Shown: positions 1-64,000 of the stretch, in pieces
Layout of the letters: each line of letters opens with the position of its first letter
Position numbering within the stretch: the first letter of the stretch is position 1
NCBI GenBank assembly: GCA_016794525.1
Contig: JAEUJY010000062.1
Coordinates: forward strand, 62,001 to 126,000
DNA: 64,000 bases
Origin: Myxococcales bacterium
GTDB taxonomy: Bacteria > Myxococcota_A > Polyangia > Haliangiales > Haliangiaceae
Direction of reading: 5' to 3'
Translations under genes and position numbers: made by a program
Notes under the pieces: generated by a model
What the model was told of the DNA's origin: nothing
What the model saw: only the letters and a program-made list of their open reading frames with translations
The model's database searches: none

Positions 1-207
1 GCCGACGTCGCCGGGTGGATGCGCCCCGACGAGGACGACGTCGGCTTCGCCCGCCGGCTGGTCACCGAGGCCGGCGTCGTCGTCATCCCGATGAGCGCGT
101 TCTACGCCGCCGCGCCGCCGCGCTCGCTGGTGCGCTTCTGCTTCTGCAAGGACCTGGCGACGATCGACGCCGCGCTCACCCGGCTGCGCGCCTGGCGCGG
201 CCGCTGA
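1..207 (+). CDS. PLP-dependent aminotransferase, class I/II, C-terminal fragment
   Basis: Only the last 68 codons lie in the window; the reading frame is open from base 1 and ends at a TGA. The visible part has the C-terminal small-domain pattern of fold-type I aminotransferases of the methionine/kynurenine/aspartate group: a segment like GVVVIPMSAFY, then SLVRFCFCKD, where the Arg before FCFCK fits the substrate alpha-carboxylate-binding Arg of this family. The final helix ATIDAALTRL is also typical. Substrate cannot be assigned without the N-terminal and PLP-lysine regions. The next gene starts about 100 bases downstream on the same strand. Confidence 0.75.
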   Translation, partial: ADVAGWMRPDEDDVGFARRLVTEAGVVVIPMSAFYAAAPPRSLVRFCFCKDLATIDAALTRLRAWRGR

Positions 208-308
208 GCGGCGCGGCGCACCGCGCCGCGCCGCGACGACTCGCCGCGGGTGCCAGCGGTTGCCGCAAGATCGCGATCATCTCCTCCCGGCAGGGTGAAC
301 TCGGTGCG

Positions 309-1448
309 ATGATGGGGTCGATGAGCATGCCCACCGTCGTCGTCACCCTCGGGACCTCGCAGGTCGCGCTCGACGCGCAGAACAACCGCATCTTCGTCGG
401 CCGCGATCCGGCGGCGTCGCAGCTGGCGTTCCTGAACCCCGGCCTGTCGCGCCGCCACGCCGAGGTGTGGCTGGGCCAGGGCCAGGTGTTCATCCGCGAC
501 CTCGGCTCGGCCAACGGCACCTGGGTCAACGGCCAGCACATCGGCCAGAACGTCGTCGCGCTCGGGCCGGGCATGCAGGTCAGCCTGGGCTCGGTGCCGC
601 TCGAGCTGGCGTTCCCGGGGGGCGGGCGCATCGCGGCGTTCGCCCCGGCGCCGGCGTTCCAGCAGCAGGTCGCGCAGTACCAGGCGCAGCAGGTCGCCGC
701 GGCGGCCGCGCCGATGACCGGGCCGATGGCGTCGGAGCCGCTGCCCCGCGAGTTCTCGTACCGCCGCCAGGACGCCAACGGCAACGGCGTCGTGCTGCTC
801 GCGCTGCGCCAGGACACCGCCTTCGCCGGCACGATCCTCGAGGGCTTCGTCGAGTTCACCGCGCTCGACAACGAGTCGGTCGCGTCGATCACCGTCGATC
901 TGATCGAGCGCCACGAGGACGGCGCCAGCAAGGGCCACGTCTGGGACCGCGTGCTGGTGCGCCAGGGCCCGTGGAAGTCGATGAAGGGCGACGTGCTGCC
1001 GCTGCCGTTCAAGATCGAGGTGCCGAGCGGCGTCGCCTCGTCGAACCGCGCCTCGCGCTGGTGCCTGCACGCGGTGGTCGACATCAACTGGGCGTCCGAC
1101 GTCGACGTCGAGCTCGACATCACGATGCGCAACCCCGACCTCGAGCGGATCCGCGACGCGATGGGCTCGCTCGACTACCGGTTCAGCGAGTGGAAGTCCA
1201 AGCCCCACGCGCAGCGCTACGACGCCGGGTTCCAGCCGCCGGCGCAGCACAAGAACCGCATCAACGAGGTCAAGATCGGCATCGAGTACCTGGGCGCGCA
1301 GGTCAAGCTCTTGCTCGACATCGACAAGAAGGGCTTCGACAAGGAGGGCGCCGTCGCGCTCGACCTGGCCCAGCTGCGCACCGCCTCGATCGAGGTGCTG
1401 GCGGCGACGCTCAACAAGGTCATCACCGACGCGATGGCGGGCAAGTAG
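309..1448 (+). CDS. FHA domain fused to a Spo0M/arrestin-like domain
   Basis: Predicted cytosolic protein of 379 aa. Residues about 8-100 form an FHA domain with its phosphothreonine-reading motifs: GRD at 31-33, SRRH at 47-50 and NGT at 69-71. A Gln/Ala/Pro linker (about 110-150) leads to a region (about 160-290) that resembles the SpoOM/arrestin-like fold, with LEGFVEFTALDNESV and ITVDLIERHEDG. The last 90 residues are charged and may be helical. FHA domains bind phospho-Thr peptides made by Hanks-type kinases, several of which lie in this window. Several in-frame ATGs (309, 312, 321, 327) make the start uncertain; 309 has AGGG about 13 bases upstream. The domain pairing is read from motifs only. 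The exact role is unknown. Confidence 0.7.
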   Translation: MMGSMSMPTVVVTLGTSQVALDAQNNRIFVGRDPAASQLAFLNPGLSRRHAEVWLGQGQVFIRDLGSANGTWVNGQHIGQNVVALGPGMQVSLGSVPLELAFPGGGRIAAFAPAPAFQQQVAQYQAQQVAAAAAPMTGPMASEPLPREFSYRRQDANGNGVVLLALRQDTAFAGTILEGFVEFTALDNESVASITVDLIERHEDGASKGHVWDRVLVRQGPWKSMKGDVLPLPFKIEVPSGVASSNRASRWCLHAVVDINWASDVDVELDITMRNPDLERIRDAMGSLDYRFSEWKSKPHAQRYDAGFQPPAQHKNRINEVKIGIEYLGAQVKLLLDIDKKGFDKEGAVALDLAQLRTASIEVLAATLNKVITDAMAGK

Positions 1449-1498
1449 CGCGCGCGCCGGCGGGCCGCGGGCCGCCGGCTTCGTGCGATGCTCGGGCG

Positions 1499-2566
1499 AT
1501 GGAGCTCGACCGTCGGCAGCGCGCGCAGGTCGCGATCATGAAGCCCGTCGCGCGGGCGCTCGTCAACGCGACCGCGGTGCGCCGCCACTTCCTGGCCCGC
1601 CACCGCCAGGAGCTCGACGCCGGGCTCGATCCCGATCTGGTCGTGCTGGCCGCGCTCGACCGCAAGACCGGCGACTCGCAGGTGTGGCACCACACGCCGG
1701 TCGAGGCGCGCCGCCGGATGTGCACGTCGGTGATCATCGCCGACGATCCCGGCCGCGACCTGCCGGTCACGGTGGCGCCGGCGCGGGTGCGCGGCGCGAT
1801 CGGCCCGCTGCCGGCGCGCGTCTACCGCCCGCGCGACCTGCCGACGCCGGCGCCGACGCTGGTGTTCCTCCACGGCGGCGGCTGGGTGGTCGGCGACCTC
1901 GACACCCACGACGGCCTGTGTCGCAAGCTCGCGGCGCACGGCCGGGTGCAGGTGATCGCCGTCGACTACCGGCTGGCGCCCGAGCACCCGTACCCGGCGG
2001 CGGCCGACGACGCCATCGCCGCGTTCCGCGACGTCGCGGCGCGCGCGGCGGAGCTGGGCGCCGATCCGCGGCGGCTGGCGATCGGCGGCGACAGCGCCGG
2101 CGGCAACCTGTCGGCCGTCGTGGCCCAGGCGACCCGCGGCGACGCGATCGCGCCGGCGCTGCAGGCGCTCTTCTACCCGGCCACCGATCTCACCTGCAGC
2201 TTTCCGTCGCACAAGCGCATGGCCGACGCGTTCATCCTGGGCGCGCGCGCGATCGCCTGGTACCGCGGCCACTACCTCGGGCCCGATCCCAGCGAGGCCC
2301 GGCTGCGCGAGCCGACCGGCTCGCCGCACCACGCCGCCGACGTCGCCGGCGTCGCGCCGGCCTACGTGCTGACCGCCGGGTTCGATCCGCTGCGCGACGA
2401 GGCGATCGCCTACGCCGACCGCCTGCGCGGCGCCGGGGTCCGCGTGATCGCCCGCGACGAGCCGGCGATGGTCCACGGCTTCCTGCTGATCACCCGGCTG
2501 AGCGCCGCCTGCGCCCGGCTCACCGACGCGGTCTGCGCCGAGGTCGGCGCGCTCTTGCGCGCGTAG
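1499..2566 (+). CDS. Alpha/beta hydrolase, hormone-sensitive-lipase (bHSL) family esterase
   Basis: Carboxylic-ester hydrolase of 355 aa with no signal peptide, so probably cytosolic. It has the HSL-family oxyanion-hole motif HGGGW (125-129) and the nucleophile elbow GDSAGG (197-202, Ser199). A later FDPLRDE supplies the acid and MVHGF the catalytic His, completing the triad. The order and spacing match alpha/beta hydrolase fold 3, which typically acts on short-chain acyl esters. The first 80 residues are an N-terminal cap. The ATG at 1499 is the first in-frame start that leaves the cap intact. The FHA gene ends 50 bases upstream; the following gene is convergent. Confidence 0.85.
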   Translation: MELDRRQRAQVAIMKPVARALVNATAVRRHFLARHRQELDAGLDPDLVVLAALDRKTGDSQVWHHTPVEARRRMCTSVIIADDPGRDLPVTVAPARVRGAIGPLPARVYRPRDLPTPAPTLVFLHGGGWVVGDLDTHDGLCRKLAAHGRVQVIAVDYRLAPEHPYPAAADDAIAAFRDVAARAAELGADPRRLAIGGDSAGGNLSAVVAQATRGDAIAPALQALFYPATDLTCSFPSHKRMADAFILGARAIAWYRGHYLGPDPSEARLREPTGSPHHAADVAGVAPAYVLTAGFDPLRDEAIAYADRLRGAGVRVIARDEPAMVHGFLLITRLSAACARLTDAVCAEVGALLRA

Positions 2567-2573
2567 CGGCGCG

Positions 2574-3479
2574 CTACTTCGCGTCGACCGGCTTCTTGAA
2601 CACCAGCACGAAGCGATCGCTCTGGCCGCGCTTGTCGGCCGCGGCCGACGGCGACGCGCTCCAGTCGCGGGTGTCCTCGGGGTGCGCGAACAGGTCGCTC
2701 TCGCGATCGAGCTTGAAGCCGGTCTGCTCGATCTCGGTCTGCACGAACTTCTTCTCGATGCGGTGCAGCTCCTTGGCGGCGTCGCTGCCGGTGCCGTCCT
2801 TGGCCGAGTGATCGATCACCGCGAACTCGCCGCCCGGCTTGAGCGCCTTCCAGATCGCCGCGTTCATGCCGGTGCGGTCGACGCCCATCCACACGCTGTC
2901 GTGGTAGACGAGGTGCATCACGACGAGGTCGAGGTTGGTGGCGTCGTCGGGCAGCGGCGCGCCCAGCTCGCGATCGACGCGGACGATGTTCGGCGACGCC
3001 AGCCGGGCCAGCCGCTCGCTCCACGGCTTCTCGGCGAACTTGGCCAGGATGTCGGGGGTGTTCTGGCCGTAGACCACGCCGGTCGGGCCGACGACGCGGG
3101 CCATGAGCTCGACGGTGTAGCCGCCGCCGGCGAACAGCTCGGCGACGCGCATGCCCTCGCCGACGTGCAGGAACGCCAGCAGCTCGGCCGGCTTGCGCCC
3201 GGCGTCGAGCGCCTTGTCGTCGGCGGTGCGATCGGCGGCGGCGACGGCCTCGGCCGGCGTGACCGCCTTGGTGATCACCGCGGCGGCCGCAGCGTCGATC
3301 GCCGGCGGCGGCGTCGTCGGCGTCGGGGTGGCCGTGCCCGCGGTGCCGGCGGCCGAGCCCTTGACCTCGGTCGGCGCCGGGGTCTTGTCAGCCTTCTTCT
3401 TGCAGCCGGCGGTGGCGCCAGCCGCGGTCACCAGCAGCGCCATCGCCAGGCGCGGCGCGATCGAGCGAACGTGTTGCAT
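2574..3479 (-). CDS. Lipoprotein carrying a SAM-methyltransferase-like domain
   Basis: A 301-aa protein with a clear lipoprotein signal: basic N-terminus, hydrophobic stretch and lipobox ending at Cys26, followed by Lys and a Thr/Pro/Ala-rich linker to about residue 75. The remainder looks like a class I methyltransferase of the predicted-methyltransferase type (COG4798-like): motif I as VAELFAGGGYTVELMA, an acidic segment near NLDLVVMHLVYHD and a post-motif near LKPGGEFAVIDHS. Such periplasmic family members are known, although SAM is cytosolic, so activity outside the cytoplasm is unproven. An in-frame ATG six codons upstream would lengthen the N-terminus; 3479 gives a compact signal peptide. 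It converges with the esterase gene. Confidence 0.75.
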   Translation of the reverse strand: MQHVRSIAPRLAMALLVTAAGATAGCKKKADKTPAPTEVKGSAAGTAGTATPTPTTPPPAIDAAAAAVITKAVTPAEAVAAADRTADDKALDAGRKPAELLAFLHVGEGMRVAELFAGGGYTVELMARVVGPTGVVYGQNTPDILAKFAEKPWSERLARLASPNIVRVDRELGAPLPDDATNLDLVVMHLVYHDSVWMGVDRTGMNAAIWKALKPGGEFAVIDHSAKDGTGSDAAKELHRIEKKFVQTEIEQTGFKLDRESDLFAHPEDTRDWSASPSAAADKRGQSDRFVLVFKKPVDAK

Positions 3480-3512
3480 GGACCGGGTAGCTACCACGCC
3501 GCGCGCGCCGGG

Positions 3513-4742
3513 TCACCAGCTCGAGCCCGCGCCGCCGCCGTCCGAGCTGCCGCCGCTGAAGCCGGAGTCCGAGCTCGACGACGACGACGACGACGCGTCG
3601 GACGACGACGAGGACGACCACCCGGAGTCGCTCGACGACGGCGACCACGACGAGTCGCTCGACGAGCTCGAGCTCCATCGGACCAGCTGCGGCGTGTCGC
3701 GGAAGTAGATGTTCTGGAACGCGCAGTGCGCGCAGCGCTCCCACACCCGCAGCTGCCCGCCGTGATCGTACGTCGCCTCGATCGTCACGCTGGTGGCCGA
3801 CGCGTAGGTCCGGGCGGTGCAGCTCGGGCACGGCTGGTACCGCGAGAACCAGCGCCGCGCCGCCGCCATCCGCACGAAGCGGCAGCCCATGCACTGCCGC
3901 ACGACGTAGTTGACCGAGCCGACGCGCTCCTCGGCGCGCTGGCCCTCGGTCAGGAACGCGTCGTCGGCGCGCTCGTCGAGCGTGATCACGTGCGCGCCGC
4001 ACTTCGGGCAGCGCCGCCGCCGCCGCGTCGCCCAGACGACCGCGCCGATGCTCGCCGCGCTGCCCACCGCGAGGCCGATCGGCACCGCGACGCCGCCGCC
4101 CGCGTCGTGATCGGCGGGCGCTGGCGGCGTGGCGCGCGGCGCAGGATCGGGGATGGGGTCGGGGATGGGCGGGGGCGCCGGCCGCGCGGGCGGGGGCGCC
4201 GGTCGTCGCTCGGTCGTCGCCGCCGCGCCGTCGCTGCGGTACTCGCCGGGCGTCGCCGGCACGTCGGCCTCGCCGGGCAGCGCCCGCAGCCGCCCGTCGA
4301 TCGCGACGAGCCCGGCGATCAGGCCGCCGCCGATGTCCTTGCGCTTGAACGCCGGCACCATCTGCGCGGCCTGCATCTCGGCGAGCCACGCCGCGGGCAG
4401 CGCCGCCTCGATGCCGCGGCCGGTCTCGATCTCGAGGCGCCGCTTGCCCATGACCATCAGCACCAGCACGCCGTCGTCGTGGCCGGCGCGGCCGATGTGC
4501 CAGGCGTTGAACAGCTCGGTCGCGAACTGCTTGGGCGTCCCCGGGACGTCGTCGACCGTCACCACCGCCACCTCGGCCCCGCGATCGCGGTGCAGCGCTT
4601 CGGCCAGCGCGTCGAGCCGCGCCTCGGCGGCGGCGTCGAGCACGTCGGCCTGATCGGTGACCCAGCCGCCCGGCCGCGGGCTCGGCACCTCCGCGACCGA
4701 CTGCACCGCGACCACCCACAGGCAGGCGAGCGGCGCCAGCAT
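3513..4742 (-). CDS. TPM-domain membrane protein with zinc ribbons and Ser/Asp-rich tail (copy A)
   Basis: A 409-aa paralogue of the gene just upstream. In order: a short signal peptide (1-20), a TPM/YgcG-like domain (about 25-150, with WVTDQADVLD, VAVVTVDD and HDDGVLVLMVMGKRR), a Pro-rich linker, one membrane span ending in an Arg cluster, a cytosolic part with four CxxC-type knuckles (CPKC, CMGC, CPSC, CAHC), and a tail of about 60 residues made mostly of Ser and Asp. It ends in Gly-rich GGGAGSSW, a terminal pattern common in TPM-domain proteins. Its ATG overlaps the upstream stop by one base (TGATG), so translation is coupled. TPM proteins are linked to membrane-complex assembly and phosphatase activity; the role here is unknown. 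Confidence 0.8.
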   Translation of the reverse strand: MLAPLACLWVVAVQSVAEVPSPRPGGWVTDQADVLDAAAEARLDALAEALHRDRGAEVAVVTVDDVPGTPKQFATELFNAWHIGRAGHDDGVLVLMVMGKRRLEIETGRGIEAALPAAWLAEMQAAQMVPAFKRKDIGGGLIAGLVAIDGRLRALPGEADVPATPGEYRSDGAAATTERRPAPPPARPAPPPIPDPIPDPAPRATPPAPADHDAGGGVAVPIGLAVGSAASIGAVVWATRRRRRCPKCGAHVITLDERADDAFLTEGQRAEERVGSVNYVVRQCMGCRFVRMAAARRWFSRYQPCPSCTARTYASATSVTIEATYDHGGQLRVWERCAHCAFQNIYFRDTPQLVRWSSSSSSDSSWSPSSSDSGWSSSSSSDASSSSSSSSDSGFSGGSSDGGGAGSSW

Positions 4743-5914
4743 CACCAGCTGGACCCCGCGCCGCCGCCGCGCGACCGCCCGCCGCCGAAGCCCGACGACG
4801 ACCGCGAGCTCGACGACGACGACCGCGAGCTCGACGAGCCGTACGACCGCGAGCCCGAGCTGGTGCTGGTCGACGACGGCCGGGTCCGCCGCGGCGTCGA
4901 GCGGGTCGACACCGAGCGGTGGTTGCAGTGCGGGCACTGCACGGTGATCTCGACCGAGCCGCCGTGATCGTAGGTGGCGGTGACCAGCGTGCGCGAGGTC
5001 GACTTCGCGGTCTTGAACCGGCACCCCGGGCAGCGCTGGCGGCCCGAGAACCAGCGGTTGTGGACGATCGTCTTCGACGCCTGGCAGCCGGGGCAGATCA
5101 GCACCTCGTAGTCGACCGCGCCCAGGCGCTCCTCCGCCTGCTGGCCGGCCGACAGGTGCGCGTCGTCGGCCAGCTCGTCGAGCGCCAGCATCTGCACCTG
5201 GCACGCGGCGCAGCGCCGCCGCCGTCGCCGCAACGCGACCACGCCGGCCCCGCCGGCCCCCAGCGCGGCGAGCGCGCCGAGGCCGTACCCGAGGGCACCG
5301 CCGCCGCCATCGTCGTCGCCGCCGCCGCCACCGCCGCCGCCGCCCGTGGCCGGCACCGCGGGCCGGCTCGTCGTCCCGCCCGGCGTCACGACGGTGCCGT
5401 CGCTGCGGTACTCGCCCGGCGTCGACGGCACGTCGGCCTCGACGGGCAGCCCGCGCAGCCGGGCGTCGATCGCGACCAGCCCGGCGATCAGCCCGCCGCC
5501 GATGTCCCGGCGCTTGAACGCCGGCACCATCTGCGCCGCCTGCATGTCGGCCAGCCAGGCCGCCGGCAGCGGGATGTCGACGCCGACGCCGGTCTCGATC
5601 TCCAGGCGGCGCTTGCCCATGACCATCAGCACCAGCACGCCGTCGTCGGCGCCGGCGCGGCCGATGTGCCAGGTGTTGAACAGCTCGGTCGCGAACTGCT
5701 TCGGATCCCCGGGCGAGTCGTCGATGGTGACCACCGCCACCTCGGGGCCGAGCTCGCGGTGCAGCGCCTCGGCCACCTCGTTGAGCCGGGCCTCGGTCGC
5801 GGCGTCGAGCACGTCGGCCTGGTCGGTGACCCAACCGGTGGGCCGCGGGCTCGGCACCTCCGCGACCGACTGCACCCCCACCACCCAGAGGCACGCGAGC
5901 GGCGCCGTGAGCAT
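4742..5914 (-). CDS. TPM-domain membrane protein with zinc ribbons and Ser-rich tail (copy B)
   Basis: First gene of the tandem pair, 390 aa. It shares nearly every segment with copy A: signal peptide, TPM domain (WVTDQADVLD, QFATELFNTWHIGRAG), a Gly-rich linker with a run of nine Gly, one transmembrane helix followed by an Arg block, four CxxC pairs (CAAC, CPGC, CPGC, CPHC), and a Ser/Arg-rich tail ending GGGAGSSW. In copy B the tail is Ser/Arg/Thr-rich, where copy A has Ser/Asp, so the tails carry opposite charge. The copies are a local duplication that diverged mainly in the linker and tail. The start is the ATG at 5914; the next gene upstream is divergent, so a promoter should lie within 5915-6001. 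Confidence 0.8.
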   Translation of the reverse strand: MLTAPLACLWVVGVQSVAEVPSPRPTGWVTDQADVLDAATEARLNEVAEALHRELGPEVAVVTIDDSPGDPKQFATELFNTWHIGRAGADDGVLVLMVMGKRRLEIETGVGVDIPLPAAWLADMQAAQMVPAFKRRDIGGGLIAGLVAIDARLRGLPVEADVPSTPGEYRSDGTVVTPGGTTSRPAVPATGGGGGGGGGDDDGGGGALGYGLGALAALGAGGAGVVALRRRRRRCAACQVQMLALDELADDAHLSAGQQAEERLGAVDYEVLICPGCQASKTIVHNRWFSGRQRCPGCRFKTAKSTSRTLVTATYDHGGSVEITVQCPHCNHRSVSTRSTPRRTRPSSTSTSSGSRSYGSSSSRSSSSSSRSSSGFGGGRSRGGGAGSSW

Positions 5915-6001
5915 CGCTCGATCGTAGCACTGGTCACGGCGCCACCGGCAGGTGGCCGCATCGATTGACGGCGCGGGCCGCCTCGGGGAATCTCACGCGG
6001 C

Positions 6002-6718
6002 GTGAAGGCGTGCGTCCTCTTGCCGGCGCTCAACGAGGCCGACCACATCGGCGACCTCGTCGGTGAGCTGCGCGCGCTGCGCGGGCTGTCGACCGGCGCG
6101 CCGACCGTGCTGGTGATCGACGACGGCTCGAAGGACGGCACCGCCGAGGTGGCGCGCGCGGCGGGCGCCGAGGTGGTCAGCCACCCCAGGAACCGCGGCG
6201 TCGGCGCGGCGTTCCGCACCGGCGTCGAGTGGGTCCGCGCCCGCGACTTCGAGCTGATGGCGCACATGGACTCCGACGGCCAGGTGCTGCCGGCCGATCT
6301 GCACCTGCTGCTCGAGCCGGTGGCCGCCGGTGACTGCGACCTGGCGATCGGCTCGCGCTTCGCCGGCGATCGCCCCGACGGCATGGCCGGCTGGAAGCAG
6401 ACCGCGCTCACCGGCTTCGCCCGCGGCGTCAGCGCGCTGATGGGCCACAAGCTGCGCGACCTCACCTGCGGCTACCGCTGCATGAACCGCAAGGTCATCG
6501 CCGCGCTGCACCCGACCTTCGACTACGACTACATCACCGAGTCGCTGGTGCAGGCCGCGGCCGCCGGCGCGCGCATCCGCGAGGTGCCGGTGACCGTGCT
6601 GTACCCGCCCGACCACGGCGGCATGAGCCGGCGCGTGCTGCGCTACAGCTCGCGGCTCCTCGGCACCACCGCGTACGCCTACTACCACGGCTTCGTCGCG
6701 CCGCGCTTCCGGCGATGA
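6002..6718 (+). CDS. Glycosyltransferase family 2 (polyprenyl-phosphate sugar transferase type)
   Basis: A 238-aa GT-A glycosyltransferase beginning at a GTG. It has the N-terminal LLPALNEADHIG nucleotide-binding segment, DDGSKDGT, and a DSDGQ motif that serves as the DxD metal site, followed by GSRF and a late Arg-rich helix. This pattern is seen in DPM1/GtrB-like enzymes that transfer a sugar from a nucleotide donor to polyprenyl phosphate. No C-terminal membrane helices are present. The next gene starts inside its stop codon (ATGA) and encodes a polytopic membrane protein, so the pair may make and then use a lipid-linked sugar. That link is inference from context. Confidence 0.85.
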   Translation: MKACVLLPALNEADHIGDLVGELRALRGLSTGAPTVLVIDDGSKDGTAEVARAAGAEVVSHPRNRGVGAAFRTGVEWVRARDFELMAHMDSDGQVLPADLHLLLEPVAAGDCDLAIGSRFAGDRPDGMAGWKQTALTGFARGVSALMGHKLRDLTCGYRCMNRKVIAALHPTFDYDYITESLVQAAAAGARIREVPVTVLYPPDHGGMSRRVLRYSSRLLGTTAYAYYHGFVAPRFRR

Positions 6719-8643
6719 TCGACCTGCGCGGGCGCCTGCGTCGGCACGTCACGTGGCCGCGCGTGGTGTTCACGCTGATCTTCGCGTTCTGGTTCCACAA
6801 GTTCCTCGACGTCGAGCCGTACACGCTCACGCCGGTCACGCCCAACGGCACCTACCAGCGGGTGTTCGCGCGGCTCGACGGCCACTACATCCACCTCGAG
6901 CGGATGTCGCTGTTCTTCGACGGCGACCTCGACCTGTCGAACCAGCTCGCGCAGTGGGGCGATCCGCTCGGCACCAAGACGCTGCCCACCGACACCGGCA
7001 AGAACTACCTGTACCCGGTCGGCTCGGCGATGCTCGAGCTGCCGGCGTTCGCGATCGCCCACGGCGTCGCCAAGGTGCGCAACGCGTTCGGCGACGACGT
7101 GCCGATGCACGGCTACGACCGCTACCACCAGCGGTGGACGTTCTTCTCCGAGCTGATCGCCGGCTTCCTCGCGCTGCTGGTCGGCTACCGCCTGGCCCGG
7201 CGCCACGCGTCGGAGACCGCGGCGCTGTTCGCGGTGACGCTGGTCGGGCTCGGCACCGGCCTGTACTTCTGGTCGATCTTCCAGTGCGGCTACGCCCACG
7301 CGTGGTCGGCGCTGGCGGTGGCGTGGACCGTCGACTACTGGGACGCGACGCGCGGCCGCCACGACGTCCGACGCTACGCCGCGCTCGGCGCGCTGCTCGG
7401 GTTCGTGATCCTGGCGCGCGCGCAGGACGTCACGATCGCCGCGCTGCCGCTGGGCGAGGGGCTGATCGAGCTGGTGCGCCGCGCGCGCCGCAAGGACGGC
7501 CGCGCGGTCGCGCGCATGCTCGGCTACGCCGGCGCCGCGCTGGCCGCGATGGTCGTCGTGTCGGCGCCGCAGACGGTGGTGTTCTACACGTACTTCCACC
7601 ACCCGTTCGGCCCGTACTCGTCGAAGGGCTTCATGCAGTGGGACGCGCCGTTCCTGTGGGAGGTGCTGTTCTCGTCGAAGCACGGCCTGTTCCGCTGGAC
7701 CCCGCTGGCGTACGTGTCGATCGTCGGCCTGCTCTTCGCGCGCGGCCCCGAGCGCCGCTACCTCGCCGGCTGGCTGACCGTCGCGTTCTTCCTGCAGGTG
7801 TGGGTCAACGGCTCGACCTGGGACTTCTGGGGCTTCTGGGGCTTCGGCGCGCGGCGCATGGCCGGCGTCACCGTCGCGCACATCGTCGGCGCGGCGTTCC
7901 TGGTCGACGCGCTGCGCGCGCTGCACGCGCGGTTCCCCGGCGTCGTGCGGCGGATCGCGCTGGCCATCCCGCTCACGCCGTTCGTGTGCATGAACCTCGA
8001 TCTGTCGCGGCAGATCTCCGACTACCGGCTGTTCCCGCTCACTGACGACATCTACGACATCGATCAGCTCTACATCGACAGCTTCACCCGCGAGCTGCAC
8101 CGCTTCACCCGCGACTACGGCTCGCCGTTCGCGTGGCCGCACATCTGGCTGTGGTCGTCCAAGCACGACCTGCCGCTCAACCGCTACGACCTGACGTTCG
8201 GCGGCGAGCACCTGTGGGTCAACAACCGCGACTGGGACAAGCCCGGCGTCGTCGTCAAGGACGGCTGGCGGCTGTCGCCCGGCGCCTGCCAGCGCAGCTG
8301 CCTCGGGCGCTGGACCTTCGCCAAGGTCGACGCCGTCGAGTACGCCTACCCGCAGCCCGGCGCCACCATGCTGGTCCCGCTGTTCGCCCGCGAGCACGTC
8401 CACCTCAACGTCACCGCCCGCGCCAAGCCGCCCTCCCTCGAGCTCACCTACGCCGGCCACGCCGTCGCCGTCCCCGTCACCTCCGACGCCCCCACCGTCT
8501 ACCGCTTCGACCTCCCCGACGGCACCCTGCCGCGCGGCCCCATCCGCTTCGGCTTCCGCTGCCCCGCCGGCTCCCCCTGCCTCGGCATCGACCGCGTCGA
8601 GTTTGTGTATCAGGGGACAGGATCTACCCCTCTAACGCCCTGA
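6715..8643 (+). CDS. Polytopic membrane protein, possible GT-C type glycosyltransferase
   Basis: A 642-aa protein with about ten hydrophobic helices between residues 15 and 450, then a soluble C-terminal domain of about 190 residues. The first large loop after helix 1 contains acidic residues (FFDGDLDLSNQ) where GT-C enzymes carry their catalytic acid. The soluble tail looks beta-rich. It is translationally coupled to the upstream GT2 gene through ATGA. It might use a polyprenyl-phosphate sugar to modify a periplasmic target; this is inferred from gene order and topology, not from a family match. The last dozen codons fall in sequence of different composition (see the REP-like entry), so the C-terminus may have been replaced. 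Confidence 0.65.
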   Translation: MIDLRGRLRRHVTWPRVVFTLIFAFWFHKFLDVEPYTLTPVTPNGTYQRVFARLDGHYIHLERMSLFFDGDLDLSNQLAQWGDPLGTKTLPTDTGKNYLYPVGSAMLELPAFAIAHGVAKVRNAFGDDVPMHGYDRYHQRWTFFSELIAGFLALLVGYRLARRHASETAALFAVTLVGLGTGLYFWSIFQCGYAHAWSALAVAWTVDYWDATRGRHDVRRYAALGALLGFVILARAQDVTIAALPLGEGLIELVRRARRKDGRAVARMLGYAGAALAAMVVVSAPQTVVFYTYFHHPFGPYSSKGFMQWDAPFLWEVLFSSKHGLFRWTPLAYVSIVGLLFARGPERRYLAGWLTVAFFLQVWVNGSTWDFWGFWGFGARRMAGVTVAHIVGAAFLVDALRALHARFPGVVRRIALAIPLTPFVCMNLDLSRQISDYRLFPLTDDIYDIDQLYIDSFTRELHRFTRDYGSPFAWPHIWLWSSKHDLPLNRYDLTFGGEHLWVNNRDWDKPGVVVKDGWRLSPGACQRSCLGRWTFAKVDAVEYAYPQPGATMLVPLFAREHVHLNVTARAKPPSLELTYAGHAVAVPVTSDAPTVYRFDLPDGTLPRGPIRFGFRCPAGSPCLGIDRVEFVYQGTGSTPLTP

Positions 8644-8720
8644 CATCACACATCGTTTCGCGCGTGATGCGTCGCGAAAAGGGACAGTTTCCGGGGGGCG
8701 AACCCCGCGAGATGGCGACG
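8604..8720. repeat. REP-like or mobile-element remnant at the 3' end of the membrane-protein gene
   Basis: Composition changes abruptly here: AT-richer words such as TTTGTGTATC, plus GGGGACAG and AAGGGACAGTTTCC, replace the C-rich codons just upstream. GGGACAG-type words near inverted repeats are frequent in REP elements and the ends of small transposons. No transposase is present, so this would be a remnant or a non-autonomous element. Its insertion probably created the present stop codon of the upstream gene. Confidence 0.4.
8656..8679 (+). terminator. Inverted repeat downstream of the membrane-protein gene
   Basis: TTTCGCG (8656-8662) and CGCGAAA (8673-8679) form a 7-bp perfect stem with a 10-base loop, 12 bases after the stop codon at 8643. 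The right arm runs into four A residues rather than a T tract on the plus strand, so it is not a textbook intrinsic terminator. It may instead be part of the REP-like remnant. Confidence 0.35.
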
Positions 8721-8793
8721 AATTTCGGGCGCGCCGCCGGCTGGCAGGCGCGGACGGCTCGACACGCCAGCCCGCGTCGATGACACCTACGGC

Positions 8794-10161
8794 ATGCGCT
8801 GGCTCCGTCTGCTCGCTGTGGTGTGCGTGCTGGCCGCGGGCGATGCCCACGCCGCGATGATGGCGCACTACGACCTCGCGGGGCTGACCCTCGAGAGCGA
8901 CGCGATCGTCGTCGCGACGCGCACGCCCGCCGCCAACCGCACGTCGAGCTACCACGTGACGCGCGCGATCCGCGGGCCGATCGCGGTCGGCAGCGATCTG
9001 GTCCTCGACGATGGCCTGTACGCGACCGAGGGCCACACGATCGAGCCCGAGGTCGTCGTGTTCCTGCATCGCGTCGACGCCGGCGGCTGGTACATCACGT
9101 CGTCCGGGCTGCGCGTCGTCGAGGCCGGCAAGGTCTTCCGCTTCGAGCAGTGGGACAACCCCGGCGGCTTCACGATGGTGCCGCAAGGCCACGACCCGGC
9201 CGACCAGTGGCACGCCACCGGCGCGCCGATCGATCGCGCGACCTTCGATCGCGAGCTGGTGGCGGCGCTGGCGCGCGCCGACGGCGTGGCCGCGGCGCTG
9301 GCGATCACCGACCCGGCGCGGCGGCGCGCGGCGGCGCTGGCGCTGGCGCCGCCCGTCGGCGCCAGCCGGCCGTCGATGGGCTTCTACCGCGACGAGGTGA
9401 CCGCGCGCCTCGCCGCGGGGCTGGCCGCCGCCGGCGATCTCGCCGCGGCGCTCGACGTCATGGCGCGCGATCGCTCGGGCATCGCGTGGCGCGCGCCGCT
9501 GGCGACGCCGGCCGCGCTGATCGCGGTCGCGCAGGATCCGACCGCGCCCGTCGAGCGCCGCGTCGAGGCCCTGCGCGCGGTGCGGGCCGGCGCGCTGTTC
9601 GCCGACGCGATCGGCGTGGCCGCGGTGCTGACGCTGGTCGACGCGCCCGAGGCCGCCGTGCGCGCCGCCGCGATCGGCGCCGCGGCGTCGGTGTGGGGCT
9701 GGTCGGGTGGCGATCGCGCGCAGGCGGCGCGCAACCGCGCGCTGCGGCGGCTGGTCGGCCGCGCGCTGGCGCGGCGGTTCGCCGTCGAGCAGGACGGCGC
9801 GGTGCTGGCGGCGCTGGCCGCCGCCTACCAGGGGCGCCCGCTGCCGGCGCGGCGCGGCGGCTCGCCGATCGCCGCCACGGTCGCGGTCGTCGCCGACGGC
9901 CTGCACGTCGAGGCGAGGTGCCTGCGCCGGGCCCGCGCGCAGCATCCAGAGCTCCTCGCCGACGGCGCGCCGGCGTCGGGCTGGGTCTCGGTGACGTGCG
10001 GCGCCGAGCAGTACGGCCGCGGCGCCGGCATCGCGCCGAGCTGGACCGTCGGCGCGCATCGGCTCGAGCTGCGCGTCGTCGTCGATCGCGCGCCGGTCGT
10101 CGTGCCGCTGGGGACGCTCACCGCCGATCGCAGCGGCGAGCTGACGCTGACCCCGCCGTGA
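8794..10161 (+). CDS. Secreted protein of unknown function, possibly with HEAT-like helical repeats
   Basis: A 455-aa protein starting with a standard signal peptide (about 1-21, ending DAHAA). Residues about 25-125 are beta-rich, with a SDAIVVATRTP...YHVTRAIRG pattern seen in small domains of secreted proteins that start with a statement-like VxxxIxG strand. Residues about 145-360 are Ala/Arg-rich helices of repeating length, compatible with HEAT-like repeats. The last 90 residues are beta-rich with two Cys. I do not recognise a family. It is flanked by convergent Cys-rich lipoprotein genes; the gap to the next stop codon is zero bases. Confidence 0.6.
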   Translation: MRWLRLLAVVCVLAAGDAHAAMMAHYDLAGLTLESDAIVVATRTPAANRTSSYHVTRAIRGPIAVGSDLVLDDGLYATEGHTIEPEVVVFLHRVDAGGWYITSSGLRVVEAGKVFRFEQWDNPGGFTMVPQGHDPADQWHATGAPIDRATFDRELVAALARADGVAAALAITDPARRRAAALALAPPVGASRPSMGFYRDEVTARLAAGLAAAGDLAAALDVMARDRSGIAWRAPLATPAALIAVAQDPTAPVERRVEALRAVRAGALFADAIGVAAVLTLVDAPEAAVRAAAIGAAASVWGWSGGDRAQAARNRALRRLVGRALARRFAVEQDGAVLAALAAAYQGRPLPARRGGSPIAATVAVVADGLHVEARCLRRARAQHPELLADGAPASGWVSVTCGAEQYGRGAGIAPSWTVGAHRLELRVVVDRAPVVVPLGTLTADRSGELTLTPP

Positions 10162-10575
10162 TCACGGCGCGGCGACGCCGGCGTCGATCCCGAAGCACGT
10201 CTCCACGTTGACGGTGGCGCACTGGCCGCCGACGCAGTCGACGCTGCCCGGGCCGCAGTCGCAGATCATCGGGCCCACCGCGCAGTTCAGCGCGCGGTAC
10301 CGCTCGGCCTCGGCGGCGGTCGCCTCGACGAACGCGCCGTACGCCTCGAGGTTCATCGGATCGCCAGAGCACTGCACGCCGAGAAAGGCGGCGCAGTTGC
10401 AGGTGGCGACGCCACCGGGCCGCGTGCAGTCCGCCGCCGTCGCGCAGCTGCGATCCGCGCGGCCGATCAGGCTGGTGACGTGGTCGTAGATCTGCTGGCA
10501 CTCTTCCTCGGGCGTCGCCGGCGTGTTGTCGCACGCCAGCATCCCCAGGCTGATCGCGATCGCGGTGGTGCGCAC
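10162..10575 (-). CDS. Cys-rich lipoprotein, tandem copy 1
   Basis: A 137-aa predicted outer-membrane or periplasmic lipoprotein. I chose the GTG at 10575 because it gives a compact signal ending in the lipobox GMLAC; longer in-frame versions start in unrelated Arg-rich sequence. The mature part has about ten Cys with a regular layout, including DRSCATAADCT, CNCAAFLGVQC, CDCGPGSVDCVGGQC and a final CFG, so disulfides are likely. The paralogue next door shares all these blocks, showing a local duplication. Function is unknown; secreted Cys-rich lipoproteins of this form are common in myxobacteria. Confidence 0.7.
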   Translation of the reverse strand: MRTTAIAISLGMLACDNTPATPEEECQQIYDHVTSLIGRADRSCATAADCTRPGGVATCNCAAFLGVQCSGDPMNLEAYGAFVEATAAEAERYRALNCAVGPMICDCGPGSVDCVGGQCATVNVETCFGIDAGVAAP

Positions 10576-10640
10576 GCCGCGATTGTATCGAGCGGCGCGG
10601 CCGATGCGTCGGCGCGTGCGTCGCCCCGTAGCGCCGATCA

Positions 10641-10660
10641 CGACCGCGACGCCGCGGTCG
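10641..10660 (-). terminator. Hairpin between the two Cys-rich lipoprotein genes
   Basis: CGACCGCG (10641-10648) and CGCGGTCG (10653-10660) make an 8-bp perfect stem with a 4-base loop. It lies 16 bases after the stop of the upstream copy (10676). It is all G/C and lacks a T run, so it could be a Rho-associated or attenuating hairpin. A direct repeat of GCGCCGATCACG at 10631 and 10670 flanks it. Confidence 0.35.
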
Positions 10661-10675
10661 CGATCGCGGCGCCGA

Positions 10676-11119
10676 TCACGGCCCGTCGACGCCGGCGTCG
10701 ATCGGCTGCGGGAAGCACGACCGATCGCCGACCAGCGCGCACTGGCCGCCGACGCAATCGACGATGCCCGGCGCGCAGTCGCAGACGCGTCCGCCGATCT
10801 CGCAGCCGAGCTGGTCGTAGCGCGCGGTCGCGTCGCCGATCGCCGCGGCGACCGCGGCGTTGCCGGCCTCGCTCATCGGATCGCCGTTGCACGCGACGCC
10901 CAGGAACGCCGTGCAGTCGCAGGTGTCGACGCCGCCGCGGAGCGTGCAGTCGTCGACGGTCGCGCAGCTGCGATCGGCGGTGCGGACCGCGGCGGTCACG
11001 CGATCGTAGATCGCCTGGCACTCGTCGGCGGGCGACGCGTCGCCGGCGTCGGGCGCGCGGTCGCCGTACAGTCCGTCGCACGCGCACACCACCAGCGCGC
11101 TGATCGCGAGGCACCTCAT
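10676..11119 (-). CDS. Cys-rich lipoprotein, tandem copy 2
   Basis: A 147-aa paralogue of the preceding lipoprotein. It starts at ATG 11119 with a short signal and a lipobox in LVVCAC, followed by an acidic Asp/Ala-rich linker. The Cys blocks match copy 1 in order and spacing: DRSCATVDDCT, CDCTAFLGVAC, CDCAPGIVDCVGGQC and a final CF. Residues between the blocks differ substantially, so the duplication is not recent, although the DNA at the two gene ends is still similar. The function is unknown; a disulfide-rich exported domain is all that can be said. Confidence 0.7.
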   Translation of the reverse strand: MRCLAISALVVCACDGLYGDRAPDAGDASPADECQAIYDRVTAAVRTADRSCATVDDCTLRGGVDTCDCTAFLGVACNGDPMSEAGNAAVAAAIGDATARYDQLGCEIGGRVCDCAPGIVDCVGGQCALVGDRSCFPQPIDAGVDGP

Positions 11120-11195
11120 GCCGCGAGCATAGCCGCGGGCGCGGCGCTCGCCGCGGCGACCTCCGTCGCGTGTGACCTGCGTCGCGCGCCGCCGC

Positions 11196-11810
11196 TCAGA
11201 ACTGCCGCACGCCGCAGTACGTGCCGGTGAACGTGCCGCTGACGACGATGTTCTTGCCCTTCAGCTCGCCGAAGCCGCTCACCGTGGTCTCGGGCACGCA
11301 CAGCGTGACGACGTCGCCGGGCTTGGTCGGCGCCGCGCTCACCAGCTTGACGTCGACGCCGAACTGCGTCGACGCGCCGACGCCGACCGTCGTGGTGTCG
11401 CCCGCGTTGGCGCGGACGTCGACCTCGCCCTCCTCGATCGGGATGCCGCTCTTGCTCGCGAGCTGCTCGCAGGTGTGCTTGTCGTGGTTGTAGATGATCA
11501 CCTGCTCGCTCGACTTGCCGTCTTCCTTCTCGGTGACCGCGTAGCCGTGCACCAGACCGGGGACCTCGACGCCGTCGATCGTGACCTTCAGCGGCGGGCA
11601 CGCCGCGGGAGCAGCGGCCGAGCCCGAGCCCGCAGCAGCGGCCGAGCCCGAGCCCGCAGCGGCGGCCGAGCCCGAGCCCGCAGCCGCGGCCGAGCCGGCG
11701 GCCGCGGCCGAGCCTGAGCCAGCCGGCGGCGCCTTCTTGTCGTCGCCGTTCTTCTTGCCACACGCGGTCGAGAGCGCGCCGATCGCCAGGAGAGTGAGGA
11801 GCTTCTTCAT
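11196..11810 (-). CDS. Lipoprotein with Gly-Ser-Ala repeats
   Basis: A 204-aa lipoprotein. The start ATG at 11810 follows a strong ribosome-binding site (GGGAGGTAACG). The signal ends at lipobox LSTAC, then a Lys-rich segment and a tether of repeats of about eight residues (GSGSAAAA and a shorter variant), encoded by 24-bp DNA repeats between about 11608 and 11730. The C-terminal domain of about 130 residues is beta-rich with four Cys and resembles no family I recognise. A signal peptide plus flexible tether plus compact domain suggests a surface-displayed protein. Repeat number could vary between strains by slippage. Confidence 0.7.
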   Translation of the reverse strand: MKKLLTLLAIGALSTACGKKNGDDKKAPPAGSGSAAAAGSAAAAGSGSAAAAGSGSAAAAGSGSAAAPAACPPLKVTIDGVEVPGLVHGYAVTEKEDGKSSEQVIIYNHDKHTCEQLASKSGIPIEEGEVDVRANAGDTTTVGVGASTQFGVDVKLVSAAPTKPGDVVTLCVPETTVSGFGELKGKNIVVSGTFTGTYCGVRQF

Positions 11811-11886
11811 CGTTACCTCCCACGCTACCGACAGGCCCCGCGTGCTGTCCACCGCCGCGCGTCGTTCGCGCTAGGCTCCGTCGACG

Positions 11887-12375
11887 ATGATCGTCGCCCT
11901 CGACGTCCAGTACGGCGTCACCGCGGTCACCACCGCGGTGGTCGGCTGGCTCGCGTGGCCCGACGCCACCGCCGCGCTCGAGCGGGTCGAGCGCCACGCC
12001 AGCCCGCCGGCGCCGTACGTGCCGGGCGCGTTCGTCGAACGCGAGCTGCCGTACCTGCGCGCGGCGCTGGCCGGCGTAGCCGCGCCGATCGCCACGATCG
12101 TGATCGACGGCCACGTCTGGCTCGGCGCCGACCGCAAGGGCCTGGGCGCGCACCTGCACGACGTCGTCGGCGTGCCGGTGATCGGCGTGGCCAAGAACGC
12201 CTTCGTCGGCGCGCCATCGTTGCCGGTGGTCCGCGGCGACAGCGCCCGGCCGCTCCACGTGACCGCGGCGGGTCTCGATCCGGCCGCGGCGGCCGCGGCG
12301 ATCGCCTCGATGCACGGCCCCTACCGCCTCCCGACGCTCCTCAAGCGAGCAGATTCACTAGCAAGGACGAGATGA
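11887..12375 (+). CDS. Endonuclease V-like protein, compact form
   Basis: A 162-aa protein with the endonuclease V signature. Asp6 sits in a first-strand position (VALDVQY), YVPG (44-47) leads into RE (52-53) as in the YxPG...RE motif, Asp74 lies in VIDGH, and the KGLGAHLH segment follows. These align with the catalytic Asp, Glu and Asp residues of the family. Endonuclease V nicks DNA (or RNA) one base 3' of deoxyinosine. Typical enzymes have about 220 residues; this one lacks the N-terminal helical part before the first Asp strand. Short versions of the family exist, so it may still be active. It is transcribed toward the regulatory palindrome of the next operon. Confidence 0.75.
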   Translation: MIVALDVQYGVTAVTTAVVGWLAWPDATAALERVERHASPPAPYVPGAFVERELPYLRAALAGVAAPIATIVIDGHVWLGADRKGLGAHLHDVVGVPVIGVAKNAFVGAPSLPVVRGDSARPLHVTAAGLDPAAAAAAIASMHGPYRLPTLLKRADSLARTR

Positions 12376-12395
12376 TACGGCACCGGTCCCAGATC

Positions 12396-12409
12396 ATACT
12401 TGCAAGTAT
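12396..12409. promoter_or_regulatory. 14-bp perfect palindrome, probable operator of the ArsR-methyltransferase/ahcY operon
   Basis: ATACTTGCAAGTAT is a perfect dyad 26 bases before the GTG start of an ArsR-family gene. Flanking ATCAT and ATGAT extend the symmetry imperfectly. Sites of this size and position are typical of ArsR-type dimers. The region is unusually AT-rich for this genome. Confidence 0.55.
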
Positions 12410-12434
12410 TCGCATGATGGAATAAACAGAATGG

Positions 12435-13385
12435 GTGCAGGCCGCCCGCGCTGACTTGTTCCGGCTGCTGGGAGACGAAGATCGTCTCCGGCTGCTGGCG
12501 CTGTGCGCGGAGGACGAGCTGACCGTGGGCGAGCTGGCGACGCTGCTCGGCGAGAGCCAGCCCCAGGTCACCAAGAAGTCCCAGGCGCTGCGCGACGCCG
12601 GGCTGATCGTCGCGCGCCGCGACGGCACCCGCACGCTGCTCAAGTCGCAGCCCGCCACCGACGTCGTCGTCGACGCCGCGCTGGTCGAGGGCAAGTCGAT
12701 CTGCACCCGCGACGGCAGCCTGGCCCGCGTCGCCCACGTCGTCGCGCAGCGCGAGGAGCACTCGCGGCGGTTCTTCGCCGAGGGCGACGCCGTCGAGCCG
12801 CCGCCCAGCGCCGGCCACGAGCTGTTCGGCCTGCTGCCGATGTTCGCGCCGCTCCTGCCGGGCCGCGCGCTCGCGGTCGACGTCGGTACCGGCGACGGGC
12901 CGCTCCTGCCGCTCCTGTCCCCGCTCTACGATCGCGTCATCGCGGTCGACCGCAGCCCGGCGCGCCTGGCCCGCGCCGCCGCCCGCATCGCCGCGGCCGG
13001 CCTGCCCAACGTGCGGCTGCGCGAGGGCGACGTCGACGACGGCGACCTCGCCGTCGAGGTGGCCCAGCGCGGCGGCGCCGATCTGGTGCTGATGGCGCGG
13101 GTGCTGCACCACGCGGCGCGCCCCGACGACGCCGTCGCCGCCGCCGCCCGGCTGGTCCGCCGCGGCGGCCACCTGATCGTCGTCGACTACCTGCCCCACG
13201 CCGACGAGGCGATGCGCGAGCAGGGCGACGTGTGGCTCGGCTTCGAGCCGGCTCGCTTGCGCGCGTGCTTCGAGCGCGCGCACCTCGAGGTGGTGGCGCT
13301 GACGCCGCTCCTCGGCCCCGACCGCCCGGCGCTGCAAGTCGCCGTCGGTCGCAACCCCGCTCTGCCGCGCGATCCGCGCGACTGA
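12435..13385 (+). CDS. ArsR-family HTH regulator fused to a SAM-dependent methyltransferase domain
   Basis: A 316-aa fusion. Residues about 5-80 form a winged HTH (LTVGELATLLGESQPQVTKK then a wing around RRDGTRTLL). Residues about 130-300 form a class I methyltransferase fold with motif VDVGTGDGP and an acidic VIAVDRSP. The only workable start is the GTG at 12435, since a TAA lies 12 bases upstream in frame. ahcY follows 39 bases downstream. ArsR-type regulators of the SahR group sense S-adenosylhomocysteine and control the methionine cycle in Proteobacteria; the fused methyltransferase fold could be the SAH/SAM sensor. That functional link is inferred from domain order and the ahcY neighbour. 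Confidence 0.8.
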   Translation: MQAARADLFRLLGDEDRLRLLALCAEDELTVGELATLLGESQPQVTKKSQALRDAGLIVARRDGTRTLLKSQPATDVVVDAALVEGKSICTRDGSLARVAHVVAQREEHSRRFFAEGDAVEPPPSAGHELFGLLPMFAPLLPGRALAVDVGTGDGPLLPLLSPLYDRVIAVDRSPARLARAAARIAAAGLPNVRLREGDVDDGDLAVEVAQRGGADLVLMARVLHHAARPDDAVAAAARLVRRGGHLIVVDYLPHADEAMREQGDVWLGFEPARLRACFERAHLEVVALTPLLGPDRPALQVAVGRNPALPRDPRD

Positions 13386-13424
13386 CCGCTTTCGTAACCC
13401 GTCGACCCCGACCTGGAGCATCAG

Positions 13425-14882
13425 ATGGACATCCGCACCGAGTTCCCCGCGTTCAAGATCAAGGACATCAACCTCGCCGAGCTGGGTCGCAAGAAGATCC
13501 GCATGGCCGAGAAGGAGATGCCGGGCCTGATGGCGCTGCGCGCCGAGTACGGCAAGGCGCAGCCGCTCAAGGGCGCGCGCGTCGCCGGCTGCCTGCACAT
13601 GACGATCGAGACCGCGGTGCTGATCGAGACGCTGGTGGCGCTCGGCGCCGAGGTCACCTGGACCTCGTGCAACATCTACTCGACCCAGGACGAGGCCGCC
13701 GCGGCGATCGCCAAGGCCGGCATCCCGGTGTTCGCGTGGAAGGGCGAGAACCTCGAGGAGTACTGGGCCTGCATCGGCCTGCAGCTCAACGCCTTCAAGG
13801 GCGGCGTCGGCCCCAACATGATCCTCGACGACGGCGGCGATCTCACGCTGCTCGTCCACAAGGGCGTCGAGTTCGAGAAGGCCGGCACCGCGCCGAGCCC
13901 GTCGACCGCGACCAACGAGGAGTGGCGCGTCGTGCTGACGGTCCTCAACGAGAGCCTCAAGGCCGACAAGGGCCGCTTCACCAAGCTGGCCGCCGAGATC
14001 CAGGGCGTCTCCGAGGAGACCACCACCGGCGTCCACCGCCTCTACGACATGGCCAAGCAGGGCCAGCTGCTGTTCCCCTGCATCAACGTCAACGACTCGG
14101 TCACCAAGTCGAAGTTCGACAACCTCTACGGCTGCCGCGAGTCGCTGTTCGACGGCATCAAGCGCGCGACCGACGTGATGGTCGCGGGCAAGGTCGTCGT
14201 CGTCGCCGGCTACGGCGACGTCGGCAAGGGCTGCGCCCACGCGGCGCGCGGCCTCGGCGCCCGCGTCCTCGTCACCGAGATCGATCCCATCTGCGCGCTG
14301 CAGGCCGCGATGGAGGGCTACGAGGTGGTCACGATGGAGGACGCGGCGCCGATCGCCGACATCTTCGTCACCGCCACCGGCTGCTGCGACGTCATCCGCA
14401 GCGAGCACATGCTGGCGATGAAGGACGAGGCGATCCTGTCCAACATCGGCCACTTCGACAGCGAGATCCAGGTCGCCTGGCTCGAGGGCAACAAGGAGAT
14501 CAAGGAAGAGAACATCAAGCCCCAGGTGGACCAGTTCATCTTCCCCAACGGCAAGCGCATCACGCTGCTCGCCCGCGGTCGCCTGGTCAACCTCGGCTGC
14601 GCCACCGGCCACCCGTCGTTCGTCATGTCGAACTCCTTCACCAACCAGGTGATGGCGCAGATGGCGCTGTGGGCCAACGCGCAGCACGGCAAGGACTCGA
14701 TCACCGGCATGTCGTTCGCCAAGGGCACCGTCTCGGTCCTGCCCAAGAAGCTCGACGAGAAGGTCGCCCGCCTGCACCTCGGCAAGGTCGGCGTCAAGCT
14801 GACCACGCTGACCACCGCGCAGGCCGAGTACATGGGCGTCGCCATCGACGGCCCGTTCAAGCCCGACCACTACCGCTACTAG
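13425..14882 (+). CDS. ahcY: Adenosylhomocysteinase (S-adenosyl-L-homocysteine hydrolase)
   Basis: A 485-aa cytosolic enzyme that hydrolyses S-adenosylhomocysteine to adenosine and homocysteine, removing the product inhibitor of methyltransferases. The N-terminal catalytic domain shows [11 protein letters not shown] and [10 protein letters not shown]. The Rossmann NAD-binding motif is [12 protein letters not shown] with the acidic residue in [12 protein letters not shown]. The C-terminus ends KPDHYRY, the expected form for the family. The internal insertion makes it the longer bacterial/plant-like class of about 480 residues. The ATG at 13425 follows CTGGAG. It is the second gene of the operon with the ArsR-methyltransferase fusion. 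I see no riboswitch-sized leader before it. Confidence 0.95.
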
Positions 14883-14968
14883 CCGCGGCGCGCCTCGCGC
14901 GCGGCCCGCACGATCACGAGCTCGGGCCGTCGGCGCTGCCGGCGGCCCGGCGCATTTTCGGGGGGGGG

Positions 14969-16129
14969 TCAAAGGCGACGGACGCGATGGCCGTGCTTCC
15001 GCTTCGGCACCCGGTCACGTTCCGATAGCCCTTCGACGACCACCGTATTGAGTTCCACACGGCGCCGCAGCCACTCCTTCACGTGGCCCTCGTGGACCAT
15101 TGGGACCTGAAGAGCCGCTAACACCATCTCGTCCCAAGCGACGACCGGTCGGGTGACAAGGAGTGCATCCAGTAGCTCGTACGCGCGCGCGACGTAACGC
15201 TCTCGGAGCGCGTCTTCGTATGTCCGTGGGGGCGTGGACGCGGTGGCTGGGAAGAGTTCGCCGACGCCGGTCCTTGCGACGCGCTTCCGCTGCTTCGCCT
15301 CTGCACGCTCGCGGCGCTGGAACTCGATTCCGCGCTTCTCGACATCGCGAAACGTCACCAGGCCTTCATCACTGTTGGTTCCATACACCAAGTGGAAGTA
15401 CGTGCGGTCCTCGGTGGGCTTGAGAACGACAGTGCTGATGCAGTGCCGATAGCTGCCGGCATTGCGAACGCATCGACAGTACGTGGCGAGCATCTGGTCT
15501 TCTCGTTCAGCCCCAGTTAGGCCGCGCCACTCATTGCGGCAAGATGCGTCGCCGTACAGGCGATCGATGGACGCCGAGTACAGAGCATCGTCTTCGTTGG
15601 CGAAGCGCTTGATGTAGTCGGTCATGAAGTTGATCAGCACTTCGTTCCGTCCCTCGCGGAGAAGTGGCGTGATCGCGCGGAGCCCAAAGCCTGTCCACCC
15701 CGTATTGTCGATGAAGACAAACCCGAAGGGATTGGGCCCCTCACGAAGGAACCTTCGGGCGCGATCAAGCGCGCCTTCGAACTCGCTTTCAACGACGACG
15801 ATGTCGGCGCCAGGGAAGCGCTCGCGAAGGCTGGCCAGCTGCGATACGCCCGCGGCCTCTCGCGAGACGAAGAAGGCGCGGACGTGGACGTCGCGCTGGT
15901 GTTTGCGGAGGTCGGCTTGCACGTCGAGCAACGTGCGAAGGGCAATCGCAGGGGACGTATCACTCAGATCTGCAAGCTTGGACTGCCAGGGACCGGCGAA
16001 CGCGTCAACGTAGTTGAGCGTCACGCCTGGTGACGACAGCCCAACCTTGTAGGCGAGTCGCTGAAGGTAGGTCCGGAGTATCTCGTGCTTGGCCGCGCTC
16101 TGTTCGCGCCCCTCGTAGCTCTCGTTCAT
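14969..16129 (-). CDS. tcmP: Three-Cys-motif partner protein TcmP-like
   Basis: A 386-aa protein matching the TcmP family: an early KHEILRTYL helix (14-22), then YVDAFAGP (40-47), and FIDNTGW (about 138-144) where related proteins carry FIDPxG. TcmP proteins are encoded beside phage Gp37/Gp68-like three-Cys-motif proteins, as here, where the partner ends 20 bases upstream. The start ATG at 16129 follows GGGAGGG. The base composition is clearly lower in GC than the neighbours and codon third positions include many A/T, a sign of transfer. The stop codon abuts a run of nine G on the plus strand. Biochemical function of the family is unknown to me. Confidence 0.75.
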   Translation of the reverse strand: MNESYEGREQSAAKHEILRTYLQRLAYKVGLSSPGVTLNYVDAFAGPWQSKLADLSDTSPAIALRTLLDVQADLRKHQRDVHVRAFFVSREAAGVSQLASLRERFPGADIVVVESEFEGALDRARRFLREGPNPFGFVFIDNTGWTGFGLRAITPLLREGRNEVLINFMTDYIKRFANEDDALYSASIDRLYGDASCRNEWRGLTGAEREDQMLATYCRCVRNAGSYRHCISTVVLKPTEDRTYFHLVYGTNSDEGLVTFRDVEKRGIEFQRRERAEAKQRKRVARTGVGELFPATASTPPRTYEDALRERYVARAYELLDALLVTRPVVAWDEMVLAALQVPMVHEGHVKEWLRRRVELNTVVVEGLSERDRVPKRKHGHRVRRL

Positions 16130-16149
16130 GCCAATCCCTCCCCACCCAA

Positions 16150-16923
16150 CTACTGTAGCGTAACAAGCGCGGACGAGCGACGTTTGCCTTGTGAGGCGGG
16201 CACCGCCGGGAACTCGTCCCACGTCCGGCCGCCGAGCTCGCGGCCGGCCTTGGACTTCTGCACGCCGCCCCACTGCTTGAAGAAGAACGGCACGCGCTGG
16301 GCGCGGCACTGCCGCTGGATCGAGGTCACCCAGGCGGGGCTCATCGGTCGCGCGCCGGGGCCGCTCTCGCCGCCGACGATCACCCAGTGGATGCCTGCGA
16401 GGTCGAGCGGGCCGAGGTCCTCGAGTAACGGCTCGATCGACAGGAAGCGCACCGCGGCAGGGGTCTGGCGCAGCAGGTCGATCCGCGGCAGGCCGTAACG
16501 CCGATCTTCGACGCTGACGCCAAGCCAGATGTGCGGTTGCTCTACCAGTGCGCGCGGCATCGCCTTGGTCGCCGCCAGCATGCGATCTGCGCGCTTGGTC
16601 AGCACCTGGTACGTGTGCCAGCTGGCGGCGTCCATCGTGTTGAAGACACGGCGGATGAAGTCCGCATCGACCCCGACCTGGAACAGGTCGCTCATCGAGT
16701 TGACGAAGATGCGCCGCGGTCGCCTCCAGCGGAGCGGTTCATCGAGCTTCTCTGGCACCAGCCGTAGATCGAAGCCCTGGCCGTACGGGTGGTCGGGGAT
16801 GCCCCGCCACCGCTCGGCGAAGGTCTCGGCGTAGCAGTGCTTGCAGCCCGGCGAGACCTTGGTACAGCCGCGCACCGGGTTCCAGGTCGCGTCGGTCCAC
16901 TCGATGGCGCTGCCGTCGCTCAT
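16150..16923 (-). CDS. Phage Gp37/Gp68-like (DUF5131) three-Cys-motif protein
   Basis: A 257-aa protein of the Gp37Gp68/DUF5131 family. The N-terminus is IEWTDATWNPVRGCTKVS and the three-Cys motif C20-x6-C27-x2-C30 is followed by YAE. That cluster suggests an iron-sulfur or metal site of radical-SAM-like type. Later blocks FVNSMSDLFQ, VLTKRADRM, IWLGVSVE and GGESGPGARPM are family hallmarks, the last suited to a SAM- or nucleotide-binding loop. It starts at ATG 16923; an in-frame extension upstream overlaps the divergent neighbour and is not needed. It is the upstream member of the pair with TcmP. Members occur in phages and plasmids, so a mobile origin is likely. Confidence 0.8.
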   Translation of the reverse strand: MSDGSAIEWTDATWNPVRGCTKVSPGCKHCYAETFAERWRGIPDHPYGQGFDLRLVPEKLDEPLRWRRPRRIFVNSMSDLFQVGVDADFIRRVFNTMDAASWHTYQVLTKRADRMLAATKAMPRALVEQPHIWLGVSVEDRRYGLPRIDLLRQTPAAVRFLSIEPLLEDLGPLDLAGIHWVIVGGESGPGARPMSPAWVTSIQRQCRAQRVPFFFKQWGGVQKSKAGRELGGRTWDEFPAVPASQGKRRSSALVTLQ

Positions 16924-17017
16924 GGCCCTGAACGCATGAGTAGCATCACCGCCGATCGCGGTCCATCTTCTCGACCAACCAGGGGTGACGAGGCTCTGGC
17001 AACATCGGCCTGAGCCG

Positions 17018-17848
17018 ATGGCGTGGTTCGATCTCGATGGGTTCCTGGCGAGCTTGCCGCCGCGCGGCGTGGCGGAGGCGCACGTGCCGCTGTACCGCGA
17101 GGCGGCGGAGACGCTGCTGGCCGGCGCCGGCGCCGGGCGGTACGGGGCGGCGATGCTCGAGGACGCGCTGGCGCGCGAGACGATGGCGGGCGCGAGCGAG
17201 CGGCGCCTGGCGAACCTGCGGCGGGTCGGCGAGGCGATGATCGCGTACGTCGGCCAGGGCGCCCAGACGATCGCCGGCCCGGCGGTGGCGGTCGCGCCGG
17301 TGGTCACGGCGGCGGCGTCGCCCCCGGCGGCCGCGCCGCCGATCGAGCTCGACCTCGCGATCGACGTGCCGCGCCGGGCGCCGGCGACCGGCGCGCCGGC
17401 GATGCGCGGCGGCTACCGCGGTGGTGGGACCGCGCCACCGGTGTTCGACGCGCCGCCCCGGCCCGGCTGCATCTGCCGCAAGCGCGAGGACGTCTACCTC
17501 GACGACTACTGGCAAGAGATCGGCACCATGTACGTCGGGTTCGCCTCGGTGGTGGGCGGCGTGATCTGGCTGTTCGCGCCGCCGTTCACGTGGCTGACGG
17601 TGTCGAGCGGCCTCCTGGCCGGCGGCGCGCTGATCACCGGCTTGACGGCGGGCTGGCGCTGCGAGAGCTGCCGCCGGTGGATCGCGCGGCGCGGGCTCGA
17701 CGCCGACGAGCGCGCCGACGCCCGCCTGCGCGGGCTCGCGTTCCTGGGCATCGCGGCGGTGCTGGCGATCGTGTGCGGGTTCGCGTTCGGGGAGGCGCGG
17801 GAGCTGTGGCACCGGAGCGACCCGGTCAAGATCGACCTGGGCGACTGA
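17018..17848 (+). CDS. Membrane protein of unknown function with CxxC motif
   Basis: A 276-aa protein that I do not recognise. The first 75 residues are helical and Ala/Leu/Arg-rich, followed by a Pro/Ala-rich linker and a Gly-rich patch. A CICRKRED motif precedes two closely spaced hydrophobic segments (about 170-215), then CESCRRW (CxxC), then a third hydrophobic helix near 240-262. It looks like an integral membrane protein with a metal-binding or redox-active loop. I chose the ATG at 17018; a GTG 33 bases upstream would add eleven residues without support. The next gene is 41 bases downstream on the same strand. Confidence 0.55.
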   Translation: MAWFDLDGFLASLPPRGVAEAHVPLYREAAETLLAGAGAGRYGAAMLEDALARETMAGASERRLANLRRVGEAMIAYVGQGAQTIAGPAVAVAPVVTAAASPPAAAPPIELDLAIDVPRRAPATGAPAMRGGYRGGGTAPPVFDAPPRPGCICRKREDVYLDDYWQEIGTMYVGFASVVGGVIWLFAPPFTWLTVSSGLLAGGALITGLTAGWRCESCRRWIARRGLDADERADARLRGLAFLGIAAVLAIVCGFAFGEARELWHRSDPVKIDLGD

Positions 17849-17889
17849 GACCGTCGCAACCGTGGCCCGCCGGACGTGTCCTGGGTCGC

Positions 17890-18147
17890 ATGAAGCGCAC
17901 CGCCAGCCTGACCGCCGCCCTGCTCCTGTCGCTCACCGCCGTCGCCGCCGCCCAGCCCAAGGCCGACGAGCCGGCCAAGCCCCGGACCAAGGTCATCAAC
18001 ATCACCGACGGTGACACCATCGACGGCGACCGGCCGAGCGGCGAGCTGGTGCCGATCAGCGTGCGGAACCAGGTCAAGTCCACCAGCCTGATCCGCATCC
18101 GCCACGACTTCATCGACCTGATCCTCAAGGCCGCCGAGTCGGTCTGA
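17890..18147 (+). CDS. Small secreted protein of unknown function
   Basis: An 85-aa protein with a standard signal peptide ending near AAAAQ (about residue 22). The mature part of about 60 residues has a distinctive acidic turn (NITDGDTIDGD) and a C-terminal stretch SLIRIRHDFIDLILKAAES that could be a helix. Small proteins of this type occur in other myxobacteria, some annotated with gliding-motility names, but the similarity here is only my impression. ATG 17890 has no strong ribosome-binding site. The neighbouring FliJ/YscO-like gene is convergent 5 bases away. Confidence 0.5.
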   Translation: MKRTASLTAALLLSLTAVAAAQPKADEPAKPRTKVINITDGDTIDGDRPSGELVPISVRNQVKSTSLIRIRHDFIDLILKAAESV

Positions 18148-18151
18148 CGCG

Positions 18152-18574
18152 CTACTCCTCGCGCCGCTCGCGGGTCCGCCGCTGCGCGGTGTCCCAGTCG
18201 CTGCGGTGGCGATCGACGGCGTCGCGCTCGGCCCGCGCCGTCGCGGCGCGCTCGCGGGCGGCGTCGGTGGCGGCGCGCGCGTCGGCGAGCGCGGCGTCGG
18301 CGTCGGCGCGGCGACGCTCGGCCAGCGCCAGATCGCGGCGCAGCCGGGCGCGGTAGGCCTCGCGCTGCGCCAGCGCCCAGGCTGGCTGCGGTCCGGGGGC
18401 GGCGTCGACGGCCAGCTGCGCGCACACGCGCTCGACCGCCGCGTCGGCCCGGGCCACCGCGGCCTCGGCGGTGGTCTCGTCGGCCAGGCAGCTCGCCAGG
18501 TCGCGCGCCCGATCGGTCGCGGCGTCGGCGCGCAGCTCACGCACGCGCTCGAGCGGGTAGCGAGGGGTGGCCAC
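18152..18574 (-). CDS. Coiled-coil protein, FliJ/YscO-like
   Basis: A 140-aa protein almost entirely helical, rich in Ala, Arg, Glu and Asp with heptad-like spacing over about 120 residues. It begins MATPRYPLERVRELR, the opening of FliJ/YscO-type secretion chaperones, which often start with YPL-E-V-L-E-R. Such proteins are the stalk or chaperone-escort element of flagellar and type III secretion ATPases. No other secretion genes are in the window, so the assignment rests on shape and the N-terminus only. It could equally be an unrelated coiled coil. It lies back to back with the kinase gene, which starts 33 bases away. Confidence 0.45.
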   Translation of the reverse strand: MATPRYPLERVRELRADAATDRARDLASCLADETTAEAAVARADAAVERVCAQLAVDAAPGPQPAWALAQREAYRARLRRDLALAERRRADADAALADARAATDAARERAATARAERDAVDRHRSDWDTAQRRTRERREE

Positions 18575-18607
18575 GGCTCAGGATAACGCTGCTACAGTCC
18601 GGCGGTC

Positions 18608-20203
<1,596 letters not shown>

Positions 20204-20271
20204 CCGCATCGAGCGGCCAGCCGCCATGGACAGCCGCGGGCGCCGGGCGCTACCATGCTCCGGCCTCGTTC

Positions 20272-21636
<1,365 letters not shown>

Positions 21637-21644
21637 CGGTCCCA

Positions 21645-21674
21645 CGCTGATCGCCGCTGATCAGCGCTGATCGG
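21645..21674 (+). repeat. Three GCTGATC repeats at 10-bp period
   Basis: CGCTGATC occurs at 21645, 21655 and 21665 with two variable bases between copies, so the motif repeats every helical turn. The middle copy forms the 12-bp palindrome CGCTGATCAGCG (21655-21666). It lies 9 bases after the sigma-54 activator gene and about 90 bases before the next start codon. Confidence 0.45.
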
Positions 21675-21764
21675 AACCGAGCAATCACCCGCCGGCGGTG
21701 ACGTCAGGCGTCGTCATCGGCGCGCGATGGCGTGGCGGGTGGCCGGCTGCGTACGGTGACCGCG

Positions 21765-22526
21765 ATGCGAGCCGCCGCCACCGCCGTGCGCCTGTCCCTG
21801 CTGTCCTCGCTGGTCGCCTGCGCGACCGCCGCGCCCGGGGTCGGCGCCGACGACGATCCGCTGGTCGACGCCGCGCGCGCGATCGACGCGGCCCGCGACG
21901 TCGATGCGCCCGGGCCGCCGGTCGACGCGCCGCCGCCGATCGACGCGCCGCCGCCGATCGACGCCCCGCCGCCGCCGATCGACGCCCCGGGGCCGACCAC
22001 GACCGTGACGCTGACCCAGTCGTCGTCGATGGCGGTGACGCCGGCGACGTCGGTGGCGTGCTCGAGCGGCGAGAACTCGTACTACCGCGTCTTCCGGCTG
22101 ACCGACCACGGCGTCGCCGGCCCGCTGCAGGTCAACCGCGTCGACTTCGGCGTCCAGGACGCCACCGCGTTGCTCGGCAGCCAGCCGGTGCAGGTGAAGC
22201 TGTACACGCTCGCCGGGCCGTTCGCGCTCGCCAACCTGACCCCGCTCGGCACGACGACGGTGACCGTCGCGGCCGCCGCCGCGGGCACCGTGGTCCAGGC
22301 GCCGATCGCGCCGGCGATCACCGCGCCGGCCGGGTCGACGCTGGTGGTCGAGGTGCTGGCCGCCGGCGCCTTCGGCAACCAGTTCATCCTCGGCGCCAAC
22401 ACCGCCGCCGAGACCCAGCCCGGCTACCTGCGCGGCCCGTCGTGCGGCTCGGCCGCGCCCGTGACCTTCGCGTCGATCGCGTTCCCCGACGCCCACATCG
22501 TGCTGACCGCCACCGGCGTCCAGTGA
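21765..22526 (+). CDS. Lipoprotein with (P)xDAPPPI repeats
   Basis: A 253-aa exported protein. The signal peptide ends at LSSLVAC, a lipobox-like site. The next segment (about 30-75) is a tether of repeated PPIDAP units encoded by repetitive GATCGACGCGCC-type DNA. The C-terminal domain of about 170 residues is Thr/Val/Ala-rich beta with a cysteine pair and resembles a jelly-roll-like secreted domain, but I do not recognise a family. I chose ATG 21765 because it precedes the hydrophobic signal directly. Tethers of this kind are frequent in Kofleriaceae lipoproteins. Confidence 0.65.
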   Translation: MRAAATAVRLSLLSSLVACATAAPGVGADDDPLVDAARAIDAARDVDAPGPPVDAPPPIDAPPPIDAPPPPIDAPGPTTTVTLTQSSSMAVTPATSVACSSGENSYYRVFRLTDHGVAGPLQVNRVDFGVQDATALLGSQPVQVKLYTLAGPFALANLTPLGTTTVTVAAAAAGTVVQAPIAPAITAPAGSTLVVEVLAAGAFGNQFILGANTAAETQPGYLRGPSCGSAAPVTFASIAFPDAHIVLTATGVQ

Positions 22527-22541
22527 CCGGGCGCGTCGCGC

Positions 22542-24683
22542 TCAATCGACCTTGACGCGGGTCGAGCGGCTCGCCTGCACGACGCGCACGGTGAAGCTGC
22601 GCCGCGCCTCGGTGAGCAGGTCGTAGATCTCGACGGTGTGCTCGCCCATGTCGACCGGCACGCGCTCGGTCGGGCACAGCTGGCCGGTGCCGACGCCGTC
22701 GATCAGCACGTAGTAGCGGCGCTTGGCCTTGCAGCGCGCCTTGATGCCGCCGCGGCCGGCGCGCTCGGCCACCGGCGTCAGCGTGGCGGCGTGCTGGCCG
22801 CTGCCGTCGATCGTCGCCAGGTACAGATCGTAGCCGGGGGCGAACACCGCGAGCGTGTGCGAGTCCGCGGTGGCGGCCAGCGTGATCGGCGTCGTGCCCT
22901 GGTCGGCGCCGTCGAGGAACGCCTGGGCCGGCGGGGTCGAGGTCAGCACCAGCTTGTCGCTGGCCGGCGGCGCGACCGGCGCGTCGTCGGTGGGGGGCGC
23001 GTCGGCCGCGCCCGCGGCGTCGCGCACGGGGCCGTCGATCGCGCCGGCGTCGATCGCCGCGACCGCCATCGCCGCGCGCGCGTCGGGCGCCAGCGGCGCG
23101 ACCGCGAGGGTGGCGGCGTCGTCGGGCGCGCCGGCGTCGCGGGTCGCGGCGACCGGCGGATCGGCGGCGTCCTCGGACGACGCGGCGCGGGTCGCGATCA
23201 GCGCCGCGGCGCCGCCGCCGATCGCGAGCAGCGCGACGGCGCCGATGATCCAGCCGCGGCGACGGCGCGGCGGCGCGGCCGGCGTCGCCATCGGCGGCAG
23301 CGGCGGCGGCGGGCTCATCGGCACCATCGCCATCGGCGGGTGCGACTGCGGGTGGGCGCGCGGCTGCGGCAGCGGCGCCGGGGCCGGCGACTGCGGCGGC
23401 GGTTGCGACGGACCGATCGCGCGCGGCGGCACCGCCGGCGCCGGGCCGCGCAGCAGCTGCACCGGCTCGGTCGGCGGCCACAGCGGCTCGATGCGCGGCG
23501 CGGTCTGGTCGCCGATCGCCAGATCGATGTCGGCCGCGATCGCGCCGCGCGCCTGGGTGATCTCGTCGCCGGGCTCGGTCGGCGGCGCGGTCAGCGGCGG
23601 CCCGGCCGGCGGCCGGAACGGGCGCGGCGGTGGCTGCATCGGCAGCGGCGGCGGGCGCGGCGTCACCGGCGGCAGCAGCGGCGGCGCGCTGCTCGGGGGC
23701 GGCAGCGGCAGCGCGCCGACGTTCGAGCGCTGGCGATCGGTCGGCACCGCGAAGTTGAGCGCGCCCGACAGCTGCTGCTCGTTGAGCCGCGCCAGGTGGT
23801 CGGTCGCCGATCGCACCCGCTGCGCGAGATCCTGGCGCGAGCCGACCAGCGGCGACAGCCGCAGCGCCGCGTCGAGCGCGTCGGCCAGCGCGCGCGCGTC
23901 GGGGAAGCGCTCGAACGGCGAGCGCGCGAGGCAGCGATCGATCACGCGCGCCACCGGCCGCGGCAGCTCGAGCGGCGCCGGTCGCCCCGAGACGATCGCG
24001 TGCTCGACGTCGGTCGCGGTGGCGCCGGCGAACGGTCGGCCGCCGCTGACCAGCTCGTAGGCCAGCACGCCGAGCGCGAACACGTCGGCCGCCGCGGCGA
24101 CGCTCTCGCCCAGCAGCTGCTCGGGCGCGAGGTACGGCACCCGCCCGGCCAGCGCCTCGTCGTAGGCGGGCCGCGCGCCCAGCCGGCACGACAGGATGCC
24201 GAAGTCGGTGACCTTGACGTCGCCGTCGAGGGTCGCGACCAGGTTCGCCGGGCACAGCCCGCCGTGGATGACGCCGCGGCCGTGGGCGTAGCCGACCGCG
24301 CGCGCGGCCGCCGAGATCAGCGCGAGCCCGGCGCCGGCCGGCAGGCGATCGCGCTCGGTCATCGTCATCGCCGCGATGCGGCCGATGTCGAGCCCCGCCA
24401 CCAGTTCGGTCGCGGTGAAGGTCTCGCCGGCGGCGACGCCCAGCTCGACGAGCCGCGCGATCCGCGGGTGATCGAGCCCGCCGTACGCGCGCGTCGCTTG
24501 CTGCAGCTTGGGGCCGCAGTCGGGGCGCGCCAGCACCGCCGGGTAGAACCGCTTGATCGCGAACTGCCGCTCCATCCCGGCGACGCCGATCACCTTCGCG
24601 CGATGCACCTCGCCGCACGGCCCGGCTCCGACGGGCTCGACGAGGTGATAACGGCCTAGCCGTCGGCCGGTTGGCGCGACCAC
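22542..24683 (-). CDS. Kinase-fold protein with PEGA domain; catalytic HRD is HGG (likely pseudokinase)
   Basis: A 713-aa membrane protein. The kinase-like domain (about 10-275) keeps a G-loop (GAGPCG), a Lys in FAIKRF (Lys44) and DFG (160-162), but the catalytic loop reads H140-G-G-L-C-P-A-N: Asp of the HRD motif is Gly, so phosphotransfer is unlikely. A Pro-rich linker follows, then one transmembrane helix (about 478-500) and an external region with a PEGA domain (about 600-670, TPPAQAFLDGADQGTTP). The likely role is membrane-tethered scaffold or sensor linked to the real kinases. The catalytic substitution is visible in the DNA and not an ambiguous base. Confidence 0.8.
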   Translation of the reverse strand: MVAPTGRRLGRYHLVEPVGAGPCGEVHRAKVIGVAGMERQFAIKRFYPAVLARPDCGPKLQQATRAYGGLDHPRIARLVELGVAAGETFTATELVAGLDIGRIAAMTMTERDRLPAGAGLALISAAARAVGYAHGRGVIHGGLCPANLVATLDGDVKVTDFGILSCRLGARPAYDEALAGRVPYLAPEQLLGESVAAAADVFALGVLAYELVSGGRPFAGATATDVEHAIVSGRPAPLELPRPVARVIDRCLARSPFERFPDARALADALDAALRLSPLVGSRQDLAQRVRSATDHLARLNEQQLSGALNFAVPTDRQRSNVGALPLPPPSSAPPLLPPVTPRPPPLPMQPPPRPFRPPAGPPLTAPPTEPGDEITQARGAIAADIDLAIGDQTAPRIEPLWPPTEPVQLLRGPAPAVPPRAIGPSQPPPQSPAPAPLPQPRAHPQSHPPMAMVPMSPPPPLPPMATPAAPPRRRRGWIIGAVALLAIGGGAAALIATRAASSEDAADPPVAATRDAGAPDDAATLAVAPLAPDARAAMAVAAIDAGAIDGPVRDAAGAADAPPTDDAPVAPPASDKLVLTSTPPAQAFLDGADQGTTPITLAATADSHTLAVFAPGYDLYLATIDGSGQHAATLTPVAERAGRGGIKARCKAKRRYYVLIDGVGTGQLCPTERVPVDMGEHTVEIYDLLTEARRSFTVRVVQASRSTRVKVD

Positions 24684-24784
24684 CTCGCGAACTGTACCGC
24701 AGAACCTGTCGAGATCCTGCGCCTTCGCTCGCGTGCCCGGCTGAAAAGTGGCCCCGCCCGTCGAAGGGTGGCACCCCAGAGAGC

Positions 24785-25390
24785 ATGGCGAAGCGTCCTC
24801 CGCGTCAAGAGCTGCGGGTCCCGACGGCCCGCGCCCCGTATCGCCGCGCGCGCACCACCACCGCGCCGCCGGCCCTCGATCTCCCGATGCCGCCCCCGGC
24901 CGCCGCGCCGCCGGTCGCCGAGGTGGCCCCGGCCGCCGCGCCGCCGGTCGCCGAGGTCGCGAAGGTGGCCCCGGCCGCGCCGCCGGTCGTCGCCCCCGCG
25001 CCGGTCGCGGTGATCGCGCCGCCCCCGCCGGTCGCTCCGCTGGCCGCGGTGGCGCTGCCCGACCTGGTCGCCATCACCCAGAGCGCCCTCGGCTTCGCGA
25101 CCGCCGCCCTGGCGGTGCTACCCGAGCCCGACGCGCTGGTCCACCGCGACCCCGCGGCCGCCGAGCCGCCCCCCGGTCGGGCGCCCCGCGCCGATGCTCG
25201 ATCCCTGCGTAGTGATTCGCAATTCGCGCTGATCTACCGCAGCGGCGCGACCCTCGTGTCGCGGCGCGGCAAGCTGGGTGAACACGGCGTCTGGCGCACG
25301 GTGGCGTACCCCGGTGCTGCCCAGGCCGCGCACGCATTCGCGCTGGAATGTTCTAGACTCATCGAACAGGGCTTCCGCGACGTGGCGTGA
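24785..25390 (+). CDS. Protein with Ala/Pro/Val repeats and a small C-terminal domain
   Basis: A 201-aa protein with no signal peptide. The N-terminal half is low-complexity, with a tandem VAPAAAPPVAEV unit encoded by 33-bp DNA repeats (copies at 24896 and 24929). The C-terminal 60 residues (SDSQFALIYRSGATLVSRRG then WRTVAYPG) are compact and conserved-looking, but I cannot place them. The ATG at 24785 is the first in frame after a stop-free stretch; upstream sequence is the divergent kinase. The downstream lipase-like gene starts just after its stop, so they may be co-transcribed. Confidence 0.5.
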   Translation: MAKRPPRQELRVPTARAPYRRARTTTAPPALDLPMPPPAAAPPVAEVAPAAAPPVAEVAKVAPAAPPVVAPAPVAVIAPPPPVAPLAAVALPDLVAITQSALGFATAALAVLPEPDALVHRDPAAAEPPPGRAPRADARSLRSDSQFALIYRSGATLVSRRGKLGEHGVWRTVAYPGAAQAAHAFALECSRLIEQGFRDVA

Positions 25391-25419
25391 GGCTCCCCAT
25401 GATCCATGAGCGCGGCTGT

Positions 25420-26298
25420 ATGAGCGAACCGAGCGACGGCAAGAAGCACAAGCTCGCGCACCTCGCCGAGAGCACCCGCGCCACGCTCCAGCGCTCGTCG
25501 TGGCTGGCGCGGTGGATCGGCGAGGCGCCGTCGCGCTGGCTCGGGCGCCGCAGCACCGTCGGCCAGGATCTGCTGGGCGGCGCCGACGGCCTCGCCTACC
25601 TGCGCGGCCTCGCGCGCGGCAACCGCGTGCGCCGGCAGGAGACCTTCCAGAAGCTCGATCCGGCCGCGCCGCCGATCCTGCTCATCCACGGCTTCCTCGG
25701 CACCCGCGGCTCGATGTACCTGCTCGAGAAGCGGCTGCGCGACGACGGCTTCATGGTCATCTCGTTCAACATCGGCGCCGTCAACACCCGCGACATCCGC
25801 CGGTCGGCGTTCCTGATCCGCACCAAGGTCGAGCGCATCCTCGCCGACTCGCCGTGGCAGAAGATCGACATCCTCGGCCACTCGATGGGCGGGCTGATCG
25901 GCCTGTACTACGCCAAGAAGCTCGGCGGCGCGGCGCGCATCCGCAAGCTGATCATGATGGGCACGCCGGTGCAGGGCACGTGGGTGGCGCTGGCCGGCAT
26001 CGCGACGCTCGGCCTGTGGTCGACGTCGTCGTGGCAGCTGCTGCCGCGCAGCCGCTTCCTCGACGAGCTGGCCGCCGGACCGATGCCGCCGGAGCTCGAG
26101 GTCTACACGCTGGCCGCCGCCCGCGACTGGGTGGTGCCGCTGGCGCGGACCAAGGTGCCGGGCTCGACCCCGGTGACCGTGCCGCTCGGCCACTCGAGCC
26201 TGGTGGTTTCCGAAGACGTCTACCAGCGCCTCGCCACCATCCTGCGCCCCCCGAACGCCGAGGATCGCGGCGGCTCGGCGGCGGGCGGCTCGCGATGA
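25420..26298 (+). CDS. Alpha/beta hydrolase, lipase/PGAP1-like
   Basis: A 292-aa hydrolase. Key motifs are IHGFLGTRGS (oxyanion turn), GHSMGG (nucleophile Ser), a MGTPVQG strand and GHSSLV near the C-terminus with the catalytic His. The pattern GHSMGG and LIMMGTP is typical of triacylglycerol lipases and PGAP1-like hydrolases. No signal peptide is seen, so it may be cytosolic or leaderless. Starts at GTG 25387 (overlapping the upstream stop as GTGA), ATG 25399 and ATG 25420 are all open; I report 25420 because the protein from there looks complete. Confidence 0.75.
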   Translation: MSEPSDGKKHKLAHLAESTRATLQRSSWLARWIGEAPSRWLGRRSTVGQDLLGGADGLAYLRGLARGNRVRRQETFQKLDPAAPPILLIHGFLGTRGSMYLLEKRLRDDGFMVISFNIGAVNTRDIRRSAFLIRTKVERILADSPWQKIDILGHSMGGLIGLYYAKKLGGAARIRKLIMMGTPVQGTWVALAGIATLGLWSTSSWQLLPRSRFLDELAAGPMPPELEVYTLAAARDWVVPLARTKVPGSTPVTVPLGHSSLVVSEDVYQRLATILRPPNAEDRGGSAAGGSR

Positions 26299-26362
26299 TG
26301 CGGTCGGTCGGTCGCTTGCGCTGGCAGCCCACCTCGCACTACAATTTTCCCGATGTAGCGTA

Positions 26363-26383
26363 CTGGTCTGCCGAGCAGACCAG
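26363..26383 (+). promoter_or_regulatory. Hairpin or operator dyad just upstream of the FHA-DUF4388 gene
   Basis: CTGGTCTG (26363-26370) and CAGACCAG (26376-26383) form an 8-bp perfect dyad with a 5-base spacer, ending 12 bases before the start codon at 26396. It could be a repressor site or an RNA hairpin that hides the translation start. Confidence 0.4.
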
Positions 26384-26395
26384 CGTTCCCGCACC

Positions 26396-27328
<933 letters not shown>

Positions 27329-27334
27329 TACAGA

Positions 27335-27357
27335 GAGGGTTTTTCGCAAAAACCCTC
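27335..27357 (+). terminator. Strong hairpin, likely terminator of the FHA-DUF4388 gene
   Basis: GAGGGTTTTT (27335-27344) and AAAAACCCTC (27348-27357) form a perfect 10-bp stem with a 3-base loop, starting 6 bases after the TAA at 27328. The T-rich upper stem is unlike the surrounding GC-rich DNA. No T tract follows on the plus strand, so termination efficiency is uncertain. Confidence 0.6.
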
Positions 27358-27371
27358 CCCCACAAGACGTG

Positions 27372-27554
27372 GGGCCCCCACCCGAAACGCGAGAGCGTGC
27401 AGCGGAGTGCGGGGGAGACCTCAAACCGGGCCCCCACCCGAAACGCGAGAGCGTGCAGCGGAGTGCGGGGGAGACCTCGGGCGGGCCCCCACCCGAAACG
27501 CGAGAGCGTGCAGCGGAGTGCGGGGGAGACCTCCGACGAACGCGAGAGCGTGCG
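27372..27554. repeat. Three tandem 51-bp direct repeats plus a partial fourth
   Basis: Units at 27372-27422, 27428-27478 and 27483-27533 begin GGGCCCCCACCCGAAACGCG and end GGGGGAGACCTC, with 5 and 4 bases between them. A partial unit (about 27538-27554) follows. Within each unit ACGCGAGAGCGT is a 4-bp stem with a GAGA tetraloop, and CCCCC and GGGGG near the ends can close a larger stem. Spacing of 56 and 55 is not a multiple of three, so the stretch does not encode protein. Confidence 0.8.
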
Positions 27555-27555
27555 G

Positions 27556-27933
27556 TCAGCGCGAGAGGGCGATGGCGGGGGTGAGTGGTGGGGTGGGGCG
27601 GGTGGCGCGCTCGAGGAGCAGCGCGCAGACGACGGTCGGGACGATGACGGCGGGGGCGAGCGCGGCGAGGCGGAAGGCCTCGGCGCACAGCTGCACGAAC
27701 AGCGTGGGCGGGACGACGAGGACGGCGACGCGGACGGCGACGGGGCCGCGCAGCCGATCGGCGATCGCGCCGAGCGCCCAGCCGATGATGCCGGCGGGGA
27801 GCAGCATGAACCACATCAGCATCACCGCGAGCCACAGCTGCGATCCGCGCGACCACACGCCGATCGCCAGCGCGACCGCGACGGTGTTGATCAGTCCGTA
27901 CGCGACGCCGCGGTTCGCGCCGATGCTCACCAT
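27556..27933 (-). CDS. Small integral membrane protein, unknown
   Basis: A 125-aa protein with about four hydrophobic helices (residues about 8-25, 32-55, 65-85 and 88-110) separated by short charged loops. No catalytic or transport motif is visible and I do not recognise a family. The stop codon lies just beyond the last partial 51-bp repeat. Spacing to the next gene upstream (start of the hydrolase pair) is short but they are in the same minus-strand run. It could be a small membrane partner of the neighbouring proteins, which is only a guess. Confidence 0.55.
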   Translation of the reverse strand: MVSIGANRGVAYGLINTVAVALAIGVWSRGSQLWLAVMLMWFMLLPAGIIGWALGAIADRLRGPVAVRVAVLVVPPTLFVQLCAEAFRLAALAPAVIVPTVVCALLLERATRPTPPLTPAIALSR

Positions 27934-27972
27934 GCCGATCCAACGCGCGGCGGCCGCGCGCGATTCCGCCGG

Positions 27973-28820
<848 letters not shown>

Positions 28821-28824
<4 letters not shown>

Positions 28825-29777
28825 GGCGCCACCACCTTGCCCAGGCCGTCGTCGTCGCCGAGCACCAGCTCGAGCCCCTCGTGGGCGGCGATGACGCTGA
28901 ACGCGTCGCCGTGGCTCTTCACGCTCCACCGCGCCGCCATCAGGATCGCGTCCTGCGCCTCGTCGGTGCGCATCGGCGCGTGGTGGTAGAGGCACAGCGT
29001 CTTGACCCCGGCCTCGCGCGCGATCGCGATCGCGTCCTCGGGCGTCGAGTGCCCCCAGTGCGGGCGCAGCTTGTACTCGTCGATCGTGAACTGGGTGTCG
29101 TAGATCAGCAGGTCGGCGCCCTTGCACAGCGCCACCAGCGACGCGCGCATCGCCGCCAGCTTGTCGGCGATCGGCTTGGGCAGCGGCTCGCCGGTCGGCG
29201 GCTTCGAGATGAACTCGTGCTCGAGCAGGATGTCGCTGAACGGCGCGGTGTCGGAGCAGTACACGACCGACGCGCCGTCGCAGTCGAGCCGGTACGCCAT
29301 CGCGATCCACGGGTGGTTCAGCCGGGTGCAGGTGACCAGCGTCTTGTCGATCGCGAAGCGGTTGCCCTCGACCAGCTCGTGGAACTCGATCGACGCCTCG
29401 AGCGCCGACAGCGGCACCGGGAAGTACGGGTCCTCGGTCTGCGACGCGAACACCGCCTGCAGGTGGGTGTCGCCGCGCTGCCGCGCGAAGACGTGCAGCT
29501 TGTTGCCGGCCCGGTACAGCGGCGAGAAGAACGGCATCCCCTGGATGTGATCCCAGTGGGTGTGGCTGATCAGGATGTGCGCGGTGCCGCTGCCATCCCC
29601 GAACCGCTCGTCCATGAGCGCCTTGCCCAGGCGGCGGATGCCGGTGCCGGCGTCGATGATGATCGGCCAGGCGCCGCGCGGGCGCACCTCGACACACGAC
29701 GTGTTCCCGCCGTAGCGATTGGTGCTGGGTCCCGGGACGGGGATGGAGCCGCGAACGCCCCAGAATCGGACTTTCAT
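28821..29777 (-). CDS. Metallo-beta-lactamase-fold hydrolase, copy 2
   Basis: A 318-aa paralogue of the next gene. Motifs are MKVRFWGVRGSIPVPG, RYGGNTSCVEV, HTHWDH, LNHPW, CSDTAP and LYHHAP, so all metal ligands are present. It is about 35 residues longer than copy 1, mainly by insertions in the region that usually gives substrate specificity (FARQRGDTHLQAVFA and FISKPPTGEPLPKP). Two tandem, coupled hydrolases of the same family with different insertions suggest related but different substrates. It is upstream in the operon; the two are in a minus-strand run with a lipoprotein gene 95 bases upstream. Confidence 0.85.
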
Positions 29778-29872
29778 GGCCGCGCCGATGACGCGAGGCG
29801 AAGATACCACGCGACCGCGGTCGGGCGCGAATTTCCCGGACGGGCTCGCGGCGCTGGCGCGCGCGGTAGCGC

Positions 29873-30829
29873 CTAGGGGGTGACGGCCAGGCCGATCGCG
29901 CTGCGCCGCCCGTTGACGGCGGCGAACGCCATCACGCCGTGGTTGCCCTGCAGCAGCACCGCCGGGTCGCTGGCCGGCGCCGCGGTGACCGGCCGGTTCC
30001 CCGCCAGCAGGCTCCATGACGCGCCGTCCCACGACGCCGCGTAGCCGATCGCGTAGAGCGGCGCGTCGGTGCCGGCCGGCAGCTTCTTGAGCCCCGCGTA
30101 CCACAGCGCCCAGTGGCCGCGGCCGGTGCCCTCCTCGATCCAGCCCAGCGCCGGCGCGGCGACGGCGGCGTGGTCGAAGGCCTTGGGATCGTCGGCGCGC
30201 GGCACGACGATCGGCGCGGCGGCGCGTTCGAAGGTGCGGCCGTCGGTCGAGCGGGCCAGGCCGATGCCGCCGCTGCCATCGACGAACGCCAAGAGCCAGG
30301 TGGCGCCGTCGTAGGCCAGCCCCGGCGACGTCGCGCCGGTGAGGACCGGCGTCGGCGACTTGGTCCAGGTGCGGCCGCCGTCGGTCGAGTCGGCCCGGCC
30401 GATGCCGGTGCCGCCCGCGTAGAACATCACCAGCGCGTCGCCCTCGGCGACGATCGCCGGCGCGCCGACGTGGCCCTCCTCCCACGGCTGGTCGGCGACC
30501 AGCACCTCGACGGCGGCGTCGGGCAGCTGATCGATCGCGGCCTGCTCGAGGCGCCAGATCGTCGTGTCGCCGGCCGGCTCGGCGGCGCTCTCGCGGGTGA
30601 CGTAGGCGGTCAGCCCGCCACCGGCGCGCGGCATCAGCGCCGGCTCGCTGAACTCGAACACCGGATCGGTGCTGAGCCACGGCTCCTCGAGCGGGGTGTC
30701 GCCGTCGAAGGCCAGCTTCTTGAACGGACCAGCGCCGGTCAGCGGCAGATCGTCGCGACCGCCGGAGCTGTCGTCGGCGAGGCCGAACCCGCAGGCCGAG
30801 AGCGCGAGCGCGAGCGGAGCGAGCCGCAC
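29873..30829 (-). CDS. Lipoprotein beta-propeller, sialidase-like (Asp-box)
   Basis: A 318-aa lipoprotein starting at a GTG that overlaps the stop of the FadL-like gene (TAGTG), with GGTGGAGG a few bases before it. The lipobox is ALSAC (Cys near 14). The mature part contains repeated strands around STDGGRTWTKS and STDGRTFE, matching the Asp-box (S-x-D-x-G-x-x-W) of sialidase-fold propellers, and HVGAPAIVAEGDALVMFY, as in GH43/GH32-like propellers. No complete glycosidase catalytic set can be identified by eye, so it may be a binding rather than catalytic propeller. It is third in a three-gene coupled cluster with two outer-membrane proteins. Confidence 0.75.
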   Translation of the reverse strand: MRLAPLALALSACGFGLADDSSGGRDDLPLTGAGPFKKLAFDGDTPLEEPWLSTDPVFEFSEPALMPRAGGGLTAYVTRESAAEPAGDTTIWRLEQAAIDQLPDAAVEVLVADQPWEEGHVGAPAIVAEGDALVMFYAGGTGIGRADSTDGGRTWTKSPTPVLTGATSPGLAYDGATWLLAFVDGSGGIGLARSTDGRTFERAAAPIVVPRADDPKAFDHAAVAAPALGWIEEGTGRGHWALWYAGLKKLPAGTDAPLYAIGYAASWDGASWSLLAGNRPVTAAPASDPAVLLQGNHGVMAFAAVNGRRSAIGLAVTP

Positions 30830-32154
30830 TAGAACCTCCACCGCGAGGTGACGCTGCCGGTGACGATCACCCCGGCCGAGCGATAGTCGCCGACCGGATC
30901 GGCGGCGATCAGCTTGGCGTGGGTGCGCTCGGGCAGCCAGGTGAGCCCCAGCGCGACGTCGAACGAGATCGGCTTGAGGATGATGCCGCCGAGGCCGGCC
31001 TTGTCGACGCCGGCGCCCAGCGCCAGCGTGTGCTTGTCGTTGTCGATGAAGTTGGTGGCGCCGCGCTGCGCCGGCGCGGGCGACGGCTCGTAGGCGTAGC
31101 CGGCCCGCCACCGGGCCCCGCCGCGGGTGTGCTCGACGCCGAGCCGCGGGATCGCGATGTCGTGGAAGTGCGGCAGCGGCAGCGGCTCTTGCGGCGGGAT
31201 GTCGACCAGATCCTGGAACTGCTTGAGGTCGAGGCCCAGCTCGATGTGGGCCGCCGGGTTCTCGAACGTGCTCCAGCGGTGCCAGGCCAGGTCGAACGCG
31301 ACGGTCCACCGCGGTGACAGCCGCGCGGCGGCGCCGCCGGTGAGCTGCGCCGGCTGGAACAGATCCTGGGCCTGCGAGCGCAGGTGCAGCGTTCCGTCGA
31401 CGACCACCGGCGGGAAGCCGGGCGTGCCGACGTCGCCGGTGATGTCGAAGGTCTGATCGATCTGCAGGCGGAAGCCGCCGCGGTACGACGCACCGACGGT
31501 CAGCCACGGCAGCATCTCCCACGCCACGCCGGCCTGCGGGTAGCGGATCGTCTTCAGGTCGACGTCGATCGCCATGTCGAGCTGGCTGACCTCGGGGTCG
31601 GGGAACCCGACGACGCCGTCGAGCGCGACGGTGCCCTGGGTGCTCGACATGTACGCGATGCCGGCGCCGACGTAGACGCCGTGGGGCAGGCGCGCGGCGA
31701 GGTTGGCGGCCAGGAACAGCCGCTGCGGCCGGTTGTCGAACAGCTGGAACCGCGGCTGCCCCGACGCCAGCGTGCGGGTGCGGGTGATGTGCTGGTCGGG
31801 CAAGAACAGCCCGGCGCCGATCGCCAGCCGCGCGCCGAGCAGCTGGCCGGGGACCGCGAGGCCGATCGCCAGGCCGCGCGAGCTGTCGACGTGGGTGTCG
31901 CGATCGTCGACGGTGAGCCGCGGGTGGGCCTGCTGGTAGCCGACGTCGATGCGGATGTCGGGGCTGGCCGCCAGGAGCGCCGGGTTGTAGTAGGCGGCGC
32001 TGGTGTCGTCGGCGCCGGCCACCTGCGCGCCGGCCATGGCCTGGCCGCGGGCGCCGAAGCCGTAGACGTCGGCGGGGTTGGCGCGCGCCGCGGGGGCGGC
32101 GGCCAGCGCCAGCGCCAGCCCGGCGGCGAGCGTGGCGGCGCGGGCGGCCCTCAC
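30829..32154 (-). CDS. FadL/OMPP1-like outer-membrane protein, copy 1
   Basis: A 441-aa outer-membrane beta-barrel with a signal peptide and, soon after it, ADDTSAAYYNPALLA, the NPA motif of the FadL/TodX/OMPP1 family of hydrophobic-solute channels. Repeated amphipathic strands and aromatic C-terminus (SRWRF, ending in Phe) fit a barrel with a BAM recognition signal. The start is a GTG at 32154 that overlaps the upstream stop (GTGA). FadL proteins take up long-chain fatty acids or other hydrophobic compounds. The pair of divergent copies may handle two substrates. Confidence 0.8.
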   Translation of the reverse strand: MRAARAATLAAGLALALAAAPAARANPADVYGFGARGQAMAGAQVAGADDTSAAYYNPALLAASPDIRIDVGYQQAHPRLTVDDRDTHVDSSRGLAIGLAVPGQLLGARLAIGAGLFLPDQHITRTRTLASGQPRFQLFDNRPQRLFLAANLAARLPHGVYVGAGIAYMSSTQGTVALDGVVGFPDPEVSQLDMAIDVDLKTIRYPQAGVAWEMLPWLTVGASYRGGFRLQIDQTFDITGDVGTPGFPPVVVDGTLHLRSQAQDLFQPAQLTGGAAARLSPRWTVAFDLAWHRWSTFENPAAHIELGLDLKQFQDLVDIPPQEPLPLPHFHDIAIPRLGVEHTRGGARWRAGYAYEPSPAPAQRGATNFIDNDKHTLALGAGVDKAGLGGIILKPISFDVALGLTWLPERTHAKLIAADPVGDYRSAGVIVTGSVTSRWRF

Positions 32155-33395
32155 AGATCGACCCCGACGGTGAGGCCGCCGACGACGATGTCGCCGGCGG
32201 TCGAGTGCGCGCGATCGGGCGCGATGACGTCGGGGTCGCGCTGGTAGCGGCGGAACGCGAGGTGGTGGAGCTGCACCCACGCGTCGAGGTGCAGCGGCAC
32301 CGCGGCGCCGGGCCACGCCAGGCCCAGGCCGGCGGCGAGCTCGTGGCGATCGTTGTCGTAGAGCGTCTCGCGGCGGGTCTGATCGGGCGCCGGCGACCAC
32401 AGGAACGCGTAGCCGGCGCGCGCGGCGACGGTGCCGCCCAGCGCCGGCCGGGCGTACTCGACGCTGACCCGCGGCACCGCGGTGTCGTGGAAGTCGAGCG
32501 CGGGCTGCGGCGGGTTGCCGGTCACCGCGTTGACCGTCGGCCGCGGGAACGCGCTCCAGCGGTGCCACGCCAGGTGGCCGGTGAGCGTCAGCCCGGGCTG
32601 CGGCCGCCACGCGCCCTCGGCCACCACCATCAGCGGGTCGTACTGCGCGGTGCCGGCGATGTGGATCAGCGGCAGCGTCACCGGCAGGGTCGCGCCGAGA
32701 TCGTTGGTGACGGTGATGTCGTAGTCGGAGCGCGACGGCGCCCGCACCACCAGCGCGACGTCGGTGGTCGCCGAGCGCCGCCAGCGCGCGCCGACGATCG
32801 GCGCGAACCGCGTCAGCAGCCGCTGCTCGCTCTGCGTCGTGATCCGGCCGGCGCCGTCGATCGTCACGTCGATCGCGCCGCGCAGCACCGCCAGCGAGTT
32901 GACGCCGACGCCGACCGACCAGCGCGGCGACACCCGCACGCCGACCGCGACCATCAGCCCGACGACGAACGCCCGGCTCTCGAGCAGCACGAACGTCGGC
33001 GTGCCGGGGAACGGCGCGCGCGCGCGGTTGATGGCCTCGCTCGGCACGTAGAAGCCGAAGCCCAGGCCGACCCGGTTCTTGAGCGCGCCGCCCAGCGGCA
33101 TCGGCACCTGGCCGCCGATCGCCAGGCCGCGCGGGCTGGTGGTCGCGGTGGGCTGGCCGTCGAGCTCGAGCCGGAAGTCGCCGGCGAGCCCGCCGACGGT
33201 GGCGCGCTTGCGCGGCGTGTCGGCGAGGCCGGCCGGGTTGAGGTAGACGGCGTCGTAGTCGGTGGTCGTCGCCGCGCCGGTGCCGGCCAGGCCCGGCGAG
33301 CGCCCGCCGAACCCGAACAGGTCCAGCGGCGACGCGACGGACGGCGCAGCCATCGCCGCGACCAGCGCGGCCGCGAGCGCAACGCGGCGGACCAT
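32151..33395 (-). CDS. FadL/OMPP1-like outer-membrane protein, copy 2
   Basis: A 414-aa paralogue and first gene of the cluster. It has a signal peptide, DYDAVYLNPAGLADTP near the N-terminus (NPAGLA motif), repeated barrel strands and a final DL at the C-terminus rather than an aromatic. It is shorter than copy 1 and differs in the extracellular loops. ATG 33395 is the first plausible start after the Pro-rich region upstream. Together with copy 1 and the propeller lipoprotein it forms a coupled cluster that could be a single outer-membrane assembly; this is inferred only from gene order. Confidence 0.8.
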   Translation of the reverse strand: MVRRVALAAALVAAMAAPSVASPLDLFGFGGRSPGLAGTGAATTTDYDAVYLNPAGLADTPRKRATVGGLAGDFRLELDGQPTATTSPRGLAIGGQVPMPLGGALKNRVGLGFGFYVPSEAINRARAPFPGTPTFVLLESRAFVVGLMVAVGVRVSPRWSVGVGVNSLAVLRGAIDVTIDGAGRITTQSEQRLLTRFAPIVGARWRRSATTDVALVVRAPSRSDYDITVTNDLGATLPVTLPLIHIAGTAQYDPLMVVAEGAWRPQPGLTLTGHLAWHRWSAFPRPTVNAVTGNPPQPALDFHDTAVPRVSVEYARPALGGTVAARAGYAFLWSPAPDQTRRETLYDNDRHELAAGLGLAWPGAAVPLHLDAWVQLHHLAFRRYQRDPDVIAPDRAHSTAGDIVVGGLTVGVDL

Positions 33396-33448
33396 CGCGG
33401 CGACGTTACCCCGGCCGCCGCCGGATGTGGGGGCGGCCGGGCGCTGGT

Positions 33449-34141
33449 TCACGCCGGCGGTGGCGGCGGCGTCGCGTAGGCCTGCTTGCAGCTGGCGATC
33501 GCCGCGGCCATGTCGTCGGCGAGCGGCACCTCGGCGACGATCGGCGCGCCGCCGAACGGATGCGGCAGCGCCAGGTAGGTGGCGTGCAGCGCCAGCCGGT
33601 GCAGGCCGTGCTGGGCGCGGAAGATGCGGTTGTGCTCGCCCTTGCCGTACTTGACGTCGCCGATCAGCGGACACGAGATGTGCTTGCAGTGGCGACGGAT
33701 CTGGTGGAGCCGACCGGTGCGGGGCCGGGCCTCGACCAGCGCGTAGCGGCCGAAGGTGTCGAGGCAGCGCAGCGCCGTGACCGCGTCGCCGCGCGGACCG
33801 CCGACCTCGGTCGGGATCGCGTAGTCGATGACGGACTCGGCCGGCGGGTGGCCGCGGGTGATCGCCAGGTAGCGCTTGTCGACGGCGCCGCCGGCGAACG
33901 CGTCGTTGGCGGCGCGCGCGGCCTCGGCGTCGAGCGCGAACAGCACCGCGCCCGACGCGCCGCGATCGAGCCGGTTGATCAGCCAGACGTAGGCGTCGAG
34001 CTGATCGCGCACGCGCTGCAGGAGCGGCACGTCGTCGTCGCCGCCGGCGGCCCAGCCGCGGTGGACCGCGATCCCCGCGGGCTTGTCGACGACGACGAAC
34101 CGGGCGTCGCGCCAGGCGATGGCCAGCGGCGCGTCGGCCAC
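33449..34141 (-). CDS. RNA pseudouridine synthase, RluA/TruC family
   Basis: A 230-aa enzyme that isomerises uridine to pseudouridine in tRNA or rRNA. It has the start FVVVDKPAGIAVH, the catalytic NRLDRGASG (Asp in RLD), the LHQIRRH segment and IGDVKYGKGEHN. The RHCKHISCPLIGD-like block is as in TruC (tRNA U65) rather than RluA/RluD, but substrate cannot be set by eye. No S4 domain is present. The start is GTG at 34141, one base from the stop of the peptidase gene, so the two are adjacent in a run although functionally unrelated. Confidence 0.85.
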   Translation of the reverse strand: MADAPLAIAWRDARFVVVDKPAGIAVHRGWAAGGDDDVPLLQRVRDQLDAYVWLINRLDRGASGAVLFALDAEAARAANDAFAGGAVDKRYLAITRGHPPAESVIDYAIPTEVGGPRGDAVTALRCLDTFGRYALVEARPRTGRLHQIRRHCKHISCPLIGDVKYGKGEHNRIFRAQHGLHRLALHATYLALPHPFGGAPIVAEVPLADDMAAAIASCKQAYATPPPPPA

Positions 34142-34142
34142 G

Positions 34143-36407
34143 TCAGCGGGCGACCGGCAGGCCGAGGTGGGCCCGGAAGAAGTCGATCTGCCGGGTCATC
34201 AGCGCCGCGTCCGACGCCGGGTCGGCGACCATGTGCGTGCCGGCCAGCGCGACGAAGTCGAACCGCTTGCCGGCCTTGAACAGCGCCTCGGTCAGCGCCA
34301 GCGAGTTCACCGCGTAGACGTTGTCGTCGGTGAGGCCGTGGATGATCAGCAGCGGCGCGCCCAGCTTGCCGGCGTTGACGATCGCGCTGGTCTCGTCGTA
34401 CGCGAGCGCGTTGTCGGCCGGCGTCCGCATGTACCGCTCGGTGTACGCGGTGTCGTAGTAGCGCCAGTCGGTGACCGGCGCGCCGGCGATCGCCGCCTTG
34501 AAGGTGTCAGGCGCCAGCTCGGCCGCCATCGCCGAGAAGTAGCCGCCGAACGACCAGCCGACGACGCCGACCCGGGTCAGGTCGAGCTCGGGGTTGGCCG
34601 CGCCCAGCGCCTTCAGCATGTCGATCTGATCGGCCAGCGGCACGGTGATCAGATCGCCGCTGATGATGCGCTCCCACGCGCGGCCGCGCCCCGGCGTGCC
34701 GCGGCCGTCGCCGCGCACGACGATGAAGCCGGTGTCGGCGAGCAGCTGGTCCTTCCAGTAGGCGCGCGGGTTCGACGAGACGGTCGTGACGCCGGGGCCG
34801 GCGTAGACCTGCAGCACCACCGGGTAGCGCTTGCTCGGGTCGAAGTCGCGCGGCCGCACCACCGCGGTCCAGTAGGTGCGGCCGGTGCCGGTGACCTGCG
34901 CGACGTCGACCTTGGGCAGCGCCGGGCCCTCCTCGGCCACCGACGGCAGCTCGCCGATCGCGGTGCCGTCGCGCTTGACGATCGTGATCGACCGCTTGCC
35001 GTCGGCGCCGTTGTAGCCGACGAGCCGGGTGCCGCCCTTGGGCGCGATCCCGACGTAGTAGGTGCCGCGCGCGCTGGTGCGCTGGGTGGGGTTGCCGCCC
35101 TGGGCGTCGACGCTCCACAGCTGCGTCTCGACCGGGGTGCCGCCGGCGAACCACACCTCGCCGGTCTCCTCGTCGACCGCGAACATGCCGGTGAACTGCT
35201 GGTCGCGGCCGACCACGGTGCCCAGCGGCTTGCCGTCGGCGGCGAACCGCTCGAGCGTCCAGCCGTCGGCGGCCTCGCGCGGCCACAGGAACGACTTGCC
35301 GTCGACCGCCCACCGCGGGCCGCCCGCGGTGTTGACCCACGCCGAGTCCTGCTCGGTGATGACGCTGGTGGTGGCGCCGGTCTTGTCGTCGACGATCAGC
35401 ACCCGCTCCTCGGTCTGGGCGCGGTTGAGCACGACCAGCGTCGGCTTGCCGTGCTCGGGCCACTGCACGTCGTGGACGTACGGGAACGCGGCGCGGTCCC
35501 AGTTGATCTCGACCGCCTTCCCGCCCTTGGCCGGGTAGATCGCGAAGCGCACGTCGGCGTTGGCGGCGCCGGCGCGCGGGTAGCGGAACGGCGTCGGCGC
35601 CTGCTCGGGCGCGCCGGGGTTGGCGACGTACAGCGTCGCGACCTTGCTCTCGTCGGTGCGCTGGATGATCAGCCGGTCGCCGGTCGGCGACCACCACGTG
35701 CCGCTGGTGCGGTCGAGCTCCTCGGCGGCGACGAACTCGGCGGCGCCGAACGACACGTCGGGGCCGTCCTTCTTGGTCAGCTTGCGCGGCTTGCCGCCGG
35801 CGACGTCGACCACCCAGACGTCGCCGTCGCGGACGAACGTGATGCGCCCGCCGTCGGGCGACAGCTGCGGGCTGTCGGGGTAGCCGTCGCCCAGCGACAC
35901 GGCGGTGGCCTTGCCGGTCGCGCGGTCGAGCAGGAAGACCTGCGGGCCCAGCGGGATCATCAGCCGGGTGCCGTCCTTGCTCGCGCCGACCGAGACGATG
36001 CCGCGCATGACCATGCGCATGCGCTCGCGCAGCGCCTTCTCGGCGGCCGACAGCTTGACGTCGGCGGCGAGGTCGGCGGCCGACGCCAGCTTGCGGGTCT
36101 GGCCGGTGGCGGCGTCGAGCTCGAACAGCTCGGCGACGTAGCTGCGCGGGCCGGTGCGGAGGAACAGCACGTCGCCGTCGGGCAGGAGCGCGACCGGCCG
36201 CGGCGCGCCGAGGTTGTAGCTGCGCGTCGCCGCCAGGTCCACGATCGCGGCCTTGTCGACCGCGGGCGGCGGCGCGCTGGGCTCCGGCGGCGGCTCGACG
36301 AGCGGCTCGACCGCGACCGGCGTCGGGTCGACGGTCGGGCACTGCGGGGCGGGCTGGTGACCGCCGCTGCAGGCGGCGGCGAGGACGATCGCGGCGAGGC
36401 GCTTCAC
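34143..36407 (-). CDS. Prolyl-oligopeptidase-family serine peptidase (DPP IV type), lipoprotein
   Basis: A 754-aa S9-family peptidase. It starts at a GTG with a lipobox around VLAAACSGG, then a Pro-rich linker. The N-terminal eight-bladed propeller spans about 80-470 and the alpha/beta hydrolase domain about 480-754. The nucleophile is in GWSFGG, the acid in GLTDDN and the His in GTHMV. The overall size and DPP IV_N-like propeller indicate release of X-Pro dipeptides from peptides, outside the cytoplasm on the lipid anchor. The gene ends two bases from the pseudouridine synthase start. Confidence 0.85.
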   Translation of the reverse strand: MKRLAAIVLAAACSGGHQPAPQCPTVDPTPVAVEPLVEPPPEPSAPPPAVDKAAIVDLAATRSYNLGAPRPVALLPDGDVLFLRTGPRSYVAELFELDAATGQTRKLASAADLAADVKLSAAEKALRERMRMVMRGIVSVGASKDGTRLMIPLGPQVFLLDRATGKATAVSLGDGYPDSPQLSPDGGRITFVRDGDVWVVDVAGGKPRKLTKKDGPDVSFGAAEFVAAEELDRTSGTWWSPTGDRLIIQRTDESKVATLYVANPGAPEQAPTPFRYPRAGAANADVRFAIYPAKGGKAVEINWDRAAFPYVHDVQWPEHGKPTLVVLNRAQTEERVLIVDDKTGATTSVITEQDSAWVNTAGGPRWAVDGKSFLWPREAADGWTLERFAADGKPLGTVVGRDQQFTGMFAVDEETGEVWFAGGTPVETQLWSVDAQGGNPTQRTSARGTYYVGIAPKGGTRLVGYNGADGKRSITIVKRDGTAIGELPSVAEEGPALPKVDVAQVTGTGRTYWTAVVRPRDFDPSKRYPVVLQVYAGPGVTTVSSNPRAYWKDQLLADTGFIVVRGDGRGTPGRGRAWERIISGDLITVPLADQIDMLKALGAANPELDLTRVGVVGWSFGGYFSAMAAELAPDTFKAAIAGAPVTDWRYYDTAYTERYMRTPADNALAYDETSAIVNAGKLGAPLLIIHGLTDDNVYAVNSLALTEALFKAGKRFDFVALAGTHMVADPASDAALMTRQIDFFRAHLGLPVAR

Positions 36408-36473
36408 CCGCGCAGTCTACTCCTCGCCCGCCGAAATGTTGCCTCGGCGGGCGCCGGCTCCGACGATGAGGCC

Positions 36474-36866
36474 ATGCGTGCCTCCACCTCCCGCGCCGAC
36501 GGCGACGCGCGCCGCCGCCGCAGCCACGACCCCTCGCTCGCGCTCCACTTCCAGCTCGCCGCCTGCTGCGACGACGGCGAGATCGCCGCGATGGCGATGG
36601 CCGACGACGACGGCCGCCCGCTGGCGCTGGCCGGCGAGTTCGGCGCCTGCCGCGAGGTCGCCGACAAGCTGGCGCGGGTGGCGTCGCGGATCCACTCGGC
36701 CGAGTACGTCGCGTACGGGCCGGGCCAGCGCTGGGACGTCTCGATGCAGCGGGTCGCGACCGCGACCGGCGACGTCATCGTGTGCGCGATCGGCGGCAGC
36801 GCGGCCGAGCGCCGGCAGCGGATCGGCCGCACGGCGGCGGCGGCCCAGCGCATCCTCGCGGCGTAG
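36474..36866 (+). CDS. Small protein of unknown function
   Basis: A 130-aa protein with a basic N-terminus (about 25 residues, Arg-rich) and a compact alpha/beta domain: LHFQLAACCDD, EIAAMAMADDDG, then an Arg/His-rich helix and a final strand pair ending VIVCAIGG. The alternation resembles small Roadblock/LC7-like or GAF-sized domains, but I do not recognise it with confidence. The ATG at 36474 follows GATGAGGCC. No signal peptide. It lies between the divergent peptidase gene and the TetR operon. Confidence 0.45.
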   Translation: MRASTSRADGDARRRRSHDPSLALHFQLAACCDDGEIAAMAMADDDGRPLALAGEFGACREVADKLARVASRIHSAEYVAYGPGQRWDVSMQRVATATGDVIVCAIGGSAAERRQRIGRTAAAAQRILAA

Positions 36867-36892
36867 CCAGCGGGGCCGCGTCGCGGTCGTTA

Positions 36893-36921
36893 TTGACAAG
36901 TCGTTCCAGAAGTCCTAGGGT
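36893..36921 (+). promoter_or_regulatory. Sigma-70-like promoter and operator of the TetR gene
   Basis: TTGACA (36893-36898) and TAGGGT (36916-36921) are separated by 17 bases. The start codon (36928) is about 7 bases after the -10 box, so the transcript may be leaderless. The first 18 bases, TTGACAAGTCGTTCCAGA, are the near reverse complement of a site before the SDR gene. Confidence 0.55.
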
Positions 36922-36927
36922 GACGGC

Positions 36928-37506
36928 ATGGGTCGCCCACGAGAGTTCGAGCGCGACGCGGTCCTCGACCGCGCCCTCGAGCTGTTCTGGCAGCGCGGCT
37001 TCGACGGCACGTCGATGGCCGACCTCGTCGAGCACCTCGGGATCGGCCGGCAGAGCCTGTACGACACGTTCGGCGACAAGCGGGCGATGTACCTGGAGGC
37101 GCTCGACCGCTACCACGCGACGCGGGCGTCGCTGCCGTGGGAGGTGCTCGACCAGCACCCGCTGCGGCCCGGGCTGCGCACGCTGATGACCAGCATGGTC
37201 GACTGGCTGCTCGAGTCGACCCACGGCCGCAGCTGCATGCTGGTCGCGGCCGCGGCGGAGCGCTGCCCCGCCGACGCCGAGGTCGGCGCGCGGTTCTGCG
37301 CCAACACCGCCAACATCGAGCGGCACCTGCGCCAGCGGCTCGAGCGCGCGCGCGCCGAGGGCGACCTCGGCCGCCACCACGACCCGGAGGCGCTGGCGCG
37401 CTTCCTCACCTCCACGATGTACGGGCTCCAGCTCTCGGCCAAGGGCGGCCTCGATCGCGCCGCCCTGTTGCAGATCGTCGACGTCGCGCTGAGCGCCCTG
37501 GGCTGA
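36928..37506 (+). CDS. TetR-family transcriptional regulator
   Basis: A 192-aa repressor-type regulator. The N-terminal HTH (about 10-57) reads ILDRALELF-like helix 1, then TSMADLVEHLGIGRQSLYDTFGDKR-type recognition helix with a conserved Tyr. The rest is the helical ligand-binding and dimer domain of TetR proteins, with Cys residues at about 105 and 112. The promoter lies directly upstream with a dyad-like motif, and the same motif precedes the SDR gene 81 bases after its stop. Autoregulation and control of the SDR gene are therefore likely. The ligand is unknown. Confidence 0.85.
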   Translation: MGRPREFERDAVLDRALELFWQRGFDGTSMADLVEHLGIGRQSLYDTFGDKRAMYLEALDRYHATRASLPWEVLDQHPLRPGLRTLMTSMVDWLLESTHGRSCMLVAAAAERCPADAEVGARFCANTANIERHLRQRLERARAEGDLGRHHDPEALARFLTSTMYGLQLSAKGGLDRAALLQIVDVALSALG

Positions 37507-37550
37507 CGTCGGGCGGCGGGTGCCGCTCGACGCCCTTCGGCGCGCGCTAT

Positions 37551-37570
37551 TTTGGAATGATCGGTCAAAA
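37551..37570 (+). promoter_or_regulatory. Operator-like motif upstream of the SDR gene
   Basis: TTTGGAATGATCGGTCAAAA aligns with the reverse complement of the TetR promoter site: 14 of 20 bases match, with shared TGGAA-GA and GTCAA. It lies 17 bases upstream of the SDR start, just before the AAAGGG ribosome-binding site at 37573-37578. Confidence 0.5.
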
Positions 37571-37586
37571 ATAAAGGGATACGTCC

Positions 37587-38345
37587 ATGTCCACCGCTCT
37601 CTCGCTCACTGGCAAGGTCGCGCTCATCACCGGCGGCACCTCGGGCATCGGCCTGGCGACCGCGCAGCAGCTGCAGGCCGCCGGCGCCCAGCTCATCATC
37701 ACCGGGCAGAACCCCGACACGCTGCGGCGCGCCCAGCAGGCGCTCGGCGATCGCGCGCTCGTGCTGCGCGCCGACGCCCGCTCGGTCGACGACGCTCAGC
37801 GGATCGCCGACGAGATCCGCGCGCGGTTCGGCCGGGTCGACGTCGCGTTCCTCAACGCCGGCGTGGCGCGGTTCGCGCCGCTCGAGGCCGGCGACGCGGC
37901 GTTCTACGACGACCTGATGGACACCAACGTCCGCGGCGTCGTCTTCACGTTCCGCGCGATCTCGCCGCTCCTCACCCGCGGCGCCAGCGTCGTGGTCAAC
38001 ACCTCGGTGGTCGACGGCAAGGGCGTCGCCTCGGCGTCGGTCTACTCGGCGACCAAGGGCGCGCTGGCGGCGCTGGTGCGCTCGCTGGCCGTCGAGCTGG
38101 CGCCGCGCGGCATCCGGGTCAACGCGGTCAGCCCGGGGCCGATCGAGACGCCGATCTACGGCAAGCTCGGGCTGCCCGACGAGGCGGTCGCCGGCTTCAA
38201 GGACGGCATGACGGGGCGGGTGCCGCTCGGCCGGTTCGGCACCGCCGACGAGGTGGCCGCCGTCGTCGCCTTCCTCGCCTCGGGCGGCGCCTCGTACATC
38301 ACCGGCGCCGAGATCCCGGTCGACGGTGGCCTGGCGATCGCCTGA
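37587..38345 (+). CDS. SDR-family NAD(P)-dependent oxidoreductase
   Basis: A 252-aa short-chain dehydrogenase. The nucleotide-binding TGGTSGIG motif is at 15-22, NAG is at about 90, and the catalytic Ser/Tyr/Lys appear as NTSVV and YSATKG. The C-terminal ITGAEIPVDGG is the usual classical-SDR signature. Substrate cannot be determined; adjacent TetR regulators usually respond to the SDR substrate or a related hydrophobic compound. AAAGGG precedes the ATG by 8 bases. Cytosolic. Confidence 0.9.
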   Translation: MSTALSLTGKVALITGGTSGIGLATAQQLQAAGAQLIITGQNPDTLRRAQQALGDRALVLRADARSVDDAQRIADEIRARFGRVDVAFLNAGVARFAPLEAGDAAFYDDLMDTNVRGVVFTFRAISPLLTRGASVVVNTSVVDGKGVASASVYSATKGALAALVRSLAVELAPRGIRVNAVSPGPIETPIYGKLGLPDEAVAGFKDGMTGRVPLGRFGTADEVAAVVAFLASGGASYITGAEIPVDGGLAIA

Positions 38346-38419
38346 CCGCGCCTGCGACGCGTCGTCCTGCGACGACCTGCCTCGGGGCAGGCGTCGCCAC
38401 GGACGCCTAGCGTCGGGGC

Positions 38420-39001
38420 ATGGACCCGATCGACCTACTGATGTCCGAGCACCGCGTGATCGAGCGCGTGCTCGACGCGTTGCTGGTGGTGGCCGACGAC
38501 TGGCGGCACGGCGGCGACGGTCGCCCGACCCTGGCGCGGTTCGTCCGCTTCATCCGCGAGTACGCGGATCGCCGCCACCACGGCAAGGAGGAGGACCTGC
38601 TGTTCGAGGCGATGATCGACTGCGGCGTGCCGCGCGAGTACGGGCCGATCGCGTGCATGCTCGGCGAGCACGAGGCCGGGCGCGCGCTGGCGGCGCAGCT
38701 CGCGCGCCGCGCCGATCAGCCGACGCCGTGGACCGACGACGATCGCGACGACAACCTGCGCGACGCGATGGACTTCACCGCGCTGTTGCGCAGCCACATC
38801 GCCAAGGAAGACCAGATGCTCTACCCGCTGGCGCGGCGCGCGTTGCCAGCGGCGACCATGGAGGCGCTCGCGGTGGCGTGCGCCGAGCAGGCCCCGCCCG
38901 TCGACGACCCGCTGGGCGCGCTGGCCACCGAGCTGATCGCCCTCGGGCAGGCCACGGTGCACGGCCTGGATCCCGCCCGCGCGACCGCCGCCGCCTGGTA
39001 G
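38420..39001 (+). CDS. Hemerythrin-like (HHE cation-binding) protein
   Basis: A 193-aa four-helix protein with the HHE iron-site pattern: His11 in SEHRV, RRHHGKEED, a CMLGEHEAG segment and SHIAKED. These supply the diiron ligands of the hemerythrin fold. Bacterial HHE proteins sense or carry oxygen, NO or iron, or protect Fe-S proteins. Residues about 140-193 are a mainly helical extension. ATG 38420 leaves the first helix intact. No signal peptide. The next gene, a pseudokinase, starts 57 bases after the stop on the same strand, so the two could be co-transcribed. Confidence 0.85.
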   Translation: MDPIDLLMSEHRVIERVLDALLVVADDWRHGGDGRPTLARFVRFIREYADRRHHGKEEDLLFEAMIDCGVPREYGPIACMLGEHEAGRALAAQLARRADQPTPWTDDDRDDNLRDAMDFTALLRSHIAKEDQMLYPLARRALPAATMEALAVACAEQAPPVDDPLGALATELIALGQATVHGLDPARATAAAW

Positions 39002-39058
39002 GTCGCTGCCACGCGACGCGTGGCGGCGCGGTCGGGCGAGCCGTGCGACACTCCATCG

Positions 39059-39895
39059 GTGATCGGCACCGTGATCGCTGACACCTACCGCGTGGTCGAA
39101 CGCCTTGACCTCGGCGTGCGCGCCGACCTGTACCTCGTCGAGCACGCCTGGCTGGGACGGCGGCTGATGGTCAAGGTGCTGCCGCCCGACCAGGCCCGCG
39201 ATCCCGTCCTCGCGGCCAGCTTTCGGCGCGAGGCCCGCGCGCTGAACGGCCTGCGCCACCCGCACGTGATCGGCGTCGAGGACTTCGGGACGCTCCCCGG
39301 CGCCGGCCTGTACCTGGCGATGGAGCTGGTCGTCGGCGCGTCGCTCGACCGGATCCTCGACCGCGCGCCGGGCCGCCGCCTGCCCATCGGCCGGGCGCTC
39401 GAGCTGTGCGCGCAGCTCGCCTCCGCCGTCGACTACCTCCACGGCCGGCGCGTGATCCATCGCGACCTCGACCCGGCGAACCTGCTGGTGGTGCCCGATG
39501 GCGAGGCCGAGGTGTTGAAGGTGCTCGGCTTCGGGCTCGCCAGCGCGCTCGACGCGGGCCATGGCGACGACGAGGTCAGCCGGCGCGGGTACCTGCTCGG
39601 TTCGCCCGCCTACCTGGCGCCCGAGCGGCAGGCTGGCGTCCACGACGATCCGCGCAGCGACCTCTACGCCATCGGGTGCGTCATCCACGCGCTGGTCGCC
39701 GGGAGCCCGCCGTTCGTCGGCACCACGCTCGAGGTGCTGGCGTCGCACGAGACCACCGCGCCGCCGAGCCTGCGCGAACGCGCGGCCGACGTGCCGCCGG
39801 CGCTCGATGACCTGGTGGCGCGCTTGCTGGCGAAGGATCCTGGCCAGCGGCCGCGATCCGACGAGCTCGCGGCGGTGCTCCGTCAGTCGACGTGA
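39059..39895 (+). CDS. Kinase-fold protein with GFG instead of DFG (likely pseudokinase)
   Basis: A 278-aa soluble protein read from GTG 39059, which places the usual VIGTVIADTYRVVERL start. Lys39 (LMVKVL) and HRD (134-136) are present, but the G-loop reads LGVRADLY, the Lys after HRD is Asp (HRDLDPAN), and the metal-binding DFG reads GFG (157-159). The DNA at the position is GGC TTC GGG, without ambiguity. Loss of DFG Asp normally removes Mg binding, so kinase activity is doubtful. It lacks a C-terminal tail or membrane helix. A binding or allosteric role in the FHA/kinase network is plausible. Confidence 0.75.
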   Translation: MIGTVIADTYRVVERLDLGVRADLYLVEHAWLGRRLMVKVLPPDQARDPVLAASFRREARALNGLRHPHVIGVEDFGTLPGAGLYLAMELVVGASLDRILDRAPGRRLPIGRALELCAQLASAVDYLHGRRVIHRDLDPANLLVVPDGEAEVLKVLGFGLASALDAGHGDDEVSRRGYLLGSPAYLAPERQAGVHDDPRSDLYAIGCVIHALVAGSPPFVGTTLEVLASHETTAPPSLRERAADVPPALDDLVARLLAKDPGQRPRSDELAAVLRQST

Positions 39896-39923
39896 GGACG
39901 GACGCGCACCGCCAGGCCGCGGT

Positions 39924-40397
39924 TCACCGGAGCGAGCCGACGAACGCCAGCGCTTCCTCGCTCAGCGCCACCCAGTCGTAGGCGCCGGGCGCGACCTGGA
40001 TCCACTCGCGCATCGGCCGGCCCATGCCCGGATCGAAGTGGACGCCGTGGCCGGCGGCGACCAACGCGTCGACGCGATCGCGCGGCAGCTTGGCCACCAG
40101 CGCGCCCTTCCACGTCATCGCGAAGTACTTGCCCGCCAGGCCCAGGCCGTCGGCCCCGAACATGCCCTTGCGGGTGATGCCGGGGTTGCCGCCGAGCGTG
40201 TCCAGCACGTCTTGCCACGCCGCCGGCGCGGGGGCCTTCGCGGCGGGCGCGGGCGCCTTCTTGGCGGGCGCGGGCTTCTTCGCGGGCTTCTTGGCGGGCG
40301 CGGGCTTCTTGGCGGGCGCGGCCTTCTTCGATGGCGGCTTCTTCGGCGCCGGCTTCTTGGTCGCGGGCTTCTTGGTCGCGGATGCTCGGCTGGCCAT
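39924..40397 (-). CDS. TfoX N-terminal domain protein with histone H1-like tail
   Basis: A 157-aa protein. The first 60 residues are Lys/Pro/Ala-rich repeats (TKKPAPKK, PAKKPAPAKK) like the C-tail of histone H1 or other nucleoid-associated proteins. Residues about 62-155 are a TfoX_N-like domain (GMFGADGLGLAGKYFA, KGALVAKLPRD, RPMREWIQV). TfoX/Sxy controls competence in gamma-proteobacteria, but isolated TfoX_N domains are widespread with unknown roles. Strong GAGGAGGATCACCG precedes the ATG. The combination suggests DNA binding through the basic tail. The downstream kinase-like gene is convergent. Confidence 0.75.
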   Translation of the reverse strand: MASRASATKKPATKKPAPKKPPSKKAAPAKKPAPAKKPAKKPAPAKKAPAPAAKAPAPAAWQDVLDTLGGNPGITRKGMFGADGLGLAGKYFAMTWKGALVAKLPRDRVDALVAAGHGVHFDPGMGRPMREWIQVAPGAYDWVALSEEALAFVGSLR

Positions 40398-40414
40398 CGG
40401 TGATCCTCCTCGTG

Positions 40415-41758
40415 TCACGGGTGGCGGGGCAGCTGCCAGCGCAGGCCGCCGCCACCGGGCGCGGGCATCAGCACCCGGCCCGTGGCGTCGATCGCCAGCG
40501 CGTCGATCGGCAGCGTCGCCGCCAGCGTGCCGCCGGCCAGATCGATGACGTGGCGCCCGTACAGCAACCACTCGCCGCGCGCGTCGATGAACTCCGGCGG
40601 CCGCGGCGTCGGGCCGTTCACCCGCCGGCCGGTCGCGGTGTCGACGGTCGTGGTCGCGACCAGCCGCGGGAGCGCCACCGTGGCGTGCGCCACCGGGTTG
40701 GCGGCGTCGGCTGGCAGCCGATCGATCAGCAGGCTGTTGCCCTCCGCACGCACGACGTGGCGGTCGTCGAACCACACCAGCGGGCGCTGCCACGTCGAGT
40801 AGTCGGTGCCGGTGACCAGGTCGACGCAGCCGCCGTTCAGGCACACGACGCGGTGCCCGAGGCGCAGGTCGTCGGCGATCTTCACCTGCGCGTTGACGTC
40901 GACCGCCGACCCGATGAGCACGCTGACCCACGCGCGGAAGCCGCCCGGCCCGGCGATCAGCTCGCGCGAGCCGCAGCGCGCCATCACCCGCGGCGGGCTC
41001 GCGAGCGCCGCCACCACCAGCGCGGCGCAGTCGGTGCCGATCACGACCTCGCCGTCGAGCGCGACCTCGCCGGCCGGGGTGATCGCCAGCTCCGGGCCGA
41101 CGCGCTCGACCGCCTCGAGGCCGGGGTCGAGGTCGATCGTCGCGCGCTCGCCGTACTGGAACGCCGACCAGCGATCGCAGCCCGGGGTGGGGCCGGCCGC
41201 GGCGCCGCGCTCGACCTCGGCCCAGCCCGACGAGATCAGCCGCACCGCCCGGATCGCGCCGCCGGTCGCGATCGTGCGCGGCGGCTGCCCCGGGTCGAGC
41301 ACCAGCAGATCGCTGCCGACGCCGAACACCAGCCGTCGGCCGTCGGGCGCGAGCGCCGCCGGCATCTGCCGCGCGATCGTCCGCACGGTGCCGGCACGGA
41401 CGTCGACGTGGATCATCCGATCGGCGCGCGTGGCGATCACGTCGTCGGCGCCGGTGGCGAGCACGCGGTCGATCTCGAGCCCCGGGCCGCCGCCGACGAT
41501 CAGCCGCGGTCGACTCGGATCGCCCTGGCACACGGCGACCCAGCGGCCGTCGGGCGCGTGATCGATGATCCGGGTCGTCCCATCCGCGGCGATCGCGTCG
41601 TCGGCGCCGACCGACGGCAGCGGCACGGGATCACCGAACAGCGTCGCCGGCGCCGCGTCGACCTGGATCGCGGTGCCGCCCGCCGGCCGATCCTTCGCGG
41701 GCGCCTTGCAGCCGACGGCCGTCACCACGATCGCGAGCGACGCCAGCGCGCGGTTCAC
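40415..41758 (-). CDS. Lipoprotein, WD/propeller-like, unknown
   Basis: A 447-aa lipoprotein starting at GTG with lipobox VTAVGC. The mature protein has repeated GxDxxx strands (DAIAADGTTRII, GADDVIATRADRM, GSDLLVLDPG) compatible with a beta-propeller, though no catalytic motif is seen. Five Cys in the middle part could form disulfides. I do not recognise a named family. It sits between the TfoX-like gene and the radical SAM gene on the same strand, with only 18 bases to each neighbour, so all three may share a transcript. Confidence 0.55.
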   Translation of the reverse strand: MNRALASLAIVVTAVGCKAPAKDRPAGGTAIQVDAAPATLFGDPVPLPSVGADDAIAADGTTRIIDHAPDGRWVAVCQGDPSRPRLIVGGGPGLEIDRVLATGADDVIATRADRMIHVDVRAGTVRTIARQMPAALAPDGRRLVFGVGSDLLVLDPGQPPRTIATGGAIRAVRLISSGWAEVERGAAAGPTPGCDRWSAFQYGERATIDLDPGLEAVERVGPELAITPAGEVALDGEVVIGTDCAALVVAALASPPRVMARCGSRELIAGPGGFRAWVSVLIGSAVDVNAQVKIADDLRLGHRVVCLNGGCVDLVTGTDYSTWQRPLVWFDDRHVVRAEGNSLLIDRLPADAANPVAHATVALPRLVATTTVDTATGRRVNGPTPRPPEFIDARGEWLLYGRHVIDLAGGTLAATLPIDALAIDATGRVLMPAPGGGGLRWQLPRHP

Positions 41759-41776
41759 GCGTCTATCGTAGCGCGC

Positions 41777-43036
41777 TCACGCCTCGCGGCGGCGCGGCCG
41801 GCGGTCGATCTGCACCAGCGCGTCGGCGGCCGTGGCCGCGGCCGGATCGCTCGCGTCGAGCGGCTCGAGCACCAGCTCGAAGGTGCCGTTGTCGAACGGC
41901 AGGCCGTCGGCGGCGTCGGCCGGCACCAGCCGCTCGCGCTGGCCGCGCTTGGCCAGCGTGCGGGCGCGGTAGTGACAGTACGGGTTGTTGCCGGGCCGCC
42001 CCAGGATCGCGTGGGCGGTGAACGTGCAGCCGCCCAGGCAGTCCTCGGCGAAGTCGCAGGTGCGGCAGAAGCCCCACAGCGCGTCGACGGTGCGGCCGCG
42101 GTTCCACGCCAGCTCGGGCGCGTCCTTCCAGATCGCCGCGAGGTCGCGCTCGCGCAGGTTGCCGCCGACGTAGTGCGCGGTCTGCAGCGACGGGCAGCCC
42201 TTGACCGCGCCGTCGCTCTCGATGCCCATCACGTACTTGCCGGCCTGGCAGCCGTGCCAGTGGTCGCGATCGCCGGCGCGCAGCGAGCGCAGCACGGTCT
42301 CCTCGGGGCCGAAGTAGCCCAGGTTGTTGCCGGGCATCAGCGTCACGCCGTCGCCGCGCGCCCGCTGCTTGAGCGCGGCGATCCGCGGCACGACGTCGAG
42401 CAGGTCCCACGGCTGCAGGATCATCGCGACCCGATCGGCGGCGCGGCCCAGCGGCGCGGTGAGCTGCACCTGCCAGCCGACGACGCCGCGGTCGCGCAGC
42501 ACCTCGTACAGCGCCTCGAGATCGCCGCGGTTCAGGCGGTTGACGTTGGTGTTGGCGGTGATCGCGACGCCGGCGGCGCGCAGGTTGTCGAGCGCGGCCA
42601 GCGCGTCGGCGAACGACCCGCGGCGGTGGCGCATGCGGTCGTGGGTCGCCTCGAGGCCGTCGATCGACACCGACGCCTGGCCGAGCCCGGCCGCGCGCAT
42701 CGCGGTCGCCAGCGCCGCGGTCACGCCGCGGCCGCCGGTGGTCAGCCCGACGGTCACCCCGCCGGCGACCAGCGCGCGGATCACGTCGAGGAACCCGTCG
42801 TGCAGGTAGGCCTCGCCGCCGATCAGGATGACCTCGCGGGTGCCGGCGGCGGCCAGCTGCGCGGCCACCGCCACCGCCTCGTCGGTCGACAGCTCGCGCT
42901 CGCGCGCCACGCCGGCCCGCGAGCCGCAGTGGGTGCAGGCGTGATCGCACGCCAGCGTCAGCTCCCAGACCACGTAGATCGGCGCGTAGGTCGACGCGAC
43001 CACGTCCAGCCGACGGCGGTGGCCGGTCTTGGTCAC
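41777..43036 (-). CDS. Radical SAM/SPASM domain protein, putative peptide-modifying enzyme
   Basis: A 419-aa radical SAM enzyme read from GTG 43036. The first cluster motif C30-x3-C34-x2-C37 (CDHACTHC) is followed by GGEAYL and a TIM-barrel pattern with SIDGLEATHDRMRH. A C-terminal SPASM-type region has CQAGKYVMGIESDG, GCPSL, CRTCDF, DCLGGC. SPASM enzymes install thioether, carbon-carbon or other links in peptides, with extra Fe-S clusters. The start overlaps the stop of a small zinc-ribbon lipoprotein gene (GTGA), strongly suggesting that protein is the substrate or partner. Substrate is inferred from coupling only. Confidence 0.8.
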   Translation of the reverse strand: MTKTGHRRRLDVVASTYAPIYVVWELTLACDHACTHCGSRAGVARERELSTDEAVAVAAQLAAAGTREVILIGGEAYLHDGFLDVIRALVAGGVTVGLTTGGRGVTAALATAMRAAGLGQASVSIDGLEATHDRMRHRRGSFADALAALDNLRAAGVAITANTNVNRLNRGDLEALYEVLRDRGVVGWQVQLTAPLGRAADRVAMILQPWDLLDVVPRIAALKQRARGDGVTLMPGNNLGYFGPEETVLRSLRAGDRDHWHGCQAGKYVMGIESDGAVKGCPSLQTAHYVGGNLRERDLAAIWKDAPELAWNRGRTVDALWGFCRTCDFAEDCLGGCTFTAHAILGRPGNNPYCHYRARTLAKRGQRERLVPADAADGLPFDNGTFELVLEPLDASDPAAATAADALVQIDRRPRRREA

Positions 43037-43455
43037 GGCGGCGACGCGGGTGGGTCGGTCGCGATCGCCTTGGGCGCGACGCCGCCGTCGACCGCGGGAT
43101 CGGTGGCGACCGGCGTGGGCGGCGGCGCGCTCGGGTCGGCCCAGCCGTCGGCGCCGTCGCAGTTGGTGTCGACGCCGTCGCCGTCGGTGTCGGCCGCGCC
43201 GGGGTAGGCGGCCGGGTTGGCGTCGTCGCAGTCGCGATCGGCGGTGACGTTGTCGCCGTCGCCGTCGGGGTGCTCGTTGTAGCCCTGGCGCGGCATCATC
43301 CCGTAGCAGGCCATCAGCGTCATCAACGCGGTGCCGGCGCACGCGGCCCGCACCACCCAGCGGGCGCCGCGGCGCACCGGCCGGTCGCAGTGCGGGCAGG
43401 CCGCCCGCACGCGCGGGATCAGGCCATCACAGCGGTCGCACGTCCCGAGGGTCAT
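43033..43455 (-). CDS. Small zinc-ribbon protein with lipobox and MopE-like metal-binding motif
   Basis: A 140-aa protein. Residues 6-23 form a zinc ribbon (C6, C9, C20, C23). A hydrophobic segment (about 35-50) ends at LMTLMAC, a lipobox-like site with Cys50, and is followed by YGMMPRQGYN. Then comes an acidic metal-binding repeat with DCDD (76-79) and NCDG (99-102), as in MopE-like outer-surface proteins, and a Pro-rich tail. The order zinc ribbon, signal-like segment, mature domain is odd: the ribbon could be a leader cut off during maturation. The downstream radical SAM gene overlaps its stop. ATG 43455 is the first start with the ribbon intact. Confidence 0.6.
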   Translation of the reverse strand: MTLGTCDRCDGLIPRVRAACPHCDRPVRRGARWVVRAACAGTALMTLMACYGMMPRQGYNEHPDGDGDNVTADRDCDDANPAAYPGAADTDGDGVDTNCDGADGWADPSAPPPTPVATDPAVDGGVAPKAIATDPPASPP

Positions 43456-43484
43456 GCGGTCACAACGGGCTGCATCCCCGTAGC

Positions 43485-46313
43485 TTACGCCGAACGGCGG
43501 CGCCGGCGCACCAGCACCGCCGCGCTGGCCAGGCCCAGCAGCGCCGCGCCCCGCGGATCGCCGCCGGTCGAGCAGCAGCCGCCCGACGGATCGTCGACGT
43601 CGACCTCGAGCTCGCACAGCTCCGAGCAGCCGTCGCCGGCGGCGGTGTTGCCGTCGTCACAGCTCTCGCCGGCCTCCGCGGTGCCGTTGCCGCACACCGG
43701 GGCCGGGCCCACGCCGGCGGCGAGCACGCAGAAGTCGTCGACGTTCCAGCCGCCGAACTGCAGGCCCTCGTCGCTGTCGAGCTTGAAGCCGATCTGCACC
43801 GAGCCGTCGGCGGCCTGGGCCGACACGTCGAGGTCGGCGCCGCGCCACTCGCGATCGAGCGAGTGGGTGTTGGCGTCGGGGTTGGCGGTCGCGAAGTTGC
43901 GCCACACCTCGACGCCGTCGGCCTCGACCGTGGCCTTGTCGTAGAAGCCGTCCTCGACGGTCAGCCAGCGCTTGAACTGCACGCGGACGTCGGTGTAGCC
44001 GCGGGTGTCGATCGCCGGCGACAGCAGCGTCTCGGTGGCGTTGCGCGGGTACAGGCCGTCGTTGCGCAGGTCGGTGCCGACGAACCGCGCGCCGCTGGCC
44101 GCCGCCAGCGGGTCGCCGTTGGCGGTGGTGCCGTTGGCGGTGCTCCACTGCCAGTCGTCGACCGCCGAGGTCGCACTGTGGGTCCAGCCGGCCGCGAACG
44201 GGTCGCTCTCGAAGTCGGTGCAGTAGATCGGCGTCAGCGGGCCGACGTAGTAGCGGTAGTACGGATCGCCGGGGTTGTCGGGGAAGCGCAGCATCGCCCC
44301 CGACGCCATCGTCGCGACCACCCGGTACTCGACGACGCTGCCGTCGGGCTGGGTCGGGATCGCGGCGGTCCAGGTGTCGCCGGTGCGGACCATCGGGACG
44401 CCGGCGTCGTTGCCGCCGGCGCGCCGCCACACCAGCGCGACGTTGCCGAGCTCGGGCGCGGCGCAGCCACCGACCGCGGCCACCGACAGCGACACCGAGG
44501 CGCCGTCGCGCACCGGCAGGCCGACGCCGAAGGTGTTGGTGCCGTCGACCAGGCCGTGCGGCCCGAACGCGGCGTCGATCATGCAGCGGTTGGGCGTGCC
44601 GTTGGCGAGGTTGCCGTCGTCGTCGTCGGCCGCCAGCACCTCGGGGTAGGTGGTGGGGATGTCGTCGGCGCGGCGCAACGTCGCGTAGTACAGGTCGTCG
44701 GCCTTCTGCTTGCCGAGCGCGGCGCCGTACTGCGCGATCATCGCGGTGCGCAGATCCCACAGCGCGCCGGCGATGATCAGGCCGGTCTCGTGCGGATCGG
44801 GCGAGATGTGCAGCGGCCAGTAGTACTCGCCGCCCGTCGGGTCGAGGTCGCGCAGCGCGGTGTCGGTGCCGCGGAAGAAGCCGCGGCCCATGCCGGCGTC
44901 GTCGACGGTCGTCGCCGCGAGGTAGTCGGACACGCCCTCGCTCATCGCGGTGTCGAAGTCGCCGGCGCCGGGGATGATCGACTGGTGGTGCAGGGCGTGG
45001 CCGAACTCGTGGTAGACGACGTCGGGCAGCCGGCCGGTGTTCTCGCAGCCCGAGCCCGCCTGCAGGAAGTTGATGTCGGTGCCGTCGGAGTAGGCGTTGC
45101 AGTCGCCGCCCTCGTTGACGGTGACGATCATCTGGGTGTTCAGCCACGCCAGGCCGGGGTTGAGCTCGGCGGCGGCGAACGACTTCATCCGGTTGGCGTG
45201 GATGAACCCGGTCAGCTGCGCGTCGAGGCGCTCGTCGGTCGGGGCCGCCCACGCGCCGGTGCCGCCGGCCGGGACCGCGAGCGTCGTCGTGGCGCCGGCG
45301 GCGCCGTCGTCGGTGACCCGGGCGCGCGGCCCGGTGACGGTGGCGAGCACCGAGGTGCCGCCGGTGCCGGCGACGGTGAAGCCGCCGGCGTCGTCGGTGA
45401 CCACCGGCGTGCCGTTGGCGGTCACGCTGGCGCGCACCGCGGGGAACGCCTGGCGCGCGGCGCCGGGGTGGCGCAGCGCGGTCTCGTAGGTGAGCGTGCC
45501 ATCGCTGAAGGAGAGCAGCTGCCGCCGCGCGATCGGCGCGCCGGTCGCGGCGTCGACGTAGACGTCCCAGCGCGCGCGCGGGCTGACCAGGTCGACGGTG
45601 ACCACCCGCGCGGCGCGGTAGTCGATCGCGGCGACGCCGTCGCGGACGATCGGCAGCACGACCACGCCGCCCAGCCCGCGCACCGTCGGCATCGCGCCGT
45701 ACAGCCGCGCGATCCACGCGGTGGCCTCGGCGCGCGCGACGTCGTCGGCGACCAGCCGCGCCGGCCGCGCCACCGCCACGCCGGGCCGCGCCGACGACGA
45801 CAGCACGATCGCGCGGTCCCGCTTGAACAGCACGCTGATCGCGCCGCCGACCACCGGCGCGCCGTCGATCGACTGCGTGAAGCTGACCGTGCGCAGGTCG
45901 CCGGCCTTGCCGTGGACGACGTCGGCCGCGAGCTGCCAGTGCTCGCGCTTGGTGCCGGGCGCCAGCAGGTCGAGCTGCGCGTCGACGATCCGCCACGCCG
46001 CCGCCTCGGCCGCGGCCGGGCTCGCGTTGGCGCCGGGGGTCGCGATGCCCTCGCCCCAGACGCGCGCCGGCACGCCGGTCGACGCGTCCCACAGCCCCTG
46101 CCACGATCCGTGCGCGGCGGTGAACGCCTTCCACGCCGCCGCGCCCGCCGCGGTCGGCCGCGGCTGGGTCATCCGCACCAGGCGGGCCGGCTCACCCGCC
46201 GCCACCTCGAGCGGTCGCTCGGCCAGGTAGTCGGGCGTGCGCACGGCCGCGGCGTCGCGGACGATCAACACGGCGGGCAGCGCGAGAGCCAGGAACGAGA
46301 GCCGACGGAACAT
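43485..46313 (-). CDS. Secreted M4/M36-like metalloprotease with MYXO-CTERM tail
   Basis: A 942-aa extracellular protease. Signal peptide to about 24, then a propeptide (about 25-340, with FTP/PepSY-like features), the catalytic zinc motif HEFGH (435-439) and the third ligand in EGVSDY. After the protease domain come beta-sandwich modules and a myxobacterial Cys-rich repeat (CGNGTAEAGESCDDGN, GDGCSELC). The C-terminus has GGCC, a hydrophobic helix and RRRRRS, the MYXO-CTERM surface-sorting signal. It is expected to be exported, anchored or released, and to degrade proteins of prey or environment. The ATG at 46313 is preferred over the GTG one codon earlier. Confidence 0.9.
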   Translation of the reverse strand: MFRRLSFLALALPAVLIVRDAAAVRTPDYLAERPLEVAAGEPARLVRMTQPRPTAAGAAAWKAFTAAHGSWQGLWDASTGVPARVWGEGIATPGANASPAAAEAAAWRIVDAQLDLLAPGTKREHWQLAADVVHGKAGDLRTVSFTQSIDGAPVVGGAISVLFKRDRAIVLSSSARPGVAVARPARLVADDVARAEATAWIARLYGAMPTVRGLGGVVVLPIVRDGVAAIDYRAARVVTVDLVSPRARWDVYVDAATGAPIARRQLLSFSDGTLTYETALRHPGAARQAFPAVRASVTANGTPVVTDDAGGFTVAGTGGTSVLATVTGPRARVTDDGAAGATTTLAVPAGGTGAWAAPTDERLDAQLTGFIHANRMKSFAAAELNPGLAWLNTQMIVTVNEGGDCNAYSDGTDINFLQAGSGCENTGRLPDVVYHEFGHALHHQSIIPGAGDFDTAMSEGVSDYLAATTVDDAGMGRGFFRGTDTALRDLDPTGGEYYWPLHISPDPHETGLIIAGALWDLRTAMIAQYGAALGKQKADDLYYATLRRADDIPTTYPEVLAADDDDGNLANGTPNRCMIDAAFGPHGLVDGTNTFGVGLPVRDGASVSLSVAAVGGCAAPELGNVALVWRRAGGNDAGVPMVRTGDTWTAAIPTQPDGSVVEYRVVATMASGAMLRFPDNPGDPYYRYYVGPLTPIYCTDFESDPFAAGWTHSATSAVDDWQWSTANGTTANGDPLAAASGARFVGTDLRNDGLYPRNATETLLSPAIDTRGYTDVRVQFKRWLTVEDGFYDKATVEADGVEVWRNFATANPDANTHSLDREWRGADLDVSAQAADGSVQIGFKLDSDEGLQFGGWNVDDFCVLAAGVGPAPVCGNGTAEAGESCDDGNTAAGDGCSELCELEVDVDDPSGGCCSTGGDPRGAALLGLASAAVLVRRRRRSA

Positions 46314-46436
46314 CACCGCCTGTGTCGCGCGATATCACACCACCTGCAATCGCGACAGCCTGACACATTCCGGCTAGACCTGACGCGCCCAGGCGTCAGA
46401 TCGGGCGAGCTCTGGCGCACTCCCGAAAACGCAAAC

Positions 46437-46463
46437 GATCACGGAGCGATGAGCCCCGTGATC
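46437..46463 (-). terminator. Inverted repeat downstream of metK
   Basis: GATCACGG (46437-46444) and CCGTGATC (46456-46463) form an 8-bp perfect stem with an 11-base loop, about 90 bases after the metK stop (46550, read on the minus strand). No T run follows on the minus strand. It separates metK from the protease gene. The whole intergenic interval 46314-46549 holds no other feature that I can support. Confidence 0.4.
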
Positions 46464-46549
46464 GACACCACGCCACCGTCACACCCGTCGCGCGACTGAG
46501 GAAATTCGCCCCGCCCGGTAAGGTCGGTCAGGCGAACCTCCGCAGCGTC

Positions 46550-47776
<1,227 letters not shown>

Positions 47777-47878
47777 GGGTGGCCGGGGTTATACCGAGGC
47801 CACCAGGGGTGTCAACGCAGGAGCGGTAAGCGCCGCCACCACTCGCGCCGGCCCCGGTGCGCCTGTACGATATCCACG

Positions 47879-48535
47879 ATGCGTCGGTCCTTGTGCCTGG
47901 CCTTGGCGCTGGTCCTGGGCTCGGCCTGTGGTGGCCACCCGCCGCCGCCCAAGCGCGGCGTCGCCGAGTCGGCGATCGGCGACTGGCAGTTCCGGCGGTT
48001 CCAGGAGGTCCTCGACATCGAGGTCTGGGTGCCCGAGAACAAGGCGGTCGCCTACGCCGGCACCTACGCCCACGCCGCCGCCGAGCACCGCGGCAAGCTG
48101 GGCGACGACGACATCGTCAACGTGTTCGTGACCCGCTACCAGCGCGACGACGGCGTCGTGCGCGCGACCGTGAAGTTCGCCCGCCGGCTCGCGCAGGAGG
48201 CCGGCTACACCGTCGACGAGGACAAGATCGGCGGCGTCCGGCTGCTGCGCCTCGAGGGCAACGGCGAGCTGTGGGCGCTGTGGTCGTCGAAGGGCCACGT
48301 CGTCAAGGTCGGCGGCCGCGGCCGCACCAAGCTGCCCGGCGGCGTCATCGAGTACTACGGCGCGCGCTATCCGTCGACGGTGCCGTCGGGCTCGCTCGAG
48401 GGCCCGCTGCCGGCCGGCCCCGACGAGGTCAAGCCCGCCGATCCCGACGCGCCGTACGATCCCAACGCGCCCACGCCCGACTGGGACACCTACGATCCCG
48501 GCAAGACCAAGGTCCCCGAGCGCAAGGAAGAGTAG
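47879..48535 (+). CDS. Lipoprotein of unknown function
   Basis: A 218-aa lipoprotein with a signal ending at LGSACGG (Cys near 18), then a Pro-rich stretch. The mature domain (about 30-150) has DWQFRRFQEVLDIEVWVP and RRLAQEAGYTVDEDK, an alpha/beta pattern I do not recognise. The last 50 residues are rich in Pro and Asp (PDAPYDPNAPTP), a linker-like tail that could cross to or contact the outer membrane or wall. ATG 47879 is in frame with a clear signal. It is divergent from metK with 102 bases between the start codons. Confidence 0.6.
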   Translation: MRRSLCLALALVLGSACGGHPPPPKRGVAESAIGDWQFRRFQEVLDIEVWVPENKAVAYAGTYAHAAAEHRGKLGDDDIVNVFVTRYQRDDGVVRATVKFARRLAQEAGYTVDEDKIGGVRLLRLEGNGELWALWSSKGHVVKVGGRGRTKLPGGVIEYYGARYPSTVPSGSLEGPLPAGPDEVKPADPDAPYDPNAPTPDWDTYDPGKTKVPERKEE

Positions 48536-48556
48536 CGCGTCGGCGCGCCGCGGCGG

Positions 48557-48952
48557 TCAGCGCTGCGCGTAGCGGATCGTGATGATCGTGCACTGGTCGG
48601 CGCCGGGGCCGAACCGCCAGCCGCGCAGCGCGTCGACGGCGTCGGCGTCGTAGCCGGCGTCGCCGCTGGCGGCGATCACCTCGACCAGCGCGGTCGCGCC
48701 GCTGGCCGCGACGCACAGCCGCAGCGCGACGTCGTGGGCGCCGCCGCCGGCGCGCGCGATCCGCGTGCGGGTGGCGTCCGACGGGAACGGCGCCGGCGTG
48801 CTGAGCAGCCGGGCCTCGAGGGTGGCGTTGTCGACCTCGGGCCAGATCGCCGCGCTGACGTCGCCCCAGCGCGAGGGGCGCGCCGCGGGCGCGCACGCGA
48901 TCCACCCGCACGCGATCCACCCCGCGACGCCGGCGACTCCGATCCTCTGCAT
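48557..48952 (-). CDS. TonB C-terminal-like lipoprotein
   Basis: A 131-aa exported protein. The N-terminus is hydrophobic with two Cys in a duplicated GWIAC unit (encoded by a 15-bp tandem repeat); the second could be a lipobox Cys. The C-terminal 70 residues resemble TonB_C: VALRLCVAASGATALVEVIAASGDAGYDADAVDALRGWRF, where the GDAGYD...AL..WRF pattern is typical. TonB C-terminal domains contact outer-membrane transporters or act as periplasmic adaptors. It is convergent with the lipoprotein gene at 47879 and divergent from the reductase gene. Confidence 0.6.
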   Translation of the reverse strand: MQRIGVAGVAGWIACGWIACAPAARPSRWGDVSAAIWPEVDNATLEARLLSTPAPFPSDATRTRIARAGGGAHDVALRLCVAASGATALVEVIAASGDAGYDADAVDALRGWRFGPGADQCTIITIRYAQR

Positions 48953-49027
48953 CGCGTCATCGTCGACAGAGGCGCCGCGCGATGTCAACCGCTGCGCGCT
49001 GCGGTCGGCGCGCGGTACGCTCGCGCG

Positions 49028-50053
49028 ATGACACAGCTCCGCGTGCTCGTGGTCGGTGCCGGCGCGGTCGGGCAGGTCTACGCGCACCACTTCCAGCGCG
49101 GCGGCGCGGCGGTGACGATGTTCGTGCGCGCCAAGTACCGCGCCGAGGCCGAGGCCGGCTTCGACCTGTACCGGCTGCGCCGCCGGCGCGTCGAGGCGCA
49201 ACGCTTCGAGGGCTTCGCGGTCGCGACCACCGCGGCCGAGGTCGCCGCGACGCGCTTCGATCAGGTCGTGCTGACGGTGGCGACGCCGGCGCTGCGCGGG
49301 CCGTGGCTGCCCGAGCTGATCGCGGCGGCCGGCGACGCGACGATCGTCTCGCTGCAGCCCGGGCTCGACGCGCGGGCGCTGGTCCTGGCGGCCGGCGTCG
49401 ACGAGGCGCGGCTGGTGCGCGGGCTGATCTCGCTCATCAGCTACCACGCGCCGCTGCCGGGTGAGACCCGCTTCCCGAAGCCGGGCATGGCGTACTGGTT
49501 CCCGCCGATGGCGCCGTGTCCGTTCGCCGGGCCGCGCGAGCGCACCGCCGCGGTGGTCGCCGCGCTGCGCGCCGGCGGCTTCCCGGCCAAGGTCGCCAAG
49601 GACACCAGCGCCGCCGAGGCGTTCCCCAGCGCGGTGATGATGCCGTACCTCGCCGCGCTCGAGCTCGGCGGCTGGACCGTCCGCGGCGCGGTGCGCAGCG
49701 GCACCCTCGCCGACGGCGCGCGCGCCGCGCGCCAGGCGATCGCGGTGGTGCGCCACGTGCTCGGTCGTCCGCCGCTGGGCGTGCGCCTGCTCGCGCGGCC
49801 GCGCGTCCTGCGCGCCGGGCTGTGGTTCGCGCGGCCGATGATCCCGCTGCCGCTCGAGATCTACCTCGAGGCCCACTTCACCAAGGTCGGCGATCAGACC
49901 GCCGAGATGCTCGACGCCTACGTGGCCAAGGGGCGCGCCGCCGGGCTGCCGGTCGACGCGCTCGCGGCGCTGGCGACGCGGCTCGCGGCCCAGCGCGGCG
50001 CCGCGGTCAAAACAGGAAGTCCGTCGACAGGAAGCTCGACAGCCGGCGGGTGA
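49028..50053 (+). CDS. Ketopantoate reductase-like protein (ApbA/PanE family)
   Basis: A 341-aa NAD(P)-dependent oxidoreductase. The N-terminal Rossmann motif is VLVVGAGAVGQVYAHHFQRGG, then the family pattern of a short helix and strand around DQVVLTVATPAL. The C-terminal helical domain (about 190-340) has the Lys-containing region expected for 6-phosphogluconate-like folds. True ketopantoate reductases use NADPH to make pantoate, but many family members have unknown roles, so no gene symbol is given. The 3' end overlaps the convergent GAPN gene by 47 bases; its last 18 residues (Thr/Ser/Gly-rich) look like a readthrough tail. Confidence 0.75.
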   Translation: MTQLRVLVVGAGAVGQVYAHHFQRGGAAVTMFVRAKYRAEAEAGFDLYRLRRRRVEAQRFEGFAVATTAAEVAATRFDQVVLTVATPALRGPWLPELIAAAGDATIVSLQPGLDARALVLAAGVDEARLVRGLISLISYHAPLPGETRFPKPGMAYWFPPMAPCPFAGPRERTAAVVAALRAGGFPAKVAKDTSAAEAFPSAVMMPYLAALELGGWTVRGAVRSGTLADGARAARQAIAVVRHVLGRPPLGVRLLARPRVLRAGLWFARPMIPLPLEIYLEAHFTKVGDQTAEMLDAYVAKGRAAGLPVDALAALATRLAAQRGAAVKTGSPSTGSSTAGG

Positions 50054-51599
50054 CGATCTCGCCGACCAGATCCTGGTTGGCGTCGGTGGCGGTGGTGGCG
50101 ACGACGGTGCGGATCGTGAACGCCCGCAGCGCGTCGGTGACCGACAGCGTGCCCTCGGCCGAGTCCTTGCGCCCGGTGAACGGGAAGCTGTCGGGGCCGC
50201 GGCGGCACTGCGTGTTGAGGTTGATCCGGCACACCGAGTTGACCAGCGCGTCGACCAGCGTCGCCAGCTCGCGCGGGTCCTGCCCGAACAGCGCGACCTG
50301 CTGGCCGTACGCGCTGGTGCGCATGAACTGATCGATCTCGCCGAGGTCGCGGAACGTCGTCACCGGCACCACCGGGCCGAACTGCTCCTCTTGATACAGG
50401 CGCGCCGCCGGCGCCACCGGGTAGACGACCGCCGGCCGGAAGAACGTCGCGTGGCTGCTACCCCCGGCGAGCACGCGCGCGCCGTGAGCCACGGCGTCGT
50501 CGACCAGCGCGGTCAGGTGCGCGGCCTTGCCCGGCTCGGGCAGCGGCGTCAGCGCGACCTTGTCCCACGGCATGCCCGCCGGCAGCGCGTCGACCGCCGC
50601 CGCGAGCTTGGCGGTGAACGCCTCGGCGATGTCGGCGTGGGCGAAGATCAGCTTGATCGCGGTGCAGCGCTGGCCGTTGAACGACAGCGCGCCGCTGGTG
50701 CACTCCTTGACCGCGGCGTCGAGATCCGCCGACGGCAGGATCACCGCCGGGTTCTTGGCCTCCAGCCCCGTGATGCAGCGCAGCCGGTTGGGGCGCGGGT
50801 GCTGGCGCTTGAGGATGTTGGCCACCCGCGACGTGCCGATGAACGCCAGGCAGTCGACGTCGCCGCTCTCCATGATCGGGCCGATCACCGTCGGGCCGTC
50901 GCCCTGGATCACGTTGACCGCGCCGCGCGGGAACGCGTCGCGGAACGCCGGCAGGAGCGGCAGGTGCACGAGCTGGCCGAAGCGCGGCAGCTTCGAGACG
51001 ATCGTGTTGCCCATCAGCAGCGCCGGGATCAGCGTCGTGAACGTCTCGTTGAGCGGGTAGTTGAACGGGCCCATGCACAGCACGACGCCGAGCGGCGAGC
51101 GGCGGATCTGGCCGACGAAGCCGCCGGTCACGGTGAAGCGCGCGGCGGTGCGATCGAGCTCCTTGAGCGCCGCGATCGTGTCGTCGATGTAGATCGCCGT
51201 GCGGTCGACCTCGGTCTCGCTGTCGGCGCGGGTCTTGCCGATCTCGAGCATCAACAGCCGCACCAGATCCTCGCGCACCGCGCGCATCCCGGCGACGAAC
51301 GTCTGCATGCGCTCGATGCGCTCGCCGACCCGCATCGTCGGCCACGCGCCGCGGCCGTGATCCCAGGCGGTGCGCGCCGCCGCCAGCGCCTCGAGCGCCG
51401 CGGCGCGGTCGAGCATCGCCACCGGGCCCAGGTCGACCGGCGTCGGCGCGCCGTCGGGGCCCGCCACGCACACCGGCGACAGCACGCGGCCGGTGGCGCC
51501 GGTCCAGGTGCGGATCTCGCCGTCGCACAGCCACTGCCGCTCCCAGCGGGTGGTGTCGACGGCGGCGTGGGCGGGGAGCTCGGCGGGGAAGCTGATCAT
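50007..51599 (-). CDS. gapN: Aldehyde dehydrogenase, GAPN type (non-phosphorylating glyceraldehyde-3-phosphate dehydrogenase-like)
   Basis: A 530-aa NAD(P)-dependent aldehyde dehydrogenase. The catalytic Cys is in FNGQRCTAIK and the Glu in GLEAKNPAV. The block NTQCRRGPDSFPFTGRKDSAEG with TIRTVVA near the C-terminus is characteristic of plant-type GAPN (ALDH11), which oxidises glyceraldehyde-3-phosphate to 3-phosphoglycerate with NADP without making ATP. An N-terminal extension of about 30 residues is present. Substrate preference is inferred. It overlaps the convergent reductase gene by 47 bases. Confidence 0.85.
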   Translation of the reverse strand: MISFPAELPAHAAVDTTRWERQWLCDGEIRTWTGATGRVLSPVCVAGPDGAPTPVDLGPVAMLDRAAALEALAAARTAWDHGRGAWPTMRVGERIERMQTFVAGMRAVREDLVRLLMLEIGKTRADSETEVDRTAIYIDDTIAALKELDRTAARFTVTGGFVGQIRRSPLGVVLCMGPFNYPLNETFTTLIPALLMGNTIVSKLPRFGQLVHLPLLPAFRDAFPRGAVNVIQGDGPTVIGPIMESGDVDCLAFIGTSRVANILKRQHPRPNRLRCITGLEAKNPAVILPSADLDAAVKECTSGALSFNGQRCTAIKLIFAHADIAEAFTAKLAAAVDALPAGMPWDKVALTPLPEPGKAAHLTALVDDAVAHGARVLAGGSSHATFFRPAVVYPVAPAARLYQEEQFGPVVPVTTFRDLGEIDQFMRTSAYGQQVALFGQDPRELATLVDALVNSVCRINLNTQCRRGPDSFPFTGRKDSAEGTLSVTDALRAFTIRTVVATTATDANQDLVGEIVTRRLSSFLSTDFLF

Positions 51600-51757
51600 C
51601 CCGCCGATTGTAGAGCGCCGCCCGCGCCGGCGCGTCGATCCGCGCGGCCCGCGGTGGCTGGTCGTCGCCCGGGCGATCGGCTACGCTCGGCGCACGTCTG
51701 GCGGACGTTACTTGCTCCCAGCGCGACGCGGGCAGCCGTCGCTCTCAGGAGAGTTGC

Positions 51758-52438
51758 ATGTCCGTCTCGATCGATGTCCCCGACACGCTGGCCGCGTACG
51801 ATCGCTGGGCCACCCACTACGACCACGACGACAACCCGCTGGTCGCCGCCACCGGCTGGGTGCTGGCCCACGCGCCGCTGCCGGTCGCGGGCGCCCGCGT
51901 CGTCGAGCTGGGCTGCGGCACCGGCCGTCACGCCGCGCCGGTGCTCGCCGCCGGCGCGGTGGCGTACCTCGGCGTCGACGGCTCGGCCGGCATGCTGGCC
52001 CAGGCCCAGGCGCGCGTCGCCGACCCGCGCGCGGCGTGGCTGACCGCCGACCTCGCCGCGCTGCCGCCGTGCCCCGGCCCGCGCTTCGATCGCGCGCTGA
52101 TCGCGCTCGTGCTCGAGCACGTCGCCGCGCCGGCACCGCTGTTCGCCGCGCTGGCCGGCTGGCTGGCGCCGGGCGCGACGCTGCGCATCCTCGAGCTGCA
52201 CCCCGAGCGCATCAGCGCCGGCACCGCCGCGCACTTCGTCGACGGCGGCGTCGAGCACCGCTTCGCGTCGTTCGCCCACGACCCCGCGGCGCTGATCGCC
52301 GACCTCGCCGCCGCCGGCTTCGCCGCCACCGCACAGGCGTGGTGCGCCGAGGGCGCGCTGCTCGCCGCGGTGCCGCGCCTGGCCAAGCACGCCGGCCGCC
52401 CGGTCGTCCTCGACATCACCGCGACGCGCGGCGCTTAG
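51758..52438 (+). CDS. Class I SAM-dependent methyltransferase
   Basis: A 226-aa cytosolic enzyme. Motif I VVELGCGTGRHAAPV, an acidic VDGS after strand 2 and a motif near RALIALVLEHVA are the usual class I landmarks; the protein lacks an extra domain, so the acceptor is unknown. AGGAGAGTTGC precedes the ATG as a good ribosome-binding site. The family looks like methyltransferase type 11/12. It ends one base before the convergent metallophosphoesterase stop. Confidence 0.85.
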   Translation: MSVSIDVPDTLAAYDRWATHYDHDDNPLVAATGWVLAHAPLPVAGARVVELGCGTGRHAAPVLAAGAVAYLGVDGSAGMLAQAQARVADPRAAWLTADLAALPPCPGPRFDRALIALVLEHVAAPAPLFAALAGWLAPGATLRILELHPERISAGTAAHFVDGGVEHRFASFAHDPAALIADLAAAGFAATAQAWCAEGALLAAVPRLAKHAGRPVVLDITATRGA

Positions 52439-53644
52439 CTACCACTGCGCCTGCCAGCGCACGCCGCCGTCCTCGGCTACCAGCGCCTCCGTCAGCGTCG
52501 GGCCGTCGAGCGTCACCCGCGCGTAGCCGTTGGTCACCCGCTCGGGCTGGCTCGCGTCCTTGGCCGAGACCGTCTCGGACCACAGCACCGACGGCACGCC
52601 GGCCAGCATCGACGCCGGTCCGTACGGGATCGCGCCGTGGCCGATGCAGCGCGCGCGGCAGCCGTCGAGCGGCGCGTAGACCACGCCGTTGTGCGCGTGG
52701 CCCCAGTACCAGACGTCGGGCGCGCGGCCCAGGCAGCTGGTCACCTGCTGCCACAGCGTCGTCGTGGTCTTGCCCGGCAGGTCGGCGCCCTCGTGGTGGG
52801 TGAGCACCATGATGCGGCGATCGCCGGCGGTCGCGCCGAGGCGCCCGAGGAAGCCGCCCTGGATCGCGTCGATCGCGCCCTCGAGGTACAGCTCGCCGGT
52901 CGCGTAGTAGCCGGTGTCGAGCCCGATGATCAGCCAGTGGGTGTTGCGCAGCGCGAAGTACGACGTGCCGCCCTGCGCCGCGAACGCCGGCGCCGCCAGC
53001 GCGACGTCGAAGTAGGCGCGCGCGCCGTCGTACATCTCGTGGTTGGAGTTGAGCGTGAACGACGCCTGCGCGCCGGCCGGCCACACCGCGACCAGCTTGG
53101 TCGGCTCCTCGGCGCTCGAGCCGGCGTAGTAGGTGTCGCCGAGGTGGATGTTGATGTCGGCGCGGTCCGCCGCCATCAGATCGCGCACGCGCTCGGCGCC
53201 GGTGCCGGGGCGCCAGAAGCCGGTGCCCCAGTCGCCGACGATGCCCAGCCGCACGGTGTCGGCGATGTCGATCACCCGCGGCGTCGTGCGGAACGGCGCC
53301 TTGTGATCGCGGTTCTCGAAGTAGTGCACCAGCGCCTCGGCCCAGCCGGGATCGAACTGCAGGTACGTGCCCATCCCCCACAGCGTGCCGTCGGCGCCGA
53401 CGTGGACCGGCAGATCGGCGCGCAGGTGGGTGTCGAGCGCCGCGACGTCGTCCTTCAGCCCGGCCCACGCGGTCGCGACCGACGCCAGCGCCGAGTGGGC
53501 GCGCTTGCCGTCGAGCACGTCGGCGGCCTCGGCGTGGGCGCGCGCGAACAGCGCCTCGAGGCGCTCGCGGGCGCCGGCCTCGTCGGCGGTGGCCGCGGCG
53601 AACGCGGCGCGCAGTCGTCCCTGCAGATCAGCGGTCAGGCCCAT
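52439..53644 (-). CDS. Calcineurin-like metallophosphoesterase
   Basis: A 401-aa metal-dependent phosphoesterase. The motifs are GDWGTG (first Asp), HLGDTYYAG (GDxx), NSNHEMYDG (GNHE variant with Ser), HHEG and GHAHN, so the two-metal site is probably intact. The first 90 residues form a helical extension. No signal peptide is seen. The substrate may be a phosphodiester or monoester; the tartrate-resistant-phosphatase-like layout is my impression. It is transcribed toward the methyltransferase with no gap between the stop codons. Confidence 0.8.
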   Translation of the reverse strand: MGLTADLQGRLRAAFAAATADEAGARERLEALFARAHAEAADVLDGKRAHSALASVATAWAGLKDDVAALDTHLRADLPVHVGADGTLWGMGTYLQFDPGWAEALVHYFENRDHKAPFRTTPRVIDIADTVRLGIVGDWGTGFWRPGTGAERVRDLMAADRADINIHLGDTYYAGSSAEEPTKLVAVWPAGAQASFTLNSNHEMYDGARAYFDVALAAPAFAAQGGTSYFALRNTHWLIIGLDTGYYATGELYLEGAIDAIQGGFLGRLGATAGDRRIMVLTHHEGADLPGKTTTTLWQQVTSCLGRAPDVWYWGHAHNGVVYAPLDGCRARCIGHGAIPYGPASMLAGVPSVLWSETVSAKDASQPERVTNGYARVTLDGPTLTEALVAEDGGVRWQAQW

Positions 53645-53793
53645 GGAACTCCCGGGTGCGTGCCGCGGGTGCGGCGAGGTGTCGCCGCGGCATCGTCGCC
53701 CGCGTGGTAGCCTGGGGCAAGCCCGCGGTCCACCGCGCGGGCCCGACAGGCGGACGCGAGCGACCCGGGGCGGTGGTCATCCCAGGAGGCGCG

Positions 53794-55458
53794 ATGTTCG
53801 ACCTGTTCTCGTCCAAGCAAGAATCGCCCGCGGCTGGCGCCGACGCGGCGCCGGGCAGCACGCTGACGGCCGAGGGCGAGCGGCTGGTCCGCGAGGTCGC
53901 CGGCGATCTCACCGCGCTCGGCTCGCTGATCCTGCGGCTGCCGACGACGGTCCGCGACGCCGTGGTCGAGGCCAGCCACCGCATGCTCGGCGCCCAGGCC
54001 ACCGGCCAGGCGATCACGATCGCGACGGCGCCGACCCAGGCGGCGGCGCCGGCCGAGGCCAAGGCCGCGCCTCCGGACGCGCTGCACCAGGTGATGCAGC
54101 ACGCCGGCGAGCGCCTGACCGACGACGGCGGCTTCAGCTACGTCGTCGGCGACGACGGCGCGTTCGAGGTCGTCGGCGCGCCCGAGCACGCGCAGAAGGC
54201 GCTGCATCGACGCCTGGCGCCGCACGGCCCGTACGCCGCCTCGTGGCAGGCGCTGGCCGCGACGCTGGGCGTGACCACGGCGCTGCCCACGGCGCCGCCC
54301 GCGGCGCAGGAGGCCGCGCCGAAAGCCGCCGCGCCGGCGGCGACCGGCGCGCCGATGACCGGCGACGCCGCCGACGGCCTGGCCCGGGTCAAGTCGCGCG
54401 AGGCGACGATGAGCGGCGACACGCTCGACATCGCCAAGACCCGCGTCGATCTCGGCGTCGAGAACACCCACTACAACCGCACGTTCACCAGCAAGGCCGA
54501 GGAGAAGCAGTACGCGGTCGACCTGGCGTCGGGCGCGGCCACCCAGGACACCTTCTATTGCTCCGGCCTGTCGATCTGGACGCTGGCGGCCGCCGGCTAC
54601 GAGATGTCGACCCGCATGAAGGGATCGGACGGCGTCGACATCTACGGCGAGACCACGCGCGAGGTCGACGTCGACGACAAGGGCAAGGAGGTCCGCAGCA
54701 AGAAGCAGGTCGCGGTCGGCAAGGGCACGGTGACCGACAAGCACTACGTCACGTTCAAGGACCTGATCGACGGATCGCCGCAGGCGGTCGAGATCATGAC
54801 GCTGGCGCAGCAGAAGCTCGGCGGCAAGGGCGGGTCGGTCGGGCCGATCACCGGCGCCGGCTACGCGGTCGAGCACGAGGGCGACGAGCTGCCGCTGGCC
54901 GCGCGCGGCGCCGCGGCCGCGTTCACGTTCGCCCACGTCGGCGCCGAGGTGCCGGCCGGCGAGCAGAAGCCGGGCGACTTCGCGCAGTCGCGCCGCCGCA
55001 CCAAGGGCGCCGACGACAAGGGCACCGAGGAGCAGCGCGGCCACTACGGCGCCGGCCACGCGTGGCAGGTGTGGTCGTGCGACGTCAAGGGCGCGGCGCT
55101 GTTCGGGCAGCCGGGCTCGCCCAAGCCGGTGAGCGGCGAGCTGACCGGCTGGCACGAGGACGTCGAGTACGTCATCGCCCACGACACCGATCCGGCGACG
55201 GTCGGCGCGCACACCGTCCTGAAGGCGCAGAAGCTCGAGGCCAACTGGGGCAAGTCGATGGAGGACAAGGAGACCGACGGCGGCGGCGCGCGCGACAAGA
55301 AGGGCAACTTCCTCGCCGGCGACGGCGGCGTGCAGATCACCGGCGCGCAGTCGACCAAGGGCGAGGCGGCCGCGACCGACGACACGAACGGCGTGTTCTA
55401 CGGCCGGCTGGCGACCAGCCCGTGGGCCAGCTGGACCCCGGCGCAGCGCCCGGGGTGA
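53794..55458 (+). CDS. Putative effector with NlpC/P60- or amidase-like Cys/His domain
   Basis: A 554-aa protein without a signal peptide, starting after a strong AGGAGG (53784-53789). Residues about 1-190 are helical and Ala-rich. A possible peptidase domain follows: YCSGLSIWTL with Cys256 and, after a long insertion, GAGHAWQVWS with His422, similar in order to NlpC/P60 and CHAP-type enzymes that cut peptidoglycan peptides. The final 90 residues are Asp/Lys-rich with a beta pattern. No family match is secure. Cytosolic proteins of this type are exported by contractile injection or type VI systems in myxobacteria; no such apparatus is in the window. Confidence 0.5.
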   Translation: MFDLFSSKQESPAAGADAAPGSTLTAEGERLVREVAGDLTALGSLILRLPTTVRDAVVEASHRMLGAQATGQAITIATAPTQAAAPAEAKAAPPDALHQVMQHAGERLTDDGGFSYVVGDDGAFEVVGAPEHAQKALHRRLAPHGPYAASWQALAATLGVTTALPTAPPAAQEAAPKAAAPAATGAPMTGDAADGLARVKSREATMSGDTLDIAKTRVDLGVENTHYNRTFTSKAEEKQYAVDLASGAATQDTFYCSGLSIWTLAAAGYEMSTRMKGSDGVDIYGETTREVDVDDKGKEVRSKKQVAVGKGTVTDKHYVTFKDLIDGSPQAVEIMTLAQQKLGGKGGSVGPITGAGYAVEHEGDELPLAARGAAAAFTFAHVGAEVPAGEQKPGDFAQSRRRTKGADDKGTEEQRGHYGAGHAWQVWSCDVKGAALFGQPGSPKPVSGELTGWHEDVEYVIAHDTDPATVGAHTVLKAQKLEANWGKSMEDKETDGGGARDKKGNFLAGDGGVQITGAQSTKGEAAATDDTNGVFYGRLATSPWASWTPAQRPG

Positions 55459-55530
55459 GCCGCCGCGCGCCGCGGGGGAGCGCAGGCGAAGTAAGCCGCG
55501 CGGCCCGCGCGCGCGGGTAGGATGATCGGG

Positions 55531-58035
55531 ATGCGCCTGCGTTCGTTCGTGCTCGCCCTGATCCCCGCCGTCGCCGCGTGCGGCGACGATCCCAGCCCGC
55601 CCGCGGCGATCATCACGCAAGGCGAGCTCGAGGTCCGCGTCTGGGACGCGCCGGCGCGCATCGCGGTGCTGCGCGGCGGCGAGGTGCTGTGGGAGACGCT
55701 GCCCGGCAAGGACGGCGGGCGTGGCTTCGCCGCGACCCGCGCGACCGCGCCGACGTTGCCGGGCATCCCCGCCGGCGTCGAGATGCGGTTCGGCGCGTTC
55801 CGCTTCGGCGTCGACGCCGACACCGCGTGGTCGGCAACCGCCAAGCTCGCCGAGCTGCAGATCGGCGCCGACCGCGTCGACTTCGCGCTGCGCGATCGCC
55901 GCGGCCAGGCGCTGGGCCAGGGCCACCTGGTCGTCACCGCCGACGGCGGCGGCGGCGAGGTGTCGCTCGAGCTCGACCTCGCGCCGGCCGCCGGCAACCG
56001 GGTCGCGCTCGGCTGGGGCTGTGCGACCGACGAGCACTTCCTCGGCCTCGGCGGGCAGTCGTGGGCGATCGACCACCGCGGCCAGACCGTGCCGATGTGG
56101 GTGCAGGAGGACGGCATCGGCAAGCCCGACATCCCCGACGACGTCTACGACGGCATCTGGGCGCTGACCGGTCGCCGCCACTCGACCCACACGCCGATGC
56201 CGATGCTGTTGTCGTCGCGCGGCTGGGCGCTGGCGGTCGACACCACGCGCCGCGCGCTGTTCGATCTGTGCGACACCGACGCCGACGAGGCCGTCGTCAC
56301 CAGCTGGGACGACGCGCTGGCGCTGCACCTGTTCGTGGGGCCGACCCCGCGCGAGGCGGTCGGGCGGATGACCGCGTGGGTCGGGCGCCCCGACGTGCCA
56401 CCCGCGTTCGCGTTCGCGCCGTGGCTCGACGCGATCTACGGCGAGGCCAACGTGCGCCGCGTCGCCGACGCGCTGCGCGCCGCCGACGTGCCGGTCAGCG
56501 TGATCTGGACCGAGGACTGGCGCGGCGGCAACGACGAGACCGGCGCCGGCGGCGGCTACGTTCTCGAGGAGGACTGGCGCGTCGACCGCACGATCTACCC
56601 CGACTTCGAGGGCCTCGCCGATCACCTGCACCAGACCGGCTTCAAGTTCCTGACCTACGCCAACACGTTCCTCGACATCGAGGCCGACGTCCACGACGAG
56701 GCGATCGCGCTCGGCCACACGATCAAGACCGCCGCCGGGGCGCCCTACGTGTTCACCGGCGTGAAGTTCCGCGACTCGACGATGCTCGACCTGTCCAGCC
56801 CGGCGGCGGTGGCCTGGGCCAAGGACGTCTACGACGACGCGATCGCGATCGGCAGCGACGGCTGGATGGCCGACTTCGCCGAGTGGCTGCCGACCGACGC
56901 GGCGCTGGCCTCGGGCGAGTCGGCGCTCGACGTCCACAACCGCTACGCGCTCGACTGGGTGAAGCTGAACTACGAGCTGTTGCGCGACGCCCAGGCCGCC
57001 GACGGCGTCGAGCGGCTGTTCTTCGCGCGCTCGGGGACGCTGGGCTCGCAGCGCTACATGCACGTGCTGTGGGCCGGCGATCAGCAGACCGACTGGAGCG
57101 ACGGCGACGGCCTGCCCTCGGTGATCCCGATGGGCATCGGCCTCGGCGTCACCGGCTTCCCGTACTTCGGCCACGACGTCGGCGGCTACATGAGCCAGAC
57201 CACCGTCCCGACCAGCCGCGAGCTGTGGTTCCGCTGGGTCACGTTCGGCGCGCTGTCGCCGGTGATGCGCACCCACCACGGCCGCAGCGCCCGCGAGAAC
57301 TGGAACTGGGAGTCCGACGCCGCGTCGACGGCGCACCTCGCGCGCTGGGCGCGCCTGCACATGCAGCTGGTGCCGTACCAGCGGGCGATGGCCGCCGAGG
57401 CCCACGCCACCGGCGCGCCGCTGTTCCGGCCGTTCGCGCTCGACTATCCGAGCTGGGCGCCGGGCTGGACGATGACCGACGAGTACCTGCTGGGCGATCG
57501 CATCGCGGTCGCGCCGGTGCAGGTCGAGGGCGCGAGCGGGCGCGACGTCCGCCTGCCGGCCGGCACCTGGCACCCGCTGCTCGGCGGCGCCGCGGTGGTG
57601 AGCGACGGCGTCGCGCCGCTGACGATCGCCGCCGCCGACACCGAGATCCCGGCGTTCGTGCCCGACTGCGGCCTGCTCGCGATGTACCCGCCCGAGGTCG
57701 ACACCGTCGTCGACGCGGTCGCCGCGCCGGGCGTCGTCACCGCCGCCGCGATCGCCGACGATCGCGAGGTGTGGCTGTACCCGTGCAGCGGCGCGCCGGG
57801 CGCCACCGCCACGCTCACCGAGGCCGGCGGGCTCAGCTACGCCCGCGTCGCCGGCGCGCTCACCACCACCGGCGCGCAGTGGAACGGCGCCGCGGTCACG
57901 TTCACGACCGCCGCCGGCTGGGCCACCGCCGACGTCGTCGGCCCCGGCCGCCTCACGCTGGGCGGCGTCGAAGTGCTGCGCGTCGACGGCGGCGCCGCCA
58001 CGCGCCGCCTGCGGATCAAGCTCGCCGCGCCGTGA
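55531..58035 (+). CDS. Glycoside hydrolase family 31 lipoprotein, sulfoquinovosidase/alpha-glucosidase-like
   Basis: An 834-aa GH31 enzyme anchored by an N-terminal lipobox (PAVAACGDD). The catalytic nucleophile is Asp448 in WMADFAEW and the acid/base is Asp517 in AGDQQTDW. These motifs and the preceding IWTEDWRGG are closest to the YihQ-like subgroup. The N-terminal beta-sandwich (about 40-290) and C-terminal modules complete the family layout. The expected reaction is release of an alpha-linked sugar (glucose, sulfoquinovose or related). The start at 55531 gives a compact signal; an ATG nine bases upstream is also open. It lies between the two putative effectors. Confidence 0.85.
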   Translation: MRLRSFVLALIPAVAACGDDPSPPAAIITQGELEVRVWDAPARIAVLRGGEVLWETLPGKDGGRGFAATRATAPTLPGIPAGVEMRFGAFRFGVDADTAWSATAKLAELQIGADRVDFALRDRRGQALGQGHLVVTADGGGGEVSLELDLAPAAGNRVALGWGCATDEHFLGLGGQSWAIDHRGQTVPMWVQEDGIGKPDIPDDVYDGIWALTGRRHSTHTPMPMLLSSRGWALAVDTTRRALFDLCDTDADEAVVTSWDDALALHLFVGPTPREAVGRMTAWVGRPDVPPAFAFAPWLDAIYGEANVRRVADALRAADVPVSVIWTEDWRGGNDETGAGGGYVLEEDWRVDRTIYPDFEGLADHLHQTGFKFLTYANTFLDIEADVHDEAIALGHTIKTAAGAPYVFTGVKFRDSTMLDLSSPAAVAWAKDVYDDAIAIGSDGWMADFAEWLPTDAALASGESALDVHNRYALDWVKLNYELLRDAQAADGVERLFFARSGTLGSQRYMHVLWAGDQQTDWSDGDGLPSVIPMGIGLGVTGFPYFGHDVGGYMSQTTVPTSRELWFRWVTFGALSPVMRTHHGRSARENWNWESDAASTAHLARWARLHMQLVPYQRAMAAEAHATGAPLFRPFALDYPSWAPGWTMTDEYLLGDRIAVAPVQVEGASGRDVRLPAGTWHPLLGGAAVVSDGVAPLTIAAADTEIPAFVPDCGLLAMYPPEVDTVVDAVAAPGVVTAAAIADDREVWLYPCSGAPGATATLTEAGGLSYARVAGALTTTGAQWNGAAVTFTTAAGWATADVVGPGRLTLGGVEVLRVDGGAATRRLRIKLAAP

Positions 58036-58150
58036 GCGCGCCAGGTGATCATCGCCGCGCGGCGCCGATCACCGCCGCGGGGTGAGTCGATTCGAGGGGG
58101 AGATCGCCGCCGGTTCGCGCGTAGTATCGGGCGAGCAGCTGGAGGCCAAG

Positions 58151-59707
58151 GTGAGCGCAACGGAGAAGCTGGTCCGCGAGGACGCCGACCTCGAGACGAT
58201 CCACGGCGCGACGACGGGGGGCGAGCGACGCCGCGACGCCGAGGACGAGGCGCCCGACGATCGCGCGAGCCGCTCGCTGCGCGCCCAGGACGACGCGACC
58301 AAGCGCGCCCACGGCGTCGGCGGCAGCGAAGACAAGGAGCGTGGCGGCGGGCGCACCGCCAAGGCCGAGTCGGCGCGCTTCGAGGGCGACGCCGACCTGG
58401 AGAAGATCCAGGGCGGCACCAAGACCGTCGGGCGCGGCGGTCGCGGCCTGACCGTGACGAAGCTGCAGCAGGCGCTGATCGATCTCGGCTACCTCCTGCC
58501 CAAGTACGGCGTCGACGGCAAGTTCGAGGGCGAGACCCGCGCCGCGCTGTGCAAGTTCCAGCGCGACGTCGGCATCACCGAGACGGGCGAGTTCGACGAG
58601 GACACGATCACCGCGCTCGACGCCAAGTACGACGACCGCAAGCCGTACGTCGATCGCGCCGCGCACGACGCCGCGCACCCCGGCACGCGCGACCTCAGCG
58701 CGGACGACAAGAAGGCGGCGCTCGACGCGATGGTGCCGGCGGTCGGCGCCGGCGGCGCGCCCGCGGTGTTCACCGAGGAGGTGGGCGGCAAGAAGTACGG
58801 CGACCGGATCCGCGATCGCCTGACCGCGCTGATCGCGTCGCTGCACAAGGACCTGTTCGAGGACAAGGAGCCGCTGCGCGCCGATCCGGCCGCCAACTTC
58901 CACGACTGGAGCACGCTCGAGGGGCCGGCCGCCGCCGCGAAGAAGGTCACCGACACGATGTACGACAGCAACTACGGCGGCGCCGCCGCGTTCCCGGCGA
59001 TGACCCACGCCGGCGGCAACCTGATCGATCAGTGGGAGGACGAGGTGGCGATCAACGCCGGCAAGTCGCCGGCGCAGAAGAAGACCAAGGCCACGGACAA
59101 GGTCTGGTACCTGATCAACTCGAACTGCGACGTCATCAACAACGAGCACGGCGCGGTGCCGTCGGCCGCTGCCGAGACCGCGATCTTGACGCCGATCGTC
59201 GAGAGCTTCGTCGACACCGCGGCCAAGGTGCAGATCATGCTCGACACCGACATCGGGTGGGAGGGCGCGCAGCTCAACGGCACCGTCTACCTGCAGCGCT
59301 TCAAGAGCACCAAGCCGGACAAGGCCAAGGCCAAGGAGGCCGACCGCGTCCAGATGTGGGAGCTGTTCCACACCTGCATCCACGAGTACATCCACACGCT
59401 CGCCCACAGCGACTACCAGACGTGGGCGCAGAAGTTCGCCGACGCTGGCGACTCGACTCGCTACAACACGCTGATCGAGGGCTTCTGCGACTTCTTCACG
59501 CTCAACGTCCGCTCGACCCTGGCCCCCGACGCGGCGCTGGTGAAGCAGATCGAAGGGCCGTACGCCAACGGCAACGGGATCCCCGCGGTATCGTCGGGCG
59601 TGTACCCGTCGCACGCGCAGGCCGAGCAGGTCGTGTCGATCGTCGGCATCAAGAACGCGCAGGCCGCGTACTTCCGCGGCGACACCAAGCGCATGGGTGA
59701 CGCGTGA
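58151..59707 (+). CDS. Putative effector: peptidoglycan-binding domain plus HEYIH zincin
   Basis: A 518-aa protein without a signal peptide. The start GTG at 58151 is chosen because GGAGG lies 5 bases upstream; an earlier in-frame GTG at 58082 lacks one. Two short repeats (DADLETIHG and DADLEKIQG) lie near the N-terminus. A PG_binding_1 domain (about 85-160, VTKLQQALIDLGYLLPKYGVDGKFE) precedes a metalloprotease-like domain with HEYIH at 411-415 and EGFCDFF as a likely third ligand. The combination suggests a cell-wall-targeted enzyme delivered without Sec. The following lipoprotein gene is coupled by GTGA and might be an immunity or partner protein. Confidence 0.6.
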   Translation: MSATEKLVREDADLETIHGATTGGERRRDAEDEAPDDRASRSLRAQDDATKRAHGVGGSEDKERGGGRTAKAESARFEGDADLEKIQGGTKTVGRGGRGLTVTKLQQALIDLGYLLPKYGVDGKFEGETRAALCKFQRDVGITETGEFDEDTITALDAKYDDRKPYVDRAAHDAAHPGTRDLSADDKKAALDAMVPAVGAGGAPAVFTEEVGGKKYGDRIRDRLTALIASLHKDLFEDKEPLRADPAANFHDWSTLEGPAAAAKKVTDTMYDSNYGGAAAFPAMTHAGGNLIDQWEDEVAINAGKSPAQKKTKATDKVWYLINSNCDVINNEHGAVPSAAAETAILTPIVESFVDTAAKVQIMLDTDIGWEGAQLNGTVYLQRFKSTKPDKAKAKEADRVQMWELFHTCIHEYIHTLAHSDYQTWAQKFADAGDSTRYNTLIEGFCDFFTLNVRSTLAPDAALVKQIEGPYANGNGIPAVSSGVYPSHAQAEQVVSIVGIKNAQAAYFRGDTKRMGDA

Positions 59708-60342
59708 TCGGGCGGGCGTGGTTGGCCGGCGGCGTCGCGCTGGCCGCCGCGTGCGCGCCGTCCGAGCACCACGGCAAGGGCGCCACCGCGGCGCCGCGCG
59801 CCGACGCCGCCGCCGACGCGGCCGCGGCCGGAGGAGATTCGACCATGACCACCACCACCTGTGAGAGTGCCCGGCAGGCCGTCGCGTCGCGCCGGTTCAT
59901 CGGCTGGCGCGGGCTGCCGGCGGGCTGCGATCCCTCCGCGCTGGTCGGCGTCGGCTTCGACGACACGTGGGGGATGCGCAAGCTCGGCGATCGGTTCCAG
60001 CCGGCCCGGATGCGGCTGCTCGAGTGGCCCGGCTACTACCGCCCGCTGGTCAGCGTGCGCGACGGCGCCGTCGTGATGATCGACGGCACCAACCCCGAGC
60101 TCGACGGCGGCTGGGCCGCGCTGGCCGCCGATCTGGGCGCGCCCGAGGCCACCCGCGACTTCGTCCACGGCACGACGCCGATGGGCGGCGGCGAGCGCGT
60201 CTACGCCAGCCGCGGCATCACGGTCTTCGTCAACCCCGACAACGACTTCGTCGTCCACGTCGCGGTCTACCCGCCGACCACCGTCGCCGACTACCTCGAG
60301 CGCCTGCGCCCGAGCCTCGGCAAGGTCATGCCGGGCCGCTGA
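59704..60342 (+). CDS. Lipoprotein of unknown function, coupled to the zincin gene
   Basis: A 212-aa lipoprotein starting with GTG that overlaps the upstream stop (GTGA). The lipobox is ALAAACAPS. An Ala-rich linker leads to an alpha/beta domain with CESARQAVASRRFIGWRGLPAGCD (two Cys) and YASRGITVFVNPDN. The close coupling to a putative peptidoglycan-binding effector and its periplasmic location are compatible with an immunity protein, but this is inferred from context alone. I do not recognise the family. Confidence 0.6.
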   Translation: MIGRAWLAGGVALAAACAPSEHHGKGATAAPRADAAADAAAAGGDSTMTTTTCESARQAVASRRFIGWRGLPAGCDPSALVGVGFDDTWGMRKLGDRFQPARMRLLEWPGYYRPLVSVRDGAVVMIDGTNPELDGGWAALAADLGAPEATRDFVHGTTPMGGGERVYASRGITVFVNPDNDFVVHVAVYPPTTVADYLERLRPSLGKVMPGR

Positions 60343-60358
60343 GCCGGCGCGCGCCGCG

Positions 60359-60829
60359 ATGATCGAGGTCGTCCGCAGCGGCACGCGGTTCACCGCGCAC
60401 GACGCCGGCGGCGAGCTGTGGAGCGTCGAGCTTGGCGACGGCCGGGACGGCAACCCCTTCCGCGAGGCGGTCCACTGGCCGGCGGCCGGCGTGGTCGCGA
60501 TCGGCCTCGATCAGCGGGTCGTCTTCGTCGCCGCAGATTCCGGCATGGTGGTGTCGACGCTGACCCTCGGCACGCCGGACGGCGGCGACTTCTTCGGCCA
60601 CCTGGCGATCGGCGACGACGCGACGCTGTACGTGCTGGGCTGGCGCGACGTGGTCGCCGTCGCGCCGACGCGCGCGGTCCGGTGGATCGCCCGCGGCGTC
60701 GCGATCGACGGGATCATCTGGCGCGAGCAGCGCGGCGATCACCTGCTGCTCGACGCCGAGATGGACCCGCCCGGCGGCTGGGTGTCCGTCGTGCTCGACG
60801 CCACCACCGGGCGGCCCGTCGAGCGGTAG
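60359..60829 (+). CDS. Small beta-rich protein, possible propeller blade domain
   Basis: A 156-aa protein with no signal peptide. The repeated strand-turn pattern (GGELWSVELGDGRDG, QRVVFVAADSGMVV, ATLYVLGWRDVVAV) and the overall all-beta composition suggest two or three blades of a WD/PQQ-like propeller, too few for a complete one. The ATG at 60359 lies 17 bases after the lipoprotein stop, so it could be co-transcribed with the effector-like operon. The function is unknown. Confidence 0.5.
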   Translation: MIEVVRSGTRFTAHDAGGELWSVELGDGRDGNPFREAVHWPAAGVVAIGLDQRVVFVAADSGMVVSTLTLGTPDGGDFFGHLAIGDDATLYVLGWRDVVAVAPTRAVRWIARGVAIDGIIWREQRGDHLLLDAEMDPPGGWVSVVLDATTGRPVER

Positions 60830-60842
60830 CGCCGTCGCTGCC

Positions 60843-62135
60843 TCAGCGGCAGGCCTGCCAGCGCACGTAGCCGAGCTGGGCCTCGCTCGCCGCCTGGTAG
60901 CGCCCGTGGCCGGCATAGCTCTCGGACACCGTCCACTGCCGCAGCTGGCACATCGGATCGCCCTTCACCTGGATCAGCGCGTAGCCGGACTTCCAGCGGT
61001 GCGTCGGCAGGTCGAGCGCGTTCTTGGCGATCTTCCAGCTCGGCGCGTCCTGGGTGACCTTCTTCAGGTTGGCGCCAGCGTTCCACGCCATCACGCCGCG
61101 CTTCGCCGCCGCGCACGCGACGCCCTTGCAGCTCGCGCCTGGCACGGTCCACGTCGGCGCCAGCTCGCGGACCTTGGCCTCGAGCGCGGCGTAGTGCGCG
61201 TCGAGCTTCGCGAACGTGCCGGCGTCGTCGGCGAGCGACAGGCCGGCCTGGGCCAGCACCGGCGCCAGCCGCGCCTCGAGCACCGCGCGCACCTTGGCGC
61301 CCGAGAAGTAGCTCTGCCAGGTCACGCCGCCCTCGACCTCGATCCAGCCCTCGTACTCGGCCAGCTTCTCGGCCGGGCGCCCGGTGGTCAGGTTGTCAGC
61401 GTGCCAGCGCGCCAGGTTGCGCGCGCCGATCTTCATGATGCGGTCGGGATCGACGACCGCCGCGCACCACGCGCCTTCCTCCGACGGGCGGCCGTAGGTC
61501 ATGAAGTCGCACGCGGTCTTGATGTCGGCGCGCGCGCACGCGGTGCGGGCTAGCCGCATCGCCGCCAGGTGCGCCGCGCCGTCCTCGACGGTCTGCCAGA
61601 ACTCCGGCACGCCCTGGTCGAGCCGCGCCGCGCGATCGAGGTACTGGCGCGTTCGCGGATCGGCGTTCACTTCGTCGCGGAACGCGCGGCACGTCGCGAT
61701 GCCGGCCGCCTTCGTCGCCTCGTCGCGCTCGGCCGCCGCGCGCGCCGCCTGATCGGCCGCCGCCTGCGCCTGCGCCGCCGCCGCGACCAGCGCGCGCCCG
61801 TAGGTCGACCAGGTCTGGTAGCGCGCGATCACCGCCGCGTGCCGCTGCCGGCCCGCCGCCGAGATCTCGGCCAGCGATCGATCGGCGCCCGCCATTCCGC
61901 GGTCGAACCGGCTGGCGAGCAGGCGCACCGCCGCGAGGTCCGCACCGGCCGGGATCGCGCGTCCGTCGAACAGGCGGGCGTCCTCGCCGACGTCGGCGAT
62001 CGCGCGCTCGATGACCGCGGCGGCGTCGGCGTCCTTGCGCTCGAGGTAGCCCTGCGCGGCGGCGGTCGTGGTCGTCGCGGCGGCGAGGGCGGTCAGGCCG
62101 AGGGTGGTGCAGGCGAGCAGGGAGAGCAGTCGCAT
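60843..62135 (-). CDS. Exported protein of unknown function with helical region
   Basis: A 430-aa protein with a signal peptide ending in TTAAAQG. Residues about 75-160 are Ala/Gln-rich and coiled-coil-like; the remainder has about eight Cys and a compact alpha/beta C-terminus (MCQLRQWTVSES, QLGYVRWQAC). The layout suggests a periplasmic or outer-membrane-associated protein. I do not recognise it. The ATG at 62135 is the first consistent with the signal. It is convergent with the propeller-like gene and divergent from the astacin gene. Confidence 0.6.
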   Translation of the reverse strand: MRLLSLLACTTLGLTALAAATTTTAAAQGYLERKDADAAAVIERAIADVGEDARLFDGRAIPAGADLAAVRLLASRFDRGMAGADRSLAEISAAGRQRHAAVIARYQTWSTYGRALVAAAAQAQAAADQAARAAAERDEATKAAGIATCRAFRDEVNADPRTRQYLDRAARLDQGVPEFWQTVEDGAAHLAAMRLARTACARADIKTACDFMTYGRPSEEGAWCAAVVDPDRIMKIGARNLARWHADNLTTGRPAEKLAEYEGWIEVEGGVTWQSYFSGAKVRAVLEARLAPVLAQAGLSLADDAGTFAKLDAHYAALEAKVRELAPTWTVPGASCKGVACAAAKRGVMAWNAGANLKKVTQDAPSWKIAKNALDLPTHRWKSGYALIQVKGDPMCQLRQWTVSESYAGHGRYQAASEAQLGYVRWQACR

Positions 62136-62330
62136 GCCACCGGCGATTGCAGGCCGCGGACCACGCGGGGCGCGTGTCGTGCCGCGGAGTTGCGCGGCCG
62201 CCGGGATCTCTGCCTCCCGCGCCGCGGCCCTCCGCCGGGACCTGGCCGTGCCGGCCATCATCGGCAGGCCAACAGCGGCAAGCGCTGGCACCCGGCAGGA
62301 CGGCGCGGTGGCGGCGCCCTCTGCCGCCGC

Positions 62331-64000
62331 ATGAAGAAGCTCACTCCGCTCATGCTGGCGGCCGCCTTGGGCGGCTGCCTCGACGCGCCGCCCGAGACGC
62401 TGGCCCCGACCGACGACCCCGCGCTGGCCGAGCCCGGCGACGGCGTCATCCCCGGCGAGGGCGAGACCGGCTACGCGATCATCGACGGGCCGATGGGCCG
62501 GCAGCGGGTGGCGTACGTCGTCAAGGACGGCATGGCGCTGTGGGACGGCGACATCGTGCTGGGGCCGGTCACGCAGGTCGCGCGGCCGGTGTTCGGCGGC
62601 GCCGCCCACAAGACGATGGGCCGCCGCTGGACCAACAGCGTCGTGCGCTACCGGTTCGACGCGAGCGTCGACAGCTACGCGCGCGCCAACATCAACGACG
62701 AGCTCGCGAAGATCGAGGACGTCACGCCGATCGACTTCGTCGACATCGGCGCGTCGGAGTCGGGCAACTACGTCGAGTACCGCGCCCAGCTCTACAAGCA
62801 GAGCGACACCCGCGCCGGCTGGGCCGATCAGATCGGCATGAACGGCGGCGAGCAGAGCATCACGTTCAACGGCCAGCCGAGCTCGGACGACGACGACGGC
62901 ACGATCATCCACGAGACGCTGCACGCGGTGGGCCTGTTCCACGAGCAGTCGCGGCCGGATCGCGACGACTACGTGGTGGTCGACTACGACTGCATCGACT
63001 GGAGCATCTGGGAGTGGGAGAACTCGCAGGTCCAGTACGAGATCAAGGGCGACGCGCTCGGGCTCGGGCCGTACGACTACAACAGCATCATGCACTACCG
63101 GACCGGCGCGTTCTGCCAGCAGGACAACGAGCGCCCCGCCAAGTGCGACCTGTCGATCGACACCAACAACAACGGCATCCCCGAGGACTACTGCGCGACG
63201 GTGCTCAAGAAGAACCCGACCGGCGCGCCGATCATCTTCAAGCGCTCGGCGCTGTCGCCCGAGGACATCAACACGCTGTTCCGGATGTACGGCCGCTCGC
63301 TCGGCACCAACGCCACCGACGAGCAGCTCGGCGCGGCGGTCGCGGTCGGCGACTTCGACAACGACGGCTACGACGACCTCGCGGTCGGCGTGCCCGGCGA
63401 GGACTACGTGAACGCGGCGGACGCGGGCCAGGTCTACGTCTACAAGGGCACCTCGGCCCGGCTGGTGCCGTGGCAGGTCCTCTCGCAGGGCCAGGTCGGC
63501 GGCGCGATCGAGGCCGGCGACGGCTTCGGCACGTCGCTGGCGGCCGGCGACCTCGACGGCGACGGGCTCGACGACCTGGTCGTGGGCTGGCCGGGCGAGG
63601 ACGTCAACGTCGGCGGCGTCGATCGCGTCGACGCCGGCGCCGCGGCGATCTTCAGCGGCACCAAGCGCGGCCTGGTCGGGCTCGAGCTGTGGACCCAGGC
63701 CACCGACGGCGCCGGCACGCCCGACACCGGCGACCGCTTCGGCGCCGCGGTGGCGATCGGCACGTTCGCGTGGCGGCCGGCCGTCGTCATCGGCGCGCCC
63801 GGCGACCGCAACCCCGCGCGCATCGGCGCGCCGATCGCCAGCGGCGCGGTGTTCCTGTTCCCGCACGACTTCGGCGGCGCGCTGCTGATCGGCAACCCGA
63901 CCCGGCTGTGGAGCTCGGTCACGATCGCCGGCGATGGCTACGGCGCCACCCTGGCCGCCGGCACGCTCGACGACGACGGCCTCGCGGACCTGGCGATCGG
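62331..64000 (+). CDS. Astacin-family metalloprotease lipoprotein with FG-GAP repeats (3' truncated by the window)
   Basis: The first 556 codons of an open frame that runs off the right edge. The signal ends at LGGCLDA (lipobox Cys16). The astacin zinc motif HETLHAVGLFHEQSRPDRD begins at residue 194 (HExxHxxGxxH) and the Met-turn SIMHY follows. C-terminal to it are FG-GAP/integrin-alpha-like repeats with DFDNDGYDDLAVG, DLDGDGLDDLVVG and similar calcium-binding turns. It is expected to be exported to the outer membrane and to digest proteins, with the repeats giving stability or adhesion. ATG 62331 has no strong ribosome-binding site. Confidence 0.85.
   Translation, partial: MKKLTPLMLAAALGGCLDAPPETLAPTDDPALAEPGDGVIPGEGETGYAIIDGPMGRQRVAYVVKDGMALWDGDIVLGPVTQVARPVFGGAAHKTMGRRWTNSVVRYRFDASVDSYARANINDELAKIEDVTPIDFVDIGASESGNYVEYRAQLYKQSDTRAGWADQIGMNGGEQSITFNGQPSSDDDDGTIIHETLHAVGLFHEQSRPDRDDYVVVDYDCIDWSIWEWENSQVQYEIKGDALGLGPYDYNSIMHYRTGAFCQQDNERPAKCDLSIDTNNNGIPEDYCATVLKKNPTGAPIIFKRSALSPEDINTLFRMYGRSLGTNATDEQLGAAVAVGDFDNDGYDDLAVGVPGEDYVNAADAGQVYVYKGTSARLVPWQVLSQGQVGGAIEAGDGFGTSLAAGDLDGDGLDDLVVGWPGEDVNVGGVDRVDAGAAAIFSGTKRGLVGLELWTQATDGAGTPDTGDRFGAAVAIGTFAWRPAVVIGAPGDRNPARIGAPIASGAVFLFPHDFGGALLIGNPTRLWSSVTIAGDGYGATLAAGTLDDDGLADLAI

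Follow-up and report, generated by a model that had tools for sequence, protein, structure and literature searches.

The three 51-bp direct repeats found at 27372–27533 of the window (the whole 64-kb stretch of DNA analyzed here) are a local triplication of a single hairpin, H3, within one copy of a dispersed module. The unit of this family consists of two abutting hairpins (H1 and H2) and a C-rich tail, and is not the 51-mer. From its sequence, the module appears to be a new, sequence-conserved version of a hairpin cluster that lacks a U-tract. The module probably serves as a hairpin-cluster terminator, as a stabilizer of transcript 3′ ends, or as both, with the repeats in the window representing its triplicated H3.

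Organization of the Window Locus

The repeats are located between a gene encoding a protein with FHA and DUF4388 domains and a convergent ORF that gave no match in a Pfam search. H1, H2, and the repeats occupy almost all of the 227-nt gap between the two stops (27328 and 27556). The features of the locus, with the evidence for each, are as follows:

26396–27328, + strand: upstream gene, FHA + DUF4388 protein of 310 aa, stop TAA at 27326–27328 (ORF; Pfam FHA, DUF4388)
27329–27334, + strand: leader of 6 nt from stop codon to H1 (sequence)
27335–27357, + strand: H1, GAGGGTTTTT-CGC-AAAAACCCTC, a 10-bp hairpin with loop CGC (folding)
27358–27374, + strand: H2, CCCCAC-AAGAC-GTGGGG, abutting H1 (folding; covariation; genome copies)
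27375–27414, + strand: tail and first H3, C-rich CCCCCACCCGAAACGCGAGA followed by a G-rich closing arm (folding; genome tail matches)
27372–27422, + strand: 51-bp unit 1, whose leading GGG is part of H2 (sequence identity)
27428–27478, + strand: 51-bp unit 2, H3 copy (sequence identity)
27483–27533, + strand: 51-bp unit 3, H3 copy (sequence identity)
27539–27553, + strand: fourth, partial copy, AACGCGAGAGCGTGC, with only the inner ACGC-GAGA-GCGT hairpin (sequence)
27556–27933, − strand: convergent downstream ORF of 125 aa, whose stop starts 3 nt past the fourth copy (ORF)

A sequence-only reading of this locus had described near-identical units spaced by 4–5 bases, each with a GAGA stem (ACGC/GCGT) and five-base C and G arms. 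Sequence and folding bear out this description: the three units are 100% identical, the spacers between them, AAACC and GGGC, measure 5 and 4 nt, and every unit contains an ACGC-GAGA-GCGT hairpin and C5/G5 outer arms. The unit can be folded as CCCCCACCCG...GGGG enclosing the inner hairpin, and this structure is designated H3. Folding of 27371–27421 gave −24.8 kcal/mol (z = −2.72), with equally stable structures in 3 of 200 shuffles, and folding of 27326–27560 gave −111.8 kcal/mol (z = −4.10), a stability reached by 0 of 200 shuffles. The strong hairpin previously noticed just before the units corresponds to H1; H2, a separate hairpin between H1 and the units, had been missed. Because unit 1 begins with a GGG that doubles as part of the 3′ arm of H2, this unit is not free-standing. 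The array was also correctly judged not to be CRISPR-like; CRISPR arrays have variable spacers of about 25–40 nt between repeats, and spacers of 5 and 4 nt are much too short.

Two other repeated sequences were observed in the window. A metallo-beta-lactamase-fold gene and a similar neighbor (27973–30680, − strand) have a common 103-nt stretch with 75% identity, and a 300-nt direct repeat with 89% identity is found at 4215–4514 and 5384–5683 (1169 nt apart).

Size and Composition of the Family

The sequence is not confined to the window: a count across the genome of origin (G000; 9.80 Mb in 177 contigs) found further copies. For the 211-bp region, scoring of 40 out of 190 candidates gave at least 43 DNA matches. 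The H2 core occurs in 68 copies (≤3 mismatches) spread over many contigs, and the tail gave 118 matches (≤2 mismatches), or 139 with a longer tail pattern; reversed control patterns for H2 and tail gave 0 matches in the same genome. The 68 H2 places, 100 of the 118 tail places, and 5 longer-tail places were joined into 105 clusters, all of which were read. The family is larger than this set because 15 of 15 checked places from a later covariance-model search fall outside the 105 clusters. Within each cluster, the listed copies share one strand (105/105). Four contigs (C44, C156, C165, and C176) end <100 nt from a copy, as expected of a repeat that breaks assemblies. The dispersed REP- or BIME-like family proposed in the sequence-only reading is therefore dispersed, with about 100 copies or more, but its unit is not the 51-mer and it is not BIME-like, since none of the 105 clusters has listed copies in both orientations and no link to Y1 (RAYT-type) genes was found.

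The clusters follow a common plan of leader, H1, variable middle, and tail CCCCCACCCGAAACGCGAGA, the last missing in 4/105. H1 is mostly GAGGG-N5-CG(C/A)-...-CCCTC. The commonest middle is CCCC-ACAAGACGT-GGGG and another form is CCCC-GGCATGCGCC-GGGG; further forms include longer hairpins whose loops are CATG or CAAG, as well as a class that is ~35–45 nt longer. One member of the longer class (L186) was folded into a three-way junction (z = −1.86), and the fold of another (L228) was no better than those of shuffles (z = −0.43). The tail sequence 3′ of GAGA exists in several versions among the clusters. No description of the module was found among the titles and abstract openings listed in literature searches, and the module was unmatched in Rfam at the gathering threshold in searches of 20 and 13 loci with fast filters. 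Further Rfam searches returned only chance-level matches besides a tRNA; a weak Rfam relative could be missed, since the fast filters also missed this tRNA (at L181).

Two or three tails, with a spacing of 36–88 nt, are present in 17/105 clusters. Within an array, the 24 nt behind the tail showed a median identity of 0.92 and a mean of 0.80 (24 comparisons, including an empty one where the contig ended); between arrays, the median was 0.42 (136 comparisons). In arrays other than that of the window, the shared tail was duplicated along with its own locus-specific sequence, and in a few cases (L132, L218) the copies in the array differ. Because units are alike within arrays and not between them, most arrays represent separate tandem duplications of the tail and adjoining sequence, and the exact 51-mer of the window is a unit of this kind.

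Position Relative to Genes

A codon model trained on the long ORFs of the window identified sense coding sequence upstream of most clusters. A coding-frame stop codon was found ≤25 nt 5′ of H1, in sense, in 86 of 102 testable clusters; the remaining 3/105 were too near a contig end and were skipped. Repeating the test at seven shifted positions yielded 0 of 100–102 each time, although the upstream shifts fall inside genes and make this an easy control. The gap from stop to H1 is 0–17 nt with a mode of 7, and 0–15 nt in 85/86. No coding stop was detected within 25 nt in 16/102 testable clusters; in several of these 16, a stop below the thresholds is visible by eye. At one site (L202; C130:27316 in G000), the stop of the upstream gene lies inside H1, and that of its orthologue in a second genome (G006; see below) lies before H1. 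At L181, the upstream gene is a tRNA-Leu(CAA) that ends 10 nt before H1 and scored 52.9 bits with the Rfam tRNA model in a sensitive search. Across 94 loci, conservation is 0.15–0.7 bits in the 14 nt 5′ of H1, part of which is the stop codon itself, and 0.01–0.07 bits beyond. Because conservation falls off at this point, the 5′ edge of the module falls at the stop codons of genes that are unrelated to one another. The upstream proteins are diverse, with 105 Pfam families among 86 proteins and each family in ≤2, and include housekeeping genes. A leader resembling GACCTTG (≤1 mismatch) is found in 27/94, against a chance of 2.3% per 18-nt window. The small-RNA gene array and protein-binding array also put forward in the sequence-only reading are not favored, because the module is tied in orientation and distance to gene 3′ ends.

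The next gene downstream is codirectional in 60/103 cases and convergent in 43/103; the background share of convergent neighbors, taken from the window and from 400 kb of congener sequence, is 36%. A codirectional next gene starts ≤60 nt past the tail in 11/60 cases. In the background, 44–55% of codirectional gaps are <40 nt, a figure measured from the stop and hence not like for like with gaps measured from the tail. In G000, one module is located between groES and groEL (L201; GroES identified by Pfam Cpn10 and GroEL by ORFs). The orthologous groES in G006 (L293) has three modules in a row behind it.

Covariation of the Hairpins

The hairpin structure of the module is under selection. In an alignment of 51 modules made from sequence only, one H1 pair is changed on both sides in 17/51 sequences and three others in 5–6. 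The RNAalifold consensus for the 51 modules did not return H2, whose 3′ arm was paired with the tail, and this pairing suggests that H2 may compete with another fold; H2 does form when the window copy is folded singly. Modules from both genomes were then considered together, and 101 of 115 could be parsed (14 were dropped). They contain 20 distinct H1 sequences, all of 9–10 pairs, and 22 distinct H2 sequences, a few with outer mismatches and with inner pairs that covary. Positions 5–7 of H2 are paired at a frequency of 0.90 with their own partner versus 0.35 with arms swapped (20 types). The 10 nt after H2 contain no T in 66/70 parsed modules and one T in 4/70.

Distribution in Other Genomes

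H2 of the window type was detected in 1 of 55 other genomes. This genome, G006, is a Kofleriaceae MAG with 7 copies and is the nearest congener by FHA protein (95% versus 89–90%). A covariance model was built from 51 of the G000 modules and at most 90 candidates were scored per genome. It gave at least 90 matches in G000, at least 83 in G006, and 0 in five other congener genomes (stricter filters, at most 90 candidates each); four weak matches were obtained in G039 (best E 5.4e-5). The modules of G006 are mostly of a subtype particular to that genome (CCCC-AGCATTCGCT-GGGG, CCCCCTCCCAAAACG), with longer tandem units. In both genomes, modules at some loci are followed by long stretches of repeated hexanucleotides, of type GGTCTC/GGACTC or GGAGCC (L306, L310, L323, L301, and L329 in G006; L154 and L133 in G000). 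Of 41 G006 sites sampled among the highest-scoring matches, 7 have an orthologous counterpart in G000, where ~0.5 would be expected given independent sites and ~8000 genes. The H2 type differs between the genomes at 5 of these 7 sites and is the same at 2, one of which is groES.

An architecture detector was applied to 400 kb from G002, G004, and G005 and found nothing, where ~2–3 detections would be expected at the density of G000. It recovers 40/40 G006 loci, but its zero is weak by itself because it recovers only 63/105 G000 clusters; the covariance model also gave 0 in the same 400 kb. Orthologues of the FHA/DUF4388 gene are present in 6/6 congeners, and none has a module within 400 nt 3′ of it. 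The downstream sequence at these orthologous sites is unrelated to that of the window locus, and no clean empty site was found.

In a wider contig scan, 37 of 40 stretches among the matches listed came from one Kofleriaceae MAG, and of the other three only L362 has H1. This typical module, at 1640 (− strand), lies on a contig of 4.7 kb in the bin of Lysobacter sp. SJ66; the contig is probably mis-binned. A tail match in G012 was rejected as chance level (2 mismatches; reversed controls gave 1 match in each of two genomes). Among 377 genomes of the phylum (13 candidates scored in each), weak matches with E values from 1.7e-5 to 1e-4 were obtained in five other genera. Most of the listed sequences keep the order H1–H2–C-rich tail, some in tandem, and in one of these genera a module-like copy lies directly behind the SRP RNA (RF00169), after a row of tRNA genes. 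A stop starting 9–11 nt before H1 was found at 5/12 weak-match loci, with coding scores that were positive and mostly low. In G215, a sense coding stop upstream of the module-like repeats was found in 0/4 listed loci. The matches in other genera may be homologues or convergent forms.

Candidate mobilizers were also considered. Matches to Y1_Tnp (IS200/RAYT-like) number 17 in G000, 0 in G006, and 1–10 in the five congeners without modules; Y1/RAYT mobilization was not supported because these counts do not track modules. A class-1 motif search at 12 of the 17 G000 Y1_Tnp loci (L249–L260) found none with H1 or H2 and one weak tail match, a search that would miss GTCGAC-type modules. At L252, a related-looking hairpin pair, of this GTCGAC type, was seen by eye near the Y1 gene, behind its convergent neighbor. 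An integron attC origin was rejected; the 5 integrase matches were weak and none was over the cut-off.

Discussion

A function at the 3′ end of the transcript is proposed because the modules are placed behind both coding and stable-RNA genes, in fixed orientation, and have covarying hairpins. The module would be transcribed together with the upstream gene, and the RNA behind the stop codon is predicted to fold into abutting H1 and H2, followed by the C-rich tail and H3. This cluster would end transcription without a U-tract and/or fix the 3′ end of the mRNA and shield it against 3′–5′ exonucleases. Rho might also make use of the C-rich tail, which is a guess. Extra copies of H3 arise by local tandem duplication and would add hairpins; at the window locus they fill the convergent intergenic space. 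The beginning of most next codirectional genes well away from the tail is consistent with a terminator. Points against are the only mild enrichment of convergent neighbors, the absence of a U-tract, the consensus fold that did not return H2, the 16/102 clusters with no coding stop detected within 25 nt, and the 0/4 result in G215. The groES-groEL copies and the 11/60 short codirectional gaps argue against a strong terminator; the groES-groEL copy and the few tight gene pairs point to partial termination or mRNA protection at some sites. A role of H1–H2 as a general terminator of the genome was not supported; there is 1 such architecture in the 64-kb window, and one form of the H1 core has 102 exact matches genome-wide.

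Among the closest known systems are hairpin-cluster terminators, which, in the sections of Gupta and Pal 2021 (PMC8355165) drawn on here, consist of ≥2 hairpins <15 nt apart near the stop codon, do not need a U-tract, and are commoner at high GC. The module resembles them in its abutting H1 and H2, the H3 that follows, and a distance of ≤15 nt from the stop in 85/86 cases. Those sections report that sequences up to 25 bases from the stop codon are not conserved; here, in contrast, ~90 or more unrelated genes carry one sequence-conserved module, with tandem expansions. Like a canonical Rho-independent terminator, the module places a GC-rich hairpin just 3′ of the gene, but H2 is not followed by a T-run on the sense strand. 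The window copy does score as terminator-like when read on the opposite strand (1 found versus 0.6 expected by shuffles). Integron attC sites are also structured, adjoin stop codons, are oriented as the gene, and form species-specific repeats. The module shares these features but lies outside cassette arrays and has diverse neighbors that include housekeeping genes.

A comparison with the REPs and BIMEs of enterobacteria and pseudomonads leads to the most serious rival explanation, in which the module is a REP-like element that slows the terminating ribosome or shields the upstream mRNA without ending transcription. As extragenic palindromic repeats in ~100 or more lineage-specific copies, the two are alike, as far as the consulted parts of the REP literature go. 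According to portions of PMC12306157 and PMC2817692, some REPs lie within 15 nt of the stop codon, and the former (citing its ref. 17) reports that E. coli REPs within this distance stall ribosomes; 85/86 of the gaps found here are in that range. The copy between groES and groEL is in keeping with this explanation, as is the stabilization of mRNA by 3′-end hairpins described in part of PMC7509114. In contrast to REPs, the module has no conserved GT(A/G)G head (H1 starts with GAGGG in the 51-module consensus), does not alternate in orientation, comprises two abutting hairpins and a tail, and showed no association with RAYT. Ribosome stalling also cannot explain the copies behind RNA genes, namely the tRNA and, in another genus, the SRP RNA, where no ribosome terminates, and in most codirectional cases there is space between the module and the gene that follows. 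The REP-like explanation is accordingly considered unlikely, albeit the best of the rivals.

Lower still is our estimate for a selfish repeat, which seems improbable; such a mobile sequence would be non-autonomous, would have no function for the host, and would be tolerated nowhere but behind genes. The lineage-restricted abundance of the module (at least 90 and at least 83 model matches in two genomes and 0 in five other congeners, with at most 90 candidates scored per genome) and the common leader GACCTTG in 27/94 would fit such an element. The compensatory changes in H1 and H2, the retention of orthologous sites despite a change of H2 type in 5/7, and the coincidence of the 5′ boundary with the stop codon do not. 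Moreover, no mobilizer was found: G006 has 0 Y1_Tnp matches but at least 83 modules, and no integron integrase scored over the cut-off. A DNA-level site, such as a protein-binding or chromosome-organizing array forming cruciforms or similar structures, is very improbable. Palindromes covary as DNA too, and the copies are spread over many contigs; however, the orientation and distance of the module are fixed relative to the 3′ end of the gene before it, a constraint that a DNA-binding array does not need. The preferred reading is a hairpin cluster acting at transcript 3′ ends.

Both the shared leaders and the way one subtype has replaced another at orthologous sites point to copying, or to gene conversion, from one 3′ end to another, and such events between modules would account for their lineage-wide similarity. 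A broader scenario is offered tentatively, as one we regard as possible and not as the likeliest outcome. In it, an ancient Myxococcota 3′-end RNA module (H1–H2–C-rich tail–H3) would have spread as a cassette to unrelated 3′ ends in one Kofleriaceae lineage and later undergone subtype replacement in place. Dispersal would respect the stop-codon boundary without a known transposase, and terminators, generally thought to arise gene by gene, would here be shared, copied parts. If this is true, the mechanism by which the module disperses would be new. To our knowledge, the ways in which transcripts end in bacteria without U-tract terminators are poorly mapped. The ~100 similar modules offer natural replicates for testing the action of hairpin clusters that lack a U-tract, and with the family comes the question of how a part of this kind gets copied between genes.
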